From: an uncultured Flavobacteriales bacterium
Lineage (GTDB): Bacteria; Bacteroidota; Bacteroidia; Flavobacteriales; BACL11
Assembly: GCA_913063045.1 (NCBI GenBank)
Contig: CAJXYM010000001.1
Span: 1 to 64,000, forward strand
Reading direction: 5' to 3'
Length of the DNA: 64,000 nt
Part shown: piece by piece, positions 1-64,000 of the stretch
Layout: each line of letters begins with the position of its first letter
Numbering within the stretch: position 1 is the stretch's first letter
Program-made: the position numbers and the translations under genes
Notes under the pieces: model-generated
Database searches by the model: none
Seen by the model: the letters and a program-made list of their open reading frames with translations, nothing else
Told to the model about the DNA's origin: nothing

Positions 1-558
1 CCTATTATTGAAACTCAAGCAGGAGATGTTTCTGCATACATTCCAACAAATGTTATATCAATTACTGATGGTCAAATTTTTCTTGAATCAAATCTATTTT
101 TATCTGGAGTTAGACCTGCAATTAATGTTGGGATTTCAGTTTCAAGAGTTGGAGGTTCTGCACAAATTAAGTCTATGAAGAAAATTTCAGGAACACTTAA
201 ACTTGATCAAGCTCAATATAGAGAGCTCGAAGCATTTGCTAAGTTTGGTTCTGATTTAGACGCTGCAACAAGCGCGGTAATTGAGAAAGGAAAAAGAAAT
301 GTTGAAATTTTAAAACAAGGTCAATATTCTCCTTTAAGAGTTGAAGAACAAGCTGCTATTATATTTTGTGGTACAAATGGTTTGTTAATGGATGTTCCTG
401 TTAATAAAATTAAAACTTTTGAGGCTGAATATATTTCGTATTTACATAATAAGCATCAGAATGTTTTAGATGATTTAGCTAATGGTAAATTGACAGATGA
501 GATTACATCAATATTAAAAAAAGTTGCAGCAGATTTATCAACTAAATATGCTGCTTAA
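1..558 (+). CDS. atpA: ATP synthase F1 subunit alpha (3' part)
   Basis: C-terminal 185 residues of the alpha subunit of F1Fo ATP synthase; the 5' part lies left of the window and the reading frame is open from base 1. An in-frame ATG at 175 is internal, because clear alpha-subunit sequence precedes it, including the stretch [18 protein letters not shown] that carries the conserved SVSRVGG motif near the catalytic interface. The rest is the helical C-terminal domain. The alpha subunit forms the F1 hexamer with beta on the cytoplasmic side of the inner membrane and carries non-catalytic nucleotide sites. The gene ends 9 bp before atpG, the usual order in ATP synthase operons. Identification is secure; only the missing 5' end limits it. 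Confidence 0.96.
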
Positions 559-567
559 AAAATAGTT

Positions 568-1431
568 ATGGCTAATTTAAAAGAAATAAAATCTAGAATT
601 ACCTCAATTGGATCTACCATGCAGATTACTTCTGCAATGAAAATGGTTTCTGCAGCTAAACTAAAAAGAGCTCAAGATGCTATTACTCAAATGAGACCTT
701 ATGCTAATAAATTAACAGAACTACTTGTTAATTTATCTTCTAGCCTTGATTCTTCAGATCAAGGGGGTTTTTCAGAAAAGAGAGAGATTAAAAAGGTTTT
801 GATTGTAACCATAACTTCAAATAGAGGATTATGTGGAGGTTTTAATGCTAATGTTATTAAAAAAGCATCTAGTCTATCTCAAAATAAATTTAAAGATTGT
901 AAGGTCCACTTTTTATCTATTGGAAAAAAATCAACGGATTTTTTTAGAAAAAATGATTTTAATTTGATTAGTTCTCATGATGATGTTTTCACAAATTTAA
1001 ATTATGAATCTATTTCAGAAATAGCTATTAATATTATGGATTATTTCAATAGCGGAGAATTTGATAAAGTTATATTAGTATACAATCAGTTTAAAAATGC
1101 TGCTACTCAGATTGTTATGAATGAAAACTATTTGCCTGTAGAAAATACTGAAGGTTCAGAAAGCTCTATTGGAGATTATATTTTTGAACCGGGTAAAGAA
1201 GAAATTGTTAGTGAATTAATTCCCAAATCACTTAAAACACAGCTTTTTAAAGCAGTTTTAGACTCTCATGCATCTGAACATGGCGCAAGGATGACGGCGA
1301 TGCATAAGGCTACAGATAATGCTGGAGATTTAAAAAAGGAACTAACCCTAACTTATAATAAAGCTCGTCAAGCTGCCATTACCGCTGAAATTTTAGAGAT
1401 AGTAGGTGGAGCTGAAGCGCTTAACGGTTAA
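568..1431 (+). CDS. atpG: ATP synthase F1 subunit gamma
   Basis: Gamma subunit, the central rotor shaft of F1 that couples proton flow through Fo to ATP synthesis. The 287 residues match the usual family length. The N-terminal helix (ANLKEIKSRITSI and ITSAMKMVSAAKLKRAQ) and the C-terminal helix (ASEHGARMTAMHKATDNA, then LTLTYNKARQAAITAEILEIVGGAEAL) form the antiparallel coiled coil typical of the family. A Rossmann-like middle domain starts with the conserved TSNRGLCGGFN at about residues 83-93. The ATG at 568 follows the atpA stop by 9 bp, so the two genes are very likely cotranscribed. No epsilon, delta or Fo gene follows, so atpG is the last ATP synthase gene of this cluster. Confidence 0.97.
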   Translation: MANLKEIKSRITSIGSTMQITSAMKMVSAAKLKRAQDAITQMRPYANKLTELLVNLSSSLDSSDQGGFSEKREIKKVLIVTITSNRGLCGGFNANVIKKASSLSQNKFKDCKVHFLSIGKKSTDFFRKNDFNLISSHDDVFTNLNYESISEIAINIMDYFNSGEFDKVILVYNQFKNAATQIVMNENYLPVENTEGSESSIGDYIFEPGKEEIVSELIPKSLKTQLFKAVLDSHASEHGARMTAMHKATDNAGDLKKELTLTYNKARQAAITAEILEIVGGAEALNG

Positions 1432-1501
1432 TCCTTATTTCAAGACACCTCATTCTTTTAAGATTTAAAGTTACTTATTAAGTCAAATATTTCTATTCTT
1501 C

Positions 1502-1509
1502 TATATTTG
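1502..1509 (+). promoter_or_regulatory. -7 promoter element of the crotonase operon
   Basis: TATATTTG matches the Bacteroidota -7 consensus TAnnTTTG exactly and lies 15 bp before the ATG at 1525, in the 93-bp gap after atpG. No TTG (-33 element) is evident at the expected distance. It probably starts the long transcript running from 1525 to at least 8939. Confidence 0.5.
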
Positions 1510-1524
1510 TAAAAAAGATATAAC

Positions 1525-2298
1525 ATGAATTTTGAAAATATTTTATACGAAGTAAAAGAAGGTATCTGCTATTTAACTATTAATAGACCTAAACAATTAA
1601 ACGCCTTAAATATTAAGACTATTTCTGAGCTTAAAGAAGCCGTTACTTTAATTGAAAAGAACAATAATGTAAAATGTATCATTATCACTGGCTCTGATAA
1701 TAAAGCTTTTATCGCTGGAGCTGATATAAAAGAGTTTTCAAATTATAAATCTAAATTGGCTGAGGATATGTCTAAAAAAGGCCATCAGTTATTTGACTTT
1801 ATTGAAGAATCAAAAAAACCTTTTATTGCTGCTATTAATGGGTTTGCTTTAGGAGGAGGCTTGGAATTAGCAATGGCTTGTCACATTAGAGTTGCATCAG
1901 ATAATGCTAAAATGGGGCTTCCTGAAGTCTCTTTAGGTGTTATTCCTGGCTACGGAGGAACACAAAGACTCGCAAACTTAATAGGTAAAGGTAGGGCTAT
2001 GGAGATGATATTAACCACCCGAATGATTACGGCTCAAAATGCTGTTGATATTGGTTTAGTTAACCATATCTGTGAACAGGTTAACCTTCTAGATTTTTGT
2101 GAAAAACTAGCAATAAAAATTAAACGAAATTCTCCAGTAGCTATTGGTAAGGCAATAAAATCTATAAATAGTGGTTTTAAATATAATATTGATGGTAATG
2201 CTTCAGAAATTAAATTATTTGGGGAATGTTTTGATTCTCCAGATTTTAATGAAGGAGTGAGTGCTTTTATGGAAAAAAGAAAACCTAATTTTAATTGA
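1525..2298 (+). CDS. Enoyl-CoA hydratase/isomerase (crotonase family)
   Basis: Cytoplasmic crotonase-fold enzyme of 257 residues, probably hydrating trans-2-enoyl-CoA in beta-oxidation or in short-chain (crotonyl/3-hydroxybutyryl) CoA metabolism. The oxyanion-hole segments are present: AGADIKEF at 64-71 and NGFALGGGLELA at 105-116. Both catalytic glutamates of true hydratases are retained, E114 in GGGLEL and E134 in LPEVSLG, so hydratase activity is more likely than isomerase-only or decarboxylase activity. GYGGTQRL follows, as is standard. The gene overlaps the downstream flippase start by 3 bp (TTGA). The glutaryl-CoA dehydrogenase-like gene near 52 kb makes crotonyl-CoA, a plausible substrate, but the link is inference. 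Exact substrate specificity cannot be read from the sequence. Confidence 0.9.
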   Translation: MNFENILYEVKEGICYLTINRPKQLNALNIKTISELKEAVTLIEKNNNVKCIIITGSDNKAFIAGADIKEFSNYKSKLAEDMSKKGHQLFDFIEESKKPFIAAINGFALGGGLELAMACHIRVASDNAKMGLPEVSLGVIPGYGGTQRLANLIGKGRAMEMILTTRMITAQNAVDIGLVNHICEQVNLLDFCEKLAIKIKRNSPVAIGKAIKSINSGFKYNIDGNASEIKLFGECFDSPDFNEGVSAFMEKRKPNFN

Positions 2299-3773
2299 AT
2301 CCTTTAAAAAAATTATTGAAGCAAACAGCTATTTATGGACTAAGTAGCGTCGTAGGTAGGTTATTAAATTATTTATTAGTTCCTCTTTATACTCGGTTTT
2401 TTCTTCCTGAAGAATATGGTGTTGTTACAGAGCTTTATGCTTATGTTGCTTTTCTTGTTGTTATTTTAACTTATGGAATCGAAACAGCATTTTTTAGGTT
2501 CTCTCAAAGAGAAAAAAACAACCGAGTTGTTTATAGTACATCATTAATATCTTTATTAGTTACTTCTATTTTATTTGTTATTATTTTGTTTTCTTTTAGT
2601 GAAAATATTTCATCTGCTATTGGCTATCCAGCTAATCAAGAATATATTAAATGGTTTGCATTAATTATTGGATTAGACGCTATCTCTTCTATTTCCTTTG
2701 CAAAGCTAAGAGCGTTAAATAAAGCCACAAGATTTGCTTTAATTAGGTTGGTTAATATTTTTGTTAATATAGGGTTAAACTTGTTTTTTATAATTTATTG
2801 CCCCTATGTCATAGAAAATAATTTGCAATCGCTAAATTTTGTAAACTCTGTGTATTCCTCTGAAATTGGTGTTGGCTATATTTTTATAGCAAATTTAATA
2901 TCCTCTTTTATTACAATCTTGATGTTATTTCCTGAGATGATTAATTCTGTATGGATTTTTGATAAGAAATTATGGAGAAAAATGATGATTTATGCATCAC
3001 CTTTATTAATAGCTGGACTTGCTGGCATGACAAATGAGACCATAGATAGAATTTTACTTAAATACTTATTACCAGAAAATATTAATTCAGCTCGAGAAAT
3101 TGGACTATATGGAGCGTTTTATAAGCTTTCTGTAATAATGATTCTATTTATACAAACTTTCCGTTTTGCCGCAGAACCATTTTTCTTTGCACAAGAAAGA
3201 AATGCTAATTCAAAAAAAGTCTATGCTGATGTTATGAAATTTTTTATTATTGTTATTTCTTTTATTTTCCTTATTGTAACTACTTTTTATAATTTCTTTA
3301 TAGGTTTTTTAGGATCAGAATATCATGACGATCGAGGTTTTGTTGTAGTGTCTATTCTTCTTCTTGCTAATTTCTTTTTGGGAATATATTACAACCTTTC
3401 AATTTGGTATAAATTAACTGAAAAAACAATTTTTGGGGCTTATCTTTCTTTCTTTGGCGCTATAATAACAATCGCATTAAATTTTATTCTTATACCTACA
3501 ATTGGGTTTATAGGATCAGCAATTGCTACTTTAGTATGTTATTTTTTAATGACTTTTGCCTCTTTCCTTTTGGCAAAAAAGCACTATCCCATTCCTTATG
3601 ATTACAATAGAATATTTTTGTATTTTTCTTTAATGATAAGCATCTTCTTTATATTATATTACACTAATTTTACTGTCATTATTAATTTGTTATTTATTCT
3701 TATTTATTTACTAATAGTATTTACATTAGAGAAACCTAAAAACCAATCAAAAGCTGCTCCTAAATTGTTTTAA
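2295..3773 (+). CDS. Oligosaccharide flippase family membrane protein
   Basis: Polytopic inner-membrane protein of 492 residues with about 12-14 hydrophobic segments, resembling Wzx/RfbX-type flippases of the MVF/MATE-like superfamily. These flip lipid-linked sugars across the inner membrane for polysaccharide or glycan assembly. The N-terminus ([20 protein letters not shown], then [13 protein letters not shown]) is the typical opening of this family. Translation appears to start at TTG 2295, which overlaps the crotonase stop codon. No ATG lies near, and the family opening begins immediately after this codon, so the start is credible. It ends 1 bp before dut. The neighbouring sugar nucleotidyltransferase fits a glycan pathway. 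The substrate is unknown. Confidence 0.85.
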
Positions 3774-3774
3774 T

Positions 3775-4209
3775 ATGAAAGTTAAAATTATAAATAAATC
3801 TACTAATGACACTCCCGAATATTCAACATTAAACTCTGCCGGAATGGATTTAAGAGCAGACTTAAGTAGCTCTATAACATTAAAACCTTTTGATAGAATT
3901 CTTATTAAAACTGGGCTTTTTCTTGAAATCCCTCAGGGCTTTGAAGCACAAGTCAGACCAAGAAGTGGATTAGCAATTAAAAAAGGTATAACTGTTTTAA
4001 ATTCTCCTGGAACAATTGACGCAGATTATAGAGGAGAAGTTGGTGTTATACTTATCAATTTGTCAAAAGATGATTTTATTATTAATAATGGGGAAAGAAT
4101 TGCTCAATTAGTTTTTGCTAGTTTTTCTAAAGCTGATTTTCTTAATGTAGATGTTCTAGAAGAAACTAAAAGAGGCGCTAAAGGTTTTGGTAGTTCAGGT
4201 GTTAAATAA
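3775..4209 (+). CDS. dut: Deoxyuridine 5'-triphosphate nucleotidohydrolase
   Basis: Trimeric all-beta dUTPase that hydrolyses dUTP to dUMP and pyrophosphate, keeping uracil out of DNA and feeding dTMP synthesis. All five motifs are visible in the 144 residues: NSAGMDLRA (20-28) with metal-site D25, RPRSGLA (61-67), [12 protein letters not shown] (79-90) with the presumed catalytic D82, GERIAQLVF (106-114), and the glycine-rich lid [10 protein letters not shown] (133-142). The length is normal. It sits 1 bp after the flippase gene and 12 bp before the nucleotidyltransferase gene, so translation and transcription are probably coupled in one operon. Confidence 0.97.
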
Positions 4210-4221
4210 AAATTAAATAAA

Positions 4222-5226
4222 ATGAAAATAATTATTCCAATGGCAGGAAGAGGCTCAAGACTTAGGCCTCACACCCTTACAACTCCTAAGCCATTAATTT
4301 CTTTTGCTGGTAAATCCATCGTAAAAAGACTTGTTGAAGATATTGTATCTATTTGTGATGAAAAAGTTGATGAGATTTCATTTATTATTGGCGATTTTGG
4401 TTCTGAAGTTGAGAAAGATCTATTGAAAATAGCATCAAACTTAGGCGCTCAAGGAAAAGTAGTTTATCAGAAAGAACCTTTAGGAACTGCTCATGCTATT
4501 CTTTGTGCTAAAGAATCATTAAAAGGCAATGTAGTTGTGGCTTTTGCTGACACATTATTTAAGGCTGACTTTAAGCTAAATAAGACAAATGATGGTATCA
4601 TATGGGTTAGTAAAATTCAAGACCCTTCTGCATTTGGAGTTGTAAAAGTTGATAATAATATAATTACTGATTTCGTTGAAAAACCAAAAGAATTTGTTTC
4701 TGATCTTGCAATAATTGGCATATATTATTTTAATGATGGAGAAAACTTAAGAGATGAATTACAATATCTTATTGATAATAACATTAAGGATAAGGGGGAG
4801 TATCAGTTAACCAACGCTTTAGAGAACATGAAGAATAAAGGTCTTAAGTTTTCTGTTGGAGAAGTTGAAGAGTGGCTTGATTGTGGTAATAAAGATGCAA
4901 CAGTTTATACTTGCTCTAGGGTTTTAGAGCATAATAAAGACAAAAGATTAGTTAGTGAATCAATTGAGATGGAATCTAGTAGGATTATACCTCCTTGCTA
5001 TATTGCAGATGGTGTTGTAATTACTAACTCAACTATTGGACCACATGTCTCCATTGGAGAAAATTCATCAGTAACTAATAGCACTATTAGTTTAACTATA
5101 ATTCAGAACGAATCAAAGATATCTAATGCTAGAATCTCTAATTCAATGATAGGAAATAAGGTTTATTATGATGGAAAAAATATTGAAAACGAATTAAGTT
5201 TGGGCGATTTTTCAGAACAAAAATAA
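4222..5226 (+). CDS. Sugar-phosphate nucleotidyltransferase
   Basis: Enzyme of the NTP-transferase family, transferring NMP from an NTP to a sugar 1-phosphate (glucose-1-phosphate thymidylyl/uridylyltransferase type). The N-terminal Rossmann-like domain carries the signature GRGSRL (9-14) with the phosphate-binding lysine in TPKPL (about 21-25), and later WLDCGNK. The last about 90 residues contain isoleucine/valine-rich hexapeptides (SRIIPPCYIADGVVITNSTIG and following) of a left-handed beta-helix, as in bifunctional or trimeric members. It directly abuts the TPR gene (stop 5226, ATG 5227). Together with the adjacent flippase it suggests envelope glycan synthesis. The base and sugar preference cannot be decided by eye. 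Confidence 0.87.
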   Translation: MKIIIPMAGRGSRLRPHTLTTPKPLISFAGKSIVKRLVEDIVSICDEKVDEISFIIGDFGSEVEKDLLKIASNLGAQGKVVYQKEPLGTAHAILCAKESLKGNVVVAFADTLFKADFKLNKTNDGIIWVSKIQDPSAFGVVKVDNNIITDFVEKPKEFVSDLAIIGIYYFNDGENLRDELQYLIDNNIKDKGEYQLTNALENMKNKGLKFSVGEVEEWLDCGNKDATVYTCSRVLEHNKDKRLVSESIEMESSRIIPPCYIADGVVITNSTIGPHVSIGENSSVTNSTISLTIIQNESKISNARISNSMIGNKVYYDGKNIENELSLGDFSEQK

Positions 5227-6957
5227 ATGTTACGTACTCTCCTCTTTAGTGTTTTTATTCTATCAAGCCTAAGTACCATTGCTCAATGGAAAAGTTTTTA
5301 TCCTGATAATAAACCTCCCAAATCACAGATTAAAAAAGACAAATCTGATAATGATTTGCTTTTTAATACTATCTACTTTAACGCGCTTAAACAAAAATCT
5401 TTAGAAAATTACGACCAATCCTTAAAGATTTTTCAACGATGTATTAAAATGAAGCCAAATAACATTGAGGTGGTTTACCAAGCCTCATTAATATCATCTT
5501 TTTTGGGGCTCTCTGCTGAAGCAATATTATACTCAGAGCAAACTGTTGAGTCTAAACCAAAGAATATTTGGTATTTAAGAAATCATATTGAAAATCTTTT
5601 AGAATTACCGGACTATAAATTGGCTTCCGAATACCTTCTTAAGCTAGTAGATTTAGAACCAAATAATGAAGTTAATTTTTATCAACTAGCAGATTCTTAT
5701 ATCTATGATAAAAATTATCGTAAAGCTATATCCGTTTATAATAGATTAGAAAAGATTAGAGGAATTTCTAAATTGACATCTATGCAAAAGCAAAAGCTTT
5801 ACATGCAAACTAAGAATTTTAAAATGGCTACCAATGAGATATTTAAGCTATCTGATAAATTCCCTCTTGATTTAGAAATTTTAGAAATCTTAGCTGAATG
5901 TTACTTATTAAGTGACAAACGTGATTTAGCCTTTGATATTTTTAAAAGGATTGCCCTACTTAGTCCCGAAAATGGTAAGATACATTTGACATTGGCTAAT
6001 TACTATCGTGATAAAAACAATAACAATAAATCCTATGATGAGCTTAGATTAGCTTTTTCCTCCAGTCAGCTTTCTCTTGAGGTTAAGATTTCAATACTAG
6101 CTTCTTATTTTCCTTTACTAACAACTAATGACACATTAAAAAAACAGGCATATGAGCTCTGTTTGATAATGATTAATATCCACCCGTTAAGTCCACAAGT
6201 TTACGCGATATACGCTGATCTTCTTTTCTCTGATAAAAAGAAAAATCAAGCTAAAGAGTTTTATAAAAAGACATTAAAAATAGATAAGAATTTTAAAGAC
6301 GTTTGGACTCAATTATTATTTATTGATGTAGAGCAGAATAATTTTGATAGTTTACTATTATATAGTTTTGATGCTCTCAATCTTTTCCCTACTGATCCTT
6401 TATATTATTATTTTTATGCTATCTCTAATTTACGAATTAATCAACCGATTATTGCTTTCAAATATTTAGAAATAGGTATAGAATATGTTTATGACAATCC
6501 TCCGCTATTAAAGGAGTTTCAAATTTCATTAGCAGAATCATCGAATTCCTTGCAAGAATATTCTTATTCAGACTCTATCTATGAGAAAGTTCTTTCAGTT
6601 GATCCTGATAATATTTTAGTCTTAAATAATTTTAGCTATTACTTATCCTTAAGAAAGGAAAAGCTAGAAAAAGCAAAGACCATGTCTTATAAGTGTAATA
6701 AGCTTGAGCCAAATAATGGAACATATCAAGATACTTATGCTTGGGTTTTGTTTTGTTTAGGGGAATATGTAGAAGCAAGGTTATGGGTAGAAAAGGCTAT
6801 TAAAAACGGAAGTGATACAAGTTTTGTAGTATTAGAACATTATGGTGATATACTGTTTAAATTAAATTTAAAGCAAGAAGCTATAGTGCAGTGGAAAAAA
6901 GCTTTTTCTATTAATGGAAAATCTCAGAGCTTAATGAAAAAAATCTCTAATGAATAG
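5227..6957 (+). CDS. Exported tetratricopeptide repeat protein
   Basis: A 576-residue protein with an N-terminal signal peptide (LRTLLFSVFILSSLSTIAQ) followed almost entirely by TPR-like helical repeats. Examples are around residues 55-85 (YDQSLKIFQRCIKMKPNNIEVVY), 170, 240, 350 and the C-terminal YVEARLWVEKAIKNGS. It is probably periplasmic or lipoprotein-free and outer-membrane associated, acting as a protein-protein scaffold. No catalytic motif is seen. It starts immediately after the nucleotidyltransferase gene and overlaps the DUF4292 lipoprotein gene by 8 bp, so the two are likely cotranslated. I recognise the local order TPR, DUF4292, LytM as common in flavobacteria, but no specific function is established from this sequence. 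Confidence 0.8.
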   Translation: MLRTLLFSVFILSSLSTIAQWKSFYPDNKPPKSQIKKDKSDNDLLFNTIYFNALKQKSLENYDQSLKIFQRCIKMKPNNIEVVYQASLISSFLGLSAEAILYSEQTVESKPKNIWYLRNHIENLLELPDYKLASEYLLKLVDLEPNNEVNFYQLADSYIYDKNYRKAISVYNRLEKIRGISKLTSMQKQKLYMQTKNFKMATNEIFKLSDKFPLDLEILEILAECYLLSDKRDLAFDIFKRIALLSPENGKIHLTLANYYRDKNNNNKSYDELRLAFSSSQLSLEVKISILASYFPLLTTNDTLKKQAYELCLIMINIHPLSPQVYAIYADLLFSDKKKNQAKEFYKKTLKIDKNFKDVWTQLLFIDVEQNNFDSLLLYSFDALNLFPTDPLYYYFYAISNLRINQPIIAFKYLEIGIEYVYDNPPLLKEFQISLAESSNSLQEYSYSDSIYEKVLSVDPDNILVLNNFSYYLSLRKEKLEKAKTMSYKCNKLEPNNGTYQDTYAWVLFCLGEYVEARLWVEKAIKNGSDTSFVVLEHYGDILFKLNLKQEAIVQWKKAFSINGKSQSLMKKISNE

Positions 6958-7696
6958 TGTTTTTTATAACGTTTTTCTGGTTTTACTATTATTTTTATGT
7001 TCTTGTGGGATTAATAAAAAAACCCTTATTATAAATTCAGTTAATGATATTAATACTTCTAGATTAATAGATAATGTTAATTCTAATAATTCATTTGCAG
7101 AATGGACTTATATAAAAGGAAAATTAAATATCCGCACTGCTGAAGCTACATTCAATGTTAACACAAATATCAGGATAAGGAAAGATAGCGTTATTTGGAT
7201 CTCTGTTACTATGCCTATAGTTGGAGAATTATTTAGAGGAATATTAACTAAAGATTCAGTTTATTTACTTAACCGAAAAAATTCAACCTATATAATTGAA
7301 CCATCATCATATTTAGATAATTACTTTTCCTCAGCCTCACATTTAAACTTATTTCAAGAAATTGTCTCTTCATCAATTACTTTAGATAGCAATATAATTA
7401 AAACTTCAAATAATAATAGTCAGTATGTTTTAAGGGACAATAATTTTCAATACACTGTAGATCCAATAAATTTCAGGGTTATTGCCCTTCAGCTATTTTC
7501 CCCTGCTAAAGACACACTCTCTCTTGAGTATAAAAACTACTCAGAAAGTAACGGTTTTATCTTTCCGAAACAATTAGAAATTACAATACCCTTTGATCAA
7601 GAATACAGTTTTATTCTAAATTATAATAAATTAACATTTAATAAACCTCAAAAATTCCCATTTAATATTCCAAAGAATTATGCCAAAGTTCGCTAG
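6950..7696 (+). CDS. DUF4292 family lipoprotein
   Basis: A 248-residue predicted lipoprotein: hydrophobic N-terminus (VFLVLLLFLCSCG) with lipobox-like LCSC, giving acylated C19 or C17. The body is rich in beta strands and shows the DUF4292 pattern: an early W-x-Y-x-K-G segment (AEWTYIKGKLNIRT), then INTNIRIRKDSVIWISV and MPIVGELFRGILTKDSVYLLNR. This family resembles the LolA/LolB-like open beta-barrel fold, so a role in lipoprotein or lipid handling at the outer membrane is possible but is inference. It overlaps the TPR gene by 8 bp upstream and the LytM gene by 17 bp downstream, which strongly implies coexpression. Confidence 0.82.
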   Translation: MNSVFYNVFLVLLLFLCSCGINKKTLIINSVNDINTSRLIDNVNSNNSFAEWTYIKGKLNIRTAEATFNVNTNIRIRKDSVIWISVTMPIVGELFRGILTKDSVYLLNRKNSTYIIEPSSYLDNYFSSASHLNLFQEIVSSSITLDSNIIKTSNNNSQYVLRDNNFQYTVDPINFRVIALQLFSPAKDTLSLEYKNYSESNGFIFPKQLEITIPFDQEYSFILNYNKLTFNKPQKFPFNIPKNYAKVR

Positions 7697-8939
7697 CTAT
7701 ATTTTATTTTTTTTAATTAGTCTATTTGTCTTTACTGCATATTCTCAAGACAAAAAGCAATTAAAAACAGAGAAAGAAGCTATTGAAAAAGAAATTTCAT
7801 TTACAGTTGAATTATTAGAAAAAACAAAGGAAAACAAACGTAATTCATTACAATACCTAAAGGTTTTAGATAGCAAAATTAATAATGAGGATAAGATTCT
7901 TCAAATTATGAGTATTGAGGTTAATCTTCTTAAGAAACAAATAATTAGAACCAAAGAAAAAATCAAGTTTAGTCAAAATAAAATTCTAAGATTTAAAAAT
8001 GAAATAGAGAAACTTAAATCAGAATATGCTGCAATGCTTTATTCTTTACAGAAGAATAAAGCTAATAAAAACAGTTTAGTGTTTATCGTTTCTTCTTCTA
8101 CATTTAATCAAGCTTTTAAAAGAATTATTTATTTAAAACAATACTCCTCTGCCCGAAGAGTACAGGTTAGCAAGATTAATAATAATCAAGATAGCTTACG
8201 AGTATTAAATCTAAAAATGCAGTCTCAAGTTGAGAGTCTTAATATCAATAAAGAGAAAAGTTTGGCCTTAATAAGTTCAAAAAAGACTAAGATCAAAATA
8301 TTTACTCAATCTAAAAATGAAAAGAATAATTTAATAAAAAACCTTTCTAAATCAGAAAAATTATTTCTTTCTAAAATTAAAAAACAAGAAAAAAAGGCAA
8401 AACTCTTAGATGATAAAATAAAAGAAATTATTAAAGAAGAAATTAGGTTAGCACGTGAGGCTGCCAAGAAAATTAATGGAGAATCTGAATTTTCATTAAC
8501 TCCTGAAGCCAGGATACTTTCAAGCGAGTTTAATGCTAATAAAGGAAATCTTCCATGGCCTCTTGACCAAGGAGTGATTGTTACAAGATATGGTAAACAG
8601 ATGCATCAGGTTTTTAAAGGAGTTGAAACATTTAATAACGGAATTAATATAGCAACTAATTTAGGGTCTATTGTAAGGTCTGTCTTTAAAGGAGTGATCT
8701 CTAGAATTTTCTTTATTAAAGGAGAAGGTAAGGCTATTTTAATAAACCATGGAGAATATTTTTCTGTATATTCTGGCTTGAAAGAAGTAACTGTTAAGCT
8801 AGGTGACAAAGTGTTTTCTAAGGAGTCTATAGGGGTTATGACAAATGATAAAATTATTGATGAAATTGAGCTTCACTTTGAAATCTGGAAAGGATATGAC
8901 AAACAAGACCCTTCTTTATGGTTATTTAAGGCTGATTAA
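7680..8939 (+). CDS. EnvC-like protein: coiled coil plus degenerate LytM domain
   Basis: A 419-residue periplasmic protein: signal peptide (about 1-22), long charged coiled coil (about 24-260), then a C-terminal LytM/M23 domain (about 300-415). The usual M23 metal ligands are missing. The H-x3-D motif reads N319-N-G-I-N323, the central YxxLH reads YSGL, and the first His of HxH is E397 although H399 is kept. It is therefore most likely a non-hydrolytic activator of an N-acetylmuramoyl-L-alanine amidase, like EnvC/NlpD during septum splitting, rather than an endopeptidase. It overlaps the DUF4292 gene by 17 bp. FtsEX and the amidase partner are not in this window. Confidence 0.85.
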
Positions 8940-8950
8940 ATGAAAATCCA

Positions 8951-8958
8951 TATTTTTG
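8951..8958 (+). promoter_or_regulatory. -7 promoter element for tatA-gatA
   Basis: TATTTTTG fits the Bacteroidota -7 consensus TAnnTTTG. It lies 12 bp after the EnvC-like stop codon and 26 bp before the tatA ATG. No good TTG at -33. It would give tatA-gatA-DUF3108 a transcript independent of the operon before it. Confidence 0.42.
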
Positions 8959-8983
8959 TACAAATAAAATAATTTTTAAAATT

Positions 8984-9160
8984 ATGAAATCATCTATATT
9001 ACTTGGTATAATTGGTCCTTGGCAAATAGCATTAATTGTTCTTGTTGTCTTACTTCTTTTTGGAGGTAAAAAAATCCCAGAACTAATGAAAGGTCTTGGT
9101 CAGGGGATCAATGAGTTTAAGAAAGGAAAAAACGAATCAGAAGATTCTGAAAAAAAATAA
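8984..9160 (+). CDS. tatA: Twin-arginine translocase subunit TatA
   Basis: A 58-residue protein with the full TatA layout: short N-terminus, one transmembrane helix ([20 protein letters not shown], residues about 8-27), the conserved hinge [14 protein letters not shown] that begins the amphipathic helix, and a charged lysine/glutamate tail. TatA oligomerises in the inner membrane and, with TatC, exports folded proteins bearing twin-arginine signals. It is too short for usual ORF cut-offs but unmistakable by motif. The gene is followed after 8 bp by gatA, suggesting cotranscription. No tatC is present in the window. TatA and TatB/E cannot be separated with certainty, but the FGGKKIPEL form is TatA-like. 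Confidence 0.93.
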
Positions 9161-9168
9161 ATTTTAAA

Positions 9169-10581
9169 TTGGAGATATTTCGCTCATTTAAAAGCCTTTC
9201 TAATGCTTTAAAAAAATCTGAAGTTTCTTGTGTTGATGTTACTAGTTCTTATTTGCAAAGAATAAAGTCATCAACTGACCTGAATATATTTATTGAGACT
9301 TTTGATGAAGAAGCTCTAATTAGAGCAGCTCAGATTGATAAAAAAATTTCCAAAGGTTCTCAAGGAAAGCTAGCGGGTATGGTTATTGCGCTAAAAGATA
9401 ATATTTGTTATAAGGATCATAGGGTTACAGCTTCATCTAATATCTTAGAAGGATATATATCTGTTTATAATGCTACTGTAGTTGATAAATTATTGAAACA
9501 AGACGCTATAATAATCGGCCGTGTTAATTGTGATGAATTTGCGATGGGTAGTGGTAATGAAAATACTAGATATGGACCCGTTAAAAATCCACAAAATAAT
9601 AAAAAAGTAGCAGGAGGGTCTTCTGGAGGATCAGCTGCAGCTGTTGCAGCAGGTTTGTGTTTGTCTGCTCTTGGAAGTGATACCGGAGGGTCAATTAGAC
9701 AGCCTGCAGCATTTTGTGGTGTCGTTGGGTTAAAACCAACCTATTCAAGAGTCTCTAGATTTGGTCTTATAGCTTACGCATCATCTTTTGATCAAATAGG
9801 ACCAATTACTAATAATATAGATGATGCAGACCTTTTGCTGGAGGTTATTTCTGGTAATGATCAATATGACAGTACAAGTTCATCTCAACCAATACACTCT
9901 ACAGTACCTTTAAATAATAATAAGGTTAAAAATATAGCATACATTAAAGAATATATTGATAATCCAGATTTAGACCCTGAGATTAAATCATACGTTTTAA
10001 AAAAGATTAAATATTTAAAAAGTCTAGGGCATATTGTGAAACCAGTATCTTTCCCTTATTTAAATTATTTAGTTCCTACATATTATGTTATTTCTACAGC
10101 AGAAGCCTCTTCAAATTTATCAAGATTTGACGGTATTAGATTTGGATACCGTTCTGAAGAAACCTCTGACTTGGAATCTTCATATATTAAAAGTAGGTCT
10201 GATGGATTTGGACCAGAAGTTAAAAGAAGGATTATGCTTGGCACTTTTGTTTTAAGTGCTGGATATCATGATGCTTATTTTACCAAAGCACAAAAGATAA
10301 GAAGATTATTGAAAAATAAAACGAACGATATCTTTTCTTCATTTGACTTTATTTTATCACCCACTACACCACATACTGCTTTTGATATTGGCAAGAAATA
10401 CACAGATCCAACAAAAATGTATTTAGAAGATATTTTCACAGTACATGCTAATTTAACAGGAAATCCTGCAATTTCTATTCCAGTTGAACAACATTCTTCA
10501 AAAATGCCATTTGGCATTCAGCTAATGTCAGATAATTTTAAGGAACATGAATTGTTAATGTTTTCAAAGGTTTTAGCTTAA
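9169..10581 (+). CDS. gatA: Glutamyl-tRNA(Gln)/aspartyl-tRNA(Asn) amidotransferase subunit A
   Basis: Amidase-signature subunit of GatCAB: it releases ammonia from glutamine and supplies it to GatB for conversion of misacylated Glu-tRNA(Gln) (or Asp-tRNA(Asn)). The amidase triad is placed as expected: K76 (ALKDN), cis-Ser S151 (GGSSGGS) and nucleophile S175 (SDTGGSIRQPA). The 470-residue length is normal. The start is TTG at 9169, 8 bp after tatA; it gives a natural family N-terminus and no nearby ATG does so. Because asnS is also encoded here (about 21 kb), the amidotransferase is probably needed mainly for Gln-tRNA(Gln); this is inference. The DUF3108 gene begins 7 bp after its stop. Confidence 0.95.
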   Translation: MEIFRSFKSLSNALKKSEVSCVDVTSSYLQRIKSSTDLNIFIETFDEEALIRAAQIDKKISKGSQGKLAGMVIALKDNICYKDHRVTASSNILEGYISVYNATVVDKLLKQDAIIIGRVNCDEFAMGSGNENTRYGPVKNPQNNKKVAGGSSGGSAAAVAAGLCLSALGSDTGGSIRQPAAFCGVVGLKPTYSRVSRFGLIAYASSFDQIGPITNNIDDADLLLEVISGNDQYDSTSSSQPIHSTVPLNNNKVKNIAYIKEYIDNPDLDPEIKSYVLKKIKYLKSLGHIVKPVSFPYLNYLVPTYYVISTAEASSNLSRFDGIRFGYRSEETSDLESSYIKSRSDGFGPEVKRRIMLGTFVLSAGYHDAYFTKAQKIRRLLKNKTNDIFSSFDFILSPTTPHTAFDIGKKYTDPTKMYLEDIFTVHANLTGNPAISIPVEQHSSKMPFGIQLMSDNFKEHELLMFSKVLA

Positions 10582-10588
10582 TTTAATA

Positions 10589-11344
10589 ATGAGGTTTCTT
10601 TTTATTATAGTTCTTATATTCATCACTAATAACCTTTACAGCCAACAGAATAGCAATCCATTTATAAGTGGTGAAAAATATTCTTTTGATATATATTTTG
10701 GTTTTATAAAAGCTGGCTCAGCCTCATTAGAAGTTTTTTCTGACACAATCAATAATTCTAGTAAAAACTTACTTATGATTGGGAAGGGTAAAACTGCCCC
10801 GTTTTTTGATTATTTTTTTAAGGTGAGAGATGAGTATAGAACTATTTTTGACTGTAGTGAGCTTGTTCCAATAGTTTTTGACAGAAACATTTCTGAAGGA
10901 AGATTTAAGCTAACGCAAAGATACTTATTTGATCACGCATTAAAAAAAGTAACTACTAATGATACGGTATTTAGATTCACTAATAGTCCTCAGGATATGC
11001 TTTCTGCTCTTTTTTTCGCTAGAACAATTAACAGAAACGTTATAGGGCTTGATACAATTATTGTTATTCCTATTTTTATGGATAATGAAATGTTTAATTT
11101 AGAAATTAAATACTTAAAAACTGAGATATTAAGAACACCATTTGGAGGCATTGAATGTTTAGTTTTTCAACCATCTCTACAAAAGGGAAGAGTTTTTGAG
11201 GATGGAGAAAGTATGAAAATATGGATTAGTAATGATGCAAATAAATCTCTTATTAGAGTTGAAACTAAAATTTGGGCAGGAACTATTAAGGCTGTCTTAA
11301 AATCTCACGAAGGATTACAATATCCATTGTCAATAAATGATTAA
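10589..11344 (+). CDS. Exported DUF3108 family protein
   Basis: A 251-residue protein with a signal peptide (RFLFIIVLIFITNNLYSQ) and a beta-rich body. It shows the DUF3108 hallmarks: GEKYSFDIYFGFIKAGSASLEV near the N-terminus, a FKVRDEYRTIFD segment around residue 80, LSALFFART around 140, and a MKIWISNDANKSLIRVETKIW-like block near the end. Predicted periplasmic or outer-membrane associated; no enzymatic motif is seen and the function is unknown. It follows gatA by 7 bp and precedes an M23 peptidase gene, an association with envelope genes that recurs in this phylum. Confidence 0.82.
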   Translation: MRFLFIIVLIFITNNLYSQQNSNPFISGEKYSFDIYFGFIKAGSASLEVFSDTINNSSKNLLMIGKGKTAPFFDYFFKVRDEYRTIFDCSELVPIVFDRNISEGRFKLTQRYLFDHALKKVTTNDTVFRFTNSPQDMLSALFFARTINRNVIGLDTIIVIPIFMDNEMFNLEIKYLKTEILRTPFGGIECLVFQPSLQKGRVFEDGESMKIWISNDANKSLIRVETKIWAGTIKAVLKSHEGLQYPLSIND

Positions 11345-11386
11345 TTTTTATTAATAAATAATAATTAAAAAATTTATCTTGCGCTT

Positions 11387-12610
11387 ATGAAAAAAGTTTT
11401 TAGCATTTTTTTAATTATAGCAGTATTTATTTATGTTTCATCTTACTTTGAAAGTAGTTCAGATTTAGAATTTATTGAAGAAAAGGTAGCTGATGAACCT
11501 AGTTTTGAATATGGAATTTGTATAGATTCTTTTTTAGTAGTTAGGGGCTCTATTAAGCCCAATCAAACACTCGGAGAAGTATTCTATCTACACCATATTG
11601 ACCATCCAATAATAAATAAAATTGTCTCTAAATCTAAAGGTATTTTTGACTTTAGACGTGCTGCTCCAGACAATAAGTATACTGTTTTATGTTCTAGTGA
11701 TTCTAGTGAAATAGCTCAGTATTTAATTTATGAAGAAAGTATTTCTTCTTTTGTTGTCTTTGATTTAAGAGATGATATTGATGTGTATCGTGGCAATAAA
11801 AAAATTGATATTATTAAAAGAGTCAGCGCAGGAACAATAAATTCTTCCCTATGGCTCACGATGGATGAGCTTGGTTTAAGCACTAGATTAGTGAGTGAAA
11901 TTTCAACTATTTATGCATGGACTATTGATTTTTTTAAAGTGCAAAAGGGAGATTCTTTTAGGATTTATTATGAAGATAGGTATGTAGAGGGAGAATATAT
12001 TGGTATTGGTAAAATCTTGGCTGCTGAATTTACACATAAGAATAATAATTTTTATGCATTTCACTTTAAAAAAAACACAAACTATGGTGACTACTATGAT
12101 GAGAATGGAAAAACACTAAGAAAAGCTTTTTTAATGGCTCCTGTAGATTATAAAAGAATTTCATCAAGATATAGTCGAAAAAGAAAACACCCTGTTACTG
12201 GTCAGTGGAAAGGACATTTTGGTACTGATTATGCGGCATCTACAGGCACACCTATTTGGTCAACTGCGAACGGAACAGTTACAATTGCTAGCTACACCAA
12301 GAATAATGGAAATTATGTCAAAATCAAGCATAATAATAAGTATACGACTCAGTATTTACATATGTCCAAAATTAAATCTGGAATAAAAAAAGGGAAGTAT
12401 GTTAAGCAGGGGGATATTATTGGTTTTGTTGGAAGCACAGGACTGGCTACCGGTCCTCATGTATGTTATAGATTCTGGAAAGACGGAAGACAAGTAGATC
12501 CATACAAGCAAAAATTACCACCAGGAGACCCTATTAGTAAAGAAAATAGAAATGATTTTATGTTTATTAAAGACAGTTTATTTAATATTTTAATGAAAGA
12601 CCTAGATTAA
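11387..12610 (+). CDS. M23 family peptidoglycan metallopeptidase
   Basis: A 407-residue membrane-anchored or secreted protein with an N-terminal hydrophobic segment (residues 4-20), a long beta-rich region and a LytM/M23 domain (about 260-380). Zinc ligands H277 and D281 (GHFGTDYAA) and the central H325 (QYLHM) are intact. The last motif, usually HxH, is H358-V-C360 (TGPHVCYRFW), so the usual base/ligand histidine is replaced by cysteine. I recall this variant from flavobacterial homologues. It likely cleaves peptide cross-links of peptidoglycan, but activity should not be assumed. The N-terminal region resembles OapA/LysM-like substrate-binding modules of MepM-type enzymes (FYLHHIDHPIINKI). 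TATCTTG at 11375-11381 is a weak -7-like sequence. Confidence 0.86.
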   Translation: MKKVFSIFLIIAVFIYVSSYFESSSDLEFIEEKVADEPSFEYGICIDSFLVVRGSIKPNQTLGEVFYLHHIDHPIINKIVSKSKGIFDFRRAAPDNKYTVLCSSDSSEIAQYLIYEESISSFVVFDLRDDIDVYRGNKKIDIIKRVSAGTINSSLWLTMDELGLSTRLVSEISTIYAWTIDFFKVQKGDSFRIYYEDRYVEGEYIGIGKILAAEFTHKNNNFYAFHFKKNTNYGDYYDENGKTLRKAFLMAPVDYKRISSRYSRKRKHPVTGQWKGHFGTDYAASTGTPIWSTANGTVTIASYTKNNGNYVKIKHNNKYTTQYLHMSKIKSGIKKGKYVKQGDIIGFVGSTGLATGPHVCYRFWKDGRQVDPYKQKLPPGDPISKENRNDFMFIKDSLFNILMKDLD

Positions 12611-12617
12611 TTATTAT

Positions 12618-15600
12618 ATGCTAAAAAAAAATAGCATAATCCTCATTTACATAATCTTCTCTTTATTTTTATTTCCAAATATTTGTTATTCTCAGTATCA
12701 TTTTATTCAAAATAAGGGCCAGCTTCCAAACAAAGTATTAGCAAAAAATGATTTTAATGGAGGTTCTTTATTTATTGAAAAAGGGAGATTTGTTTTTGCT
12801 TTTTTTAATCAAAATCAACTTAATGATATTCATTCAAATAGAAAGCCTCATAATTTTATTCAAGCGCATTCTTATTCCTTAGACTTTCTTAATTCTAATA
12901 TAAATAGTGTAATAAAATTTTCTGGAAAATCTGATTATTTTGAAAACTTTTATTCTGGTAATGTTTTCGTCGACAGTGCTTATTTATTCTCTAATGTTTT
13001 GCAAAAAAATATCTATGAAGGTATTGATCTTTTATTGTATAAAAAAAGTGCTTTAAAATATGATTTAATTTTAAAACCCTTTGCTAATTACAAAAAGATA
13101 AAAATAAAATATAAAGGTCAAGATAATATTTCTCTTATTAACAATAACCTCGTTATTACTAATTCATTTAACACTGCAACTGAGCTTGCTCCATATGCAT
13201 ATCAATTAATTGGTGGAGACACTTTAAAGATAGAATGTTTGTTTAATTTACACAAGAATGTAGTTACATATTCCTTTCCTCAAGGGTATAATAAGTCTTA
13301 TCAATTAATTATTGATCCAGAGTTGATTTTTTCAACATATTCAGGGTCAACATCAAATAATTTTGGATTTTCAGCTACTTATGATAATGATGGTTTTTTA
13401 TACTCAGGCGGTATTGCATTTGGTTTAGGCTATCCAACAACATTAGGTTCTTATCAAGTTAATTATGCAGGAGGAGGAGTAGATATATCAATAACAAAAT
13501 ATGATACTACAGGAACATTACGTATTTACTCTACATATCTTGGAGGAAACTCAAGTGAGTTTCCTCATAGTATGATTGTCGGAAAAAATGATGAATTATT
13601 CATTTTAGGCACAACTGGTTCATCAGATTTTCCAGTATCTACCAACGCATTTGATACTGTTTTTTCTGGAGGGCCCCTTTACGCTCCTGCTGGAATAGCA
13701 TCTAGTTTTCCAAATGGGTCTGACATCTTCGTTAGTAAGCTCAGCGCAAACGGAGGGAATCTTCTTTCATCTACATATTTAGGCGGAACTGAAAACGATG
13801 GCCTTAATATTTCAACGGAATTAAAATATAATTATGCTGATGATTTTAGAGGAGAAATAGATATAGATTTAAACGGAAATATATATATAGCAACCTCAAC
13901 TTACTCTGCAGATTTTCCTGTAACTAACAATGTTTTTCAACCCTATCATAGTGGCGAACAAGAGGGATGTATTATTAAAATGGATAATCAGCTTAACACA
14001 ATAATTTGGAGCTCCTTTTTAGGTGGTGTAAAAGATGATGGTATTTACTCTTTAGCGCTGGATAAGAATGATAATATTTATGTTACAGGAGGTACTTTCT
14101 CAAAAGATTTTTTCCCAAATTTAAATTCATATAAACCATTTTTATCTGACACAACATTTGCGGAAGCCTTTATTGTTAGCATCTCTTCTGATGGTAAAAG
14201 TATTATTAATGCCACTTATTATGGCTCTACTTTTTATGATCAATCGTATTTTATAGAGATATCTGAAGATAATCTTATTTATATTACTGGACAAACAAAA
14301 TCTATTGGCGACTCATTAATTTATAATGCAAATTATTTTAAGTACTCCGGTGGTCAGTTTATAGCTGTTTTCGATACTAGCTTAAGTTCATTAGTTAGAT
14401 CTACAGTTATAGGCTCAGGAAAAGGAACTCCTGATATATCACCAAGTGCATTTTTAGTTGATAAATGTGGTAATATTTACATCTCAGGATGGGGAGCAAA
14501 TTTAGGAGGCTCACTTTCAACTTTAAATTTAGATGTTACTAATAATGCTTTTCAAGATCAAACTGATGGTAATGATTTTTATTTAATGGTGATTAATAAT
14601 AACTTGGATAGTTTAATTTATGCAACATATTTTGGAGGTAGCCAGAGTAGTGAGCATGTCGATGGCGGTACAAGTAGATTTGACAAATCAGGTGTGATTT
14701 ATCAATCTGTTTGTGCAGGATGTAATAATAACGATGACTTTCCTATTTTTCCTAATCCCGGCGCTGTATCTGTTAATAATCCAAGTAGTTTTTGTAATAA
14801 TGGAGTTTTTAAATTTAATTTTCAAGAACCTGTTTTAATTGCTGATTTTCAAACACCTCTTGTAAGCTGTGGGACTACAATAAGTTTAATCAATTCATCT
14901 AATTATTTAAACCAATCTACTTTTTCTTGGTACTTTGGTGATGGAGTTACATCAAATGATATTAGCCCTACTCATACTTACTCATCTCCTGGGCAGTATA
15001 CTATTACTTTAGTTGCAAATTCTACTTACTCTTGCAATAGTTATGATACAGTTTCATATGATATTCTAATTTTATCGGATTCATCATTTATTCTCCCTTC
15101 TTTAGAAAAATGTGAATACTCTAATCTTCAGATTGGAATATTGCCCTTTAACGATCCAGGTCTTTCGTATTTATGGACCCCTTCTGGGTTTTTAAATGAC
15201 TCGACCATCTCAAACCCTATCACGAACACTAATGATAGTACTAATTATAGTTTAATTATTTCTTACGGATCATGTACTGACACTATAAATCAAGTTGTTA
15301 ATATTTCTAAAATTAATTTTGAGCTTTTTCAAGACACCTCTTATTGTCAAGACTCTATTACTTTGTTGAAATCTATCGATTCTAATTTGATGTTAACATA
15401 TTGGTCTAGTAATTACTTATTTGAAGACACGCTTTCTTTATCTCCTTTTTTTTATGTTTTTTCACCAGGAACATTTTATTTTAAGGCTTATAATAATGGA
15501 TGTGTAAAAAAAGACAGTATTATTGTTCTTGCTGATGAAATCAATATAAGTCTATTCTCTGATAGTGCCTCTTGTTTAAATGACACGATTAATATTAGTT

Positions 15601-16292
15601 GTACAAACCTAACAGTTAGTCCTATTTTACAATATTCTTGGACCTCCAATACCCTTATTGATTTTTCAAATGATTCCTCCTCAATATCAGTAATCGCTGA
15701 AGATTCAGCATGGCACTTTGTTGAGGTTATTAATACAAAAGGTTGCATTCTTAAAGACTCAATTAACACATTTTCTGCTCCAACTCCATTTATAGATTCT
15801 CTATGGTTGTCTAGCTATTTTATTTTTACAGGCGAGACTAGCACTTTAAATATTTTGACAAATGATTCATTTATTTGGTTTAACGGAAGTAGTAGTACAA
15901 ATCAGATAATATCACCAGATTATTCTGATTGGTTCACTGTTACAGTATTTAATCAAAGCTGTATTATATTTGATTCAATTTTCCTTCAGGTTAATGATGT
16001 ATTATGTAATAATGATAGTTTAATAGTTCCCTCAGCTTTTACTCCAAATGGAGATGGTTTTAATGACTTTTATTATGTTTTAAATAATGGCGTTGATCTT
16101 TTAAGTTTTGATCTAGAGATTTTTAACAGATTAGGTCAAAAAGTTTTTCAAACTAATAATATTACTGATAAATGGAACGGCTCTTATAAAGGAAAGCCCC
16201 TTCTGCCCCAGGTTCTAGATTATTTTCTTAAAATAAAGTGTTTTGATAATAATGAATTGTTCAAGAAAGGTAATATAACATTATTAAAATGA
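12618..16292 (+). CDS. T9SS type B cargo: SBBP-repeat/PKD surface protein
   Basis: A 1224-residue secreted protein. It has a signal peptide (IILIYIIFSLFLFPNICYS), then a DUF7948-like N-terminal domain (FIQNKGQLPNKVLAKNDF). Beta-propeller-like SBBP repeats follow at about 230-740, recognisable as recurrent S-T-Y-L-G-G and D-x-x-G-N-I-Y-I-x-G units. A PKD domain (about 755-820, WYFGDGVTSNDISPTHTYSSPG) and Ig-like segments come next. The last about 90 residues are a type B gliding-motility C-terminal domain beginning IVPSAFTPNGDGFNDF at about 1136, with FNRLGQKVF and KWNGSYKG. It should cross the outer membrane by T9SS and stay at the surface as an adhesin-like protein. It overlaps the PorP/SprF gene (ATGA). 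A 9-A tract lies in codons 2-5. Confidence 0.9.
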   Translation: MLKKNSIILIYIIFSLFLFPNICYSQYHFIQNKGQLPNKVLAKNDFNGGSLFIEKGRFVFAFFNQNQLNDIHSNRKPHNFIQAHSYSLDFLNSNINSVIKFSGKSDYFENFYSGNVFVDSAYLFSNVLQKNIYEGIDLLLYKKSALKYDLILKPFANYKKIKIKYKGQDNISLINNNLVITNSFNTATELAPYAYQLIGGDTLKIECLFNLHKNVVTYSFPQGYNKSYQLIIDPELIFSTYSGSTSNNFGFSATYDNDGFLYSGGIAFGLGYPTTLGSYQVNYAGGGVDISITKYDTTGTLRIYSTYLGGNSSEFPHSMIVGKNDELFILGTTGSSDFPVSTNAFDTVFSGGPLYAPAGIASSFPNGSDIFVSKLSANGGNLLSSTYLGGTENDGLNISTELKYNYADDFRGEIDIDLNGNIYIATSTYSADFPVTNNVFQPYHSGEQEGCIIKMDNQLNTIIWSSFLGGVKDDGIYSLALDKNDNIYVTGGTFSKDFFPNLNSYKPFLSDTTFAEAFIVSISSDGKSIINATYYGSTFYDQSYFIEISEDNLIYITGQTKSIGDSLIYNANYFKYSGGQFIAVFDTSLSSLVRSTVIGSGKGTPDISPSAFLVDKCGNIYISGWGANLGGSLSTLNLDVTNNAFQDQTDGNDFYLMVINNNLDSLIYATYFGGSQSSEHVDGGTSRFDKSGVIYQSVCAGCNNNDDFPIFPNPGAVSVNNPSSFCNNGVFKFNFQEPVLIADFQTPLVSCGTTISLINSSNYLNQSTFSWYFGDGVTSNDISPTHTYSSPGQYTITLVANSTYSCNSYDTVSYDILILSDSSFILPSLEKCEYSNLQIGILPFNDPGLSYLWTPSGFLNDSTISNPITNTNDSTNYSLIISYGSCTDTINQVVNISKINFELFQDTSYCQDSITLLKSIDSNLMLTYWSSNYLFEDTLSLSPFFYVFSPGTFYFKAYNNGCVKKDSIIVLADEINISLFSDSASCLNDTINISCTNLTVSPILQYSWTSNTLIDFSNDSSSISVIAEDSAWHFVEVINTKGCILKDSINTFSAPTPFIDSLWLSSYFIFTGETSTLNILTNDSFIWFNGSSSTNQIISPDYSDWFTVTVFNQSCIIFDSIFLQVNDVLCNNDSLIVPSAFTPNGDGFNDFYYVLNNGVDLLSFDLEIFNRLGQKVFQTNNITDKWNGSYKGKPLLPQVLDYFLKIKCFDNNELFKKGNITLLK

Positions 16293-17245
16293 AGTATTTA
16301 ATATATATATATATCATTATTTCTCCATTAGCTCTTTGTTGTCAAGACGTTCATTTTTCTCAGTTTTATATTTCTAAGTCTTTTTTAAATCCAGCCTTAC
16401 TTGGAAAGCAACCTGAAAAGATTCAATTAAAATTACACACAAGATCTCAGTGGAGCTCTGTATCCGTTCCCTTTAAAACTAATTATATTTCTGTGGATAT
16501 TAAAGATGTAATATTTGAAAATAATTTTGGACTTAATATACTTCAAGATGTTTCTGGCGATTCTTATTTTAAAACTTTTGGAGTTGGTTTTACACTTTCT
16601 AGGCAACTATTATCTTCAGATAAACATAAACTTTCTGTTGGTTCCACCTTTAGTTTCTTACAAAAAAGTTTTGATCCTACATCATTAGTTTTCCTTGATC
16701 AAGAGTATTTTACTGATACAGAGTTACGTTATTTTGATTTGTTTTTAGGCTTAGATTACGATATTCAATTAAGTGATAATTCTAATATATCTGTCGGGTT
16801 CTCTTTAGATCACGTTAATAAAGCCGATTTTTCATTTGTAAATCAAACTAAATCAGGCCTAGAGCCCAAGCAAATATACTATCTGCTTTTTTCTTATCAA
16901 GAATCAAATAATTTAGAAATTATTCCCTCACTTTCTTTCTCTAAAATGAGTAAAGTTTCAGAATTAATTTTTGGACTGCAAACAAATTATAAAGCAAGCT
17001 GGCTTGAAAATAAGACTTGTATTGTCAGTTCAGGTTTTTTTATTAGAAATAATGATGCGGCAATATTTTTATTTGGTTTAGAAATAAATCAAGCAGCAAT
17101 TAATTTTTCTTATGACGTTAACACCTCCTCCTTAGCTGCCGCGTCTAATAATTTCGGAGCTTATGAGCTATCATTGGTATACAACATTAAGAATAAATCA
17201 AGAAACACTAACAATACATCAAAAAGATGCCCAAGTTATTTATAA
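16289..17245 (+). CDS. PorP/SprF family type IX secretion membrane protein
   Basis: A 318-residue outer-membrane beta-barrel protein with a short signal peptide (YLIYIYIIISPLALCCQ). The family opening is unmistakable: QDVHFSQFYISKSFLNPALLG followed by a TRSQWSSV segment and alternating strand pattern to the end. SprF-like proteins are dedicated partners of T9SS cargo with type B sorting domains (SprF for SprB). Its start overlaps the stop codon of the type B cargo gene (ATGA at 16289-16292), so the pair is translationally coupled. It probably handles secretion or surface attachment of that specific cargo; the pairing is inference from context. Downstream it overlaps the PD40/OmpA-like gene by 19 bp. 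Confidence 0.92.
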   Translation: MKYLIYIYIIISPLALCCQDVHFSQFYISKSFLNPALLGKQPEKIQLKLHTRSQWSSVSVPFKTNYISVDIKDVIFENNFGLNILQDVSGDSYFKTFGVGFTLSRQLLSSDKHKLSVGSTFSFLQKSFDPTSLVFLDQEYFTDTELRYFDLFLGLDYDIQLSDNSNISVGFSLDHVNKADFSFVNQTKSGLEPKQIYYLLFSYQESNNLEIIPSLSFSKMSKVSELIFGLQTNYKASWLENKTCIVSSGFFIRNNDAAIFLFGLEINQAAINFSYDVNTSSLAAASNNFGAYELSLVYNIKNKSRNTNNTSKRCPSYL

Positions 17246-18660
17246 CAATTTTATTTTTTTTGTATTTCCAAAATATACATTCTCAAATAGAAGTTTTGAA
17301 TTTACCCGGAAATATAAATAATGAAAACTCTCAAATTAATTTTTTTCAATTAGACTCTACTACTGCTTATTTTACTTCTATTACAAATAAAGAATATAGT
17401 TCTAATATTTTTCGCGCAAAATTTAATGATAACACCTGGCAGGTACTAAATAAATCTAAATTCAACACTAATAATTATTCGTCAGGTAATATATTTATTG
17501 ATAAAAAAACCAAAAATATTTTTTATAATAAATGTTCCTTAGACATGTCCAGTTGTAATATATATTTTATTAATAATTCTATAGAATACTCCCTTTCTGA
17601 GCTTAATTCTGAAGGATTTGCTAACTCTAATAATACACAGCCGTGTATTGCTTATTTTAAAAACTTCAAAGTCCTTTTTTTTGTTTCTGACAGGACAGGA
17701 GGTTATGGCCTCTTAGATATATGGTTTAGTATAATTGATGAAAAAGGAAATTTTGGTTCTCCAATAAATGCTGGTCCAATTATTAACAATGAATTTAATC
17801 AAATAACACCATATTATAGTCGAATTGATCAAAGACTGTATTTTAGTTCTGATCAAGAGAATAATAATATGGGAGGGTTTGATATTTATTTTTCTGAAGG
17901 TTCTTTAAATATTTGGCTCAATCCTGTAAGTTTTACGGAAATAAATACAGAGTTTGATGAAATGTATTTTACAATATTTAGGGATAACGCTTACTTTTCT
18001 TCAAATCAACAGCAACATTCATTAGATACCTGTAATAATTGTTGTAACAATATTTTTCACTTCAATCTTATAAAAGAATCTAAAAAGGATGTAATGAACA
18101 ATTCATTATCAACAAATTATCTTCCTTTAGACTTATTTTTTGATAATAATTCTCCTAATCCCGAAATATATATTGATAGCCTTAATTTTAATATTTCGTA
18201 TAAAGACCTTTACGTAGATTTTTTTAAAGAATATGATAATTATATTTTACAAAGTAAAGGAGATTCTCTAGTATTTGATTTTTTTGAATCTTCTCTTAAG
18301 TCTGGATATAATGATCTCAATAAAATTCTTGAACTCTCTCTTGCAGATTTATCTCAAGGTATGTTTGTAGAGTTTACAATAAAAGGATATTCAAGCCCTT
18401 TAGCAAGTACTGATTATAATAAAAAACTTTCATCAATTCGTATTAAATCCTTACTTAATTACATATTTGAATACAAACGAGGTGTATTTGCTTATTACAA
18501 TAATAATTCTAAATTTATTGTTAATCAAGTTTCTCTTGGTGAGTCAGAAAATCTTGATTTTATTAGTGATAATCCCCAAGACTTATATAACTCTGTATTT
18601 AGTATTGGAGCTATGAAATCAAGAAAAGTATCTATTATTAAGGTTGTTAGCTACAGATAG
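17227..18660 (+). CDS. Exported PD40 propeller/OmpA-like protein
   Basis: A 477-residue exported protein: signal peptide (about 1-19), then WD40-like/PD40 propeller units. Examples are LFFVSDRTGGYGLLDIWFS at about 158-176 and LYFSSDQENNNMGGFDIYFS at about 205-224, both of the form YFSSD-x-GG-x-DIY. The C-terminal about 120 residues look OmpA-like (FTIKGYSSPLASTDYNKKLSSIR, RIKSLLNYI), with the peptidoglycan-binding signature weakly conserved. PorE, SprE and related T9SS proteins combine such modules, so it may link the surface cassette to peptidoglycan. It lacks obvious TPRs. It overlaps the PorP/SprF gene by 19 bp. It ends overlapping the convergent PAP2-like gene by 10 bp. Confidence 0.75.
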   Translation: MPKLFITILFFLYFQNIHSQIEVLNLPGNINNENSQINFFQLDSTTAYFTSITNKEYSSNIFRAKFNDNTWQVLNKSKFNTNNYSSGNIFIDKKTKNIFYNKCSLDMSSCNIYFINNSIEYSLSELNSEGFANSNNTQPCIAYFKNFKVLFFVSDRTGGYGLLDIWFSIIDEKGNFGSPINAGPIINNEFNQITPYYSRIDQRLYFSSDQENNNMGGFDIYFSEGSLNIWLNPVSFTEINTEFDEMYFTIFRDNAYFSSNQQQHSLDTCNNCCNNIFHFNLIKESKKDVMNNSLSTNYLPLDLFFDNNSPNPEIYIDSLNFNISYKDLYVDFFKEYDNYILQSKGDSLVFDFFESSLKSGYNDLNKILELSLADLSQGMFVEFTIKGYSSPLASTDYNKKLSSIRIKSLLNYIFEYKRGVFAYYNNNSKFIVNQVSLGESENLDFISDNPQDLYNSVFSIGAMKSRKVSIIKVVSYR

Positions 18661-19250
18661 AGAATACTTACTGTAATTATAAAAAAACCGAGAGTAAACC
18701 CTGAATAAACCTGAGCTCTATCATGAGCAAGTTCTTCAAGTCTGGCATAACCTAAAAATCCAGAGGCTAGAACGCCGTAAATTACAACTTTAAGCATTCC
18801 TCCGTAAATAAAATTTAGAGCTATAAATGTCCCTATAGCCCCTCCCATAGCAAGCATGTGCAAACTAATTTTCCATTTTACACTTATTATACAGGATATT
18901 ATTTGAATACATATTGTCCCTAAATATATTTTTTTTAAAACAGGTGAATAAAAGAGTAAGTCTTTTAGAATTATATATCCAATTACTAGCCATGCTATAG
19001 TACTAATTAAGACCAATACTCTTTCTTCTAAATGGTTAAGATTAATGTTTTTTACCTTTCCAATTAATATAAAAAAAGATACATTTATTAATGGTAGTAG
19101 TACAGTAAATAAACTTAATATAATAAGTACACTACCTATTTGGCTTTGAAGAATTAATGTGTTAGGTAATTTTAGAATACTAATATATATCGTTGCTATT
19201 GGAATAAAAATAGGATGCAGTATTATTGAAAGGAATTTCGAAGCTTTCAT
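18651..19250 (-). CDS. PAP2-like integral membrane protein
   Basis: A 199-residue inner-membrane protein with about six hydrophobic helices. It carries a recognisable but altered phosphatase PAP2 signature. The third motif reads A-R170-LEELA-H176-DRA-Q180-VYSG, matching SRx5Hx3Dx3G except that the usual aspartate is glutamine. A KISLH stretch with H131 lies where the PSGH motif would be. The arginine and nucleophilic-site histidine spacing is kept, so a lipid phosphatase/phosphotransferase ancestry is likely, but present activity is uncertain. It is the last gene of the dxs-asnS-rpoN run and overlaps rpoN by 4 bp (ATGA), implying cotranscription. Otherwise it would be called a hypothetical membrane protein. 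Confidence 0.68.
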   Translation of the reverse strand: MKASKFLSIILHPIFIPIATIYISILKLPNTLILQSQIGSVLIILSLFTVLLPLINVSFFILIGKVKNINLNHLEERVLVLISTIAWLVIGYIILKDLLFYSPVLKKIYLGTICIQIISCIISVKWKISLHMLAMGGAIGTFIALNFIYGGMLKVVIYGVLASGFLGYARLEELAHDRAQVYSGFTLGFFIITVSILYL

Positions 19251-20575
19251 ATTACTTTTCTTCTTAATCTTGCAGTAGGAATTGATAACGACTCTCGATA
19301 TTTAGATACTGTTCTTCTAGCAATTGAGTATTCATTTTTTTCTAATATTTCACATATCTTCTCATCAGTATATGGGCTTGCCTTATCTTCTTCTTTAATA
19401 ATTTCCTTTAAACTTTCTTTTATTTCTTTGGTAGATATTCTGTCACCGTTTTTTTTAGTGTATGCCTCTGAGAAGAGTTCTTTTAGTAAAAAAACTCCAA
19501 ATGATGTTTCAACAAATTTACTATTTGTCACTCGAGAGATTGTTGAAATATCCATTTTTACTATACTTGCTATATCAGCTAGTTTCATTGGAGTAAGATC
19601 TTTTTCGGTTCCAGAAAAAAAATATTTTTCTTGTTTTTTAACAATACTGGTCATTACATTTAACAATGTATCTTGTCTTTTTATTAAAGAGTTCGTAAAG
19701 TGTTTAGCTTGTTCAATTTTTTGATTTAGAAATTTTTTAGTTTCTTCATCATTTGTTTCATTAAGTAGTTTATTGTAGAATTGGTTAATTCCTACTTTTT
19801 TTTGAAATTGATTATTTACTGTTATAATTAGTTGATTGTTTTCATCTCTTACATAAAAGTCAGGAGAAATATAGTTAATTATTTCATCCTCTTTATTAAA
19901 ACCTACAGCAGGTAAAGGGTTAAGTTTTTCTACATCATTATAAATCTCATTTAGAGTTACTTTATTGATATTTAGGTCTCGAATAATTTTTTCAAAATTT
20001 TTATTGCTAAACTCACTATAGTGACTATTTAGGATTTCAATAGTTCTTTCTTTATGTTTATTTTTTTTTCTTTGCACCTGTAATATAAGGGAATCTTTAA
20101 TACTAAAACACCCAACCCCTGAAGGTTCCATTTTTTTAATTAGATCGATAACAAATCTTACTTCTTTTTCTGTAACAGTTTTATCAGAAATTATTAGATA
20201 ATCATCTATTAAAGAGCTAATATTTCTTTTTATTAATCCATTCTCTTCGATACTATCAATAACAAAGGATATTAAATCCCGTTGTGACTTGTTAATGTTT
20301 AACCCTATGATTTGTGATTTTAAAAATAGATATAATGAAGGGGTGCTCTCGTTAGAGTAATTACTAAAGTCTTGTTCTTTGGTTTTTTGCTTTGTTGTAT
20401 ATTGATATTGCTGACCCTCATTTTCATCTAATTCTTCTAAGGCAGGGTTTTCTTCTAGTTCCTTTTCAATTTTCTCATCTATTAACGATAAAGGTGTTTG
20501 CAGTAAATTTAGGAACTGAATTTGCTGAGGACTTAGTTGAGCCTTTAAACTTAATTTCTGATTAAGTTTTTGCAT
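19247..20575 (-). CDS. rpoN: RNA polymerase sigma-54 factor
   Basis: Alternative sigma factor of 442 residues that directs RNA polymerase to -24/-12 promoters and requires AAA+ enhancer-binding activators. Region I is the glutamine/leucine-rich start (NQKLSLKAQLSPQQIQFLNLLQTPL) that interacts with activators. The core-binding region follows after an acidic linker. The C-terminal RpoN box ARRTVSKYRE (419-428) differs from the consensus ARRTVAKYRE by one residue. It starts 2 bp after asnS and overlaps the next gene by 4 bp, so it is in an operon with dxs and asnS. No -24/-12 promoter or enhancer-binding protein was recognised in the window. Confidence 0.96.
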   Translation of the reverse strand: MQKLNQKLSLKAQLSPQQIQFLNLLQTPLSLIDEKIEKELEENPALEELDENEGQQYQYTTKQKTKEQDFSNYSNESTPSLYLFLKSQIIGLNINKSQRDLISFVIDSIEENGLIKRNISSLIDDYLIISDKTVTEKEVRFVIDLIKKMEPSGVGCFSIKDSLILQVQRKKNKHKERTIEILNSHYSEFSNKNFEKIIRDLNINKVTLNEIYNDVEKLNPLPAVGFNKEDEIINYISPDFYVRDENNQLIITVNNQFQKKVGINQFYNKLLNETNDEETKKFLNQKIEQAKHFTNSLIKRQDTLLNVMTSIVKKQEKYFFSGTEKDLTPMKLADIASIVKMDISTISRVTNSKFVETSFGVFLLKELFSEAYTKKNGDRISTKEIKESLKEIIKEEDKASPYTDEKICEILEKNEYSIARRTVSKYRESLSIPTARLRRKVI

Positions 20576-20577
20576 TT

Positions 20578-22020
20578 TTAGAATTCAGCATTTTGTGGAG
20601 TCCTTGGAAAAGGAATAACATCTCTTATGTTTTTCATACCTGTTACGAACATTATTAATCTTTCAAAACCCAAACCAAAACCACTATGGATACACGTTCC
20701 AAACTTTCTTGTTTCTAGATACCACCATAATTCTTTTTTATCTACATCTAGTTCATTCATCCTATCACTAAGCATATCGTACCTCTCTTCTCTTTGTGAT
20801 CCTCCAATAATTTCCCCAATTGAAGGAAAAAGAACATCCATTGCTCTTACTGTTTTTTTATCTTCATTCATTCTCATATAAAAGGCCTTTATTTCTTTAG
20901 GATAATCTGTGATTATTACAGGTTTCTTAAACTTTTTTTCAACTAAATATCTTTCATGTTCAGACTGTAGATCTGCTCCAAATCCTTCTATTAAATATTC
21001 AAATTTCTTTTTCTTATTAGGTTTTGAGTTTCTTAAAATATTTATGGCTTCAGTATATGTTAATCTCTCAAAATCATTTTTAACTACAAATTCTAGCCTT
21101 TCAATTAACCCTAGCTCTGATCTCTCTTCTTTTTTTAATTTGTCTTCTTCATTTTTGAGCCTTACATTTAGAAAGTTCAAGTCCTCCTTGCAATTTTCCA
21201 AACAGTAATTTATACAAGATTTTAGGAATTCTTCTGCCATATCCATATTCATTTCTAGATCAGCAAACGCCATTTCAGGCTCAATCATCCAAAATTCAGA
21301 AAGATGCCTTGATGTGTTAGATTTTTCTGCTCTAAATGTTGGGCCAAAAGTATAGACTTTTCCCAGCCCCATTGCGCCAAGTTCAGCCTCTAGTTGACCA
21401 GAAACTGTTAGATTAGTTTGTTTTCCAAAGAAGTCTTTTGAGAAGTCAATATTTAAATCGTCTTTTTTAGGTATGTTGCTCAGATCTAATGAGGTTACTT
21501 TAAACATTTCTCCTGCTCCTTCTGCATCAGCTCCCGTAATTATTGGAGTATGCATATTAAAAAACCCTTTTTCATTAAAAAATTTATGAACAGCAAAAGT
21601 TAATGCGTGTCTAATTCTAAATACTGCTGAAAATGTATTTGTTCTAAACCTTAAATGAGCCTTTTCTCTTAGAAACTCTAAGCTGTGTTTTTTTGGTTGC
21701 AACGGGTATTCGTCCGCGTCAGCTTCTCCAAGAATTATTATTTTTTCAGCAAGAATTTCTAGGCTTTGTTCAGACCCTTGCGAGTTTTTTAGAATTCCCT
21801 CTATATTCAAACATGCTCCCGTATTAATTTTTTTCAATATTTCCTCACTAATACTTTTAGATTCCGCTACAATTTGCAAGTTTAGTATAGTTGAGCCATC
21901 ATTTACTGATATAAACGATACATTTTTACTACCTCTTTTATTTCTGACCCATCCATTTACTGATATTATTTGATCAATTTTTGGGTTTTTTATAATATCT
22001 TTTATACTGTTTTTTTGCAT
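20578..22020 (-). CDS. asnS: Asparaginyl-tRNA synthetase
   Basis: Class IIb aminoacyl-tRNA synthetase of 480 residues that charges tRNA(Asn) with asparagine. An N-terminal OB-fold anticodon-binding domain (about 15-105, [22 protein letters not shown]) precedes the class II catalytic core. Motif 2 ([28 protein letters not shown] region, about 225-255) and motif 3 ([29 protein letters not shown], near the end) are well conserved. AsnRS rather than AspRS is indicated by the RTPQNAEF ending and the [11 protein letters not shown] motif. It sits 16 bp after dxs and 2 bp before rpoN on the minus strand, in one apparent transcription unit. Confidence 0.96.
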
Positions 22021-22036
22021 GCTTTTATTACTTTTC

Positions 22037-23968
22037 TTATCCTACTTGTGAAATATCTTTGTCATTAAAAAGATTAATAACAGCTTCAGTTATTGATTTA
22101 GCGTCTATATTACAATCTTTGTATAATTCTTGCTGAGTTCCGTGGTGAATAAAACTATCTTCAATACCTAATCTTTTAACCTGTGAAGCATAGCCATTAT
22201 CACACATAAACTCTAAAATGGAACTCCCAAACCCTCCTTGTAAACAGCCATCTTCAATTGTAATAATCTTTTTGAATTTTTTAAATATTTTATGTAGTTG
22301 TTCTTCATCTAATGGTTTTACAAAAATCATATTCCAATGTTCAATGCTAATTCCTTTTTTCTTTAATTCTTTTTGAGATTCTATTACATAGTTTCCTTGA
22401 TGACCTATTGACAAAATAGCTATATCATCTCCTTTATTTATCAACTCTGATTTCCCAATCTTAATTTCTCCATAGCTGTTTTTCCATTTCACTTGAACAC
22501 CTTTTCCTCTTGGATATCTAATTGCAAACGGCCCTGTGTTTTTGTTTTGAGCTGTAAACATTAGATCTCTTAGGTTTTGTTCATTCATAGGTGCTGATAC
22601 AATAATATTTGGAATACATCTGAGGTAGGCAATATCAAACACCCCATGATGAGTTGCTCCATCAGCACCAACCAATCCACCTCTGTCTAAACAGAATACT
22701 ACATGAAGGTTCTGAATCGCTACATCATGAATAACTTGATCATACGCTCGTTGTAGAAACGTTGAGTAGATATTACAAAAAGGAATGATTCCTTGCGTCG
22801 CTAGTCCTGCTGAAAATGTAACAGCATGTTGTTCAGCAATTCCAACATCATAAGTTCTCTTTGGGAATACTTTCATCATTTTGTTAAGAGAACTTCCGCT
22901 TAGCATCGCAGGTGTAACTGCAGCTATATTCTTGTTTTTTTCTGCTAATTCAATAATTGTTTCTCCAAAAACATCCTGATACTTTGGAGGAGAGACTGTT
23001 TTTTTAATCTTTGCAAATTCTCCTGTTTCTTTATTAAAAATTCCTGGTGCGTGCCATTTTGTTGAGTCTCCTTTTTCTGCATGCTCATATCCTTTTCCTT
23101 TCTCTGTTACACAGTGAAGTATCTTTGGTCCTGGAATTTCCTTTAGATCTTTTAAAACCTGAACTAAATGCTCTGTATCATGTCCATCTATAGGTCCAAA
23201 ATATCTGAAATTTAAAGATTCAAAATAGTTGCTATCACCTAAAATTGTTGTTTTGATAGCTCCTTCTATTTTTTTTGCTATTGCTTGTGCATTAGGACCA
23301 AATTTACTAATCTTCCCGAGTATTTTCCATAATTTATTTCTTGCTCTATTATATGTTTTAGATGTTGAAATATCTGTTAGATATTGTTTTAATGCACCTA
23401 CCGCTGGGTCAATTGACATGCAGTTATCATTAAGTATAACTAATAAATTTGTATTCTCTACACCAGCATGGTTTAGCCCTTCAAAGGCAAGTCCCGCAGT
23501 CATTGCTCCATCACCAATAACTGCTATATGCTGTTGGTCAGGATTTTTTGCTCCCAATGACATTCCTAAAGCTGCAGAAATTGATGTAGATGAATGCCCA
23601 ACACCAAACGTGTCATATACGCTCTCGCTTCTTTTCGGAAAACCACTTAACCCTTTATAAATTCTGTTTGTGTGAAAATTATCCTTTCTTCCCGTTAATA
23701 TTTTATGTCCATATGCTTGATGCCCAACATCCCAGACAAGCTGATCCTCTGGAGTATTAAAAACATAGTGGATAGCAATTGTTAATTCAACTACACCAAG
23801 GCTTGCCCCAAAGTGTCCTCCTTTTTCTGACACAATTTGTATAATATAATCTCTTAATTCGGTACTTAAAGTATTTAGGTCCTGTGTAGTTAGTTTTCTT
23901 AAATCAGCAGGGGAGTTTATACCTTTTAGAACCTTACCTTGATTGTATTTATTTTCTGTATTCTGCAT
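22037..23968 (-). CDS. dxs: 1-Deoxy-D-xylulose-5-phosphate synthase
   Basis: Thiamine diphosphate enzyme of 643 residues condensing pyruvate and glyceraldehyde 3-phosphate to DXP, the first step of the MEP isoprenoid pathway. Visible features are the N-terminal [15 protein letters not shown], the ThDP/Mg motif [18 protein letters not shown] (about 151-168), and the second-domain [12 protein letters not shown] with catalytic Glu. The substrate-loop motif [16 protein letters not shown] and the C-terminal transketolase domain follow. The length is normal. It is first in a minus-strand run with asnS, rpoN and a PAP2-like gene. The polyprenyl synthase at the right edge of the window consumes products of this pathway. 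Confidence 0.97.
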
Positions 23969-23975
23969 TTCTTTT

Positions 23976-23983
23976 CAAAGATA
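23976..23983 (-). promoter_or_regulatory. -7 promoter element of the dxs-asnS-rpoN operon
   Basis: On the minus strand this reads TATCTTTG, an exact TAnnTTTG match, only 7 bp before the dxs ATG (23966-23968). The transcript would have almost no 5' leader. No TTG is seen at -33. Confidence 0.5.
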
Positions 23984-24022
23984 CGTTATCTTTTAATTTT
24001 ATTAAATATATGTAATATAAAT

Positions 24023-25354
24023 TTATGGAGTTATAATTGTACCTGAAATTCTATATAGATTGAGTTCTGCTAACCTTGTTACATAGATGCTTTCGTTTAA
24101 TTTGTTTTTTGCTCTTTTTAAATCAACTTGAGCGAGTCTAAAATCATTTTTACTTAGCTGTCCTTGATAAAATAATATTCTGGATTTAGAAAATAATTTT
24201 TCTGCTGTTACTATATTTCTATTTTCCATTCTAATTAAATTTAAATTTTTATCATATTCATTAAAAGTGTTTTTTAAGTCTTTAATTATTTCTTTTTCTA
24301 CCGCCTCTAGTTTAAGTTTATTTGATTCAATCTCTATCTGTAGATTCTGTAAACTTCGTCTTTTTCTCATTCCGTCAAATAGATCAAATGAAAAATTTAA
24401 ATAGCCTGTAAGACCTAAATTAGTTTGGTCTAATATTAAGCTTGTGTTACTTTGATTATTACTATATCCGTACTGCCCTTTTAAGCTAATTATTGGCATA
24501 AGCTTACCTTTGTCAATACTTTTATTAGTTTTAGCTAAACCTATCATGTATTGTTGTAATATGATATTATTATTATTTAATAGTGTTTTTTGTTTGAGTT
24601 TTTGATAATTTAATTGTTTATTAATCTTAACATCCCCACATACATTAAATTCTGTTTCTATTTCTCTATTTAGTAGTTTGTTCAGAATATTTTTAGAATT
24701 ATTTAACTCTAAAGCTGTGTTTATTAGATTTATACTATCATTATTTAAATCTACTTCCGCGCTTAATAGGTCTAAACTAGAAGCGTTACCAAACTCATTC
24801 TGTACAACTATTCTGTTATATCTTTCTTTCGAAACTTTTAATACCTTTAGGTTTAGATTATACAGCTGTTGATAGTATGCAATATCATAATATTGCTTTG
24901 CGCTATTTATTAAAGCCTGCTCTATTTGTATTTGAAGTTGTGTAGACTTAAAATCGTTTTGTTGATTAAGTCTTTTAAGTGTATTGATTGCCCCAAAACC
25001 CTTAAATAAATTGTAGCTGAATTCAATTGCGCCATTTATATTTTTTGACTCTGAATTAGCACCTTCAATTCCTGAGAAGTTATCAGATGCGAAATCGATA
25101 CTTGATTCTCCTCTATTAAAAGAGCTTGTTCCTATTAGCTGAATTTTTGGCAATAGACCAGCACTACCCATATTAGCCTGTTTTTTTGCTTGCTTAAGTT
25201 GGTTAGTGTGTATTTTAATATCAAGATTCTCTTTTAAAGTTATAGAAAAAACTTCTTTTAGAGAAAGAGAATCTTGACTGTACACTGGTTTAAAGAAAGT
25301 TATTGCAAGTACAATAAACAATACGTTGATTTTTTTATAATTATAAATTTTCAT
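24023..25354 (-). CDS. TolC family outer-membrane efflux protein
   Basis: A 443-residue outer-membrane channel protein: signal peptide (about 1-26, ending PVYSQ) and two repeated long helical coiled-coil segments with intervening strands. These are seen in SLSLKEVFSITLKENLDIKIHTNQLKQAKKQ at the start of repeat 1 and KNTFNEYDKNLNLIRMENRNIVTAEKLFSKSR in repeat 2. It should form the trimeric outer-membrane tunnel of the RND pump encoded just upstream, whose gene it overlaps by 14 bp. It is the third gene of the operon adaptor, pump, channel. Confidence 0.92.
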   Translation of the reverse strand: MKIYNYKKINVLFIVLAITFFKPVYSQDSLSLKEVFSITLKENLDIKIHTNQLKQAKKQANMGSAGLLPKIQLIGTSSFNRGESSIDFASDNFSGIEGANSESKNINGAIEFSYNLFKGFGAINTLKRLNQQNDFKSTQLQIQIEQALINSAKQYYDIAYYQQLYNLNLKVLKVSKERYNRIVVQNEFGNASSLDLLSAEVDLNNDSINLINTALELNNSKNILNKLLNREIETEFNVCGDVKINKQLNYQKLKQKTLLNNNNIILQQYMIGLAKTNKSIDKGKLMPIISLKGQYGYSNNQSNTSLILDQTNLGLTGYLNFSFDLFDGMRKRRSLQNLQIEIESNKLKLEAVEKEIIKDLKNTFNEYDKNLNLIRMENRNIVTAEKLFSKSRILFYQGQLSKNDFRLAQVDLKRAKNKLNESIYVTRLAELNLYRISGTIITP

Positions 25355-28300
25355 ATTCCATCTCCTTTATTGAAGGCTCTCTATCTTCCTCATTTAATTT
25401 TTTTCCAGTAAAAATCCACTCTTTTGTGTATCTTATTTGATTTATAATCTTTAATAACGCGGGCAAGAAAATTAATGTTAGTAGTGTTGCCATAATTAGC
25501 CCATAAGCAATTGCTATTGCCATTGGGATTAAAAACTGAGCCTGTAATTGTTTTTCAAATATCAATGGAGCTAATCCGGCTATTGTTGTAACTGATGTTA
25601 AGAGAATAGGCCTAAATCTAGACATTCCAGTTGTTACTAGTGCATCATTAAACAGCATTCCGCTTTTTAAATTATTATTAAACTTACTTATAAAAACCAA
25701 AGAATCATTAACTAGAATACCTATCAGCGCTATCATACCAAAATATGAAAACATTGAAAGTTGAAAATCATGTATAAAATGACCCCAACCAACCCCAATA
25801 AATCCAAAAGGTATTAATGTAAAAACTGCAAATGTTTGCAGAAAACTTCTAAAAGTAAAGAGTATAATTGTTAACATCAAAATTAAAACTATTGGGCCTG
25901 AAAATTTTAATGAATTCCCAGTTTCAGCTTGTGATCTTATCTGGCCTTCAATAGAGTGTTTGATTGATGGGTATATTGGTTTAATACTAGTATTTATAAA
26001 CTCTTCTAATTCTTTAGTGATTGTAATTGGATTATCTATGTTAGGATTGAGCAGATCAGCATCTATTTGAATTGACTTCTTACCATAAAGGTGATTAATA
26101 CTTATTAAGCCACGTTTAATACTTATCTCTGCCAAATCACTAACTAAATAACTATTTCCTAATAGTTTTATTCTCATTTTTTCTAGATCATAAATTGAGT
26201 TTCTATCTTCTTGCGAATATCTTATCCAGATCTTCACTTCATCTGTACCTACTTGCAATCGTTGAGATTCTAAACCATAAAATCCTTTTCGAATTTCATT
26301 TAGAATATCTGATGTAGATAGCCCCATTTGATATGCTTTATTTTTCAGAGTTAATTGAATTTCTTTAAGTCCTTTCTGGTCACTTCCTTGAATGTTTTTC
26401 ATTACATCCAATTTTCTCATTTGTTCCTTTAGAATAATTACAGCATTATTTAACTCTTTACTATCCTCAGAGTATAGTGCAATACTGATTGCCTTACCAA
26501 AAGAGCTTGCCACATCAAAAGAAAGTGATTCTGTTCCAGGAATCTCACCAACAGCTTTTATAAGGTGATTTGTTATCTCAGAGGTTCCTATTTCTCTTTC
26601 TTCAGAGGGAAGAAGAATAATGTTTAAAGCTCCTTTTTCAGTGCCCTGAGCGCTAGCCTCAGCCCATTGGTCGCCTGCCTGAGTGTTACCAATTGTTTTT
26701 TCGATACCAACAAACAATGATTGCCCACTATTAAACTCTGCACTTAGTGTTTGATTTGACTCTAAAACTTTCTTTTCAATATAATTAATCCATTTAATAG
26801 TTTTTTCTTCAGAAGATCCTGCTTCAAACTTTAGATTAACTATAATATTATCTCCTTCAATATTTGGAAAAACAGTAGATTTAATTAACCCTGCATTCAT
26901 TGCGCTAATTGTTATTACTAATAAACATATAGAGATTAAAATAATTGTGAATGGTGCTTTTATTGCAAAATTTAATGATGGTAGGTAGTATTTTTCTTTA
27001 ATATTTTCTAAAAATTTAGCAGATTTAGTTGTTATTTTTTTAATTATATTATTTGAGCCTTTTCCTTTAAGTGCTTTAGAATGCGCAATATGAGCAGGTA
27101 AAATAAACGCTCCCTCAATTAATGAAAATATTAATGTGCCTATTACAACAAATCCCATTTCTGGAAAAAAATCACCAAGCATCCCGTCAAGCATAAAGAA
27201 TAATGAGAAAGCAACAATTGTTGTAAGAATAGCAGAAAACACTGCAGGAAGCACTTCCATTGTTCCATTAATAGCTGCATTGTATGGGTCTTCTCCTTTC
27301 TCATATCTCTGATAGATATTTTCAGCAATAACAATTCCGTCATCAACAAGTATTCCAATTACAATAATCATACCAAAAAGTGATATTACATTTAAAGTAA
27401 TCCCATAATAAGAAGCCAATATAAACATACCAGCAAAAGAAATAGGTATAGCTATAGCTACCCATCCTGCTAAGCTTGGGTGTAGGAATAATGTTAATAT
27501 GATTAAAACCAGAACAAAACCAACAATACCATTTTTTGTAAGTAGATTAATTCTCTGCTCTATTATTTGTGCATCATTTTTTATAATATCTGCTTTTATA
27601 TCTGTATTTATTAAATTGAAGTTTTTGACATATTCTAATGTTTTAGCAGCAATAATAGTAACATCCTCGCTATTTGTATTAAAGACTTCAATTACAACCC
27701 CTTTTTGATTATTGTAGAATTTTCTGTTTGCTTCATCCTTCCAAATTCTTTTTACGCTAGCAATATCTTTAATTCTAATTATCCTATTACCTATTTTCTT
27801 AATAATAATTTCCTGTATTGCCTTATAGCTGTAGTTTTTGTTATTACTTCTTATTTTATAATTTTCCCCACTTGTTTTTATTGTACCTCCAGTAATATCT
27901 ATATTTTCGCTTTTAATTGCATAATCAATATCACCAAATGATAGGTTAAACTTTTTAAGATCATTTTCTCTTACACTTATCTGAATTTCTTCTATAGGAT
28001 ACCCAGATATTTTAGTTTTTGATATGCCATCAAGACCTTTAAGATTGTCTTCAATTTCTTCTGCCACACGCTTTAATTCTCTAAGGTTGACATCCCCATA
28101 GATTGCAAAAGATATTGCAGACTTTAAATTCTCCATTAAAAAAATTGATGGAGATTCCATCTTATCGGGAAAGGAGTTAATTCTGTCAATTGCATTTTTT
28201 ATGTCTTGTAGAACATATTGATTATTGGCGTCATTCTCGATCTCTACTGTTACGTTACTTAAATTTTCTAATGATTTTGAAGTTACTCTTTTGATTCCTG

Positions 28301-28526
28301 TTATTCCGTCAAGATTATCTTCAATTTTAAGTGTAACCATCTGTTCAATTTCTTGAGGCGAAGATCCTGGATATACCGCCTGAATAGATATCATCTTTGA
28401 AGATCTTTCTGGGAAAAATGTTTTCCGTAAATTAAAAAGACCCATTGCCCCAAATACAATTATTAGTAGCATTATCACATTTGCTGCAATTGGATATTTA
28501 ATAAAATATGTAATTAAATCTCTCAT
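25341..28526 (-). CDS. RND family efflux transporter (AcrB/HAE-like permease)
   Basis: A 1061-residue inner-membrane proton-driven transporter with the duplicated RND architecture: TM1 near residues 12-30, periplasmic porter loop to about 330, TM2-TM6 (about 330-530), a second TM and large loop, and TM8-TM12 at about 875-1035. The TM4 motif GILVDDGIVIAENIY retains the paired aspartates used for proton relay. The GSSPQEIEQMVTLKIEDNLDGI opening is typical. The type (drug/hydrophobe, HAE) is favoured over heavy-metal HME because methionine pairs are not evident, but the substrate is unknown. It lies 2 bp after the adaptor gene and overlaps tolC by 14 bp. Confidence 0.93.
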   Translation of the reverse strand: MRDLITYFIKYPIAANVIMLLIIVFGAMGLFNLRKTFFPERSSKMISIQAVYPGSSPQEIEQMVTLKIEDNLDGITGIKRVTSKSLENLSNVTVEIENDANNQYVLQDIKNAIDRINSFPDKMESPSIFLMENLKSAISFAIYGDVNLRELKRVAEEIEDNLKGLDGISKTKISGYPIEEIQISVRENDLKKFNLSFGDIDYAIKSENIDITGGTIKTSGENYKIRSNNKNYSYKAIQEIIIKKIGNRIIRIKDIASVKRIWKDEANRKFYNNQKGVVIEVFNTNSEDVTIIAAKTLEYVKNFNLINTDIKADIIKNDAQIIEQRINLLTKNGIVGFVLVLIILTLFLHPSLAGWVAIAIPISFAGMFILASYYGITLNVISLFGMIIVIGILVDDGIVIAENIYQRYEKGEDPYNAAINGTMEVLPAVFSAILTTIVAFSLFFMLDGMLGDFFPEMGFVVIGTLIFSLIEGAFILPAHIAHSKALKGKGSNNIIKKITTKSAKFLENIKEKYYLPSLNFAIKAPFTIILISICLLVITISAMNAGLIKSTVFPNIEGDNIIVNLKFEAGSSEEKTIKWINYIEKKVLESNQTLSAEFNSGQSLFVGIEKTIGNTQAGDQWAEASAQGTEKGALNIILLPSEEREIGTSEITNHLIKAVGEIPGTESLSFDVASSFGKAISIALYSEDSKELNNAVIILKEQMRKLDVMKNIQGSDQKGLKEIQLTLKNKAYQMGLSTSDILNEIRKGFYGLESQRLQVGTDEVKIWIRYSQEDRNSIYDLEKMRIKLLGNSYLVSDLAEISIKRGLISINHLYGKKSIQIDADLLNPNIDNPITITKELEEFINTSIKPIYPSIKHSIEGQIRSQAETGNSLKFSGPIVLILMLTIILFTFRSFLQTFAVFTLIPFGFIGVGWGHFIHDFQLSMFSYFGMIALIGILVNDSLVFISKFNNNLKSGMLFNDALVTTGMSRFRPILLTSVTTIAGLAPLIFEKQLQAQFLIPMAIAIAYGLIMATLLTLIFLPALLKIINQIRYTKEWIFTGKKLNEEDREPSIKEMEYENL

Positions 28527-28528
28527 AC

Positions 28529-29629
28529 TTACTTTGTTCTAATCTTCATTCCTGAAAAAGAACCTTTTATGGGATTTTTTAGAAGTCTATCTCCATCTTT
28601 TAGGCCAGAGATTATTGCGTTTTCTTCATTTATTTGAAGTATTTCTATTTCCTTTTCAAATAATTTACTATCAATTACTACAAAAACTTTGTTCTTGTTT
28701 AGTAGGCTTCTTTTAATCGAGAATGATTTTTGGTTTTCCCCAATTAGTACATCACCGTATACATACATTCCGCTAAAAACATTATTGTTTTTAACTTTAA
28801 TAAAAACACTCATGTTTTGTGAAGACGGGTTAATCGTTTTGTTTATTCTAGAAACTGAACCTTTCCATTGGCCATTTACATCATCTGAGTATAGAATAAC
28901 GGTCTGATTCTTTTTAAGCATCAAAGTGTTTTTGATATTAGTACTAGATTCGAACTCTAGATTCTTTGGGTCCTGGAAATTCCCAATTTTCTGACCCAAA
29001 GTGACTGGAGTTCCTGATGTAATGCTCACTTCACTTAACACCCCATTAAAGCTGGATGTTATGATATGCTTATTTAGTTCTTCTTCTAGTACTTTTGCTG
29101 CGTAATATGTCGTGTAAAAATTTTTCCCTGATAAATAGTTTCTTAGTTGGATGCTTTTTATTTCCGGTATTTTTGGTAATGGCTTGTTAAATTGAATATT
29201 ATTCATAAAATCTAACCAAATTTCATAAGAATTTGGGTAGTCAAACTTGATTTCTGATACAAGTCTTGAAATCTGATTTAATAATACACTTTTTCTACTA
29301 TTTAGATTATTCTCAACTTTACTGTATTTAATGAAGCCAAGCGTGTCTCCCGAGTTAAATTGCATTCCTGTTTTAAAGTTTTCGCCAAAAAACACTCCGT
29401 TAGTTTCGCTAATTACATCAAATGTATTTACAGCTTGTAATTTTCCATATACAGGAACCTTTATCATATTACTTGTTAGCTTAACTATTTCTGTACTTAT
29501 AAGTTTTGTCGATACTGTCAATTTATTAATACTTGCTTCCTGTTTAAAACTCATTATTAGTTTTACAAATAAATATGCTATAAGGATAATTACCGCTGTT
29601 CTTATTATTTTTCTTTTATTTTCTTTCAT
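28529..29629 (-). CDS. RND efflux periplasmic adaptor (HlyD/MFP family)
   Basis: A 366-residue membrane-fusion protein: N-terminal membrane anchor (IIRTAVIILIAYLFVKLIMSF), beta-barrel and lipoyl-like halves (VYGKLQAVNTFDVISETNGVFFGENFKTGMQFNSGDTLGFI and FNGVLSEVSITSGTPVTLGQKIGNFQDP), and a helical hairpin between them. It bridges the RND permease and TolC channel. It is the first gene of the efflux operon, 2 bp before the permease gene, with a candidate -7 element 73 bp upstream. Confidence in the family is high; the cargo of the pump is not deducible. Confidence 0.9.
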   Translation of the reverse strand: MKENKRKIIRTAVIILIAYLFVKLIMSFKQEASINKLTVSTKLISTEIVKLTSNMIKVPVYGKLQAVNTFDVISETNGVFFGENFKTGMQFNSGDTLGFIKYSKVENNLNSRKSVLLNQISRLVSEIKFDYPNSYEIWLDFMNNIQFNKPLPKIPEIKSIQLRNYLSGKNFYTTYYAAKVLEEELNKHIITSSFNGVLSEVSITSGTPVTLGQKIGNFQDPKNLEFESSTNIKNTLMLKKNQTVILYSDDVNGQWKGSVSRINKTINPSSQNMSVFIKVKNNNVFSGMYVYGDVLIGENQKSFSIKRSLLNKNKVFVVIDSKLFEKEIEILQINEENAIISGLKDGDRLLKNPIKGSFSGMKIRTK

Positions 29630-29701
29630 TTTAACTTTCTCTATGTAGAATATTTTTTGTGAGATAAACTAGATCTAATTTTTACCTAATTATTTTTTTT
29701 T

Positions 29702-29709
29702 CAAAGATA
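29702..29709 (-). promoter_or_regulatory. -7 promoter element of the RND efflux operon
   Basis: Reads TATCTTTG on the minus strand (TAnnTTTG). It lies 72 bp before the adaptor ATG in the 159-bp divergent gap shared with the MltD-like gene at 29789. No clear TTG at -33. The long leader leaves room for regulation, but no operator or repressor gene was recognised. Confidence 0.42.
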
Positions 29710-29788
29710 TTTACAAATAAACATTTACACGTTAATAATTGAATTTTTTTTATGTTTTTTAGCTCATGGAATTATTCAGATTTGCATC

Positions 29789-31108
29789 ATGTTAAGGTTA
29801 ATTATTTTTTCTCTTCTTTTCTCTCAAAATATTTTGGGATCAACATCTTTTAAATATAATTTTTCTTTAATAGACTCAGTTCAATTTATCTCTGATTCTG
29901 CTAAGACAGATTCTATTCTTTCTGAAGCTTTAGACTTTAAAAAAGCTTTACAGGTTTTAAATGATAAATCTCAAATTACTTATGAATTAAATACTTATGT
30001 TGAAAGCTCTATAAATAAATATCTTATTAACACATCTCTTATTTCTCGTATGCTAGGATTAGCAAAATATTATTTCCCAATTTTTGAAAGTTCTCTAGAC
30101 AAGTATGACCTCCCTCTTGAGCTTAAATATTTAGCAATTGTTGAATCTGCATTAAACCCAAGAGCAAAATCAAGATCAGGAGCAAGAGGACTCTGGCAAT
30201 TTATGTACCCCACAGGAAAAGAATACGGCTTAAATGTTACTTCTTATGTAGATGAGCGTCTCGACCCTTTAAAATCTACTGAAGCAGCGTGTAAATACTT
30301 TATTAAACTTTTCGATACTTTTGGAGACTGGAATCTTGTTTTAGCTGCTTATAATGCAGGGCCTGGCTATATCCAAAGAAAAATATATTCTACTGGTTTA
30401 AATAATTACTGGGAACTTAGGCCGTACATAAGAAAAGAAACAAGAGGCTATATTCCAAAGTTTATGGCTATTTCTTATTTAATGGAAAACTATGAAACGC
30501 ATAATATTAAAATTAAAAAGTATAATGTTATTTTCGAAAACATCGATACTGTTCTGCTAAAACAACAAGTCCAGTATAATGTTTTATCTGAGTTGCTCTG
30601 TGTTTCTGACCAAACAATTAGTTACCTTAATCCCTCTTTCAAAAACAAGATTATTCCTAAAAACTCATTTGTTTATTTACCAGAATTTGCTGCCAATGAC
30701 TATTTGCTAAATACTGATGCCTGTTCTAAATTTATAAGTAGTGTAGCGAACAAAGAAATTTTAATTGATGAAAAGCGTATTCTATATTATGTTGAGCCTG
30801 GTGATTATCTCGGTAAAATTTCTAGAAGGTTTGATGTTAATATTTTTCAAATTAAAAATTGGAATAAACTTAAATCGTCTAAACTTAATATTGGAGATAA
30901 GTTAGTGCTATATGTTAGAGATGATATTGAAATTAAAGACAATAAAATTATTAATACTCATCATGAATATATTGTAAGAAAAGGAGATACCTTATGGGAT
31001 ATAGCGAAAAAGTACAAGGGACTTAGTGTTTATAAAATTAAAATTGTAAATAATTTAAAATCTGACAATCTTAAGCCAGGTTCTAAAATTTTAATTCCAA
31101 TAACATAA
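29789..31108 (+). CDS. MltD-like membrane-bound lytic transglycosylase with two LysM domains
   Basis: A 439-residue exported enzyme: signal peptide (about 1-18), a GH23 SLT domain (about 90-240) and two C-terminal LysM modules (about 332-378, VEPGDYLGKISRRFDVNIFQIKNWN; and about 396-439, VRKGDTLWDIAKKY). The catalytic glutamate is E119 in AIVESALNPRAKSRSGARGLWQF, followed by the conserved LAAYNAGPGYI. It cleaves the glycan strands of peptidoglycan non-hydrolytically, giving 1,6-anhydro-MurNAc ends, and LysM binds glycan. There is no lipobox, so it is probably periplasmic. It is followed after 1 bp by the DUF4837 lipoprotein gene, a pairing I recognise from flavobacteria. Confidence 0.93.
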   Translation: MLRLIIFSLLFSQNILGSTSFKYNFSLIDSVQFISDSAKTDSILSEALDFKKALQVLNDKSQITYELNTYVESSINKYLINTSLISRMLGLAKYYFPIFESSLDKYDLPLELKYLAIVESALNPRAKSRSGARGLWQFMYPTGKEYGLNVTSYVDERLDPLKSTEAACKYFIKLFDTFGDWNLVLAAYNAGPGYIQRKIYSTGLNNYWELRPYIRKETRGYIPKFMAISYLMENYETHNIKIKKYNVIFENIDTVLLKQQVQYNVLSELLCVSDQTISYLNPSFKNKIIPKNSFVYLPEFAANDYLLNTDACSKFISSVANKEILIDEKRILYYVEPGDYLGKISRRFDVNIFQIKNWNKLKSSKLNIGDKLVLYVRDDIEIKDNKIINTHHEYIVRKGDTLWDIAKKYKGLSVYKIKIVNNLKSDNLKPGSKILIPIT

Positions 31109-31109
31109 T

Positions 31110-31991
31110 ATGAAATTAAAATATTTATACCCCTTATTATTTCTTTTTTCATGTTCAGATTCTGAAATTACCTTGCCTGACTCTACTGGTTCTTTTGACG
31201 AAATAATTGTAGTAGTTAATGATGCCGAGTGGGATGAAACATTTATAGAGATTGCTAAGTACTATTTTGAAAGTGAGCTAATTGGAGTAGGGAATTCCGA
31301 GAAAGATTTTAAAATATTACAAATAAATAAGTCAGAATTCTCTTCTTTATTAAAAACTCACAGACATATTTTTTTAATTTCTAAGAAACCATTTGCTAGC
31401 TTTAGAAATAAATGGGCGAATAATCAATTGGTAGTAAATTTTAACAATACTGATTCATTAACTTTTTCTAATAGCTCTAGCAAAGCAAAAAAGATAATTT
31501 CAAGATTTAATAAAAAGAATTATAAAAAAAAGATTAGAAAATCTTTAAACATTGAAGCGATTAATCTCTTAAATAATAAGTTTGATATTAATGCCTCTAT
31601 TTCCTCTGATTATACTATTTCTTTAGATAGTACTAATGTTTTTTGGCTTTCTTACAATCCTAGTAAAAAAGAACAAATTAAACAGCTTATTTTTTTAAGT
31701 GTTGATTCTCTTGATTTAATTAGCCCACATGTAATTATTAATAGGACTTTGTTTAAATATTTAAAGGGAGCTCCTGAAAATTCTTATGTTAAACTTGAAG
31801 ATAATTATCCGTTGACTTTTGATGATGATTTTTATAGAGGATTATGGAAACTTCATAATGGTTTTATGGGAGGTCCAATTATGATTAAATTTATCAAAAA
31901 TAAAAATTCTTTTTATTTAATGATTGCTGTTATCTTTGCTCCTAATTCCGCTAAAAGAACATACATTAAAGAAATAGAAGCTATTTTATAA
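31110..31991 (+). CDS. DUF4837 family lipoprotein
   Basis: A 293-residue predicted lipoprotein: N-terminus LKYLYPLLFLFSCSDSE with lipobox LFSC and acylated Cys at residue 15. The body shows the DUF4837 pattern: SFDEIIVVVNDAEWDE at about 28-43, RHIFLISK near 85, an arginine/lysine-rich middle, and LWKLHNGFMGGPIMIKF with a final YLMIAVIFAPNSAKR segment. The function is unknown. It starts 1 bp after the MltD-like transglycosylase gene, so a role tied to peptidoglycan turnover or outer-membrane anchoring is plausible (inference). It ends overlapping the convergent secreted-propeller gene by 11 bp. Confidence 0.82.
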   Translation: MKLKYLYPLLFLFSCSDSEITLPDSTGSFDEIIVVVNDAEWDETFIEIAKYYFESELIGVGNSEKDFKILQINKSEFSSLLKTHRHIFLISKKPFASFRNKWANNQLVVNFNNTDSLTFSNSSSKAKKIISRFNKKNYKKKIRKSLNIEAINLLNNKFDINASISSDYTISLDSTNVFWLSYNPSKKEQIKQLIFLSVDSLDLISPHVIINRTLFKYLKGAPENSYVKLEDNYPLTFDDDFYRGLWKLHNGFMGGPIMIKFIKNKNSFYLMIAVIFAPNSAKRTYIKEIEAIL

Positions 31992-34521
31992 TTAGCTTAT
32001 CTCTTTTTAAAGTTTTCCTTTTTGTTTTAAACTCAATTATATAGCACCCTTTTTTAAGTTTGCTAACATTGATCTTACTTGCCATTTGTGAGCTTAAAAT
32101 CAATTTACCTGTAACTGTATAAATATTTAACATTTCTACAGTACTTATATCACCATTAAAATAGATTATAGTACTTGCTGGATTTGGATAGAAATCTATT
32201 GAGTTGACTGTTATTTCATCTAAATTAGTTGAGACTGAATTTACATCACTTTCCCAAATTCCTCTTCCAAATGTTGCAGCCCTTATTTTACCTATTCCAT
32301 ATTGAATTTCTAACTCTTGTACTACTACATTTGGTAGCCCACTCATGTAAGGCATCCATTCCGTCATAGTATTATCTTTATGATATACACCAACATCAGT
32401 TCCAATATACAAATCATCTTTTGCAAGTTTTTGATGAATTATACAATTTACAGGCAGATTTGGAAGATTAGTTCCAGAAATATTAGTCCAGCTATTTCCT
32501 CCATCTAGTGATTCATAGACTTTTTTATTTGCATTATATTCTGAAAATGTTACCCAAACTCTATCCGCATCATCGTTTGAAACAGTAATGTCAGAAATAT
32601 TAAAGTTTGGTAAGCCTTGCTTGATATTAGTCCATGAATTCCCACCATCTTTTGTCATTTCTATTCTTGTATACGAAGATGCATATATATAGTCTTGATT
32701 TGAAGGCGCCAATGCTATTGTTTGTAATAATGCCCCATTACTAATATTATATGTTAGTGAGTCCCAAACACCTCCTCCAGTTTGAGATGAGTATACTTCT
32801 TTATATCCAGCTACAATTAGATTATTATTGGCAGGGTGAATTTTCCAAGGTGTTACCCATGCTCCACCATAGCTAACAGGTTCGACATTATCCCAATTAT
32901 TTCCTCCATTATACGTCTTTCTCAAACCTCCATATTGTGATGTTGAATAAATAATATCTTCATCGTATGGGTCAATTGCACACTCCATTCCATCTGAACC
33001 TCTAATTGCATCCCACACACCTGAGGTAAGCATTTCTGTCCCATTATCTTGTGCTCCAGCTACAACTCTAGTTGTATTAGTCTCAGATAATCCAAGCTTG
33101 TAGAATTGTGATATTTCTAATCCATCACTAATATCTACCCATGTATTTAAAGTGTTCATATACTTGTAAAAACCACCATCATTACCTGCATATGCGATAT
33201 TATTTAATGGATTAAACTCCACAGCATGTTGATCAACGTGCATGTAAGAATAATTATTACTGTTTCCGCTACTTGCCTCTATGCCCCATGATATACCACC
33301 ATCTGTTGTTTTCCAAAGATTAATTCCACCAACATAAATTAGATTTTCATCTTCAGTGGAAACTCCAAGGCTTAAATCGTACCATGACTGTCCTCCAGTG
33401 CTACTTCCATCTGTAGCACGACCTAGAATATTTGGACTATCAGATTGAAGGCTCCATGATGATCCTTGATCAATAGATTTATATAGCCCATGATAGCTAT
33501 AATCATTTGCAGAAAACAATACATAAACAACGTCAGGATTTGCAGGTGTAACAGCTAACAATGGGCGTGACCTACTAGATGCCGTTATTCCGTTATTATT
33601 CCAAATCCATGTTGCCCCACCATTTACAGATCTAATTACTTTGGAACCTCCAAATGTTTGTTTTACTGCATATATAATTGATGGATTTGATGGGTGAAGC
33701 TCAATATCTCTAAATCTACCTACTAATATATTTCCATTTATATCCGTCGCTTGTATAAAAGAGTTAGCCCCATCTCCGCTAATAAGTATATGGTTATCGG
33801 TAACAACATAAATACTATCTGTATAATTAGGGTTAATGATAACCTTATTAATTTTACTTTGCGAAGTTATATTATAGCTTATTGCTGTTGTATTCCAGCT
33901 AACACCATAATCATTAGATTTCATTAGTCCAATACTATAGGTGTCATCAGCATGAGCATCGCCAGTTGCAATATACATTTCTTGAGAATTATTAGGATTT
34001 ATTGCAATTGAAGAAACGCCAATTACTGGTAAATCATCCGTAGATGTTGTCCAATTTGAGCCACCATCTACACTCTTCCATAGGCCACCTCCTGGTGATC
34101 CAACCCATATTATATTTTGATCTATAGGATCAAAGGCTATACAGTTAATTCTACCATTTCCTCTTTTTTTTCCATTAGAAAGGATAATTGGTGTATTAAT
34201 AGGCCCAAGTGCTGTCCAGTTTGAAGATGTGTTTGACTTGAAATTACCATGTTTTTCTTTTTCTTTTTCCCATTCTTTATAAAGCTGGTCAAAAGGAAAT
34301 TCTTTATTTCCAGACACTCTTTGAAGAACAAAATCAATATTCCTTGCATAAGGATTATACCCATTTCCTTTTGTATATGTATTTTTTTCTTTGTAGGCAT
34401 TAAAGGCATTAAACTTTTCTTCATATGTTGCATTAGGATTATTAGATAATAGTTGATCTTGCCAACTTTGACCATAAGAAAGTGATATTGAAAATAATAT
34501 TAGAATAATAATACGAGTCAT
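31981..34521 (-). CDS. Secreted Asp-box (sortilin/BNR-like) propeller protein with type A T9SS sorting domain
   Basis: An 846-residue exported protein. After the signal peptide (about 1-17) and a short helical region come at least eight Asp-box-like turns of the form S-x-D-G-G-x-x-W: SVDGGSNW, SNDYGVSW, SVNGGATW, SIDQGSSW, TTDGGISW, TYNGGNNW, TKDGGNSW and SLDGGNSW. This pattern builds sialidase/Vps10/photosynthesis-factor-like propellers. The C-terminus (DFYPNPASTIIYFNG, then LNIYTVTGKLI and a KLKKGCYIIEF block) is a type A T9SS sorting domain. No sialidase RIP motif or catalytic residues were recognised, so an adhesive or scaffold role is as likely as enzymatic activity. It lies 11 bp after the TonB-dependent receptor gene and may be in the same operon. 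Confidence 0.86.
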   Translation of the reverse strand: MTRIIILILFSISLSYGQSWQDQLLSNNPNATYEEKFNAFNAYKEKNTYTKGNGYNPYARNIDFVLQRVSGNKEFPFDQLYKEWEKEKEKHGNFKSNTSSNWTALGPINTPIILSNGKKRGNGRINCIAFDPIDQNIIWVGSPGGGLWKSVDGGSNWTTSTDDLPVIGVSSIAINPNNSQEMYIATGDAHADDTYSIGLMKSNDYGVSWNTTAISYNITSQSKINKVIINPNYTDSIYVVTDNHILISGDGANSFIQATDINGNILVGRFRDIELHPSNPSIIYAVKQTFGGSKVIRSVNGGATWIWNNNGITASSRSRPLLAVTPANPDVVYVLFSANDYSYHGLYKSIDQGSSWSLQSDSPNILGRATDGSSTGGQSWYDLSLGVSTEDENLIYVGGINLWKTTDGGISWGIEASSGNSNNYSYMHVDQHAVEFNPLNNIAYAGNDGGFYKYMNTLNTWVDISDGLEISQFYKLGLSETNTTRVVAGAQDNGTEMLTSGVWDAIRGSDGMECAIDPYDEDIIYSTSQYGGLRKTYNGGNNWDNVEPVSYGGAWVTPWKIHPANNNLIVAGYKEVYSSQTGGGVWDSLTYNISNGALLQTIALAPSNQDYIYASSYTRIEMTKDGGNSWTNIKQGLPNFNISDITVSNDDADRVWVTFSEYNANKKVYESLDGGNSWTNISGTNLPNLPVNCIIHQKLAKDDLYIGTDVGVYHKDNTMTEWMPYMSGLPNVVVQELEIQYGIGKIRAATFGRGIWESDVNSVSTNLDEITVNSIDFYPNPASTIIYFNGDISTVEMLNIYTVTGKLILSSQMASKINVSKLKKGCYIIEFKTKRKTLKRDKLIIK

Positions 34522-34532
34522 CTGTAAAAGTG

Positions 34533-36845
34533 TTAAAAATTAGTTGTTAAAGATACAACAAAATTTCTTCCACTTGAGCTCAAGCCAGATCCAAAGGTTT
34601 TATAATGATTATCTAAGATATTTCTTAATTCCCCCGATACAGTTGTTTTTTTGTCTAATTTTTTTATAAACTTTATACCTACAATATTCCAACTAGGAAC
34701 TCCTTCTGAAGTAGCTTCTTCTATATTATCAACACCATTACTATCAAATTTTTCTATATCTTTTTTAGCATTAAAGTCCCAGTTAATTTGAAGTGAATAA
34801 TTTTCTTTTAGATATGTAAGGTTTGATTTTATTGTCAGAGGAGGAATATGAGCTAATGGATTATTTTCAAAATCGATACCCTCACAAATATTAATTATGT
34901 TTTCAGATCTAATTTTTTTATTAAACTTAATATCTGCACGAATATTCAAACCCTTTATAGAAGCAGAAGATATATTTTGATTAGTCTGAATTTGCATTAA
35001 CTCTCCTTCATACATTATCGAATCTAGATTATTTATTGATGCGTTTCTTCTTTGAATAGCATCTTTAATCTGTGTATGATAGAATTGAGTATTTATTTTG
35101 ATAATTTCTTTAATTTTAAAACTTATACCATATTCAAAGTTTAATGTTTTTTCAGGAGCTAATGTATTGCTCGGGATAATTACTAGCCCACTTGTTTTTG
35201 AAAAAACTTTTCCAACATCATCTACATTAGGGTTTCTAAAACCATTAAAAAATGATGAGTGTAATTTTAAGCTATTATTAATTTTTATTTTAACTCCAAA
35301 TGATGAGATTAATCCCTTATTGTTTAATTCAATATTGTTGAATGGCAACTGAAAAGTGCTTGTATCGTTAAACTGTGAGGTTAATTTATTTATATTAAAT
35401 CTTTCACCCATATATAGGTCAATTTTACTATTTAATTTATAGTGTATTTGCCCAAAAAATGATACGTCTATAAGTTCACTACCTCCATCAGGGTATCTAC
35501 TAGTATTATAAAAAATATTCTCATCTTCATCTTTTTTATTAGCTATAGATTCTACGCCTTGTTTCCTTAAGGATGTGCCGTAATTAATTTTTGTTTTTCT
35601 AATTAATTTCTTAACATCTATATTTATATCAACAATGTTTACTTTTTCTAATCTATTTGATAGTAATTGCTCGTTTGTCTTTTGCTGGTTTCTCGATTCT
35701 TCAATCTTCTGCCACCCAAATTGTATTAAAAGTTCGTCCGAGAGTATAGTTGTATCTTTTTTTATATAGTTTAAGCTTTGCGTTATTTTTTTTTGTGGAC
35801 CATAATACCAATATTTATATTTTCTCTCTCCATTCGAGATGTCATTTAATTTATCGAATCTGTTAATGTTTGATGTTGATGATATTTGAGTATTTAAAGA
35901 AAGTGCTGTATTTTTAGAAATGTCTATTTTAGTTTTTTGTAGTAAATCATATTTATCATAAGAGGTGAAAAGTTGCTCATTGTCATTTATAACATGATTT
36001 TCCAATCCCCAATTCTCATAGCCATGATTTCTTTTGTTACCCATCTTTAAGTTCCCCATAGAACTTATAGAGAGTCCATTTATGTATGAGATGTTATTTA
36101 TTTTATTTTGCCCAAGATAGTTCATTGTGACGCTGTTACTCGAGCTCTCATATTTTTGATTAAAAGTATTAGTCTTTTCTTTTTTAATTTTTATTGTATT
36201 TATTGTTATTGCACCACCCATCGCCCCATCACCAAAGACTATTGCCGCTGGGCCCGTAACAGTATTTATATTTTCAACAAAAAATGGGTTTATTGATGAA
36301 GAGCTTTGAACGTGACCACTTCTGTAAATAGCATTATTTATAGGCAATCCATCGACAACAATTAAAAGTCTACTTGCCTCCATTCCTCTAAAATTTGGAC
36401 TTCCACCGCCACTTTGGCTCTCCTGAACGGTAATCCCGCTTGTTGTTTTAAGAATATCGGATATATTATTTGAAAAAATTTCTTGTACTTCTTTTCTTTC
36501 AATTTTTTTAAACTCTCCAATGTTAATTAGAGGCTCTTTTTCTATTGAGAAATTCACCCCCTCAAGTAAGTATGATTTTATTGTAAGGTATAAAGTGTCT
36601 TTTAGTGAGCTTTTTTTACTAATCTCTTTAATATATCCTATATGATTAATATTTAGCAGGTCATCATTGCTAAAAATATTTAACTTTATTAGCCCATTTT
36701 TATTTGTTGTTGAGCCATTTTGCTTTGAAGTAATATGTACACCTTTTATTGCTTTTCCCGTTAATTTATCTGCTATTATTAGATCTTGAGACAATAATGC
36801 TTTTGAGAAAATTATTATTATTATTAATACGATTACTTTCTTCAT
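34533..36845 (-). CDS. TonB-dependent outer-membrane receptor
   Basis: A 770-residue outer-membrane transporter: signal peptide (about 1-19), an N-terminal carboxypeptidase-regulatory-like Ig domain (about 20-95, ADKLTGKAIKGVHITSKQNGSTTNKNG), and a plug domain (about 110-220). The plug includes NISDILKTTSGITVQ, SPNFRGMEASRLLIVVDG and FGDGAMGGAITI. A 22-strand-type barrel ends in the expected aromatic residue (SLTTNF). It is not a SusC, because the CarboxypepD-like domain is short and no SusD follows. The ligand is unknown; it could be a siderophore, vitamin or peptide. It overlaps recO by 1 bp (TAATG) and is followed 11 bp later by the secreted propeller gene. Confidence 0.92.
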   Translation of the reverse strand: MKKVIVLIIIIIFSKALLSQDLIIADKLTGKAIKGVHITSKQNGSTTNKNGLIKLNIFSNDDLLNINHIGYIKEISKKSSLKDTLYLTIKSYLLEGVNFSIEKEPLINIGEFKKIERKEVQEIFSNNISDILKTTSGITVQESQSGGGSPNFRGMEASRLLIVVDGLPINNAIYRSGHVQSSSSINPFFVENINTVTGPAAIVFGDGAMGGAITINTIKIKKEKTNTFNQKYESSSNSVTMNYLGQNKINNISYINGLSISSMGNLKMGNKRNHGYENWGLENHVINDNEQLFTSYDKYDLLQKTKIDISKNTALSLNTQISSTSNINRFDKLNDISNGERKYKYWYYGPQKKITQSLNYIKKDTTILSDELLIQFGWQKIEESRNQQKTNEQLLSNRLEKVNIVDINIDVKKLIRKTKINYGTSLRKQGVESIANKKDEDENIFYNTSRYPDGGSELIDVSFFGQIHYKLNSKIDLYMGERFNINKLTSQFNDTSTFQLPFNNIELNNKGLISSFGVKIKINNSLKLHSSFFNGFRNPNVDDVGKVFSKTSGLVIIPSNTLAPEKTLNFEYGISFKIKEIIKINTQFYHTQIKDAIQRRNASINNLDSIMYEGELMQIQTNQNISSASIKGLNIRADIKFNKKIRSENIINICEGIDFENNPLAHIPPLTIKSNLTYLKENYSLQINWDFNAKKDIEKFDSNGVDNIEEATSEGVPSWNIVGIKFIKKLDKKTTVSGELRNILDNHYKTFGSGLSSSGRNFVVSLTTNF

Positions 36846-37549
36846 TATCTTAAAGATTCTATTATTTCATGTGATTTTAGATTGTCTAAATTATAATGAT
36901 GTGCTTTATAGTATTGAATAATAATTTTTAGTAGAGTTTTCCTATCTTTATAATGCAACTCACCTCCATTATTTAATAATATTTTTTTAAGATTATTTAA
37001 GTTTTTACCAGAAATGATATTCTCTGTAATTATTGCAGATGGAATAAATGAAGCTGTTTCTAAGTCAAAAAAATCATAATTCATATTTTCTTTTGAAGGA
37101 TAAAATCCTAAAAAGTAGGTGAGTGATAGCAGGAACGAAATTGCATAATTAACGCTTATTTTTTCATCATTATTAATTATTTGTGTCTCTGTCCAAATGA
37201 AATCGAAAATTCTCTGGTCTTTTTCTCCAACAACTAGAATTTTCGTTAATACTTCTGCCATAAAAACTCTCAATAATTGTTTATTAATATTTAAATAACT
37301 ATTCTCTAACGAACATGCCAGTCCTATCTCTTTTAATATGTGAACTTCGCTCTTGTTGTTTGTTTGAGCGCTTAGGCTAATTAGGCTTAAACTTTGTAAT
37401 AAAGATATTTTATTTTTAGATTTTTTCCCTCTTCCTCTTTTTACAGAAAACGATAATAAACCAAAGTCTTCTGTAAATATTTTTGCTATTATTGATTCTT
37501 CACCATACTTATATTTTACTAATGAAATGCCTCGTGTTGAATAATGCAT
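36845..37549 (-). CDS. recO: DNA recombination/repair protein RecO
   Basis: A 234-residue protein of the RecFOR pathway that loads RecA on SSB-covered single-stranded DNA. The N-terminal OB fold is clear (STRGISLVKYKYGEESIIAKIFTEDFGLLSFSVKRGRGK, then LLQSLSLISLSA). The helical C-terminal region contains LRVFMAEVLTKIL. The usual C-terminal zinc-finger cysteines are absent, as in many Bacteroidota RecO proteins. Start and stop codons overlap by 1 bp with the PorZ-like gene before it and the TonB receptor gene after it (TAATG on both sides), so a DNA-repair gene is translationally embedded between two envelope genes. Confidence 0.9.
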   Translation of the reverse strand: MHYSTRGISLVKYKYGEESIIAKIFTEDFGLLSFSVKRGRGKKSKNKISLLQSLSLISLSAQTNNKSEVHILKEIGLACSLENSYLNINKQLLRVFMAEVLTKILVVGEKDQRIFDFIWTETQIINNDEKISVNYAISFLLSLTYFLGFYPSKENMNYDFFDLETASFIPSAIITENIISGKNLNNLKKILLNNGGELHYKDRKTLLKIIIQYYKAHHYNLDNLKSHEIIESLR

Positions 37550-39816
37550 TATTTAATAAATAAAATCTTTGATACCATTTTTTCTTGCCCTATTTCATTA
37601 GAAGAGAAAACTAGGTATACGCCTGTTCCTACCCTTGAATTATCAATGTTTTTTCCATTCCAATTAGCTTGACCACCATTTGCATTTGTTTCATAAACTA
37701 AATTGCCGCTTATATCTGTAATTTTCACATATGCGTTTTCATAAAGATTTCCAATTGCAATATTTCCATTATAATTTTCTTTTACTGGATTTGGAAAAAC
37801 AAAAGTATTTTCTTGAATCTCTTCTCCCTTTGTAGCATCTGATCTAAATGAAATTAATCCTTTTTCTGTTCCAAAAAACACTTCTCCATTTGATGAGTTT
37901 ATAGCAATGCTAATTATATTATTAGAAGGCAACGGGCTATTTTCTTCAGTGAAATGATGGATTTCGCTTAACCCATCATCGGAAAGTAGATATACACCTG
38001 ATTTCTTTGTTCCTATCCATTTTCTGTTCGCTCCATCTACTTTAATATCATTTATTGATTCACTACTTAGTAAATATTGACCATAATCACCCTCTTGAAT
38101 TAATATTTGTTGACAATCAAAGTTATAACCACTAAAAACTGTACTTGGGTAATAAAAAACAGCTATACCTTCTTTTGTACCAATCCATATTTCGCCATCT
38201 AAGTCTTTTGTTATTGAAAGTATCTCCAGAGTAGGAAGATTTCCATTTCCTGTTGTTGTATTTAGAATTTTATATTCATCATCATTGATGTTTGAAATAG
38301 TATTATTATCGTTATAAACAAATAGACCTTTATTATAGATTATTCCCCATTTCTGATTCAGATCATCTATAATTAATTCATCAAAATACAAGCCCTCTAG
38401 GCTTTGATTCATCGTAAATGAATGCCATTCACCATTTACTGTTTTTACAAATAATGGATTACTTACTTGAGAATTTAGTCCCCATAAGTTATCATTATTA
38501 TCTTTTTTCAAATCTGATATTTGAATTCTATTATTTGAGTAGTATGTTGTATCTAAGATTCCTCCTGTGTTTTCATATCCGTATTTAATAATATGCTCTC
38601 CACCTTCCATTACACTAATTCCATTATACCAAGAAGCATAATATTCTTTATCTGCAATTTTAGCAATACTCACAATGTCTCTGGCTCTGTTTAGTTTCTC
38701 AAAATCATAATTTACCCATTCGTTGTATTTGTCCATAATTGAAACACCATCATTATTTAGTTGATTTACACTAAAGTTAATGTGACCTCCATGAGAGACG
38801 TATAGTTTCTCGTTAAAATAAAGATTAAAGCTGTTGTTAGAGAATGGGCTGTTTACATTTATCACCTCAGCTAATTCATTGTCTTTAATTTTTATTAGTC
38901 CTAAATTTTTATCTGCAACCCATAACTCATTATTATTATAGTAACAGTCTCTAATATTTGAAAATCCAGTTATTACTTGAACATCATCTCCTAGCTGATT
39001 AATTAGATGAATTTTTGAGCTATCTGTAATCGCCAGCTCATTACTATTTGAACCTAAAACAGTATTTTTAAAGCCAATGTTTATATACTTTTCCCATTTT
39101 TGATTTTTTATAAAAAGACTATCAAAATCTCCATCTTTTACACTAATTAAATGATTATTGAATAAAACAATGTTTTTAAAAGTATCATTTGTATTGCTAC
39201 TATTCTCAAAGATTGTATCTTTTTGCCACTGATTAAAGTCCGACAGGAAAAGATTGTTTTTATAAGCAAAATATATTCCTGATGAGGTTGCACAGTAAAT
39301 TGTATCACTTTTTATCGCGACTTGATTTATCGATTCATAATTTGCATTTAACCCAATTTTATAAGTGTCTTTTATTTCAAGTTTGATCATATCTATTACA
39401 ATTAACCCAAATGATGATGCTAGATATGCTATGTCATTATCAAAGAAAATATTATTAATCTCTTTTAATCCACTAATTTCTTTTCTTTTTATGTCTGATA
39501 TGTTATTTATCAGACCTTCATCGATGATGTCAATATTGCAATTTTCGTAAATTACTACCACTTGATTATTATATTTATTATATCCAATATCACTTACGCC
39601 CACATCTGATAATCCATTTACTTTAGACATTCTGTTTATGCTATTACTTTGCGTGTCATAGAAATAAAGAGATCCATCTGCCACACAATAAGTCTTTGTG
39701 TTTGCGCAAGCCACTTTATCAGCCGTTTGATATGACATATAGTTTTTCCAATATCCAATAGGAACATCTTGACCAAACGTTATAAAAGGGAATAATAAAA
39801 ACAATAAATATTTCAT
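37549..39816 (-). CDS. porZ: PorZ-like T9SS beta-propeller protein
   Basis: A 755-residue exported protein: signal peptide (about 1-15, FITFGQ end), two seven-bladed-propeller-type regions rich in two-component-regulator-propeller repeats, and a C-terminal type A sorting-like domain. Repeat examples are LPTLEILSITKDLDGEIWIGTKEGIAVF, INDIKVDGANRKWIGTKKSGVYLLS and ISIAINSSNGEVFFGTEKGLI. The C-terminal domain has VFPNPVKENYNGNIAIG, VKITDISGNLVYET and ANWNGKNIDNSRVGTGVYLVF. PorZ has this architecture and forms part of the PorU-V-Q-Z attachment complex that anchors T9SS cargo to A-LPS. Location next to recO is also typical of porZ as I recall it. The alternative is a generic two-component-type propeller T9SS cargo. 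Confidence 0.75.
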   Translation of the reverse strand: MKYLLFLLFPFITFGQDVPIGYWKNYMSYQTADKVACANTKTYCVADGSLYFYDTQSNSINRMSKVNGLSDVGVSDIGYNKYNNQVVVIYENCNIDIIDEGLINNISDIKRKEISGLKEINNIFFDNDIAYLASSFGLIVIDMIKLEIKDTYKIGLNANYESINQVAIKSDTIYCATSSGIYFAYKNNLFLSDFNQWQKDTIFENSSNTNDTFKNIVLFNNHLISVKDGDFDSLFIKNQKWEKYINIGFKNTVLGSNSNELAITDSSKIHLINQLGDDVQVITGFSNIRDCYYNNNELWVADKNLGLIKIKDNELAEVINVNSPFSNNSFNLYFNEKLYVSHGGHINFSVNQLNNDGVSIMDKYNEWVNYDFEKLNRARDIVSIAKIADKEYYASWYNGISVMEGGEHIIKYGYENTGGILDTTYYSNNRIQISDLKKDNNDNLWGLNSQVSNPLFVKTVNGEWHSFTMNQSLEGLYFDELIIDDLNQKWGIIYNKGLFVYNDNNTISNINDDEYKILNTTTGNGNLPTLEILSITKDLDGEIWIGTKEGIAVFYYPSTVFSGYNFDCQQILIQEGDYGQYLLSSESINDIKVDGANRKWIGTKKSGVYLLSDDGLSEIHHFTEENSPLPSNNIISIAINSSNGEVFFGTEKGLISFRSDATKGEEIQENTFVFPNPVKENYNGNIAIGNLYENAYVKITDISGNLVYETNANGGQANWNGKNIDNSRVGTGVYLVFSSNEIGQEKMVSKILFIK

Positions 39817-39848
39817 ATGTTTAATTTAACCCTTTAAATCTAAAAAAA

Positions 39849-39878
39849 TTGTTGTTCTTCTCATGTTTGTTAAATTTG
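39849..39878 (+). promoter_or_regulatory. Promoter of tRNA-Arg
   Basis: TTG at 39849-39851 and TAAATTTG at 39871-39878 are separated by 19 bp, the canonical Bacteroidota -33/-7 arrangement. The -7 element ends 10 bp before the tRNA. This is the only promoter in the window with both elements well placed. Confidence 0.62.
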
Positions 39879-39888
39879 CAACTTAATA

Positions 39889-39962
39889 GGCCCAGTAGTT
39901 CAACTGGATAGAATGTCAGATTTCGGCTCTGATGGTTAGGGGTTCGAATCCTCTCTGGGTCA
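39889..39962 (+). tRNA. tRNA-Arg (anticodon TCG)
   Basis: A 74-nt cloverleaf. The acceptor arm GGCCCAG pairs with CTGGGTC (one G-T). The D-arm follows. The anticodon stem TCAGA/TCTGA encloses loop TTTCGGC, giving anticodon TCG for CGA codons. The T-arm is AGGGG-TTCGAAT-CCTCT and the discriminator is A at 39962. CCA is not encoded, so it must be added by nucleotidyltransferase. It lies alone on the plus strand between the divergent PorZ-like gene and the convergent fibronectin III gene, whose stop codon is only 7 bp beyond its 3' end. Confidence 0.96.
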
Positions 39963-39964
39963 CA

Positions 39965-39992
39965 AATAGTTATTCTATTATTAGTTTTTTTT
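39965..39992 (+). terminator. Weak candidate terminator of tRNA-Arg
   Basis: A 5-bp A/T-rich stem (AATAG 39965-39969 with CTATT 39975-39979, loop TTATT) is followed shortly by a run of eight T (39985-39992). It overlaps the 3' end of the convergent gene. The stem is weak, so this is tentative. Confidence 0.28.
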
Positions 39993-41268
39993 CTGTTCTA
40001 CCGTCTTTATATAAATATATAATAACTTGATTACTATTTTCTTCTGTTTCAATTCCGTTTATATTTATTGTTTTTTTAATTTCATTAAATATGATTCCTT
40101 CATTAATATTTGACGGACAACTTATAAAAAATGTATTGCTAAAGGTAAGTTGCTCATTAAATTCGGATTCTAATTCTGTTACTATATTTAGATCTCCATT
40201 TATATTTGGGTTAATGAAAAGGTTTGTGAAGTTAATTTCACTCGTATACCCAGATGTGTAGTTATTTCCGTCGTTTGGTGATGTGGTAGATACTCTAACC
40301 CCCGAGGAAATATTTTCAATAGCAAAGAATCCGATTAGACTATTTGATGTGTCGTATGAATTAATAATAGCATAATTAGGCCCCACAATCAATCCTGCTC
40401 TTAATACTGTTTCAATATTTTGGTTTGTACTATTTAAGTTTGCATAACCAACTGAATCTCCTGAATTTATTGACTGAATGTCAAAATAACCTCCGTCAGT
40501 AGTTATTGTACTTGTTCCTATGTCCGGTTGATCTTGAGTTTGCTCTATTGTCACAGATAGCCCAGAAGCTGTATTACATTGATTGTTTTGTAAAGCAGTA
40601 TTTACAACTGGATTAAAAGGCGCAGGTATAAATGATTGGGTTGTAAATGTGTCTGAAATAGACCATAACGAGCCCATATTAAGAGTTGAGTCGTGGTAAG
40701 CCATAATCTCCCATTCATATGTTGTGTTCTGTTGAAGTACAGGTATTAACACGTTATTATTAACCCCATCAATAATATTTAGGTTTTGCCAATTATTAGT
40801 GTTGAGTATTCTGTAGTGTACACGATATCTATCAGCATTATTTAAAATATTCCAATTAGCTTGTGCTGAGAAGTATGTTATGTTGTTGGTGTTTAGGTTG
40901 TTAGGGCTTGGGCATAGATTTGTTGAAGTTACAAATGAATCAGCTGGTGTCCAAGAAGATGTATTAAGATTTAATGAATCACAATGATTCCTTATTTGCC
41001 ATATATATGTTTCTTGTGGAAGTAGATTGTTTATTGTCTTATTGTTTAGAACAGAATCTATATTGTTCTTGTATAACCACTGACCACTATTAATTTCTTT
41101 GTAGCGTATTTTGTAATTATAAGAGCTGTTTGATTGTGACCAATTTAAATTAGCACTATAATAATAAACATTTGTTTCAAATGTTGTGTCTGGTCTCAGA
41201 CACTGAGCCTTAGAGTTTAGACTTATGGAAAATAAAATGATTATAAAAAAGAGAAATTTTCTATTCAT
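39970..41268 (-). CDS. Exported fibronectin type III domain protein
   Basis: A 432-residue protein with signal peptide (about 1-21, FSISLNSKAQC) and two fibronectin III domains, at about 25-112 (TNVYYYSANLNWSQSNSSYNYKIRYK and ETYIWQIRNHCD) and about 118-210 (YFSAQANWNILNNADRYRVHYR and TTYEWEIMAYHD). A beta-rich C-terminal half follows, containing many S/T/N and IENISSGVRVSTT. It ends with VIIYLYKDGRTEKKLIIE, which resembles the terminal strands of type A cargo but without the full YPNP motif; secretion by T9SS is therefore uncertain. Its -7 element is 4 bp from the ATG. No catalytic residues are seen; an extracellular binding protein is likely. Confidence 0.75.
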   Translation of the reverse strand: MNRKFLFFIIILFSISLNSKAQCLRPDTTFETNVYYYSANLNWSQSNSSYNYKIRYKEINSGQWLYKNNIDSVLNNKTINNLLPQETYIWQIRNHCDSLNLNTSSWTPADSFVTSTNLCPSPNNLNTNNITYFSAQANWNILNNADRYRVHYRILNTNNWQNLNIIDGVNNNVLIPVLQQNTTYEWEIMAYHDSTLNMGSLWSISDTFTTQSFIPAPFNPVVNTALQNNQCNTASGLSVTIEQTQDQPDIGTSTITTDGGYFDIQSINSGDSVGYANLNSTNQNIETVLRAGLIVGPNYAIINSYDTSNSLIGFFAIENISSGVRVSTTSPNDGNNYTSGYTSEINFTNLFINPNINGDLNIVTELESEFNEQLTFSNTFFISCPSNINEGIIFNEIKKTININGIETEENSNQVIIYLYKDGRTEKKLIIE

Positions 41269-41272
41269 AATA

Positions 41273-41280
41273 CAAAGATA
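41273..41280 (-). promoter_or_regulatory. -7 promoter element of the fibronectin III gene
   Basis: Minus-strand TATCTTTG (TAnnTTTG), ending 4 bp before the ATG at 41266-41268. Transcription would begin at or next to the start codon. It occupies most of the 29-bp gap after the methyltransferase gene. Confidence 0.5.
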
Positions 41281-41297
41281 AAAAAATCATTGAGTGG

Positions 41298-42185
41298 TTA
41301 TTTGATACTTCTGAAAATATATATATTACTTGAACACCCCCTGTTTCCTAATAGCGCTTTGATATTCGATAAAAGCCCTATAAAAAATCCTTTTAAATAT
41401 TGTTTTTTTCCGTTTTTAAATTCATTGCTTAAAAGGGAGACATAAAATGAGTCAAAAATCATTCCTTTCTTTTTGATAAATTTAAAATTGTTTTTTTCAA
41501 AAATATTTATAATTGTTTTTTCACTAAAATGATTTAAATGTATTGGAAGATCCCATGCGGCCCAAAATTCCTTATAGTATTCTGCATCAAATGACTTGTA
41601 GTTTGGTACTGCTATTACTATTGTACCTTTTTCATTAATAATCCTGTCAAGATTAGTGATTGTTTTATTTAAGTCATAGACATGTTCTAGAACATGCCAC
41701 ATACTAATACTATCAAACTCTTTCTCTTTATATTGTTTTAAATCGCTATTCTTATTGACTTTTATTTTGTAATTATTAATAGCCTTCTCTCTAGCAATAT
41801 CTGATGGCTCTATTCCTTCGCATTCAATTCCTTTTTTTGCTAAAGCATTTAAAAATTCTCCAGTACCACAGCCAATATCAAGATGTTTTTTGCTGTTAGA
41901 AGTTTTTAACAAAAGATTGCTTTTTGAAGCTATTGCGTGTTTTCTTACAATTTGATACATTAAGTTAAATAGTCCCTTTTTGTTATTCGTATGAGAAATA
42001 TAACTATCATTTTCATAGTACCTATTCATCGCTTCTTCTTTTGGCCTTGGATTGGTGAATAAAAAATCACAGCTTATGCATTCTGCTATCTTAAATTTCT
42101 CTTTAGTTGTACTATAGTCCCTGCTTATTATAAAATCTTTTATTTTATCACTCTTACAAATTGGGCAATTACTTAACTGTATCAT
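41298..42185 (-). CDS. Class I SAM-dependent methyltransferase with N-terminal zinc ribbon
   Basis: A 295-residue protein. The N-terminus holds two CxxC knuckles (CPIC at 7-10 and CISC at about 36-39), a probable zinc ribbon. The middle is a Methyltransf_23-type Rossmann domain: motif I LDIGCGTGEFLNAL at about 102-115, acidic IEPSD in motif II, and ISMWHVLEHVYDLN in the post-II region. NHFSEKTIINIFEKNNF follows and the end is helical. The substrate is unknown; related proteins act on sugars or small molecules. The start overlaps the mnmG stop by 4 bp (ATGA), so it is coupled to mnmG. This neighbour relationship is familiar in flavobacteria but does not prove a tRNA role. Confidence 0.86.
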   Translation of the reverse strand: MIQLSNCPICKSDKIKDFIISRDYSTTKEKFKIAECISCDFLFTNPRPKEEAMNRYYENDSYISHTNNKKGLFNLMYQIVRKHAIASKSNLLLKTSNSKKHLDIGCGTGEFLNALAKKGIECEGIEPSDIAREKAINNYKIKVNKNSDLKQYKEKEFDSISMWHVLEHVYDLNKTITNLDRIINEKGTIVIAVPNYKSFDAEYYKEFWAAWDLPIHLNHFSEKTIINIFEKNNFKFIKKKGMIFDSFYVSLLSNEFKNGKKQYLKGFFIGLLSNIKALLGNRGCSSNIYIFRSIK

Positions 42186-44053
42186 CTTCCCATATATATT
42201 AGTAGAACATTTATGTCTGATGGAGATACTCCACTAATTCTACTTGCCTGTCCTATTGATTTTGGCCTTATTTGACTTAATTTCTCTTTACCTTCCGTAG
42301 AAATTGAATGAAGTTTTTTATAATCAAACATTTCTGGTATTACCATTTCCTCAAGTTTGTTTAATTTTTTTGCTGAAGCTTCTTCTTTATTTAAATACCC
42401 TCCATATTTAATAGTTATCTCTGCTTGTTCAATTGCATTGTCTTCAATCTCATGCATATTTACAAATTCTATTAATTCTTTTGATATTAATAAATCCTCA
42501 TATTTAATATGGGGTCTAGATAGAAATGAAAAAAGTTTCTTTTTTTGTTTAACTGTTGCGCTATTTTTTTTCTTTAAAACTTTGTTTATTTTTTCAGGCT
42601 CAATATTTTGTTTTTTTAAGAATTTAATAAGTTTATCAGTTTGCTCTATTTTTTTATTTAAATTATCTAATCTTTCTTTAGATGCTAGACCTAGTGTAAA
42701 TCCTTTTTTTGTTAGCCTTATATCTGCATTGTCTTGTCTTAACAATAATCTATATTCAGCTCTCGATGTAAACATTCTGTAGGGTTCATCTGTTCCTTTT
42801 GTTATAAGATCATCTATTAAAACACCTATATAAGCATCTGACCTTGATAAAATAAATTCTTCTTTATTTTTTGTTTTTTGATGTGCATTAATCCCCGCCA
42901 TTAGACCTTGGCACGCCGCTTCCTCATATCCTGTTGTTCCATTTATCTGTCCGCAAAAAAACAAGTTTTCTATTAATTTTGTTTCTAGAGTATGTTTTAA
43001 TTGCGTTGGAGGAAAATAATCATACTCTATTGCGTACCCTGCTCTAAATAACTTTACTTTTTCGAGACCTTTTATTTTTCTTAAAGCTTTAAGTTGTATG
43101 TCTTCGGGTAATGAAGTTGAAAACCCATTTAGATATATTTCGATAGTTTCTCTTCCTTCTGGCTCTATAAATAATTGATGCCTCTCTTTTTCAGAAAATC
43201 TAACAATTTTGTCTTCTATTGATGGGCAATACCTTGGGCCTAAACCTTGTATTCTTCCGGCAAACATTGGAGATGATTCAAACCCCTCTTGTAAAATATC
43301 ATGCACTTCTTTTGACGTGTAGGTTATAAAACAACTTTTTTGATCTTTTATTAATGTTTTTTCTAAATATGAAAAGTTATTTATTATTTGATCACCCTTT
43401 TGCTCTTCCGTTTTGCTATAGTCTATTGTTCTACCGTCTAGTCTTGGTGGAGTGCCTGTTTTCATTCTTCCGTGAGTGAATCCTATATCAATTAATTGTT
43501 TAGTTATTCCTTCTGCTGCAGGCTCTCCTGATCTTCCCCCTTTGTAGTTTTTCTTACCCAAATGTATTAAGCCATTTAGAAAAGTTCCATTACATAATAT
43601 GACGCTTGCGCTTTCTATATTTACCCCCATCTTTGTAATGACTCCAACTGCTCTTTTTTTCTCTATTATTATACTATCTACACTATCCTGATAAAAATCT
43701 ATATTATTATTTTTTTCTAGCGCAATTCTCCATTCTCTTTCAAATTTCTTTCTGTCACATTGTGCTCTTGGGCTCCACATTGCTGGACCCTTTGATTTGT
43801 TTAGCATTCTGAATTGAATTGAGCTTTTGTCGGTTATAATTCCCGACATACCACCAAGGGCATCTATCTCTCTAACTATTTGTCCTTTTGCTATTCCTCC
43901 CATTGCAGGGTTGCATGACATTCTTGCTATTGTCTCTAGATTCTGAGATACTAGTAGTACTTTTGACCCCAATGTTGCCGCTGAATGCGCAGCTTCACAA
44001 CCTGCATGCCCACCGCCGACAACTATTACATCATATTTTTCGTTTAAAGTCAT
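42182..44053 (-). CDS. mnmG: tRNA uridine-5-carboxymethylaminomethyl modification enzyme MnmG (GidA)
   Basis: FAD-dependent enzyme of 623 residues that, with MnmE, installs the (carboxymethyl)aminomethyl group at U34 of tRNAs decoding split codon boxes. FAD-binding GGGHAGCEAA (13-22) is at the N-terminus. The family motifs GRSGEPAAEGIT (about 190), RMKTGTPPRLDG and FFCGQINGTTGYEEAACQGLMAGINA follow, and the C-terminal helical domain ends with IGQASRISGVSPSDINVLLIY. Its leader contains a parS-like palindrome only 2 bp before the ATG. It is 25 bp from ybeY and overlaps the downstream methyltransferase by 4 bp. MnmE is not in the window. Confidence 0.97.
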   Translation of the reverse strand: MTLNEKYDVIVVGGGHAGCEAAHSAATLGSKVLLVSQNLETIARMSCNPAMGGIAKGQIVREIDALGGMSGIITDKSSIQFRMLNKSKGPAMWSPRAQCDRKKFEREWRIALEKNNNIDFYQDSVDSIIIEKKRAVGVITKMGVNIESASVILCNGTFLNGLIHLGKKNYKGGRSGEPAAEGITKQLIDIGFTHGRMKTGTPPRLDGRTIDYSKTEEQKGDQIINNFSYLEKTLIKDQKSCFITYTSKEVHDILQEGFESSPMFAGRIQGLGPRYCPSIEDKIVRFSEKERHQLFIEPEGRETIEIYLNGFSTSLPEDIQLKALRKIKGLEKVKLFRAGYAIEYDYFPPTQLKHTLETKLIENLFFCGQINGTTGYEEAACQGLMAGINAHQKTKNKEEFILSRSDAYIGVLIDDLITKGTDEPYRMFTSRAEYRLLLRQDNADIRLTKKGFTLGLASKERLDNLNKKIEQTDKLIKFLKKQNIEPEKINKVLKKKNSATVKQKKKLFSFLSRPHIKYEDLLISKELIEFVNMHEIEDNAIEQAEITIKYGGYLNKEEASAKKLNKLEEMVIPEMFDYKKLHSISTEGKEKLSQIRPKSIGQASRISGVSPSDINVLLIYMGR

Positions 44054-44055
44054 AT

Positions 44056-44071
44056 TGTTTCACGTGAAACC
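44056..44071. promoter_or_regulatory. parS: parS-like ParB-binding palindrome
   Basis: TGTTTCACGTGAAACC contains the 14-bp perfect palindrome GTTTCACGTGAAAC. It matches 15 of 16 positions of the widely conserved chromosomal parS consensus (final A replaced by C). It lies in the 25-bp gap between ybeY and mnmG, 2 bp before the mnmG ATG on the minus strand. No parA or parB gene is in the window, and no second full copy was found by eye. Confidence 0.75.
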
Positions 44072-44078
44072 TGCTTAA

Positions 44079-44504
44079 CTATCTAATAATGAGTTTGTTA
44101 AGTTTTTTTAGGTAGTAGTTTTCTTTTTTTCTTATTATTTTCTTTTGATCTTCTTTTTTATCTTTAAAACCTAGCAAATGTAGTAAACCGTGTGCTATAA
44201 CTCTATTTACTTCATCGAAATAATTTTCATTATATATCTTTGAGTTTTCCTTTACTCTTTCTGTGCTAATCAAGATATCTCCCGACACTTTATCTTTAAC
44301 ACAATAATCAAAGGTTATGACATCTGTAAGTGTATCATGTTTTAAATATTTCTTGTTATAATTTAATAACATTTCATCATTACAAAAAACAATGCATAGT
44401 TCCCCTAATTCCTTTTTTTCGCATATGCAGATTTCCTCTAACCAACTTTTAATTTTCTTAGACTGTTTAAGTCTAAATTTAGTTTGATAATTAAAGTCTA
44501 TCAT
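44079..44504 (-). CDS. ybeY: Endoribonuclease YbeY (16S rRNA maturation)
   Basis: A 141-residue metallo-RNase of the UPF0054 family involved in 16S rRNA 3'-end processing and ribosome quality control. The core motif RVIAHGLLHLLGFKDK (about 105-120) carries two zinc-ligand histidines. The third His of the Gram-negative HGxLHLxGYDH form is replaced by the GFKDK variant, which I recall as usual in Bacteroidota. The TDVITFDYCVKDKVSGDILIS segment upstream is also standard. It overlaps the DUF4175 gene by 14 bp, so the two are coexpressed, and is followed by the parS-like site. Confidence 0.93.
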   Translation of the reverse strand: MIDFNYQTKFRLKQSKKIKSWLEEICICEKKELGELCIVFCNDEMLLNYNKKYLKHDTLTDVITFDYCVKDKVSGDILISTERVKENSKIYNENYFDEVNRVIAHGLLHLLGFKDKKEDQKKIIRKKENYYLKKLNKLIIR

Positions 44505-47500
44505 TCTGATCTTTTAAAATTCTTTTAAAATATTTGTTTACTTCTTTTTTATAGAATGGGTTAAGGTTTAGTGGAGCCGATTTCAATAAGTCTTTTTGAG
44601 ACTTTTTTATTTTAATAAAATCATCTATCTTTTTGTTTTTCCCATTTTCCTGGATTAGCCATTCATTAGCTTCTCTTTTTTGATCTTCTCCTTGTTCTTT
44701 ATCTGCTTTTTCTGATTCTAAAAATTTGGTTATTATGTTCTCTAACCTATTTAGGGTTTCCTTAGTTATTTGATTATTAATAATATCAAATTCATTTTCT
44801 TTCATTTCTTGAGACATTTCTTTTGATATTTTGGGGTCACCATCCATACCATTTTCCTTTTCTAAGGATTCAAGTTGCAATCGTATTAGCTCTTGTTTCT
44901 TTGCCATTTCCATCAGTTTTTTACTATCCTCTCCCTTATTTCCTTTCGAATCTTTTTGCTTTCCTTTTTTCATAGATTCTTTTAGTTGATCATTTAATTT
45001 TTTTTGAGCATTTTTTAATTCATTTTTCGAAGGTTTATTACTATTCTTTGGGTTATTACAGTTCTTAGGTTTGTTACAGCTAGTTGGCATATCACTAATT
45101 TCTTGCTGCATCTGTTTTAAAATTTCTGACAATAAGAGTGCCAAGTTATTAGTTGAAGTCATAATAAATTGTTGTTTTTCTGCAGATTTATTAATTTTTC
45201 TTTCTTCGAGATTTTTGGTAGCTTTTTTTATGTTATTTTTAATTAAACTTATTTCTTCATTTATTTTAGATTCAATCTGTGGAGCTCTTTTACTTAGTGC
45301 TAGTAAGGAGTCTTCTATAATCTTACTATCATCAGATAGTTTCTTTTGTTGTTTGACTAAAAGTAAGAACTCCGGGTTTTCTTTTTTTACACTGTTTGTT
45401 GTTCTTAATAAATCCTCTTGATTAAATGAAAGCTTGACTAGGTTTTCAAGAATTTGTCTTAGAGTTTCAGCATTTTCGATTTGAGTATCTGATGTGTTTC
45501 CTTCTTGCATACTTTCCATCTTTTTTTCAAGTTGATCTAGTTTTTCCATGACTTTTTCTTGCGACTTACTTGATTTAGATTTTTTATTTTTTTCAAGAGA
45601 CTTTTTACTTTCATCCATATCTTTTTTAATCTCTTCTTGTAATTCTTCTGTTTTTGGAATATTGTTTTTGTTTTCTAAATCTTTATTTTTAACTTTTAAT
45701 TCCTTAATAGAATCTTCTAATTCTTCCATTTTTTTCTTGATTTCTTCTTGTTCTTTTTCTAAATCCTTATTATTATTTTTTGAAGAATCTGTTTTGTTTT
45801 TAAGTTTTTCTTGTAGTTCTTTGAGGTTTTTTATTTTATCAATTATCTCTTCAGTTTTTTGCTCAAATTCAAGTTGTTTAAATAGCTCGAGCTCTCTATC
45901 TAACTCTTTTTCTAAATTTTCATTTTGTTCTTCTAATTTTTCTAAAAGTTCTCTTATTTTTTCTCTTTCTCCTTCATCAAGAATTTTCTCAAGTTCTTCT
46001 ATTAATTTTTTTGTGTCTTCATCTAATATCTTTTCCATAAGCTCTTGAAGTTTTTTTTGTTTTTCAAGGATCTTACTATTATTTTTCTTTAAGTTTTTAG
46101 AGTTTTTTTTGGTTTTTTCTATTGTTTTTAAAATATTATTTTCTAATTGCTTTTGTTTATTTATAAGCGCTCTTATTTTTTCCTTTTCTTTCCATTCAAG
46201 TGTTTTTTTCTCAAGAATTTCTTTTTGTAAATCCTTTATTTCATCTTTTAGTTCCTGACTTTGCTCAATAGATTCGTTCATTCCTGATTTTATCTTTGAA
46301 TTTAAAAGACTTGTTTCTTTTTTTAATTCTTCTCTACTTTTTTCCTTATGAGTAAAAACTTTACTTTTAGTTGATTTAGAGCCGTTAATATTATCATTAT
46401 CCCATACTTCAAAATAATACCGAATACTTGCTCCAGCCTTTAGTTTATTCTTATTAAAATTAAAGCTATGATAGAACATTTGATTAGTATTCTCTTTATC
46501 TATATTAATAACTGAACTGTATGTTTCTTGTGAGTCTAATTGAAAGATTTCATAATGAAAAACTAGTTTTTCAAAACCATAATCATCACTTATCTCTCCA
46601 CTGAAAATATTCTCTGAGTTAAGACTATCTATAATTTCTTCTAATTTTATTTCAGGTCTTTGATCTTTAATAACTTCAATGTTAAAACTTATTGTGTCGC
46701 TAAAACTATATTGATTTTGTGTTATAATTTGAGCATTAATGTTTTTTAAACATTTTTTTTTGAATATAAATTCTTTTTTTACTGCAAATTTCCTTGAATC
46801 ATCATTTATTACAAAAATTAAATTATTTGTGTTTTCAAGCAATAGATTCCATCTAACTGTCGTTCCTTCTGGGATTTTAATGTTGCCAAGATTGCTAATT
46901 ACTTTACTTTTTATTTTTGTGTATTCCGGGTAATTTAATTGTGTTTTAATTTCTCTAAATGATGGTCTTGGAATAACTATTATTTCAAACTCTTTAGAGG
47001 TATATCCTCCAGCTAGAATTTTAAATTTTTTATTTTCTTTTAGGTTTTTAAAAAGAAATGAATAGTCGTTACTATTTTTTTTCTTGTTCAAAGAAAATTT
47101 ATTTGATGATAAAATAATATAAGCCTTTTCTGGAAGTACATTCCCTTCTAAATTTAGCTCAATTTTTAGATCCTTGTATTGTTCTACAACTAAATCATTT
47201 ATTATATTAAAATCGAAAGGAGCCTTTGGCTCGAAAAATGTATTATGTTTTAATATTCTAGAAGAACTATCTGATAATATCCTGCCATTACCACTAAAAA
47301 GCAATAACACTATTAAAAGTATTGGAATAGCTAGCCATTTCCCTTTCTTTAGATTACCAGATAAGTCAATTGCTGCTTTAAACTTTATGGGATTAATTTC
47401 ACTAGTTTTTTGATCTATACTTGCTTGGATAAGATGATTTGACTCTTGGCTCATCTCTGATAACTCCAAAATATTTAATAATTTATCATCAATTTCTTTG

Positions 47501-47808
47501 AAATGTTTTCCAATTATATCGGCGGCTTGTCGAAAGCTTAATACTTTTCCTATTCTAAAAATTTTCAGTAAAGGGATTAATAAAAAATTAATTATAATAA
47601 TAGAGTTGATAATGATATAAAGCCAAAATAATATTGTCCTAAATCCAACATCAAAATTTGAGTAATACTCTAGGACCGAAAAAAAGATAAAGAATATTAA
47701 AAGTGTTAATAGAACTAAAACACCTCCCTTTATTAGCTTATTGATGTAGTATTTTTTAATAAACTCTTTAAGTTTATTAATTAAAACGCTATTTTCTCTA
47801 TTAGACAT
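44491..47808 (-). CDS. DUF4175 family membrane protein with long charged coiled coil
   Basis: An 1105-residue protein. Hydrophobic segments lie near 30-48, 58-81 and 156-172, followed by a beta-rich extracytoplasmic region (about 190-480, including Ig-like repeats such as SGEISDDYGFEKLVFHYEI). A very long lysine/glutamate-rich coiled coil (about 490-1000) contains many E-K-L and K-K-x-E heptad-like runs, and a short C-terminal segment ends the protein. The DUF4175 family is found next to ybeY in Bacteroidota; its function is unknown. It is anchored in the inner membrane, with most of the chain probably periplasmic. It might span the periplasm mechanically or bind peptidoglycan, but this is speculation. 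The candidate -7 element is 5 bp before the ATG. Confidence 0.85.
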   Translation of the reverse strand: MSNRENSVLINKLKEFIKKYYINKLIKGGVLVLLTLLIFFIFFSVLEYYSNFDVGFRTILFWLYIIINSIIIINFLLIPLLKIFRIGKVLSFRQAADIIGKHFKEIDDKLLNILELSEMSQESNHLIQASIDQKTSEINPIKFKAAIDLSGNLKKGKWLAIPILLIVLLLFSGNGRILSDSSSRILKHNTFFEPKAPFDFNIINDLVVEQYKDLKIELNLEGNVLPEKAYIILSSNKFSLNKKKNSNDYSFLFKNLKENKKFKILAGGYTSKEFEIIVIPRPSFREIKTQLNYPEYTKIKSKVISNLGNIKIPEGTTVRWNLLLENTNNLIFVINDDSRKFAVKKEFIFKKKCLKNINAQIITQNQYSFSDTISFNIEVIKDQRPEIKLEEIIDSLNSENIFSGEISDDYGFEKLVFHYEIFQLDSQETYSSVINIDKENTNQMFYHSFNFNKNKLKAGASIRYYFEVWDNDNINGSKSTKSKVFTHKEKSREELKKETSLLNSKIKSGMNESIEQSQELKDEIKDLQKEILEKKTLEWKEKEKIRALINKQKQLENNILKTIEKTKKNSKNLKKNNSKILEKQKKLQELMEKILDEDTKKLIEELEKILDEGEREKIRELLEKLEEQNENLEKELDRELELFKQLEFEQKTEEIIDKIKNLKELQEKLKNKTDSSKNNNKDLEKEQEEIKKKMEELEDSIKELKVKNKDLENKNNIPKTEELQEEIKKDMDESKKSLEKNKKSKSSKSQEKVMEKLDQLEKKMESMQEGNTSDTQIENAETLRQILENLVKLSFNQEDLLRTTNSVKKENPEFLLLVKQQKKLSDDSKIIEDSLLALSKRAPQIESKINEEISLIKNNIKKATKNLEERKINKSAEKQQFIMTSTNNLALLLSEILKQMQQEISDMPTSCNKPKNCNNPKNSNKPSKNELKNAQKKLNDQLKESMKKGKQKDSKGNKGEDSKKLMEMAKKQELIRLQLESLEKENGMDGDPKISKEMSQEMKENEFDIINNQITKETLNRLENIITKFLESEKADKEQGEDQKREANEWLIQENGKNKKIDDFIKIKKSQKDLLKSAPLNLNPFYKKEVNKYFKRILKDQNDRL

Positions 47809-47813
47809 TAATG

Positions 47814-47821
47814 CAAAAATA
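47814..47821 (-). promoter_or_regulatory. -7 promoter element of DUF4175-ybeY
   Basis: Minus-strand TATTTTTG (TAnnTTTG), 5 bp from the DUF4175 ATG at 47806-47808, in the 81-bp divergent gap shared with gltX. No -33 TTG was found at the expected spacing. Confidence 0.45.
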
Positions 47822-47866
47822 CAATTTTAAAATACTACTGAATAAACCATTATCACTGATAAATAT

Positions 47867-47874
47867 TATCTTTG
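47867..47874 (+). promoter_or_regulatory. -7 promoter element of gltX-folB
   Basis: TATCTTTG fits TAnnTTTG and ends 15 bp before the gltX ATG at 47890. It lies back to back with the DUF4175 promoter in the divergent gap. Confidence 0.5.
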
Positions 47875-47889
47875 TGAAAAAAATATTGA

Positions 47890-49413
47890 ATGTCTAGTAT
47901 AAGAGTAAGATTTGCTCCAAGCCCCACAGGGCCACTACATATAGGAGGCGTACGAACAGCCCTTTACAATTACCTATTTGCAAAGAAACATAAAGGTAAG
48001 ATTATTTTAAGGGTTGAAGATACAGATCAATCAAGGTTTGTTAAAGGAGCAGAGGATTATATTATTAAATCATTAAACTGGTGTGGAATAAATTTTGATG
48101 AAAGTATTGTTTCGGGAGGAAATTTCGGGCCATATAGACAGTCAGATAGAAAGTCTCTTTATTTAGAATATGCAAACCAGCTAGTAAAGAATAATTTTGC
48201 GTACTATGCTTTTGACACTAGTGAAGAGCTTATAGAAATGCGAGATAATATGAAGAAAGCAGGAGTTCCTTCACCTCAATATAACTCCATTACGAGAAAA
48301 AATATGCAGAATTCCTTATCTTTATCTGAAGACGAGGTAAACAAAAGGATTACTAAAGGAGATGATTATGTTATAAGAATTAAAATGCCTAGAAATGAAG
48401 AGGTGAAAATTAATGATTTAATCAGAGGTTGGGTTAGTGTTAACTCAAATAATATGGATGATAAGGTGATTTTTAAGTCCGATGGTATGCCTACTTATCA
48501 CTTGGCTAATGTAGTTGATGATTATCTTATGAAGATATCACATGTTATAAGAGGAGAGGAGTGGTTGCCTTCTGCGCCATTACATGTATTGTTATATAGG
48601 TATTTAGGATGGGAAGATAAAATGCCGGAATTTGCCCATTTACCATTAATTTTAAAGCCTGATGGAAATGGAAAATTAAGTAAAAGAGATGGTGATCGAT
48701 TAGGTTTTCCTGTTTTCCCAATCGAGTGGAAAAACCCTGAAACTGGAGATATTAGTTCGGGCTACCGTGAGAGTGGTTATTTTCCATCAGCCTTTATAAA
48801 TATGTTGTCTTTTTTAGGTTGGAATCCTGGTACAACACAAGAAATTTTTTCTATGCCTGAGCTAATAGATACTTTTTCACTTGAAAGAGTAGGTAAGGCA
48901 GGAGCTAAATTTGATTTTGATAAAACAAGATGGTTTAATCAGCAATATTTGCGCGCGAAATCTTCTGAAGAATTATCTGAAAAATTACAAGAAATTTTAA
49001 AAGAACAAGGTATTGTAAAGGACAATAAATTTGTGGCTCAGGTCTGTGAGCAATTAAAAGAGAGAGCAACATTTGTTAATGATATGTGGCGTGAGGGCAA
49101 GTATTATTTTGAAGCTCCAAATGAGTATGACTCTAAAACGGTAAGAAAAAAGTGGAAAGAAGATACTCCGTTATTATTAATGGAATTTAAAAATAAATTA
49201 GAGCTTATATCCGATTTTTCATCTGAAAATATTGAATTTTCTTTTAAAGAGTATCTTCAAGAAAAAGATATAGGGATGGGTAAACTACTTCCAGCATTTA
49301 GGCTGTCTCTTACAGGAGTAGGAATGGGACCATCATTATTTGACATTGCAGCTTTGTTAGGAAAAAAAGAAACGATTTTTAGAATTGAAAGCGCAATAAA
49401 AAATATTATATAA
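47890..49413 (+). CDS. gltX: Glutamyl-tRNA synthetase
   Basis: Class I aminoacyl-tRNA synthetase of 507 residues charging tRNA(Glu). In an organism using GatCAB it probably also makes Glu-tRNA(Gln). The class I HIGH motif is HIGG at 17-20 within FAPSPTGPLHIGGVRTALYN. The KMSKS equivalent is KLSKRDGDR at about 262. The RVEDTDQSRFVKGAEDYI segment is also diagnostic. A helical anticodon-binding domain makes up the last about 150 residues. The stop codon overlaps the folB start by 1 bp (TAATG), indicating an operon. gatA earlier in the window supports non-discriminating use, which remains inference. Confidence 0.97.
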   Translation: MSSIRVRFAPSPTGPLHIGGVRTALYNYLFAKKHKGKIILRVEDTDQSRFVKGAEDYIIKSLNWCGINFDESIVSGGNFGPYRQSDRKSLYLEYANQLVKNNFAYYAFDTSEELIEMRDNMKKAGVPSPQYNSITRKNMQNSLSLSEDEVNKRITKGDDYVIRIKMPRNEEVKINDLIRGWVSVNSNNMDDKVIFKSDGMPTYHLANVVDDYLMKISHVIRGEEWLPSAPLHVLLYRYLGWEDKMPEFAHLPLILKPDGNGKLSKRDGDRLGFPVFPIEWKNPETGDISSGYRESGYFPSAFINMLSFLGWNPGTTQEIFSMPELIDTFSLERVGKAGAKFDFDKTRWFNQQYLRAKSSEELSEKLQEILKEQGIVKDNKFVAQVCEQLKERATFVNDMWREGKYYFEAPNEYDSKTVRKKWKEDTPLLLMEFKNKLELISDFSSENIEFSFKEYLQEKDIGMGKLLPAFRLSLTGVGMGPSLFDIAALLGKKETIFRIESAIKNII

Positions 49414-49766
49414 TGGGTTTAATTACTGTAGAGGGAATAAAAATATATGCTTACCATGGTCATCTTCCTGAGGAAGCGGTCCTGGGGGGTCATTTTCTTG
49501 TCAACGTTTATATTAATGCTAACACTGATTTAGTTGAAGAGTCAGATAGATTAGAAGATGCTGTTGATTATGTTCAAATTATAGAGATTGTGAAAAAAAA
49601 AATGAATATTCGTTCTCAAATGATCGAGCAACCTGCTCGTAGAATAGTGGATGCATTACTTGTTTTAAAACATGTTCAAGATGTTAAGGTAGAGTTAGAA
49701 AAAATACTACCCCCAATAGATGCTTGTTTTAATAAAATATCTGTGACAATTGATGGAAAAAACTAA
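49413..49766 (+). CDS. folB: Dihydroneopterin aldolase
   Basis: A 117-residue tunnelling-fold enzyme of folate synthesis converting 7,8-dihydroneopterin to 6-hydroxymethyl-7,8-dihydropterin and glycolaldehyde. Conserved points are the N-terminal VEGIKIYAYHGHLPEEA with the YxxHG element (residues 14-17), the acidic SDRLEDAVDYVQII stretch, the QPARRIVDALL segment carrying the substrate-binding Glu/Gln, and EKILPPIDA near the end. Size is typical. It overlaps gltX by 1 bp and its stop overlaps that of the convergent glyQS gene by 3-4 bp. A run of ten A (49593-49602) lies inside the gene at KKKM. Confidence 0.92.
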   Translation: MGLITVEGIKIYAYHGHLPEEAVLGGHFLVNVYINANTDLVEESDRLEDAVDYVQIIEIVKKKMNIRSQMIEQPARRIVDALLVLKHVQDVKVELEKILPPIDACFNKISVTIDGKN

Positions 49767-51298
49767 TTCAAATAGTTTTTTAAACTTACCTCTTTAGCAA
49801 TAATAGCATGTAATTCTAATTGTAGTACTCTTTTTTGTTTCATAGAATCCCTATTTCTTAAGGTTACAGTACCATCCTCTAATGTCTGATGATCTACAGT
49901 TACGCAGAAAGGCGTTCCTACTGCGTCCTGTCGTCTATATCTTTTTCCAATTGAATCCTTTTCTTCGTAAAGACACTTAAAATCGAGCTGAAGAGATTGA
50001 ATAATTTCTCTTGCTTTTTCAGGCATACCATCTTTTTTAGTAAGAGGAAGGACGGCCACTTTATGAGGTGCAAGAACATGCGGTATTTTTAAAACTATTC
50101 TACTTTCACCATTTTCTAGAGTTTCTTCTTTATAAGAATTTGACAAAACAGTTAAGAACATTCTATCTAATCCAATAGAAGTTTCAACAACATAAGGAAC
50201 ATAGCTTTCGTTTATTTCAGGGTCAAAGTATTTTATTTTTTTACCTGAATATTCTTGATGGGCATTTAAATCAAAATCTGTCCTTGAATGGATTCCTTCT
50301 AATTCTTTAAATCCAAAAGGAAATTTAAATTCAATATCTGACGCGGCATTAGCATAGTGAGCTAAGTTTTCATGATCATGAAAACGGTAGTTTTCTTCAC
50401 CCATATTAAGAGCCTTATGCCATTTAATTCTTTGATCTTTCCAATAATTATACCACTTGATTTCTTCTCCAGGTTTTATGAAGAATTGCATTTCCATTTG
50501 TTCAAACTCTCTCATTCTAAAAATAAATTGCCTTGCTACAATTTCATTACGAAAAGCTTTTCCTATTTGAGCTATTCCAAATGGTATTTTCATTCTGCAT
50601 GTTTTTTGAACATTTAGAAAATTAACAAATATCCCTTGCGCTGTTTCAGGTCTTAAGTATAGATCAGTTGCGCTATCAGCTGTTGCGCCCATTTGAGTTT
50701 TAAACATTAGATTAAACTGTCTTACGTCTGTCCAGTTACAAGTTCCAGAGACTGGGCACTTGATGTCTAACTCCTCAATTAATTCTTTGACTTTATCTAA
50801 TTCTTGACCCACGAGATACTGGTTCATCTTAGAGCTAATTTCTTTAATTTTTTTTGTTCTTTCTAAAACTCTTTCATTTGTAGATAAAAATTCATCTTTA
50901 TTAAATTGATCTCCAAATCTTTTATGTGCTTTTTGGAGATCTTTTTCTATTTTACTTTCAATTTTAGATATGTAATCTTCAATTAGAACATCTGCTCTAT
51001 ATCTTTTTTTTGAATCTTTATTGTCAATTAAGGGATCATTAAAAGCGTCAATATGACCTGAAGCTTTCCATGTTTTGGGATGCATAAATATGGATGTATC
51101 TAGCCCTACAATGTTTTCATGCATATTTACCATTGACTTCCACCAATATTCTTTTATATTGTTTTTGAGTTCAACGCCATTTGGACCGTAATCATATGCA
51201 GCCGCTAGACCATCATAGATTTCTGATGATTGAAAGATAAATCCATATTCTTTAGAATGTGAAACAACTTTCTTGAAGACTTCTTCATAGTTTGCCAT
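49763..51298 (-). CDS. glyQS: Glycyl-tRNA synthetase (dimeric, alpha2 type)
   Basis: Class II synthetase of 511 residues, the single-chain dimeric form (not the alpha2-beta2 GlyQ+GlyS enzyme), charging tRNA(Gly). The N-terminus (SHSKEYGFIFQSSEIYDGLAAAYDYGPNGVELKNNI) is diagnostic. Motif 2 is around FRNEIVARQFIFRMREFEQMEM, and motif 3 is YVVETSIGLDRMFLTVL. A C-terminal anticodon-binding Rossmann-like domain begins at LAPHKVAVLPLTKKDG. A CPVSG...C segment at about 178 marks the inserted domain. A -7-like element lies 4 bp from the ATG. It is convergent with folB and divergent from the DUF3109 gene. Confidence 0.96.
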   Translation of the reverse strand: MANYEEVFKKVVSHSKEYGFIFQSSEIYDGLAAAYDYGPNGVELKNNIKEYWWKSMVNMHENIVGLDTSIFMHPKTWKASGHIDAFNDPLIDNKDSKKRYRADVLIEDYISKIESKIEKDLQKAHKRFGDQFNKDEFLSTNERVLERTKKIKEISSKMNQYLVGQELDKVKELIEELDIKCPVSGTCNWTDVRQFNLMFKTQMGATADSATDLYLRPETAQGIFVNFLNVQKTCRMKIPFGIAQIGKAFRNEIVARQFIFRMREFEQMEMQFFIKPGEEIKWYNYWKDQRIKWHKALNMGEENYRFHDHENLAHYANAASDIEFKFPFGFKELEGIHSRTDFDLNAHQEYSGKKIKYFDPEINESYVPYVVETSIGLDRMFLTVLSNSYKEETLENGESRIVLKIPHVLAPHKVAVLPLTKKDGMPEKAREIIQSLQLDFKCLYEEKDSIGKRYRRQDAVGTPFCVTVDHQTLEDGTVTLRNRDSMKQKRVLQLELHAIIAKEVSLKNYLN

Positions 51299-51302
51299 AT
51301 CA

Positions 51303-51310
51303 CAAAAGTA
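51303..51310 (-). promoter_or_regulatory. -7 promoter element of glyQS
   Basis: Minus-strand TACTTTTG (TAnnTTTG) ends 4 bp before the ATG at 51296-51298. The initiation site would coincide with the start codon. Confidence 0.5.
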
Positions 51311-51344
51311 ATAATTCTCAAATTTAATTATGTAATTTTACAAT

Positions 51345-51914
51345 ATGATTCAAATTGATAATAAAATTATCTCTCAAGAAATTTTTGAAAAGAAATTTTT
51401 ATGTGATTTAAACTCATGCAAAGGTGCTTGTTGTGTTGAGGGAGATTCAGGAGCTCCTTTGCTGAAGGAAGAGGCCTTATTAATGAAAGAATTATATCCA
51501 AAAATTCGCCCTTATCTCTCTGACAAAGGTAGAGATATTGTTGATGAAGTTGGAGTTTCAGTTATTGATACTGATGGAGATTTAACTACTCCATTAATTA
51601 ATAATAGAGAGTGTGCATTTGTAGTTATGGAAGATGGAATTTCAAAATGTGGTATTGAAAAAGCACATTCTGATAACCAGATTGATTTTAAAAAACCAAT
51701 TTCTTGTCATTTGTTTCCAATACGCATAACTAAGTATACAGAATTTGATGCTGTTAATTATGAGTCAATAAGTATTTGCTCTCCTGCTTGTGCTCTTGGT
51801 GAACAGGTTCAGCTTCCTGTCTTTAAGTTTCTTAAAAAACCACTTATCAGAAAATATGGTGTAGATTTTTACAAAGAGTTAGAGAAAGTTGATAAGATAC
51901 TATCCGATAAATAA
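51345..51914 (+). CDS. DUF3109 family cysteine-rich protein
   Basis: A 189-residue cytoplasmic protein with conserved cysteines. The N-terminal C20-DLNS-C25-KGA-C29-C30 resembles the CxxxCxxCC metal-binding motif of YkgJ-type proteins. Further cysteines occur in NNRECAF (about 86), SKCGIEKAH (about 102), ISCHLFPIRI (about 120) and ICSPACALG (about 144-148). This pattern defines the DUF3109 family and suggests a bound zinc or iron-sulfur cluster. Function unknown. It starts 46 bp from the divergent glyQS gene. TAATTTTA at 51333-51340 is a weak -7-like sequence. Its stop is only 4 bp from the convergent acyl-CoA dehydrogenase stop. Confidence 0.85.
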   Translation: MIQIDNKIISQEIFEKKFLCDLNSCKGACCVEGDSGAPLLKEEALLMKELYPKIRPYLSDKGRDIVDEVGVSVIDTDGDLTTPLINNRECAFVVMEDGISKCGIEKAHSDNQIDFKKPISCHLFPIRITKYTEFDAVNYESISICSPACALGEQVQLPVFKFLKKPLIRKYGVDFYKELEKVDKILSDK

Positions 51915-51918
51915 TGTT

Positions 51919-53097
51919 TTATTTAAAAGCGTTTTCTCCAGTAATATCTAGACCAGTAATTAATAAATGAATATCATGAGTTCCTTCATATGTAATTACA
52001 GACTCTAAATTCATCATATGACGCATAATAGAATAATCACCTGTTATGCCCATAGCTCCTAAAATCTGTCTCGATTCTCTTGTAATATTTAAAGCCATTT
52101 CAACATTATTTCTCTTACACATAGATATTTGTGCTGTTGTTGCCCGACCTTCATTTTTAAGAACACCTAATCTCCATGTTAAGAGCTGTGCTTTAGTAAT
52201 TTCCGTAATCATTTCGGCTAATTTTTTTTGCTGTAGCTGAAATGCTGCAATTGGTTTTCCGAATTGTATTCTTTCTTTAGAGTATCTAAGAGCTGTGTCA
52301 TAACAGTCCATTGCTGCACCAATAGCTCCCCAAGCAATACCATATCTTGCAGAATCTAAACATCCTAATGGAGCTCCTAAACCATCTTTTTCAGTAAGAA
52401 TATTTTCTTTAGGTATTTTGACATTATCAAAAACAAGTTCTCCGGTTGCCGAAGCTCTTAAACTCCATTTATTATGCGTCTCAGGAGTTGTGAATCCATC
52501 CATTCCTCTTTCAACTATAACTCCCTTAATTCTTCCTGCCTCATTTTTTGCCCAAACGACAGCGATATCTGCAAAAGGAGAATTAGAGATCCACATCTTT
52601 GCTCCGTTTAAAATATAATGATCTCCTGCATCCTTAATATTTGTAGTCATACCTCCTGGATCTGATCCATGATTAGGTTCTGTTAAGCCAAAACAGCCCA
52701 TTAGCTCTCCAGTTGCTAACCTAGGAAGATATTTCATTTTTTGTGTTTCATTTCCATATTTGAAAATAGGATACATAACAAGTGAGGATTGAACAGATGC
52801 GGTAGATCTTACCCCGCTATCTCCCCTCTCTAGCTCTTGCATAATTAAACCATATGAGATATTATCAAGGCCAGCACCTCCGTACTTTGTTGGGATGTAT
52901 GGACCAAAAGCCCCAACTTCAGCTAGACCTGGAAGTATCTGTTTAGGGAATTCTGCTTTCTGACAAGCCTCTTCAATAATTGGAGAAACATCTCTTTTCA
53001 CCCATTCTCTAGCTGCATCTCTAATTAACTTGTGTTCGTCGGTTAATAATTCGTCCATTAGGAAATAATCTGGTGCTTGAAATAAATCTTTTTTCAT
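51919..53097 (-). CDS. Glutaryl-CoA dehydrogenase-like acyl-CoA dehydrogenase
   Basis: FAD-dependent acyl-CoA dehydrogenase of 392 residues. It most resembles glutaryl-CoA dehydrogenase, which oxidises and decarboxylates glutaryl-CoA to crotonyl-CoA in lysine/tryptophan breakdown. Supporting features are GVRSTASVQSSLVMYPIF (about 92-109), the FAD/substrate loop CFGLTEPNHGSDPGG, and the catalytic base E371 in ITYEGTHDIH at the family position. It is a single gene with its own -7 element 21 bp upstream. Confidence in the acyl-CoA dehydrogenase family is very high; the glutaryl-CoA substrate is likely but not proven. The crotonase at 1525 could act on the product. Confidence 0.9.
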   Translation of the reverse strand: MKKDLFQAPDYFLMDELLTDEHKLIRDAAREWVKRDVSPIIEEACQKAEFPKQILPGLAEVGAFGPYIPTKYGGAGLDNISYGLIMQELERGDSGVRSTASVQSSLVMYPIFKYGNETQKMKYLPRLATGELMGCFGLTEPNHGSDPGGMTTNIKDAGDHYILNGAKMWISNSPFADIAVVWAKNEAGRIKGVIVERGMDGFTTPETHNKWSLRASATGELVFDNVKIPKENILTEKDGLGAPLGCLDSARYGIAWGAIGAAMDCYDTALRYSKERIQFGKPIAAFQLQQKKLAEMITEITKAQLLTWRLGVLKNEGRATTAQISMCKRNNVEMALNITRESRQILGAMGITGDYSIMRHMMNLESVITYEGTHDIHLLITGLDITGENAFK

Positions 53098-53118
53098 GTT
53101 TTATGAATTTAATTTATG

Positions 53119-53126
53119 CAAAAGTA
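53119..53126 (-). promoter_or_regulatory. -7 promoter element of the acyl-CoA dehydrogenase gene
   Basis: Minus-strand TACTTTTG (TAnnTTTG), 21 bp before the ATG at 53095-53097, in a 113-bp divergent gap. No obvious -33 element. Confidence 0.48.
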
Positions 53127-53178
53127 TTGATTTTATAAAGATTATCTAATATGTATGTTCACTTATATATCTAAAAGT

Positions 53179-53186
53179 TAATTTTG
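53179..53186 (+). promoter_or_regulatory. -7 promoter element of DUF4271-hemD
   Basis: TAATTTTG fits TAnnTTTG and lies 24 bp before the ATG at 53211, opposite the acyl-CoA dehydrogenase promoter. Confidence 0.42.
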
Positions 53187-53210
53187 TAATATTAAATTTA
53201 TATTTTAAAA

Positions 53211-53831
53211 ATGAATCATGATATTTTCTTTATTATAATCACTGTATCATTTTTATTAATTGGTATTTTAAAGGCTTTTTATTGGAACTATGGAAAGCTA
53301 TTAGTTCTTGGCTCTTTACAATATAGATATGCCAGTCAGTATCTTAGACTTGAAAATGCACTTACTCAACGAGTTAATGGTATAACGTTTATAATAATGA
53401 TTGTAAATCTATCACTACTAATTGTTTTACAAAATGATATTTATAGTGTTACAGATTTTTTAAATGTATCTTTTAGTGTTTTAATATATTTTTTTTTAAA
53501 GTATTTATTGATTCTTTTTTTAGGAAATATTTTTTTGAAAAAAGAAATAGCAAGACTTACAATATTCTTTTCATATATTTCTGACAGGTCACTATCAATT
53601 GTGATTTTCCCATTTTTAGTTTTAGCTTACTTTATTTCGTTTGATATTAATCATCATATTATTTACTTGATATTATTTATTTCAGCTCTTTTTCTTTTCT
53701 TTAAGATTTATTCGCTTTTTAAAATTGGAACTAATTCATTTGGATTATTTCCGTTGTATATATTTTTGTATCTTTGCATTCTAGAAATTTTCCCTTTTGT
53801 ACTTGTTACAAAAGGTTTTTTTTACGATTAA
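53211..53831 (+). CDS. DUF4271 family integral membrane protein
   Basis: A 206-residue inner-membrane protein with about six hydrophobic helices (approximately 5-22, 62-82, 88-115, 125-145, 148-165 and 180-200). The signature between TM1 and TM2, LGSLQYRYASQYLRLENALTQR, identifies DUF4271. Function unknown. It is followed after 16 bp by hemD; this gene pair is common in Bacteroidota. It probably shares the promoter at 53179 with hemD, rnpA and yidD, since gaps are small (16, 20 and overlap). Confidence 0.82.
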   Translation: MNHDIFFIIITVSFLLIGILKAFYWNYGKLLVLGSLQYRYASQYLRLENALTQRVNGITFIIMIVNLSLLIVLQNDIYSVTDFLNVSFSVLIYFFLKYLLILFLGNIFLKKEIARLTIFFSYISDRSLSIVIFPFLVLAYFISFDINHHIIYLILFISALFLFFKIYSLFKIGTNSFGLFPLYIFLYLCILEIFPFVLVTKGFFYD

Positions 53832-53847
53832 TCTTAAATAATTCTAA

Positions 53848-54606
53848 ATGACACAGAATAAAGTTAAGTCTATTTTAATTTCACAGCCTAAGCCAGAGGG
53901 GAAGTCTCCTTATGACTTAATTGCAAAAAAATTCAATTTAAAGATCGACTATAGACCTTTTATTCATGTTGAAGAAATAACTACTTTAGAATTTAGAGAG
54001 CAAAGAATAAGTATATTGAATCATGACTCTGTAATATTTACTAGTAAAAATGCTATGGATCATTATTTTGGTATGTGTGAAAAGTTAAGAATTAAAGTTC
54101 CTGAGACATTAAAATATTTTTGTGTTTCAGAAGCAATTGCACATTATTTACAGAATTTTATTACTTATAGAAAAAGAAAAATATTTACTGGAGAACAAAG
54201 CCTTGCCAGTTTAGTGCCTATTATGCAAAAACATGAAGGAAGTAAATTTATTTTTCCATGTTCAGATGTCTTAAAAAATAGACCTAATAAATCTCTTGAT
54301 GAAAGTGGTTTGGATTACACTAAAGCTCAAATGTATAAGGTGGCCTGTTCTGATTTATCTGATTTAAAAGATGTAAAGTATGATATTCTTGTTTTCTTTA
54401 GTCCAACAGGTGTGAAATCACTTATTGAGAATTTTCCAAAATTTGTTCAAAATGAGACAAGATTAGCTGTTTTTGGACCAACTACTGTCCAGTCTGCTGA
54501 AGACTTTAAATTAAGAATAGATATAAAAGTTCCTAGTCCTAAAGCTCCATCAATGTCAATGGCATTAGAGCAATATATTAAAATAGCTAATAAGAGAAAA
54601 AGATAA
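53848..54606 (+). CDS. hemD: Uroporphyrinogen-III synthase
   Basis: A 252-residue enzyme that cyclises hydroxymethylbilane to uroporphyrinogen III in haem, sirohaem and cobalamin synthesis. HemD is poorly conserved; here the family is indicated by several segments. These are ILISQPKPEGKSPYDLIAKK at the N-terminus, DSVIFTSKNAMDHYF (about 64-78), KFIFPCSDVLKNRP (about 131-144), KYDILVFFSPTGVKSLIENF (about 180) and AVFGPTTVQSAEDF (about 212). It lies between DUF4271 and rnpA. Other haem genes are not in the window. Confidence is high from motif order and context rather than catalytic residues. Confidence 0.9.
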   Translation: MTQNKVKSILISQPKPEGKSPYDLIAKKFNLKIDYRPFIHVEEITTLEFREQRISILNHDSVIFTSKNAMDHYFGMCEKLRIKVPETLKYFCVSEAIAHYLQNFITYRKRKIFTGEQSLASLVPIMQKHEGSKFIFPCSDVLKNRPNKSLDESGLDYTKAQMYKVACSDLSDLKDVKYDILVFFSPTGVKSLIENFPKFVQNETRLAVFGPTTVQSAEDFKLRIDIKVPSPKAPSMSMALEQYIKIANKRKR

Positions 54607-54626
54607 TTTTTTTAAATAAATTCTTT

Positions 54627-54998
54627 ATGCACAAGTTTATAAAAGCAGAGAAGTTATGTAATAAAGTTGACTCAGATATTCTTTTTTCCAATGGAAAAAG
54701 CTTCTTTTTAGAACCATTTAGAATTGTTTTTTTAAAGAAGGATTTTGATACTAATCATTTTTCACGCATTCAAATTGTTGTGCCTAAAAGGAATATTTCA
54801 AAAGCAGTAGATAGAAATAAAATCAAAAGATTTATTAGAGAGGCATACCGAAAAAATAAGAAAAGTTTAATTGATAACCTTGAATTTCATAAAACTGTAA
54901 TTGATTTTTCTTTGATATATCAGATAGATGAGATTAAATCCTTCTCTTTCATTGAAGAAAAAATAAAAGCTATCTTGTTAAGTTTAATGCTAAAATAA
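54627..54998 (+). CDS. rnpA: Ribonuclease P protein component
   Basis: A 123-residue basic protein subunit of RNase P, aiding the M1 RNA in 5' processing of tRNA precursors. The RNR signature appears as AVDRNKIKRFIREAYRKNK (about 67-85), preceded by the strand IQIVVPKRNISK. The stop overlaps the yidD start by 1 bp (TAATG). In many phyla rnpA follows rpmH; here, as is usual in Bacteroidota, it is next to hemD instead. The RNA subunit (rnpB) was not seen in the window. Confidence 0.93.
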   Translation: MHKFIKAEKLCNKVDSDILFSNGKSFFLEPFRIVFLKKDFDTNHFSRIQIVVPKRNISKAVDRNKIKRFIREAYRKNKKSLIDNLEFHKTVIDFSLIYQIDEIKSFSFIEEKIKAILLSLMLK

Positions 54999-55219
54999 TG
55001 AAGAAGATATTTTCCTCCTTTTTTTTGTTGATTATTTTTATTTATCAAAAAACAATATCTCCAATAATTCCTGCTCGTTGTCGTTATACCCCAACTTGTT
55101 CAGAATATTCTCGTCAGTGTTTTAAAAAATTTAATATCTTCGAGGCTATTAAATTGTCTATAAAAAGAATATTAAAATGTCACCCTTGGGGAGGCAGTGG
55201 ATTTGACCCTATACCTTAG
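54998..55219 (+). CDS. yidD: Membrane protein insertion efficiency factor YidD
   Basis: A 73-residue small protein assisting YidC-dependent insertion of inner-membrane proteins. It has a hydrophobic/amphipathic N-terminal helix (about 5-17). The strongly conserved core runs through SPIIPARCRYTPTCSEYSRQC, with the typical cysteine pattern, and ends KCHPWGGSGFDPIP. It overlaps rnpA by 1 bp, the classical rnpA-yidD arrangement, and is followed 6 bp later by the S41 peptidase gene. YidC itself is not present here. Confidence 0.96.
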   Translation: MKKIFSSFFLLIIFIYQKTISPIIPARCRYTPTCSEYSRQCFKKFNIFEAIKLSIKRILKCHPWGGSGFDPIP

Positions 55220-55225
55220 AAAACT

Positions 55226-56860
55226 ATGCTTAAGAAAAATAAAAATTTTATAATTATTTGCATTCTATCTGCTTCATTATATGGATTTGCAGATAGTTAT
55301 TTTGAAATATCTAAAAATCTAGATGTTTTTACAACACTTTATAGAGAATTAAATAATTATTACGTTGATGAGACTGACCCAGGAAAGCTAATGAAAACTG
55401 GAATTGACGCTATGCTTAAATCACTTGATCCATACACAACATATATTCCAGAATCAGAGATTGAAGATTTTCGATTTATGACAACTGGTCAGTACGGCGG
55501 AATAGGTGCGGTAATAACTCAGCGAGAAAGCTATGTTTATATTAGCGAACCATATGAGGGTTTTCCTGCTCAGAAAGCTGGTTTACAAGCTGGGGATAAA
55601 ATTTTAAAAATTGATGGAGAGAGCGCAAAAGATAAAACTACTGAGGACGTCAGCAAAGCATTAAAAGGAGAGCCTAATACAGAAGTTGAGCTTTTAATTG
55701 AGAGATTAAATTCAAAACAATTTAGTGTTGTTTTTAAAAGGGAAAAGATATCAGTGAAAAGCGTTCCATATTATTCTTTTATTAAAGATAATATAGCATA
55801 TGTTAAGCTTAGAAGTTTTACAAGAAATTGTACCAAGGATATTAAAGACGCTCTTGTTGAAATGAAAAAAGAAAAAGATTTAGATGGGATTATATTAGAC
55901 TTAAGAAGTAATCCAGGCGGGCTTTTAAATGAAGCAGTTTCAATTGTTAATCTTTTTGTTGATCAGGGTGAGGAGGTGGTTAGTACAAAAGGTAAAATTA
56001 AATCATGGGACAAGCAATATATTGCAAATAATACTCCTTTTGACACTAAAACACCAATAGCTGTATTAATCAATCAAAGTTCGGCATCTGCGTCTGAAAT
56101 AGTATCTGGAGCTATTCAAGATTTAGACAGAGGAGTCGTTATAGGGCGGAGGAGTTATGGTAAAGGTTTAGTTCAGCAGACAAAGAAATTAAGCTATAAC
56201 GCTCAATTAAAGTTAACAGTGGCTAAGTATTATATACCAAGCGGAAGGTGTATACAGGCGTTAGATTACAGCAATAGAAATGATGATGGCAGTGTAGGTA
56301 AAGTTCCTGATTCTTTGATGACTCCTTTTAAAACTAGAAACGGAAGAACTGTGTATGATGGAGGTGGAATTAAACCAGATATTTTAGTAGAGCAGGAGGA
56401 TATTAGTAAAATATTAATTGCCTTATTAAGAGAAAGATTATTTTTTGATTATGCAACAGAATATAAGTCACTTAATGCTGATTTAGACAGTAATTTTATT
56501 ATGGATGATAGTGGTTTTTTGAAGTTTGAAGCTTTTTTGCAAGACAAAGAATTTGAATATAAAACTGATACAGAGAAAATATTGGAAAAGTTGAAGAAAA
56601 AATCTAAAGAAGAAGAGTATTTTACCTTTTTAAGTGATGATTTAAATAATATTTCAAGCCAATTGTCTTTAGAAAAAAAAGATGATTTAAAAAGAAGTAA
56701 ATCAGATATTCAGGAAATTTTAAGCGGAGAAATCTCTAGTAGATATTATTATCAAGAAGGAAGAATAAGAAGTTCTATTAATTATGATCTTGAAATAAAT
56801 AAAGCACTTGAAATATTACAAAGTCCCTCTAGATACGATTCAATCTTAAAGGCTCTTTAG
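55226..56860 (+). CDS. S41 family C-terminal processing peptidase (CtpA-like)
   Basis: A 544-residue exported serine protease: N-terminal hydrophobic segment (about 7-22), a PDZ domain (about 85-165, AGLQAGDKILKIDGESAKDKTTEDV) and the S41 catalytic fold. The Ser-Lys dyad is visible as Ser in NQSSASASEI (283-292) and K313 in RRSYGKGLVQ. It trims C-termini of periplasmic or outer-membrane proteins. A lysine/glutamate-rich region follows the protease core (about 430-544). It follows yidD by 6 bp. The stop overlaps that of the convergent alr gene by 4 bp. Confidence 0.93.
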   Translation: MLKKNKNFIIICILSASLYGFADSYFEISKNLDVFTTLYRELNNYYVDETDPGKLMKTGIDAMLKSLDPYTTYIPESEIEDFRFMTTGQYGGIGAVITQRESYVYISEPYEGFPAQKAGLQAGDKILKIDGESAKDKTTEDVSKALKGEPNTEVELLIERLNSKQFSVVFKREKISVKSVPYYSFIKDNIAYVKLRSFTRNCTKDIKDALVEMKKEKDLDGIILDLRSNPGGLLNEAVSIVNLFVDQGEEVVSTKGKIKSWDKQYIANNTPFDTKTPIAVLINQSSASASEIVSGAIQDLDRGVVIGRRSYGKGLVQQTKKLSYNAQLKLTVAKYYIPSGRCIQALDYSNRNDDGSVGKVPDSLMTPFKTRNGRTVYDGGGIKPDILVEQEDISKILIALLRERLFFDYATEYKSLNADLDSNFIMDDSGFLKFEAFLQDKEFEYKTDTEKILEKLKKKSKEEEYFTFLSDDLNNISSQLSLEKKDDLKRSKSDIQEILSGEISSRYYYQEGRIRSSINYDLEINKALEILQSPSRYDSILKAL

Positions 56861-57933
56861 ATATAGACTCTTTTTATACGTCTATTAATTTTTGAAATAA
56901 ACTCATAGGGAGTTGTTTCAATTTTTCTGCAAATTGTGGTAATTAAAATATTCTCTCCAAATATTTCAACATCTTCCCCCTCTTCAGCATTAGTGTTAGT
57001 TAAATTAATGGCACAAGAATCCATACTAATCTCTCCAATTATTTCACAAAAAGTATTATTAACATATAAATTACCTACTCCATTACCCAACCTTCTGTCT
57101 AACCCATCTGCATACCCAAAAGGAACTATTCCTATTCGTAAATTTTTATTTGCCTTAAATTTAAGCCCATATCCTACAAATTCATTTCTGCTTATATTTC
57201 TTACTTGAGTGATAATAGTTTTTAGCTTGCAAACCTGTTTTATTTCTTGATTATCTATAATTCCAAATAATCCTATACCTATTCTTACGGCGTTATACTG
57301 TTGATCAGCAAAGCGAATTATACCGTTTGTGTTTAGTATATGTTTATAGGTTGAAGCATCTAGTTTAGCATCAATTTTTTTACATATTTTAGAGAACTTA
57401 TCAAATTGTAATATCGAAAAATCATCATTATTTTCTTTGTCACTAGAAGCTAAGTGAGAACATATTGAAACAACATTTAATAAAGGGAATTCTTCAAGAG
57501 TTTGTATAATTAGATCTATATCTGAAAAAGAAAACCCAAATCTATTCATCCCTGTATTAAATTTTAAATGAATATTTAGTGGTTTTTTTAAATTGCCTAA
57601 TTTTTTTAATATTCTCAAATTATATATTGTAACTTCTAAATTATATTTTATTATTTCTGATGTTGATTTGACTCCAGGGTTTGCAACTATTATTACGCTT
57701 TTTATGCCATTTTTTCTTAAACTTATTCCTTCTTCAAAGTCTGCTACCCAAAATGCATCTACTTTTAAAAATTCTAATATTTTAGAGATATTTATATCTC
57801 CTAGGCCATATGCATAAGCTTTAACCACAGCGATAACTTTAGTCTTTTTGTCTAGTTTTTTTTTAAAAAATTCTAGATTTTTAGTTATTGACTTTTCTTT
57901 AACATAAAGAATAGTTTCATGTAAATTACTCAT
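56857..57933 (-). CDS. alr: Alanine racemase
   Basis: PLP-dependent enzyme of 358 residues interconverting L- and D-alanine for peptidoglycan. The PLP lysine is K38 in VIAVVKAYAYGLGD at the start of the TIM barrel. Further motifs are HLKFNTGMNRFGF (about 142-154), ICSHLASSD and NAVRIGIGLFG, and the C-terminal beta domain has VGYGLKFKAN with the second catalytic tyrosine, then VPFGYADGLDRRLGN and GEISMDSCAINLT. Length is normal. Its start overlaps the end of tdk by 8 bp, so tdk-alr form a two-gene unit. It is convergent with the S41 peptidase gene. Confidence 0.95.
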   Translation of the reverse strand: MSNLHETILYVKEKSITKNLEFFKKKLDKKTKVIAVVKAYAYGLGDINISKILEFLKVDAFWVADFEEGISLRKNGIKSVIIVANPGVKSTSEIIKYNLEVTIYNLRILKKLGNLKKPLNIHLKFNTGMNRFGFSFSDIDLIIQTLEEFPLLNVVSICSHLASSDKENNDDFSILQFDKFSKICKKIDAKLDASTYKHILNTNGIIRFADQQYNAVRIGIGLFGIIDNQEIKQVCKLKTIITQVRNISRNEFVGYGLKFKANKNLRIGIVPFGYADGLDRRLGNGVGNLYVNNTFCEIIGEISMDSCAINLTNTNAEEGEDVEIFGENILITTICRKIETTPYEFISKINRRIKRVYI

Positions 57934-58510
57934 TGATTTTTAGTCTAGTATTAAAACAATTCCTACAAAGTGCTAAATAATCGGACTTTTCTCCAATTTG
58001 AATAAGTTCCTTTTTTGCGCCTTTTCTGAAAGTGTGATTAGCTTCACACCCACAGTGATTGCACTGGGCATGCATTTTTAATACTTTTTCAGCTAAAGCC
58101 ATGATCTGAGGCATACATGAAAATGGTCTTCCTAGAAAGTCCATGTCTAGTCCAGCTACTATAACTATCTTACCCTTATTAGCCAATTCATTACAAACTT
58201 TTATAATTTCATGATCAAAGAATTGTATTTCGTCAATTCCAATAATATCACACCCTAAAGAAAGTTTTATTATTTCATTAGGATTTTTTACAGATTGAGA
58301 CTTGAATTTATTTTGATTGTGAGAAACAATATCTGTGTCATGATACCTAGAATCAACAGCAGGTTTAAAGCCAATGACTTTCTTTTTGTTTTTTTGCTCA
58401 ACTTTCAATCTACTAATAAGCTCTTCAGTTTTTCCAGAAAACATAGACCCACATATAACCTCAATATGTCCTGTAGGAATTGAAATATTGTTTTCAGCTG
58501 TTCCAGTCAT
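57926..58510 (-). CDS. tdk: Thymidine kinase
   Basis: Type II thymidine kinase of 194 residues phosphorylating thymidine with ATP for dTMP salvage. The P-loop GSMFSGKT is at 21-28, the Walker B-like DIIGIDEIQFF follows at about 77-87, and lasso-domain zinc cysteines are CNHCG and CRNC. The start chosen is ATG 58508-58510. The frame is open to a TTG at 58543, but that codon overlaps a good -7 element (58541-58548), so a transcript from this promoter could not contain it. The ATG also gives the expected short N-terminus. It overlaps alr by 8 bp. Confidence 0.94.
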   Translation of the reverse strand: MTGTAENNISIPTGHIEVICGSMFSGKTEELISRLKVEQKNKKKVIGFKPAVDSRYHDTDIVSHNQNKFKSQSVKNPNEIIKLSLGCDIIGIDEIQFFDHEIIKVCNELANKGKIVIVAGLDMDFLGRPFSCMPQIMALAEKVLKMHAQCNHCGCEANHTFRKGAKKELIQIGEKSDYLALCRNCFNTRLKINE

Positions 58511-58540
58511 AATTCTTTTATCTTTAGTTATGTTTGCTAA

Positions 58541-58548
58541 CAAAAGTA
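58541..58548 (-). promoter_or_regulatory. -7 promoter element of tdk-alr
   Basis: Minus-strand TACTTTTG (TAnnTTTG), 30 bp before the chosen tdk ATG. It excludes the upstream TTG as a start if used. The opposite strand carries a weaker TATATTTT (58562-58569) just before the DUF2279 ATG. Confidence 0.48.
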
Positions 58549-58570
58549 TAAAAAGGCATACTATATTTTT

Positions 58571-59458
58571 ATGATTATAAGATTTTTATTAACTACGGCA
58601 ACTTTACTTTTTCTCAACAGCTCCTATCTCTATTCCCAAATTGACACATTAGGAGTTAATAATTCTAGAGTTTTACTAGTAGGAAGTAGCCTGGCTTTAA
58701 GTTTAGGAGCCTCATATGCTTATGTAGAAAATGCTTGGTGGAAAGATATTTCTTCAGAATTTCATTTTGACCCTGGAAATGATTTAGTTTATGCTTTAAA
58801 TGTTGATAAGGCCGCACATTTTTTAGGAGGAGTTTATGCTTCAGATTTATTTTCACAATCTTTTTTATGGACCGGTATGAAAAGAAAAAAAGCTTTATGG
58901 TATGGTGCATTATTTGGCTCATCTATCCAGCTTGCTATAGAAATGAAAGATGCATATGCTCCATACTGGGGTTTTAGTAAATATGATTTAGGATTAGGTT
59001 CTTTGGGTTCGTTTTGGCCGGTTATGCAGTCTTATTCTAAAGATCTTAGTGCTTTAAACTTTAAGTTTTCATACTTTAAACATTCAAATATATACTGGGA
59101 CCTTGAGGCTCAGAGAGACAAAAACCCATCTCGTTTTGCGTGGTATGATGATTATCCAAATCAGACATATTGGATATCTGCAGATTTAAACTATTTCTTA
59201 AAAACTAAACAAATTCCCGACTGGCTGAATATTGCTGTTGGTTTTGGATTAGATAATACTCAATACTTAGATAACTCAACAAAAATGGGAGGGAATAATG
59301 AATATTATATTGCTTTAGATTATAATATTTTTAAATTATTAAAAAATTGGCAAACTCCCCTATCAAGAAAAGTAAAATATTTTTTAAAATATTTTAAATT
59401 ACCAGCCCCAACGATAAGAGTTTCTCCAAAATTAAAATTCTATCCATTTTTTATTTAA
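58571..59458 (+). CDS. DUF2279 family exported protein
   Basis: A 295-residue protein with signal peptide (about 1-23, LNSSYLYSQ). The body carries the DUF2279 (YfiM-like) pattern: ENAWWKDISSEFHF (about 53-66), DKAAHFLGGVYASDLFS (about 77-93, with a conserved H-x2-GG-x-Y), FGSSIQLAIEMKDAYAPYWGFSKYD (about 117-141) and a final NTQYLDNS region. It is rich in aromatic residues and short hydrophobic stretches, and is probably outer-membrane or periplasmic. Function unknown. It is divergent from tdk with only 60 bp between their start codons, and 10 bp upstream of rsmI. Confidence 0.8.
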   Translation: MIIRFLLTTATLLFLNSSYLYSQIDTLGVNNSRVLLVGSSLALSLGASYAYVENAWWKDISSEFHFDPGNDLVYALNVDKAAHFLGGVYASDLFSQSFLWTGMKRKKALWYGALFGSSIQLAIEMKDAYAPYWGFSKYDLGLGSLGSFWPVMQSYSKDLSALNFKFSYFKHSNIYWDLEAQRDKNPSRFAWYDDYPNQTYWISADLNYFLKTKQIPDWLNIAVGFGLDNTQYLDNSTKMGGNNEYYIALDYNIFKLLKNWQTPLSRKVKYFLKYFKLPAPTIRVSPKLKFYPFFI

Positions 59459-59468
59459 CTTTATCTAA

Positions 59469-60143
59469 ATGTCTAAATTATATATTATACCAACCCCAAT
59501 TGGAAACCTAAAGGATATAACAATAAGAGCAGTTGACTTATTGTCTGAAGTAGATCTTATACTTGCTGAGGACACTAGGGTAAGTAAAAAATTATTAAAT
59601 CATTATGACATCGATACCCCGCTGTATTCTTTTCATCAATTTAATGAGCATAAAAAGCTTCCAAATATTATTAGTAAACTTAAAGCTAATCATAAACTAG
59701 CTTTAATCTCTGATGCTGGAACTCCAGGAATATCTGATCCGGGATTTTTAATTGTCAGAGAGTGTATTAGAAATAATATTCAAGTTGAGTGTTTGCCTGG
59801 CGCAACAGCTTTTGTTCCTGCACTTGTTAATTCTGGATTATCTATTGAAAGATTTGTATTTGAGGGCTTTTTGCCAGTAAAAAAAGGGAGATTAACCAGG
59901 CTAAATAGTTTAGAAAATGAAACAAGAAGTATTGTTTTTTATGAATCTCCTCATAGATTATTAAAAACATTAAAGCAGTTTTGTGATATTTTTGGTGAAA
60001 CAAGGCAAGTTTCTATCTCTAGAGAAATCTCAAAGATTTTTGAAGAGAATAAAAGAGGAAGTTTAAAAGAAATTCTAACCTTTTTTGAGGAAAAAAAACC
60101 AAGAGGTGAGTTTGTAATTATTTTATCTGGAAAAGAAAAGTGA
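59469..60143 (+). CDS. rsmI: 16S rRNA (cytidine-2'-O)-methyltransferase RsmI
   Basis: A 224-residue SAM-dependent tetrapyrrole-methylase-fold enzyme that 2'-O-methylates C1402 of 16S rRNA. Conserved segments are the N-terminal YIIPTPIGNLKDITIRA, ILAEDTRVSKKLL (about 32-44), LISDAGTPGISDPGFLIVREC (about 77-97), LPGATAFVPALVNSGL and a final GEFVIILSGKEK. The length is a little short of the E. coli enzyme but normal for Bacteroidota. The stop overlaps the GTG start of recJ by 3 bp (GTGA). Confidence 0.96.
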   Translation: MSKLYIIPTPIGNLKDITIRAVDLLSEVDLILAEDTRVSKKLLNHYDIDTPLYSFHQFNEHKKLPNIISKLKANHKLALISDAGTPGISDPGFLIVRECIRNNIQVECLPGATAFVPALVNSGLSIERFVFEGFLPVKKGRLTRLNSLENETRSIVFYESPHRLLKTLKQFCDIFGETRQVSISREISKIFEENKRGSLKEILTFFEEKKPRGEFVIILSGKEK

Positions 60144-61822
60144 TTAGTAAATGGAAAATATCAGAGCCAAATTTAATTAAATCTCGTAATCTTTCTGAGT
60201 CCTTAGAGGTCTCTTTAGACATAGCCAAACTTCTAATTCTTAGAAATATTGAAACTTTCTCTCAAGCTAAAAGCTTCTTTCGCCCACAGCTTAATAATAT
60301 GCATGATCCTTTTAAAATGAAAGGAATGCAAAAGGCAGTGGATCGAATTATCTTAGCTATTCAAAAAAAACAAAAAGTCTTAATTTATGGTGATTATGAT
60401 GTTGATGGAACTACTGCTGTCTCTCTAGTTTTTGAGTTTTTTAGAGATAAAATTTTAGATATTGATTATTATATTCCAGATAGATATACTGAGGGATATG
60501 GTGTTTCCATGGCTTCTATTGATTATGCTAAAAAAAACAATTATTCTTTGATAATTGCTCTTGATTGTGGTATTAGGGCTGTCGAGCAGGTTGATTATGC
60601 GCATAAAAAATATATTGATTTTATTATATGTGATCATCATAACCCAGGAGATCAACTGCCATTAGCAATAGCAATTCTGAATCCTAAACAAGCTGATTGC
60701 ACGTATCCATTTAAAGAGCTTTCAGGTTGTGGTGTAGGCTTTAAATTAGTTCAGGCTTACTGCATATCCCAAAATATTGATCTTGACAGTACAATACATC
60801 TTCTTGATTTATTAGCAATTTCTATTGCTGCAGATATTGTGCCAATTAATGGTGAGAATAGAACTTTAATGTTTTTTGGTTTAAAGCAATTAAATTCAAA
60901 ACCTCGCCCAGGCCTTTTAGCTTTAATAAATATTGCTGAGAAAAAAAATGAAATAAAAATATCAGATATTTTATTTGGAATAGCTCCTTTAATTAATGCT
61001 GCTGGTAGAATTATTCATGGAAAAAAAGCGGTTCAAGTTTTAATTGAAAAAAAAATCTCTCAAGCAAATATTTATGCTAAAGAAATTAAGGAAAATAATA
61101 ATACAAGAAAAGAACTCGATAAGTCTATTACAGAGGAGGCTATTAAGAAAATAGATAGTCAGAAGAAATCAACCGTATTATACTCCTCAAAATGGCATAA
61201 AGGAGTTGTGGGTATTGTAGCCTCTAGAGTAATAGAGAAATTCTATAAGCCGACAATAATTCTTGTAGAAAAAGATGGTATGCTGACAGGTTCAGCTCGA
61301 TCAGTGCATGACTTTGATATTTATCAAGCAATTAATGAATGTGCATATTTATGCGAAAAGTTTGGAGGTCATAAATATGCTGCAGGGCTATCAATTAAAA
61401 AAGAAAATATTGAAGCGTTTATTTTAAAATTTGAAGAAGTAGTTTCTAGAGATATCAAAGATGATCAGCTAAATATGAAGTTTAATATTGATCTAGAAAT
61501 ATCTTTAGCGCAAATAAATAATAAGTTTTTTAGGTTGATAAAACAGTTTGCCCCTTTTGGCCCGATTAATCCTAATCCAAAATTTATTTCAAAAAATGTA
61601 CATCTAAATAGCTGTAGAGCAATTGGTCAAGATAAGTCTCATTTAAAGTGTATTGCAAGTGATAATTTGGGTTTTCAAATTGAGGCTATTGGTTTTGGGT
61701 TAGCTACAAAGCTCCCTTTACTAAATAATTCTTTAACTGTAAGTATTTGTTACGGGATAACCGAAAATATCTGGAATGGAAAAACTACAAATCAAATTAT
61801 TATTTATGATATTAGAATATAA
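60140..61822 (+). CDS. recJ: Single-stranded-DNA-specific 5'-3' exonuclease RecJ
   Basis: DHH-family exonuclease of 560 residues used in RecF-pathway recombination and mismatch repair. The DHH motifs include YGDYDVDGTTA (about 83-93), ALDCGIRA, CDHHNPG (about 159-165) and the DHHA1 substrate-binding GGHKYAAGLS (about 412-421). An OB-fold domain ends the chain. The start is GTG at 60140, overlapping the rsmI stop; it matches the family N-terminus (KWKISEPN). It ends 1 bp before the convergent dnaG stop. recO in the same window belongs to the same repair pathway but is not linked. Confidence 0.95.
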   Translation: MISKWKISEPNLIKSRNLSESLEVSLDIAKLLILRNIETFSQAKSFFRPQLNNMHDPFKMKGMQKAVDRIILAIQKKQKVLIYGDYDVDGTTAVSLVFEFFRDKILDIDYYIPDRYTEGYGVSMASIDYAKKNNYSLIIALDCGIRAVEQVDYAHKKYIDFIICDHHNPGDQLPLAIAILNPKQADCTYPFKELSGCGVGFKLVQAYCISQNIDLDSTIHLLDLLAISIAADIVPINGENRTLMFFGLKQLNSKPRPGLLALINIAEKKNEIKISDILFGIAPLINAAGRIIHGKKAVQVLIEKKISQANIYAKEIKENNNTRKELDKSITEEAIKKIDSQKKSTVLYSSKWHKGVVGIVASRVIEKFYKPTIILVEKDGMLTGSARSVHDFDIYQAINECAYLCEKFGGHKYAAGLSIKKENIEAFILKFEEVVSRDIKDDQLNMKFNIDLEISLAQINNKFFRLIKQFAPFGPINPNPKFISKNVHLNSCRAIGQDKSHLKCIASDNLGFQIEAIGFGLATKLPLLNNSLTVSICYGITENIWNGKTTNQIIIYDIRI

Positions 61823-61823
61823 A

Positions 61824-63710
61824 TTATAAGACACCTCTACCGATTTTTGCTGCAATCTGTTTTTTAATTTCAATAAGGTTTTTTAATAAACTAATTTCTT
61901 TAGATTCGATAGTATTAGATTTCATTTTATTTTGAATAAGCTGAATGTTAAATTCTATATGTTGCAGTTTCAGAGATAGTATAGCTTTTTCAGCTGTTTT
62001 TTTTAGGTTATTTTTTTCAATTCCTGTATATATTTTATGCTTTTTAACCCAATTATCACTTATCACATGCTCATTGCTTATCATATCAATAGAAAACTTG
62101 CTGATTTCAGTTTGTTCGTGATTCACAAAATATTTATGTGAAATTTTTTCATTAGAGTTTGCTAGAAATTGAATTTTATCAAAAATTAATTTATGTATTT
62201 TATCTTGAATTTTAATATTATCCGATAAAAGCTCTTCTATAATAAATTCTCCAACTGTAGTTACTTCGTCATTAAAAGAAATTTCTTCATTAAAATAATT
62301 TATTAGTAATCTAATTATTTCTTTTTCAGAGCTGATGATTTTATTGTTTTCGGAAAAATTATTTTTTTTATTTATGTTTTTCTCAACCTGTTGCTTACTG
62401 TTTGATAATGTTGATTTCTTTCTTTGTTGGTCAATATCTCTTAATAAAATACTTTCTTTAACATCAAGAATCTTACTACAAATTTTACAGTATTCAGTTC
62501 TTGTTAGATAATCTGGGATTAATGCGATAGACTGAATAATATCTTTTATAATCTCAACTCTTTTTATTGGATCTTCTTCGCTCTCAGAATATAATATAGA
62601 TGTCTTAAATGTTATAAAGTCTTTTGATTTTTTGGCTAAAAATAATTGAAAATCTTCTGTAGATAATATTTTAGAATAAGAGTCGGGATCATGGTTTTCA
62701 GGAAAAGGAACAACTTTAACATTCATTCCTTCTTTAAGAATCATATCAACACCTCTAAATGAGGCTTTTATTCCAGCCGAATCACCATCAAATAGAATAG
62801 TAATGTTTTTAGTAAATCGACTAATTAACTTTATTTGATCAATTGTTAATGAAGTGCCTGAAGCAGAAACAACATTTTCAATTCCTTTTTGATGTAATGC
62901 TATAACATCTGTATAGCCTTCAACTATATAACAATTGTCTTTTTTGCTTATTGCATTTTTAGCAAAATAGATGCCATATAAAACCTTACTCTTATTATAG
63001 ATTAAAGATTCTGGAGAGTTTTGATACTTAGCTTTCGCATTTTTATTTAAAGCTCGTCCACCAAAGCCTAAAATTCTACCCGAAAAACTATGAATTGGAA
63101 AAATCACTCTTTCTTTGAAACGATCTACAATCTCATTTTCATTAACTCTATATGCAAGCCCTGATTTCTCGAGATACTCTTCTGAAAAAGAGTTTTTTAA
63201 AGCATCTTTACATAATGCATTTTTCATTTTCGGGCTATATCCAAGCTCAAATTTTTGCATTATGTCGTTAGTGAAGCCTCGTTCTTTAAAATAAGATATA
63301 CCAATACTTGTCCCTTCCTGCTCTAAAAGAGATTTCATGAAAAATTTATTAGCATATGAAGTAATAATATATAAACCATCTTTTTCATTTGCTGTTTGAG
63401 TTTGCTCAGAAGTCATTTCTGCTTCTTCAACTTCAATATTATATTTTTTTGCTAAATATTTTAATGCTTCAGGATAATTATAATGTTCTTTATCCATTAA
63501 AAAACTAACACTATTCCCTCCTTCTCCACATCCAAAACATTTATATATTCCTTTACTTGGCGACACAGTAAATGAGGGTGTTTTTTCATTATGAAATGGA
63601 CATAGTCCTAATAAATTAACACCTCTTTTTTTTAAAGTAACAAAATCTCCAACAACCTCTTCAATTTTTACGGTTTCAAATATTTCGTCTATTGTGTGCT
63701 TTGGAATCAT
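61824..63710 (-). CDS. dnaG: DNA primase
   Basis: A 628-residue replicative primase synthesising RNA primers at the fork. The CHC2 zinc site is C37-PFH40 and C58-FGC61. The N-terminal catalytic helical region follows. The TOPRIM domain carries the glutamate in YIVEGYTDVIALHQ (about 260-273) and the DxD in LFDGDSAGI (about 307-315). The DnaB-binding C-terminal domain is helical and poorly conserved, as expected. The ATG overlaps the stop of the upstream polyprenyl synthase by 4 bp (ATGA), so they are cotranscribed. Confidence 0.96.
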   Translation of the reverse strand: MIPKHTIDEIFETVKIEEVVGDFVTLKKRGVNLLGLCPFHNEKTPSFTVSPSKGIYKCFGCGEGGNSVSFLMDKEHYNYPEALKYLAKKYNIEVEEAEMTSEQTQTANEKDGLYIITSYANKFFMKSLLEQEGTSIGISYFKERGFTNDIMQKFELGYSPKMKNALCKDALKNSFSEEYLEKSGLAYRVNENEIVDRFKERVIFPIHSFSGRILGFGGRALNKNAKAKYQNSPESLIYNKSKVLYGIYFAKNAISKKDNCYIVEGYTDVIALHQKGIENVVSASGTSLTIDQIKLISRFTKNITILFDGDSAGIKASFRGVDMILKEGMNVKVVPFPENHDPDSYSKILSTEDFQLFLAKKSKDFITFKTSILYSESEEDPIKRVEIIKDIIQSIALIPDYLTRTEYCKICSKILDVKESILLRDIDQQRKKSTLSNSKQQVEKNINKKNNFSENNKIISSEKEIIRLLINYFNEEISFNDEVTTVGEFIIEELLSDNIKIQDKIHKLIFDKIQFLANSNEKISHKYFVNHEQTEISKFSIDMISNEHVISDNWVKKHKIYTGIEKNNLKKTAEKAILSLKLQHIEFNIQLIQNKMKSNTIESKEISLLKNLIEIKKQIAAKIGRGVL

Positions 63711-64000
63711 TTTTTTCTATTTACAACATAATCCATCAACATGCCTAACGATTTTACTGCCTCATTTTTATCTAATGTATTCAAAATTTTTATGGCTTTT
63801 GTGTAGTACATCATCATTTTTTTTTCACCATATTCAAGTCCTCCGCCATCACTTACAATATCTAATATTTTTTCAATTTTCTCTTGATTTTTACTATCAT
63901 TTTTAATTGTATTTATAATGAAATCTTTATCTTTTTTTTGCGCTTTGTTAAGTACATGAATTAAGGGAAGAGTCATTTTTTTTTCTCTTATATCTAAGCC
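63707..64000 (-). CDS. Polyprenyl diphosphate synthase (3' part, cut by the window edge)
   Basis: The last about 97 codons of a trans-isoprenyl diphosphate synthase whose 5' part lies right of the window. The frame is open through base 64000. GLDIREKK precedes the methionine at 63976, so this ATG is internal. The signature D-I-R-E-K-K-M-T-L-P-L and a C-terminal helical tail (TKAIKILNTLDKNEAVKSLGMLMDYVV) match octaprenyl/heptaprenyl synthases. Such enzymes chain-elongate farnesyl diphosphate for quinone side chains. Coupled to dnaG by an ATGA overlap. Confidence 0.87.
   Translation of the reverse strand, partial: GLDIREKKMTLPLIHVLNKAQKKDKDFIINTIKNDSKNQEKIEKILDIVSDGGGLEYGEKKMMMYYTKAIKILNTLDKNEAVKSLGMLMDYVVNRKK

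Follow-up and report, generated by a model that had tools for sequence, protein, structure and literature searches.

A parS-like palindrome beside mnmG, the probable single centromere of a Flavobacteriales chromosome

In a 64,000-nucleotide stretch of DNA (hereafter the window) from an uncultured Flavobacteriales bacterium, we describe a palindromic site preceding mnmG that very probably constitutes the sole parS of the chromosome's ParABS partition system, held at or near the replication origin, with ParB binding predicted from the sequence. An origin-marking, single-site bacterial centromere is a known kind of element. Less expected are its change of side at mnmG within one family and its separation from dnaA and parAB, which customarily mark the origin.

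44056-44071, minus strand: parS-like site GGTTTCACGTGAAACA, with a perfectly palindromic core at 44057-44070
42182-44053, minus strand: mnmG (gidA; Pfam GIDA, 1.9e-164; TIGR00136), to which the site is linked throughout the family
44079-44504, minus strand: ybeY (Pfam YbeY, 4.4e-26), upstream neighbour of the site

The site and its partition proteins

Positions 44056-44071 read TGTTTCACGTGAAACC on the plus strand and GGTTTCACGTGAAACA in the direction of mnmG, with one mismatch to parS (TGTTTCACGTGAAACA), and the core, GTTTCACGTGAAAC, is a perfect 14-bp palindrome. The site is thus within the limits by which a chromosomal parS is recognised, i.e., at most one to two mismatches to TGTTTCACGTGAAACA and a palindromic core. 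The first-pass annotation had pointed out the palindrome, its single deviation from the 16-bp parS and its position, and the coordinates bear it out: between the end of ybeY (44079) and the start of mnmG (44053), both minus-strand genes, there is a gap of 25 bp most of which is occupied by the site, with 2 bp between the end of the site and the mnmG ATG. The genome-wide search with the 16-mer that it had proposed returned this site as the only one with two or fewer mismatches in the 1.37-Mb genome, so that copies are not dispersed, and no other parS-like site with fewer than three mismatches was found in the assembly. As this comprises 51 contigs and is 85% complete, a second parS could sit in the missing part. 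By an order-1 Markov model of the window's contig, scaled to 1.37 Mb, the genome should contain by chance 0.001 exact cores and 0.011 sites with no more than one mismatch. The motif is short, and a chance palindrome in AT-rich DNA might be considered; given this expectation such a reading has a negligible probability, and the conservation of the site in all assessable relatives, described below, refutes it.

No parAB had been seen in the window, which is correct: the genome's single ParB_N gene is on contig C3, directly after a ParA gene with which it forms a parA-parB operon. A genome devoid of parB, which would have spoken against the site, is therefore not what we found. The encoded protein contains ParB_N, HTH_ParB and ParB_C domains and carries the GERRFR and ENIQR motifs. 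Its best PDB sequence match is a structure of Noc, a related ParB-fold protein, and for this reason we checked the residues that decide between parS and the Noc binding site (NBS). Specificity is set by residues 173 and 201, being R173/G201 in the parS type vs Q173/R201 in the NBS type (PMC7383237). In the alignment to Noc, R and G occupy these two positions in our ParB, so that the genome provides a cognate ParA together with a ParB of the parS type. The NBS was also considered as an identity for the site itself, which requires a Q173/R201 protein and a core whose positions 1 and 6 are adenine and cytosine, and it was discarded, the core being GTTTCACGTGAAAC and the protein R173/G201.

No SMC protein (TIGR02168, SMC_prok_B) scored above the cut-off in the window's genome or in 20 relatives. 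In agreement, two Bacteroidetes without recognisable condensin have been reported (PMC10197239). The likely role of the site would then be ParA-driven segregation of the origin, and loading of SMC is not expected.

Conservation at mnmG and the two positions

We mapped parS-like sites and mnmG in 52 genomes of the family. mnmG was above the cut-off in 43 of them and G037, whose contig ends on the 3' side of mnmG, was set aside, leaving 42 assessable genomes, all of which (42/42) keep the site at mnmG. The first-pass identification as parS is accordingly strengthened by the uniqueness of the site, by the canonical parAB of the genome and by a location beside mnmG in every assessable relative. 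Two alternative positions were found, and in no family genome examined do they occur together. In genera g1, g4, g5, g6 and g12, the window included, the site lies 1-3 bp before the mnmG start codon, and in the remaining genera 94-97 bp past the mnmG stop codon, inside the next gene, which encodes a methyltransferase.

41298-42185, minus strand: SAM-dependent methyltransferase gene downstream of mnmG (Pfam Methyltransf_23, 5.9e-30), host of the alternative parS in relatives
42072-42087, minus strand: empty counterpart of the alternative parS position, codons A-E-C-I-S, AGCAGAATGCATAAGC

Both classes are conserved as DNA. In the upstream class, comparison of 18 genomes shows 12 invariant core bases out of 14, the remaining two varying within Y or R, in a gap sequence that otherwise diverges. 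In the downstream class (21 genomes, with the form TGTTTCATGTG(A/G)AACA) the site encodes V-S-C-(E/G)-T within a conserved I-V-x-C-x-x-C knuckle, and the six third-codon positions of the motif show no variation (2.0 bits), as compared with a mean of 0.57 bits and a maximum of 1.41 bits at third positions around it. The centre of this coding version, TGTTTCATGTGAAACA, is CATG and not CACG, which the Cys codon TGT would explain. At the corresponding methyltransferase codons of the window, AGCAGAATGCATAAGC, parS is absent. On the MnmG tree the two position states require two changes, of which well-supported branches force one.

The proximity of the site to mnmG had led to the suggestion that ParB binding could also affect mnmG expression. 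Taken further, the palindrome might be an operator or RNA element controlling mnmG, such as a regulator site or a start-codon hairpin, whose likeness to parS is secondary; ending 2 bp before the ATG, it could indeed cover the ribosome-binding region. However, in half of the family the site is found beyond the opposite end of the gene: 21 relatives lack it before mnmG and have it past the stop codon, within the next gene. Furthermore, RNA structure at the site is no better than chance (z = -0.21), and neither a promoter above chance nor a terminator was detected there. With a sequence that equals parS and a ParB in the genome, we regard such an element as very improbable. Since the position relative to mnmG is not conserved, neither RNA fold nor promoter exceeds chance and a terminator is lacking, regulation of mnmG by the site is not supported.

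Two further observations concern the downstream region and other matches. In the methyltransferase hosts of genus g14 (L039, L043, L044 and L047) the second cysteine of the zinc knuckle is lost (C-E-T-T), and so is the second cysteine of the first knuckle in the same proteins (CPLF/CPLS). A candidate second parS, GTTCCATATGAAAC, present in G033, G034, G036 and G039, was rejected as coincidence, as the matches have no common location (only G034 and G036 agree) and in two of the four genomes fall within codons for V-P-Y-E-T.

Location relative to the replication origin

We calculated GC skew at four-fold sites, with gene sums set on the plus strand, over 144 of the 148 kb of the window's contig (C1). 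The skew is -0.26 to the left and +0.07 to the right of the best break, which falls between the gene midpoints of mnmG (43,118) and ybeY (44,292), and none of 1000 gene shuffles gave a break as strong. The sign of the skew thus flips at the site, in line with the origin-proximal position that the first-pass annotation had suggested, and it is by skew that the site is placed near the replication origin.

38683-44292, no strand: four-fold-site GC-skew break, the inferred replication origin, with the best break between midpoints 43118 and 44292
54627-55219, plus strand: rnpA and yidD (Pfam Ribonuclease_P, 2.7e-14; YidD, 3.8e-25), about 10.6 kb from the site

In many other bacteria rnpA and yidD lie close to oriC. 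A search for DnaA-box clusters near the site found none, and exact TTATCCACA is absent from the 144 kb of contig, so that oriC itself was not located.

A different possibility is that a real parS was inherited near mnmG while the origin lies elsewhere, for example at dnaA, in which case the site would be no origin marker. In favour of this, contig C3 carries dnaA, and the closed genomes of the order that were examined all have the site far from dnaA, which, like parAB, is hundreds of kb to 1.5 Mb from mnmG. The skew of C3 nevertheless shows no break (gain 2.6; 293/1000 shuffles as strong), and the gain at dnaA itself is 0.3, against the break at the site on C1. In five relatives, too, the skew flips at or near mnmG. 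The closed genome G110 has its break at 2.54-2.56 Mb and mnmG at 2.538 Mb, with dnaA 1.45 Mb and parB 1.03 Mb away. For G064 and G062, in which four-fold-site skew is dominated by gene direction, plain GC skew or one-strand genes were used. The plain skew of the closed genome G064 changes sign at about 0.77 Mb, close to mnmG (0.749 Mb); dnaA (2.16 Mb) is 1.41 Mb from mnmG and lies near the opposite flip. In G062, mnmG (0.54 Mb) falls within the interval of the flip (0.52-0.60 Mb) and dnaA is at 0. Within the family, the break of G031 (180-182 kb) is next to its site (177 kb), and that of G048 (359-393 kb) is about 20-50 kb from the site (411 kb); given this offset, and a skew too weak to use in G029, the link to the origin is approximate in these last two genomes. 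Studies combining Hi-C and coverage in species including a Bacteroidetes placed ori at parS clusters, and noted in gut species that dnaA need not mark it (PMC10197239). An origin away from the site is therefore very unlikely. As the skew flips at or near mnmG and not at dnaA, it is the neighbourhood of parS and mnmG that marks the skew origin. The site is most likely the only parS of this chromosome, at that skew-inferred origin.

Regarding gene arrangement, dnaA (37538-38929) and parB (about 64393-65298; L007) lie about 25 kb apart on contig C3 of the window's genome (G000), and dnaA and parAB share one contig in several relatives too, both far from the skew origin. In G064, dnaA is close to the inferred terminus of replication, on nearly the opposite side of the chromosome from the inferred origin. 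Upstream of ybeY, beside the inferred origin of the window, a minus-strand gene (44491-47808) encodes a protein of 1105 aa, whose long middle part is rich in Lys/Glu and coiled-coil-like and which is weakly similar, below the cut-off, to DUF4175; gene order is the same in G034.

A one-site centromere compared with known systems

In the mechanism that we propose, a CTP-clamp type ParB, encoded with ParA far from the site, would load on the 16-mer and slide onto the adjacent DNA over ybeY-mnmG, and a ParA gradient would then separate the freshly replicated origin regions. Binding, spreading and segregation are here inferred. The site would be kept in place by its proximity to the replication origin, no more than a few kb away, and not by an effect on mnmG expression. 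Selection appears to act on the presence of a ParB site at the origin and within about 2 kb of mnmG, and not on one exact base position.

With the chromosomal parS of the ParABS systems of Bacillus subtilis, Caulobacter and Pseudomonas aeruginosa the site shares the 16-bp palindrome TGTTTCACGTGAAACA, an origin-proximal location and one ParB per chromosome. Unlike in those systems, there is one site here, parAB and dnaA are not near it and no SMC is above the cut-off. In P. aeruginosa a single origin-proximal parS is sufficient (PMC4368675). For the family as a whole, it is somewhat more likely than not that the chromosome is partitioned from one parS that switched between mnmG sides and in some lineages was rewritten into zinc-knuckle codons (I-V-S-C-E/G-T-C) of the next gene, staying at the origin that dnaA and parAB left, without recognisable SMC condensin. 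What this example contributes is a clear case in which a one-site centromere has switched sides of a gene and can be written into codons. A ParB site can apparently be superimposed on protein-coding sequence. Two alternative positions in one family constitute a natural experiment on the movement of such a centromere. Also, parS beside mnmG offers a cheap, sequence-only origin marker for the uncultured genomes of the order, in which dnaA misleads.

For this order, we found no open-access paper dealing with parS and mnmG. In its other families parS often occurs on both sides of mnmG, and sites flanking the gene are typical of the closed or good genomes of the order, whereas here only one side is occupied; sister genera have the site inside the downstream coding sequence, and families f7 and f9 have the downstream site only. 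In the endosymbiont-sized family f16 (0.3-0.6 Mb) neither the motif nor a ParB hit was found in the genomes listed. The same site just upstream of gidA/mnmG is found in Alphaproteobacteria, Chlorobiota and Bacteroidota. Scanning 85,000 species genomes for the pattern gave at least 118 genome records with parS shortly upstream of mnmG; among the matches listed, 84 are Bacteroidota by title and the rest mostly Alphaproteobacteria and Chlorobiota. This broad occurrence indicates that parS beside mnmG is old and widespread.
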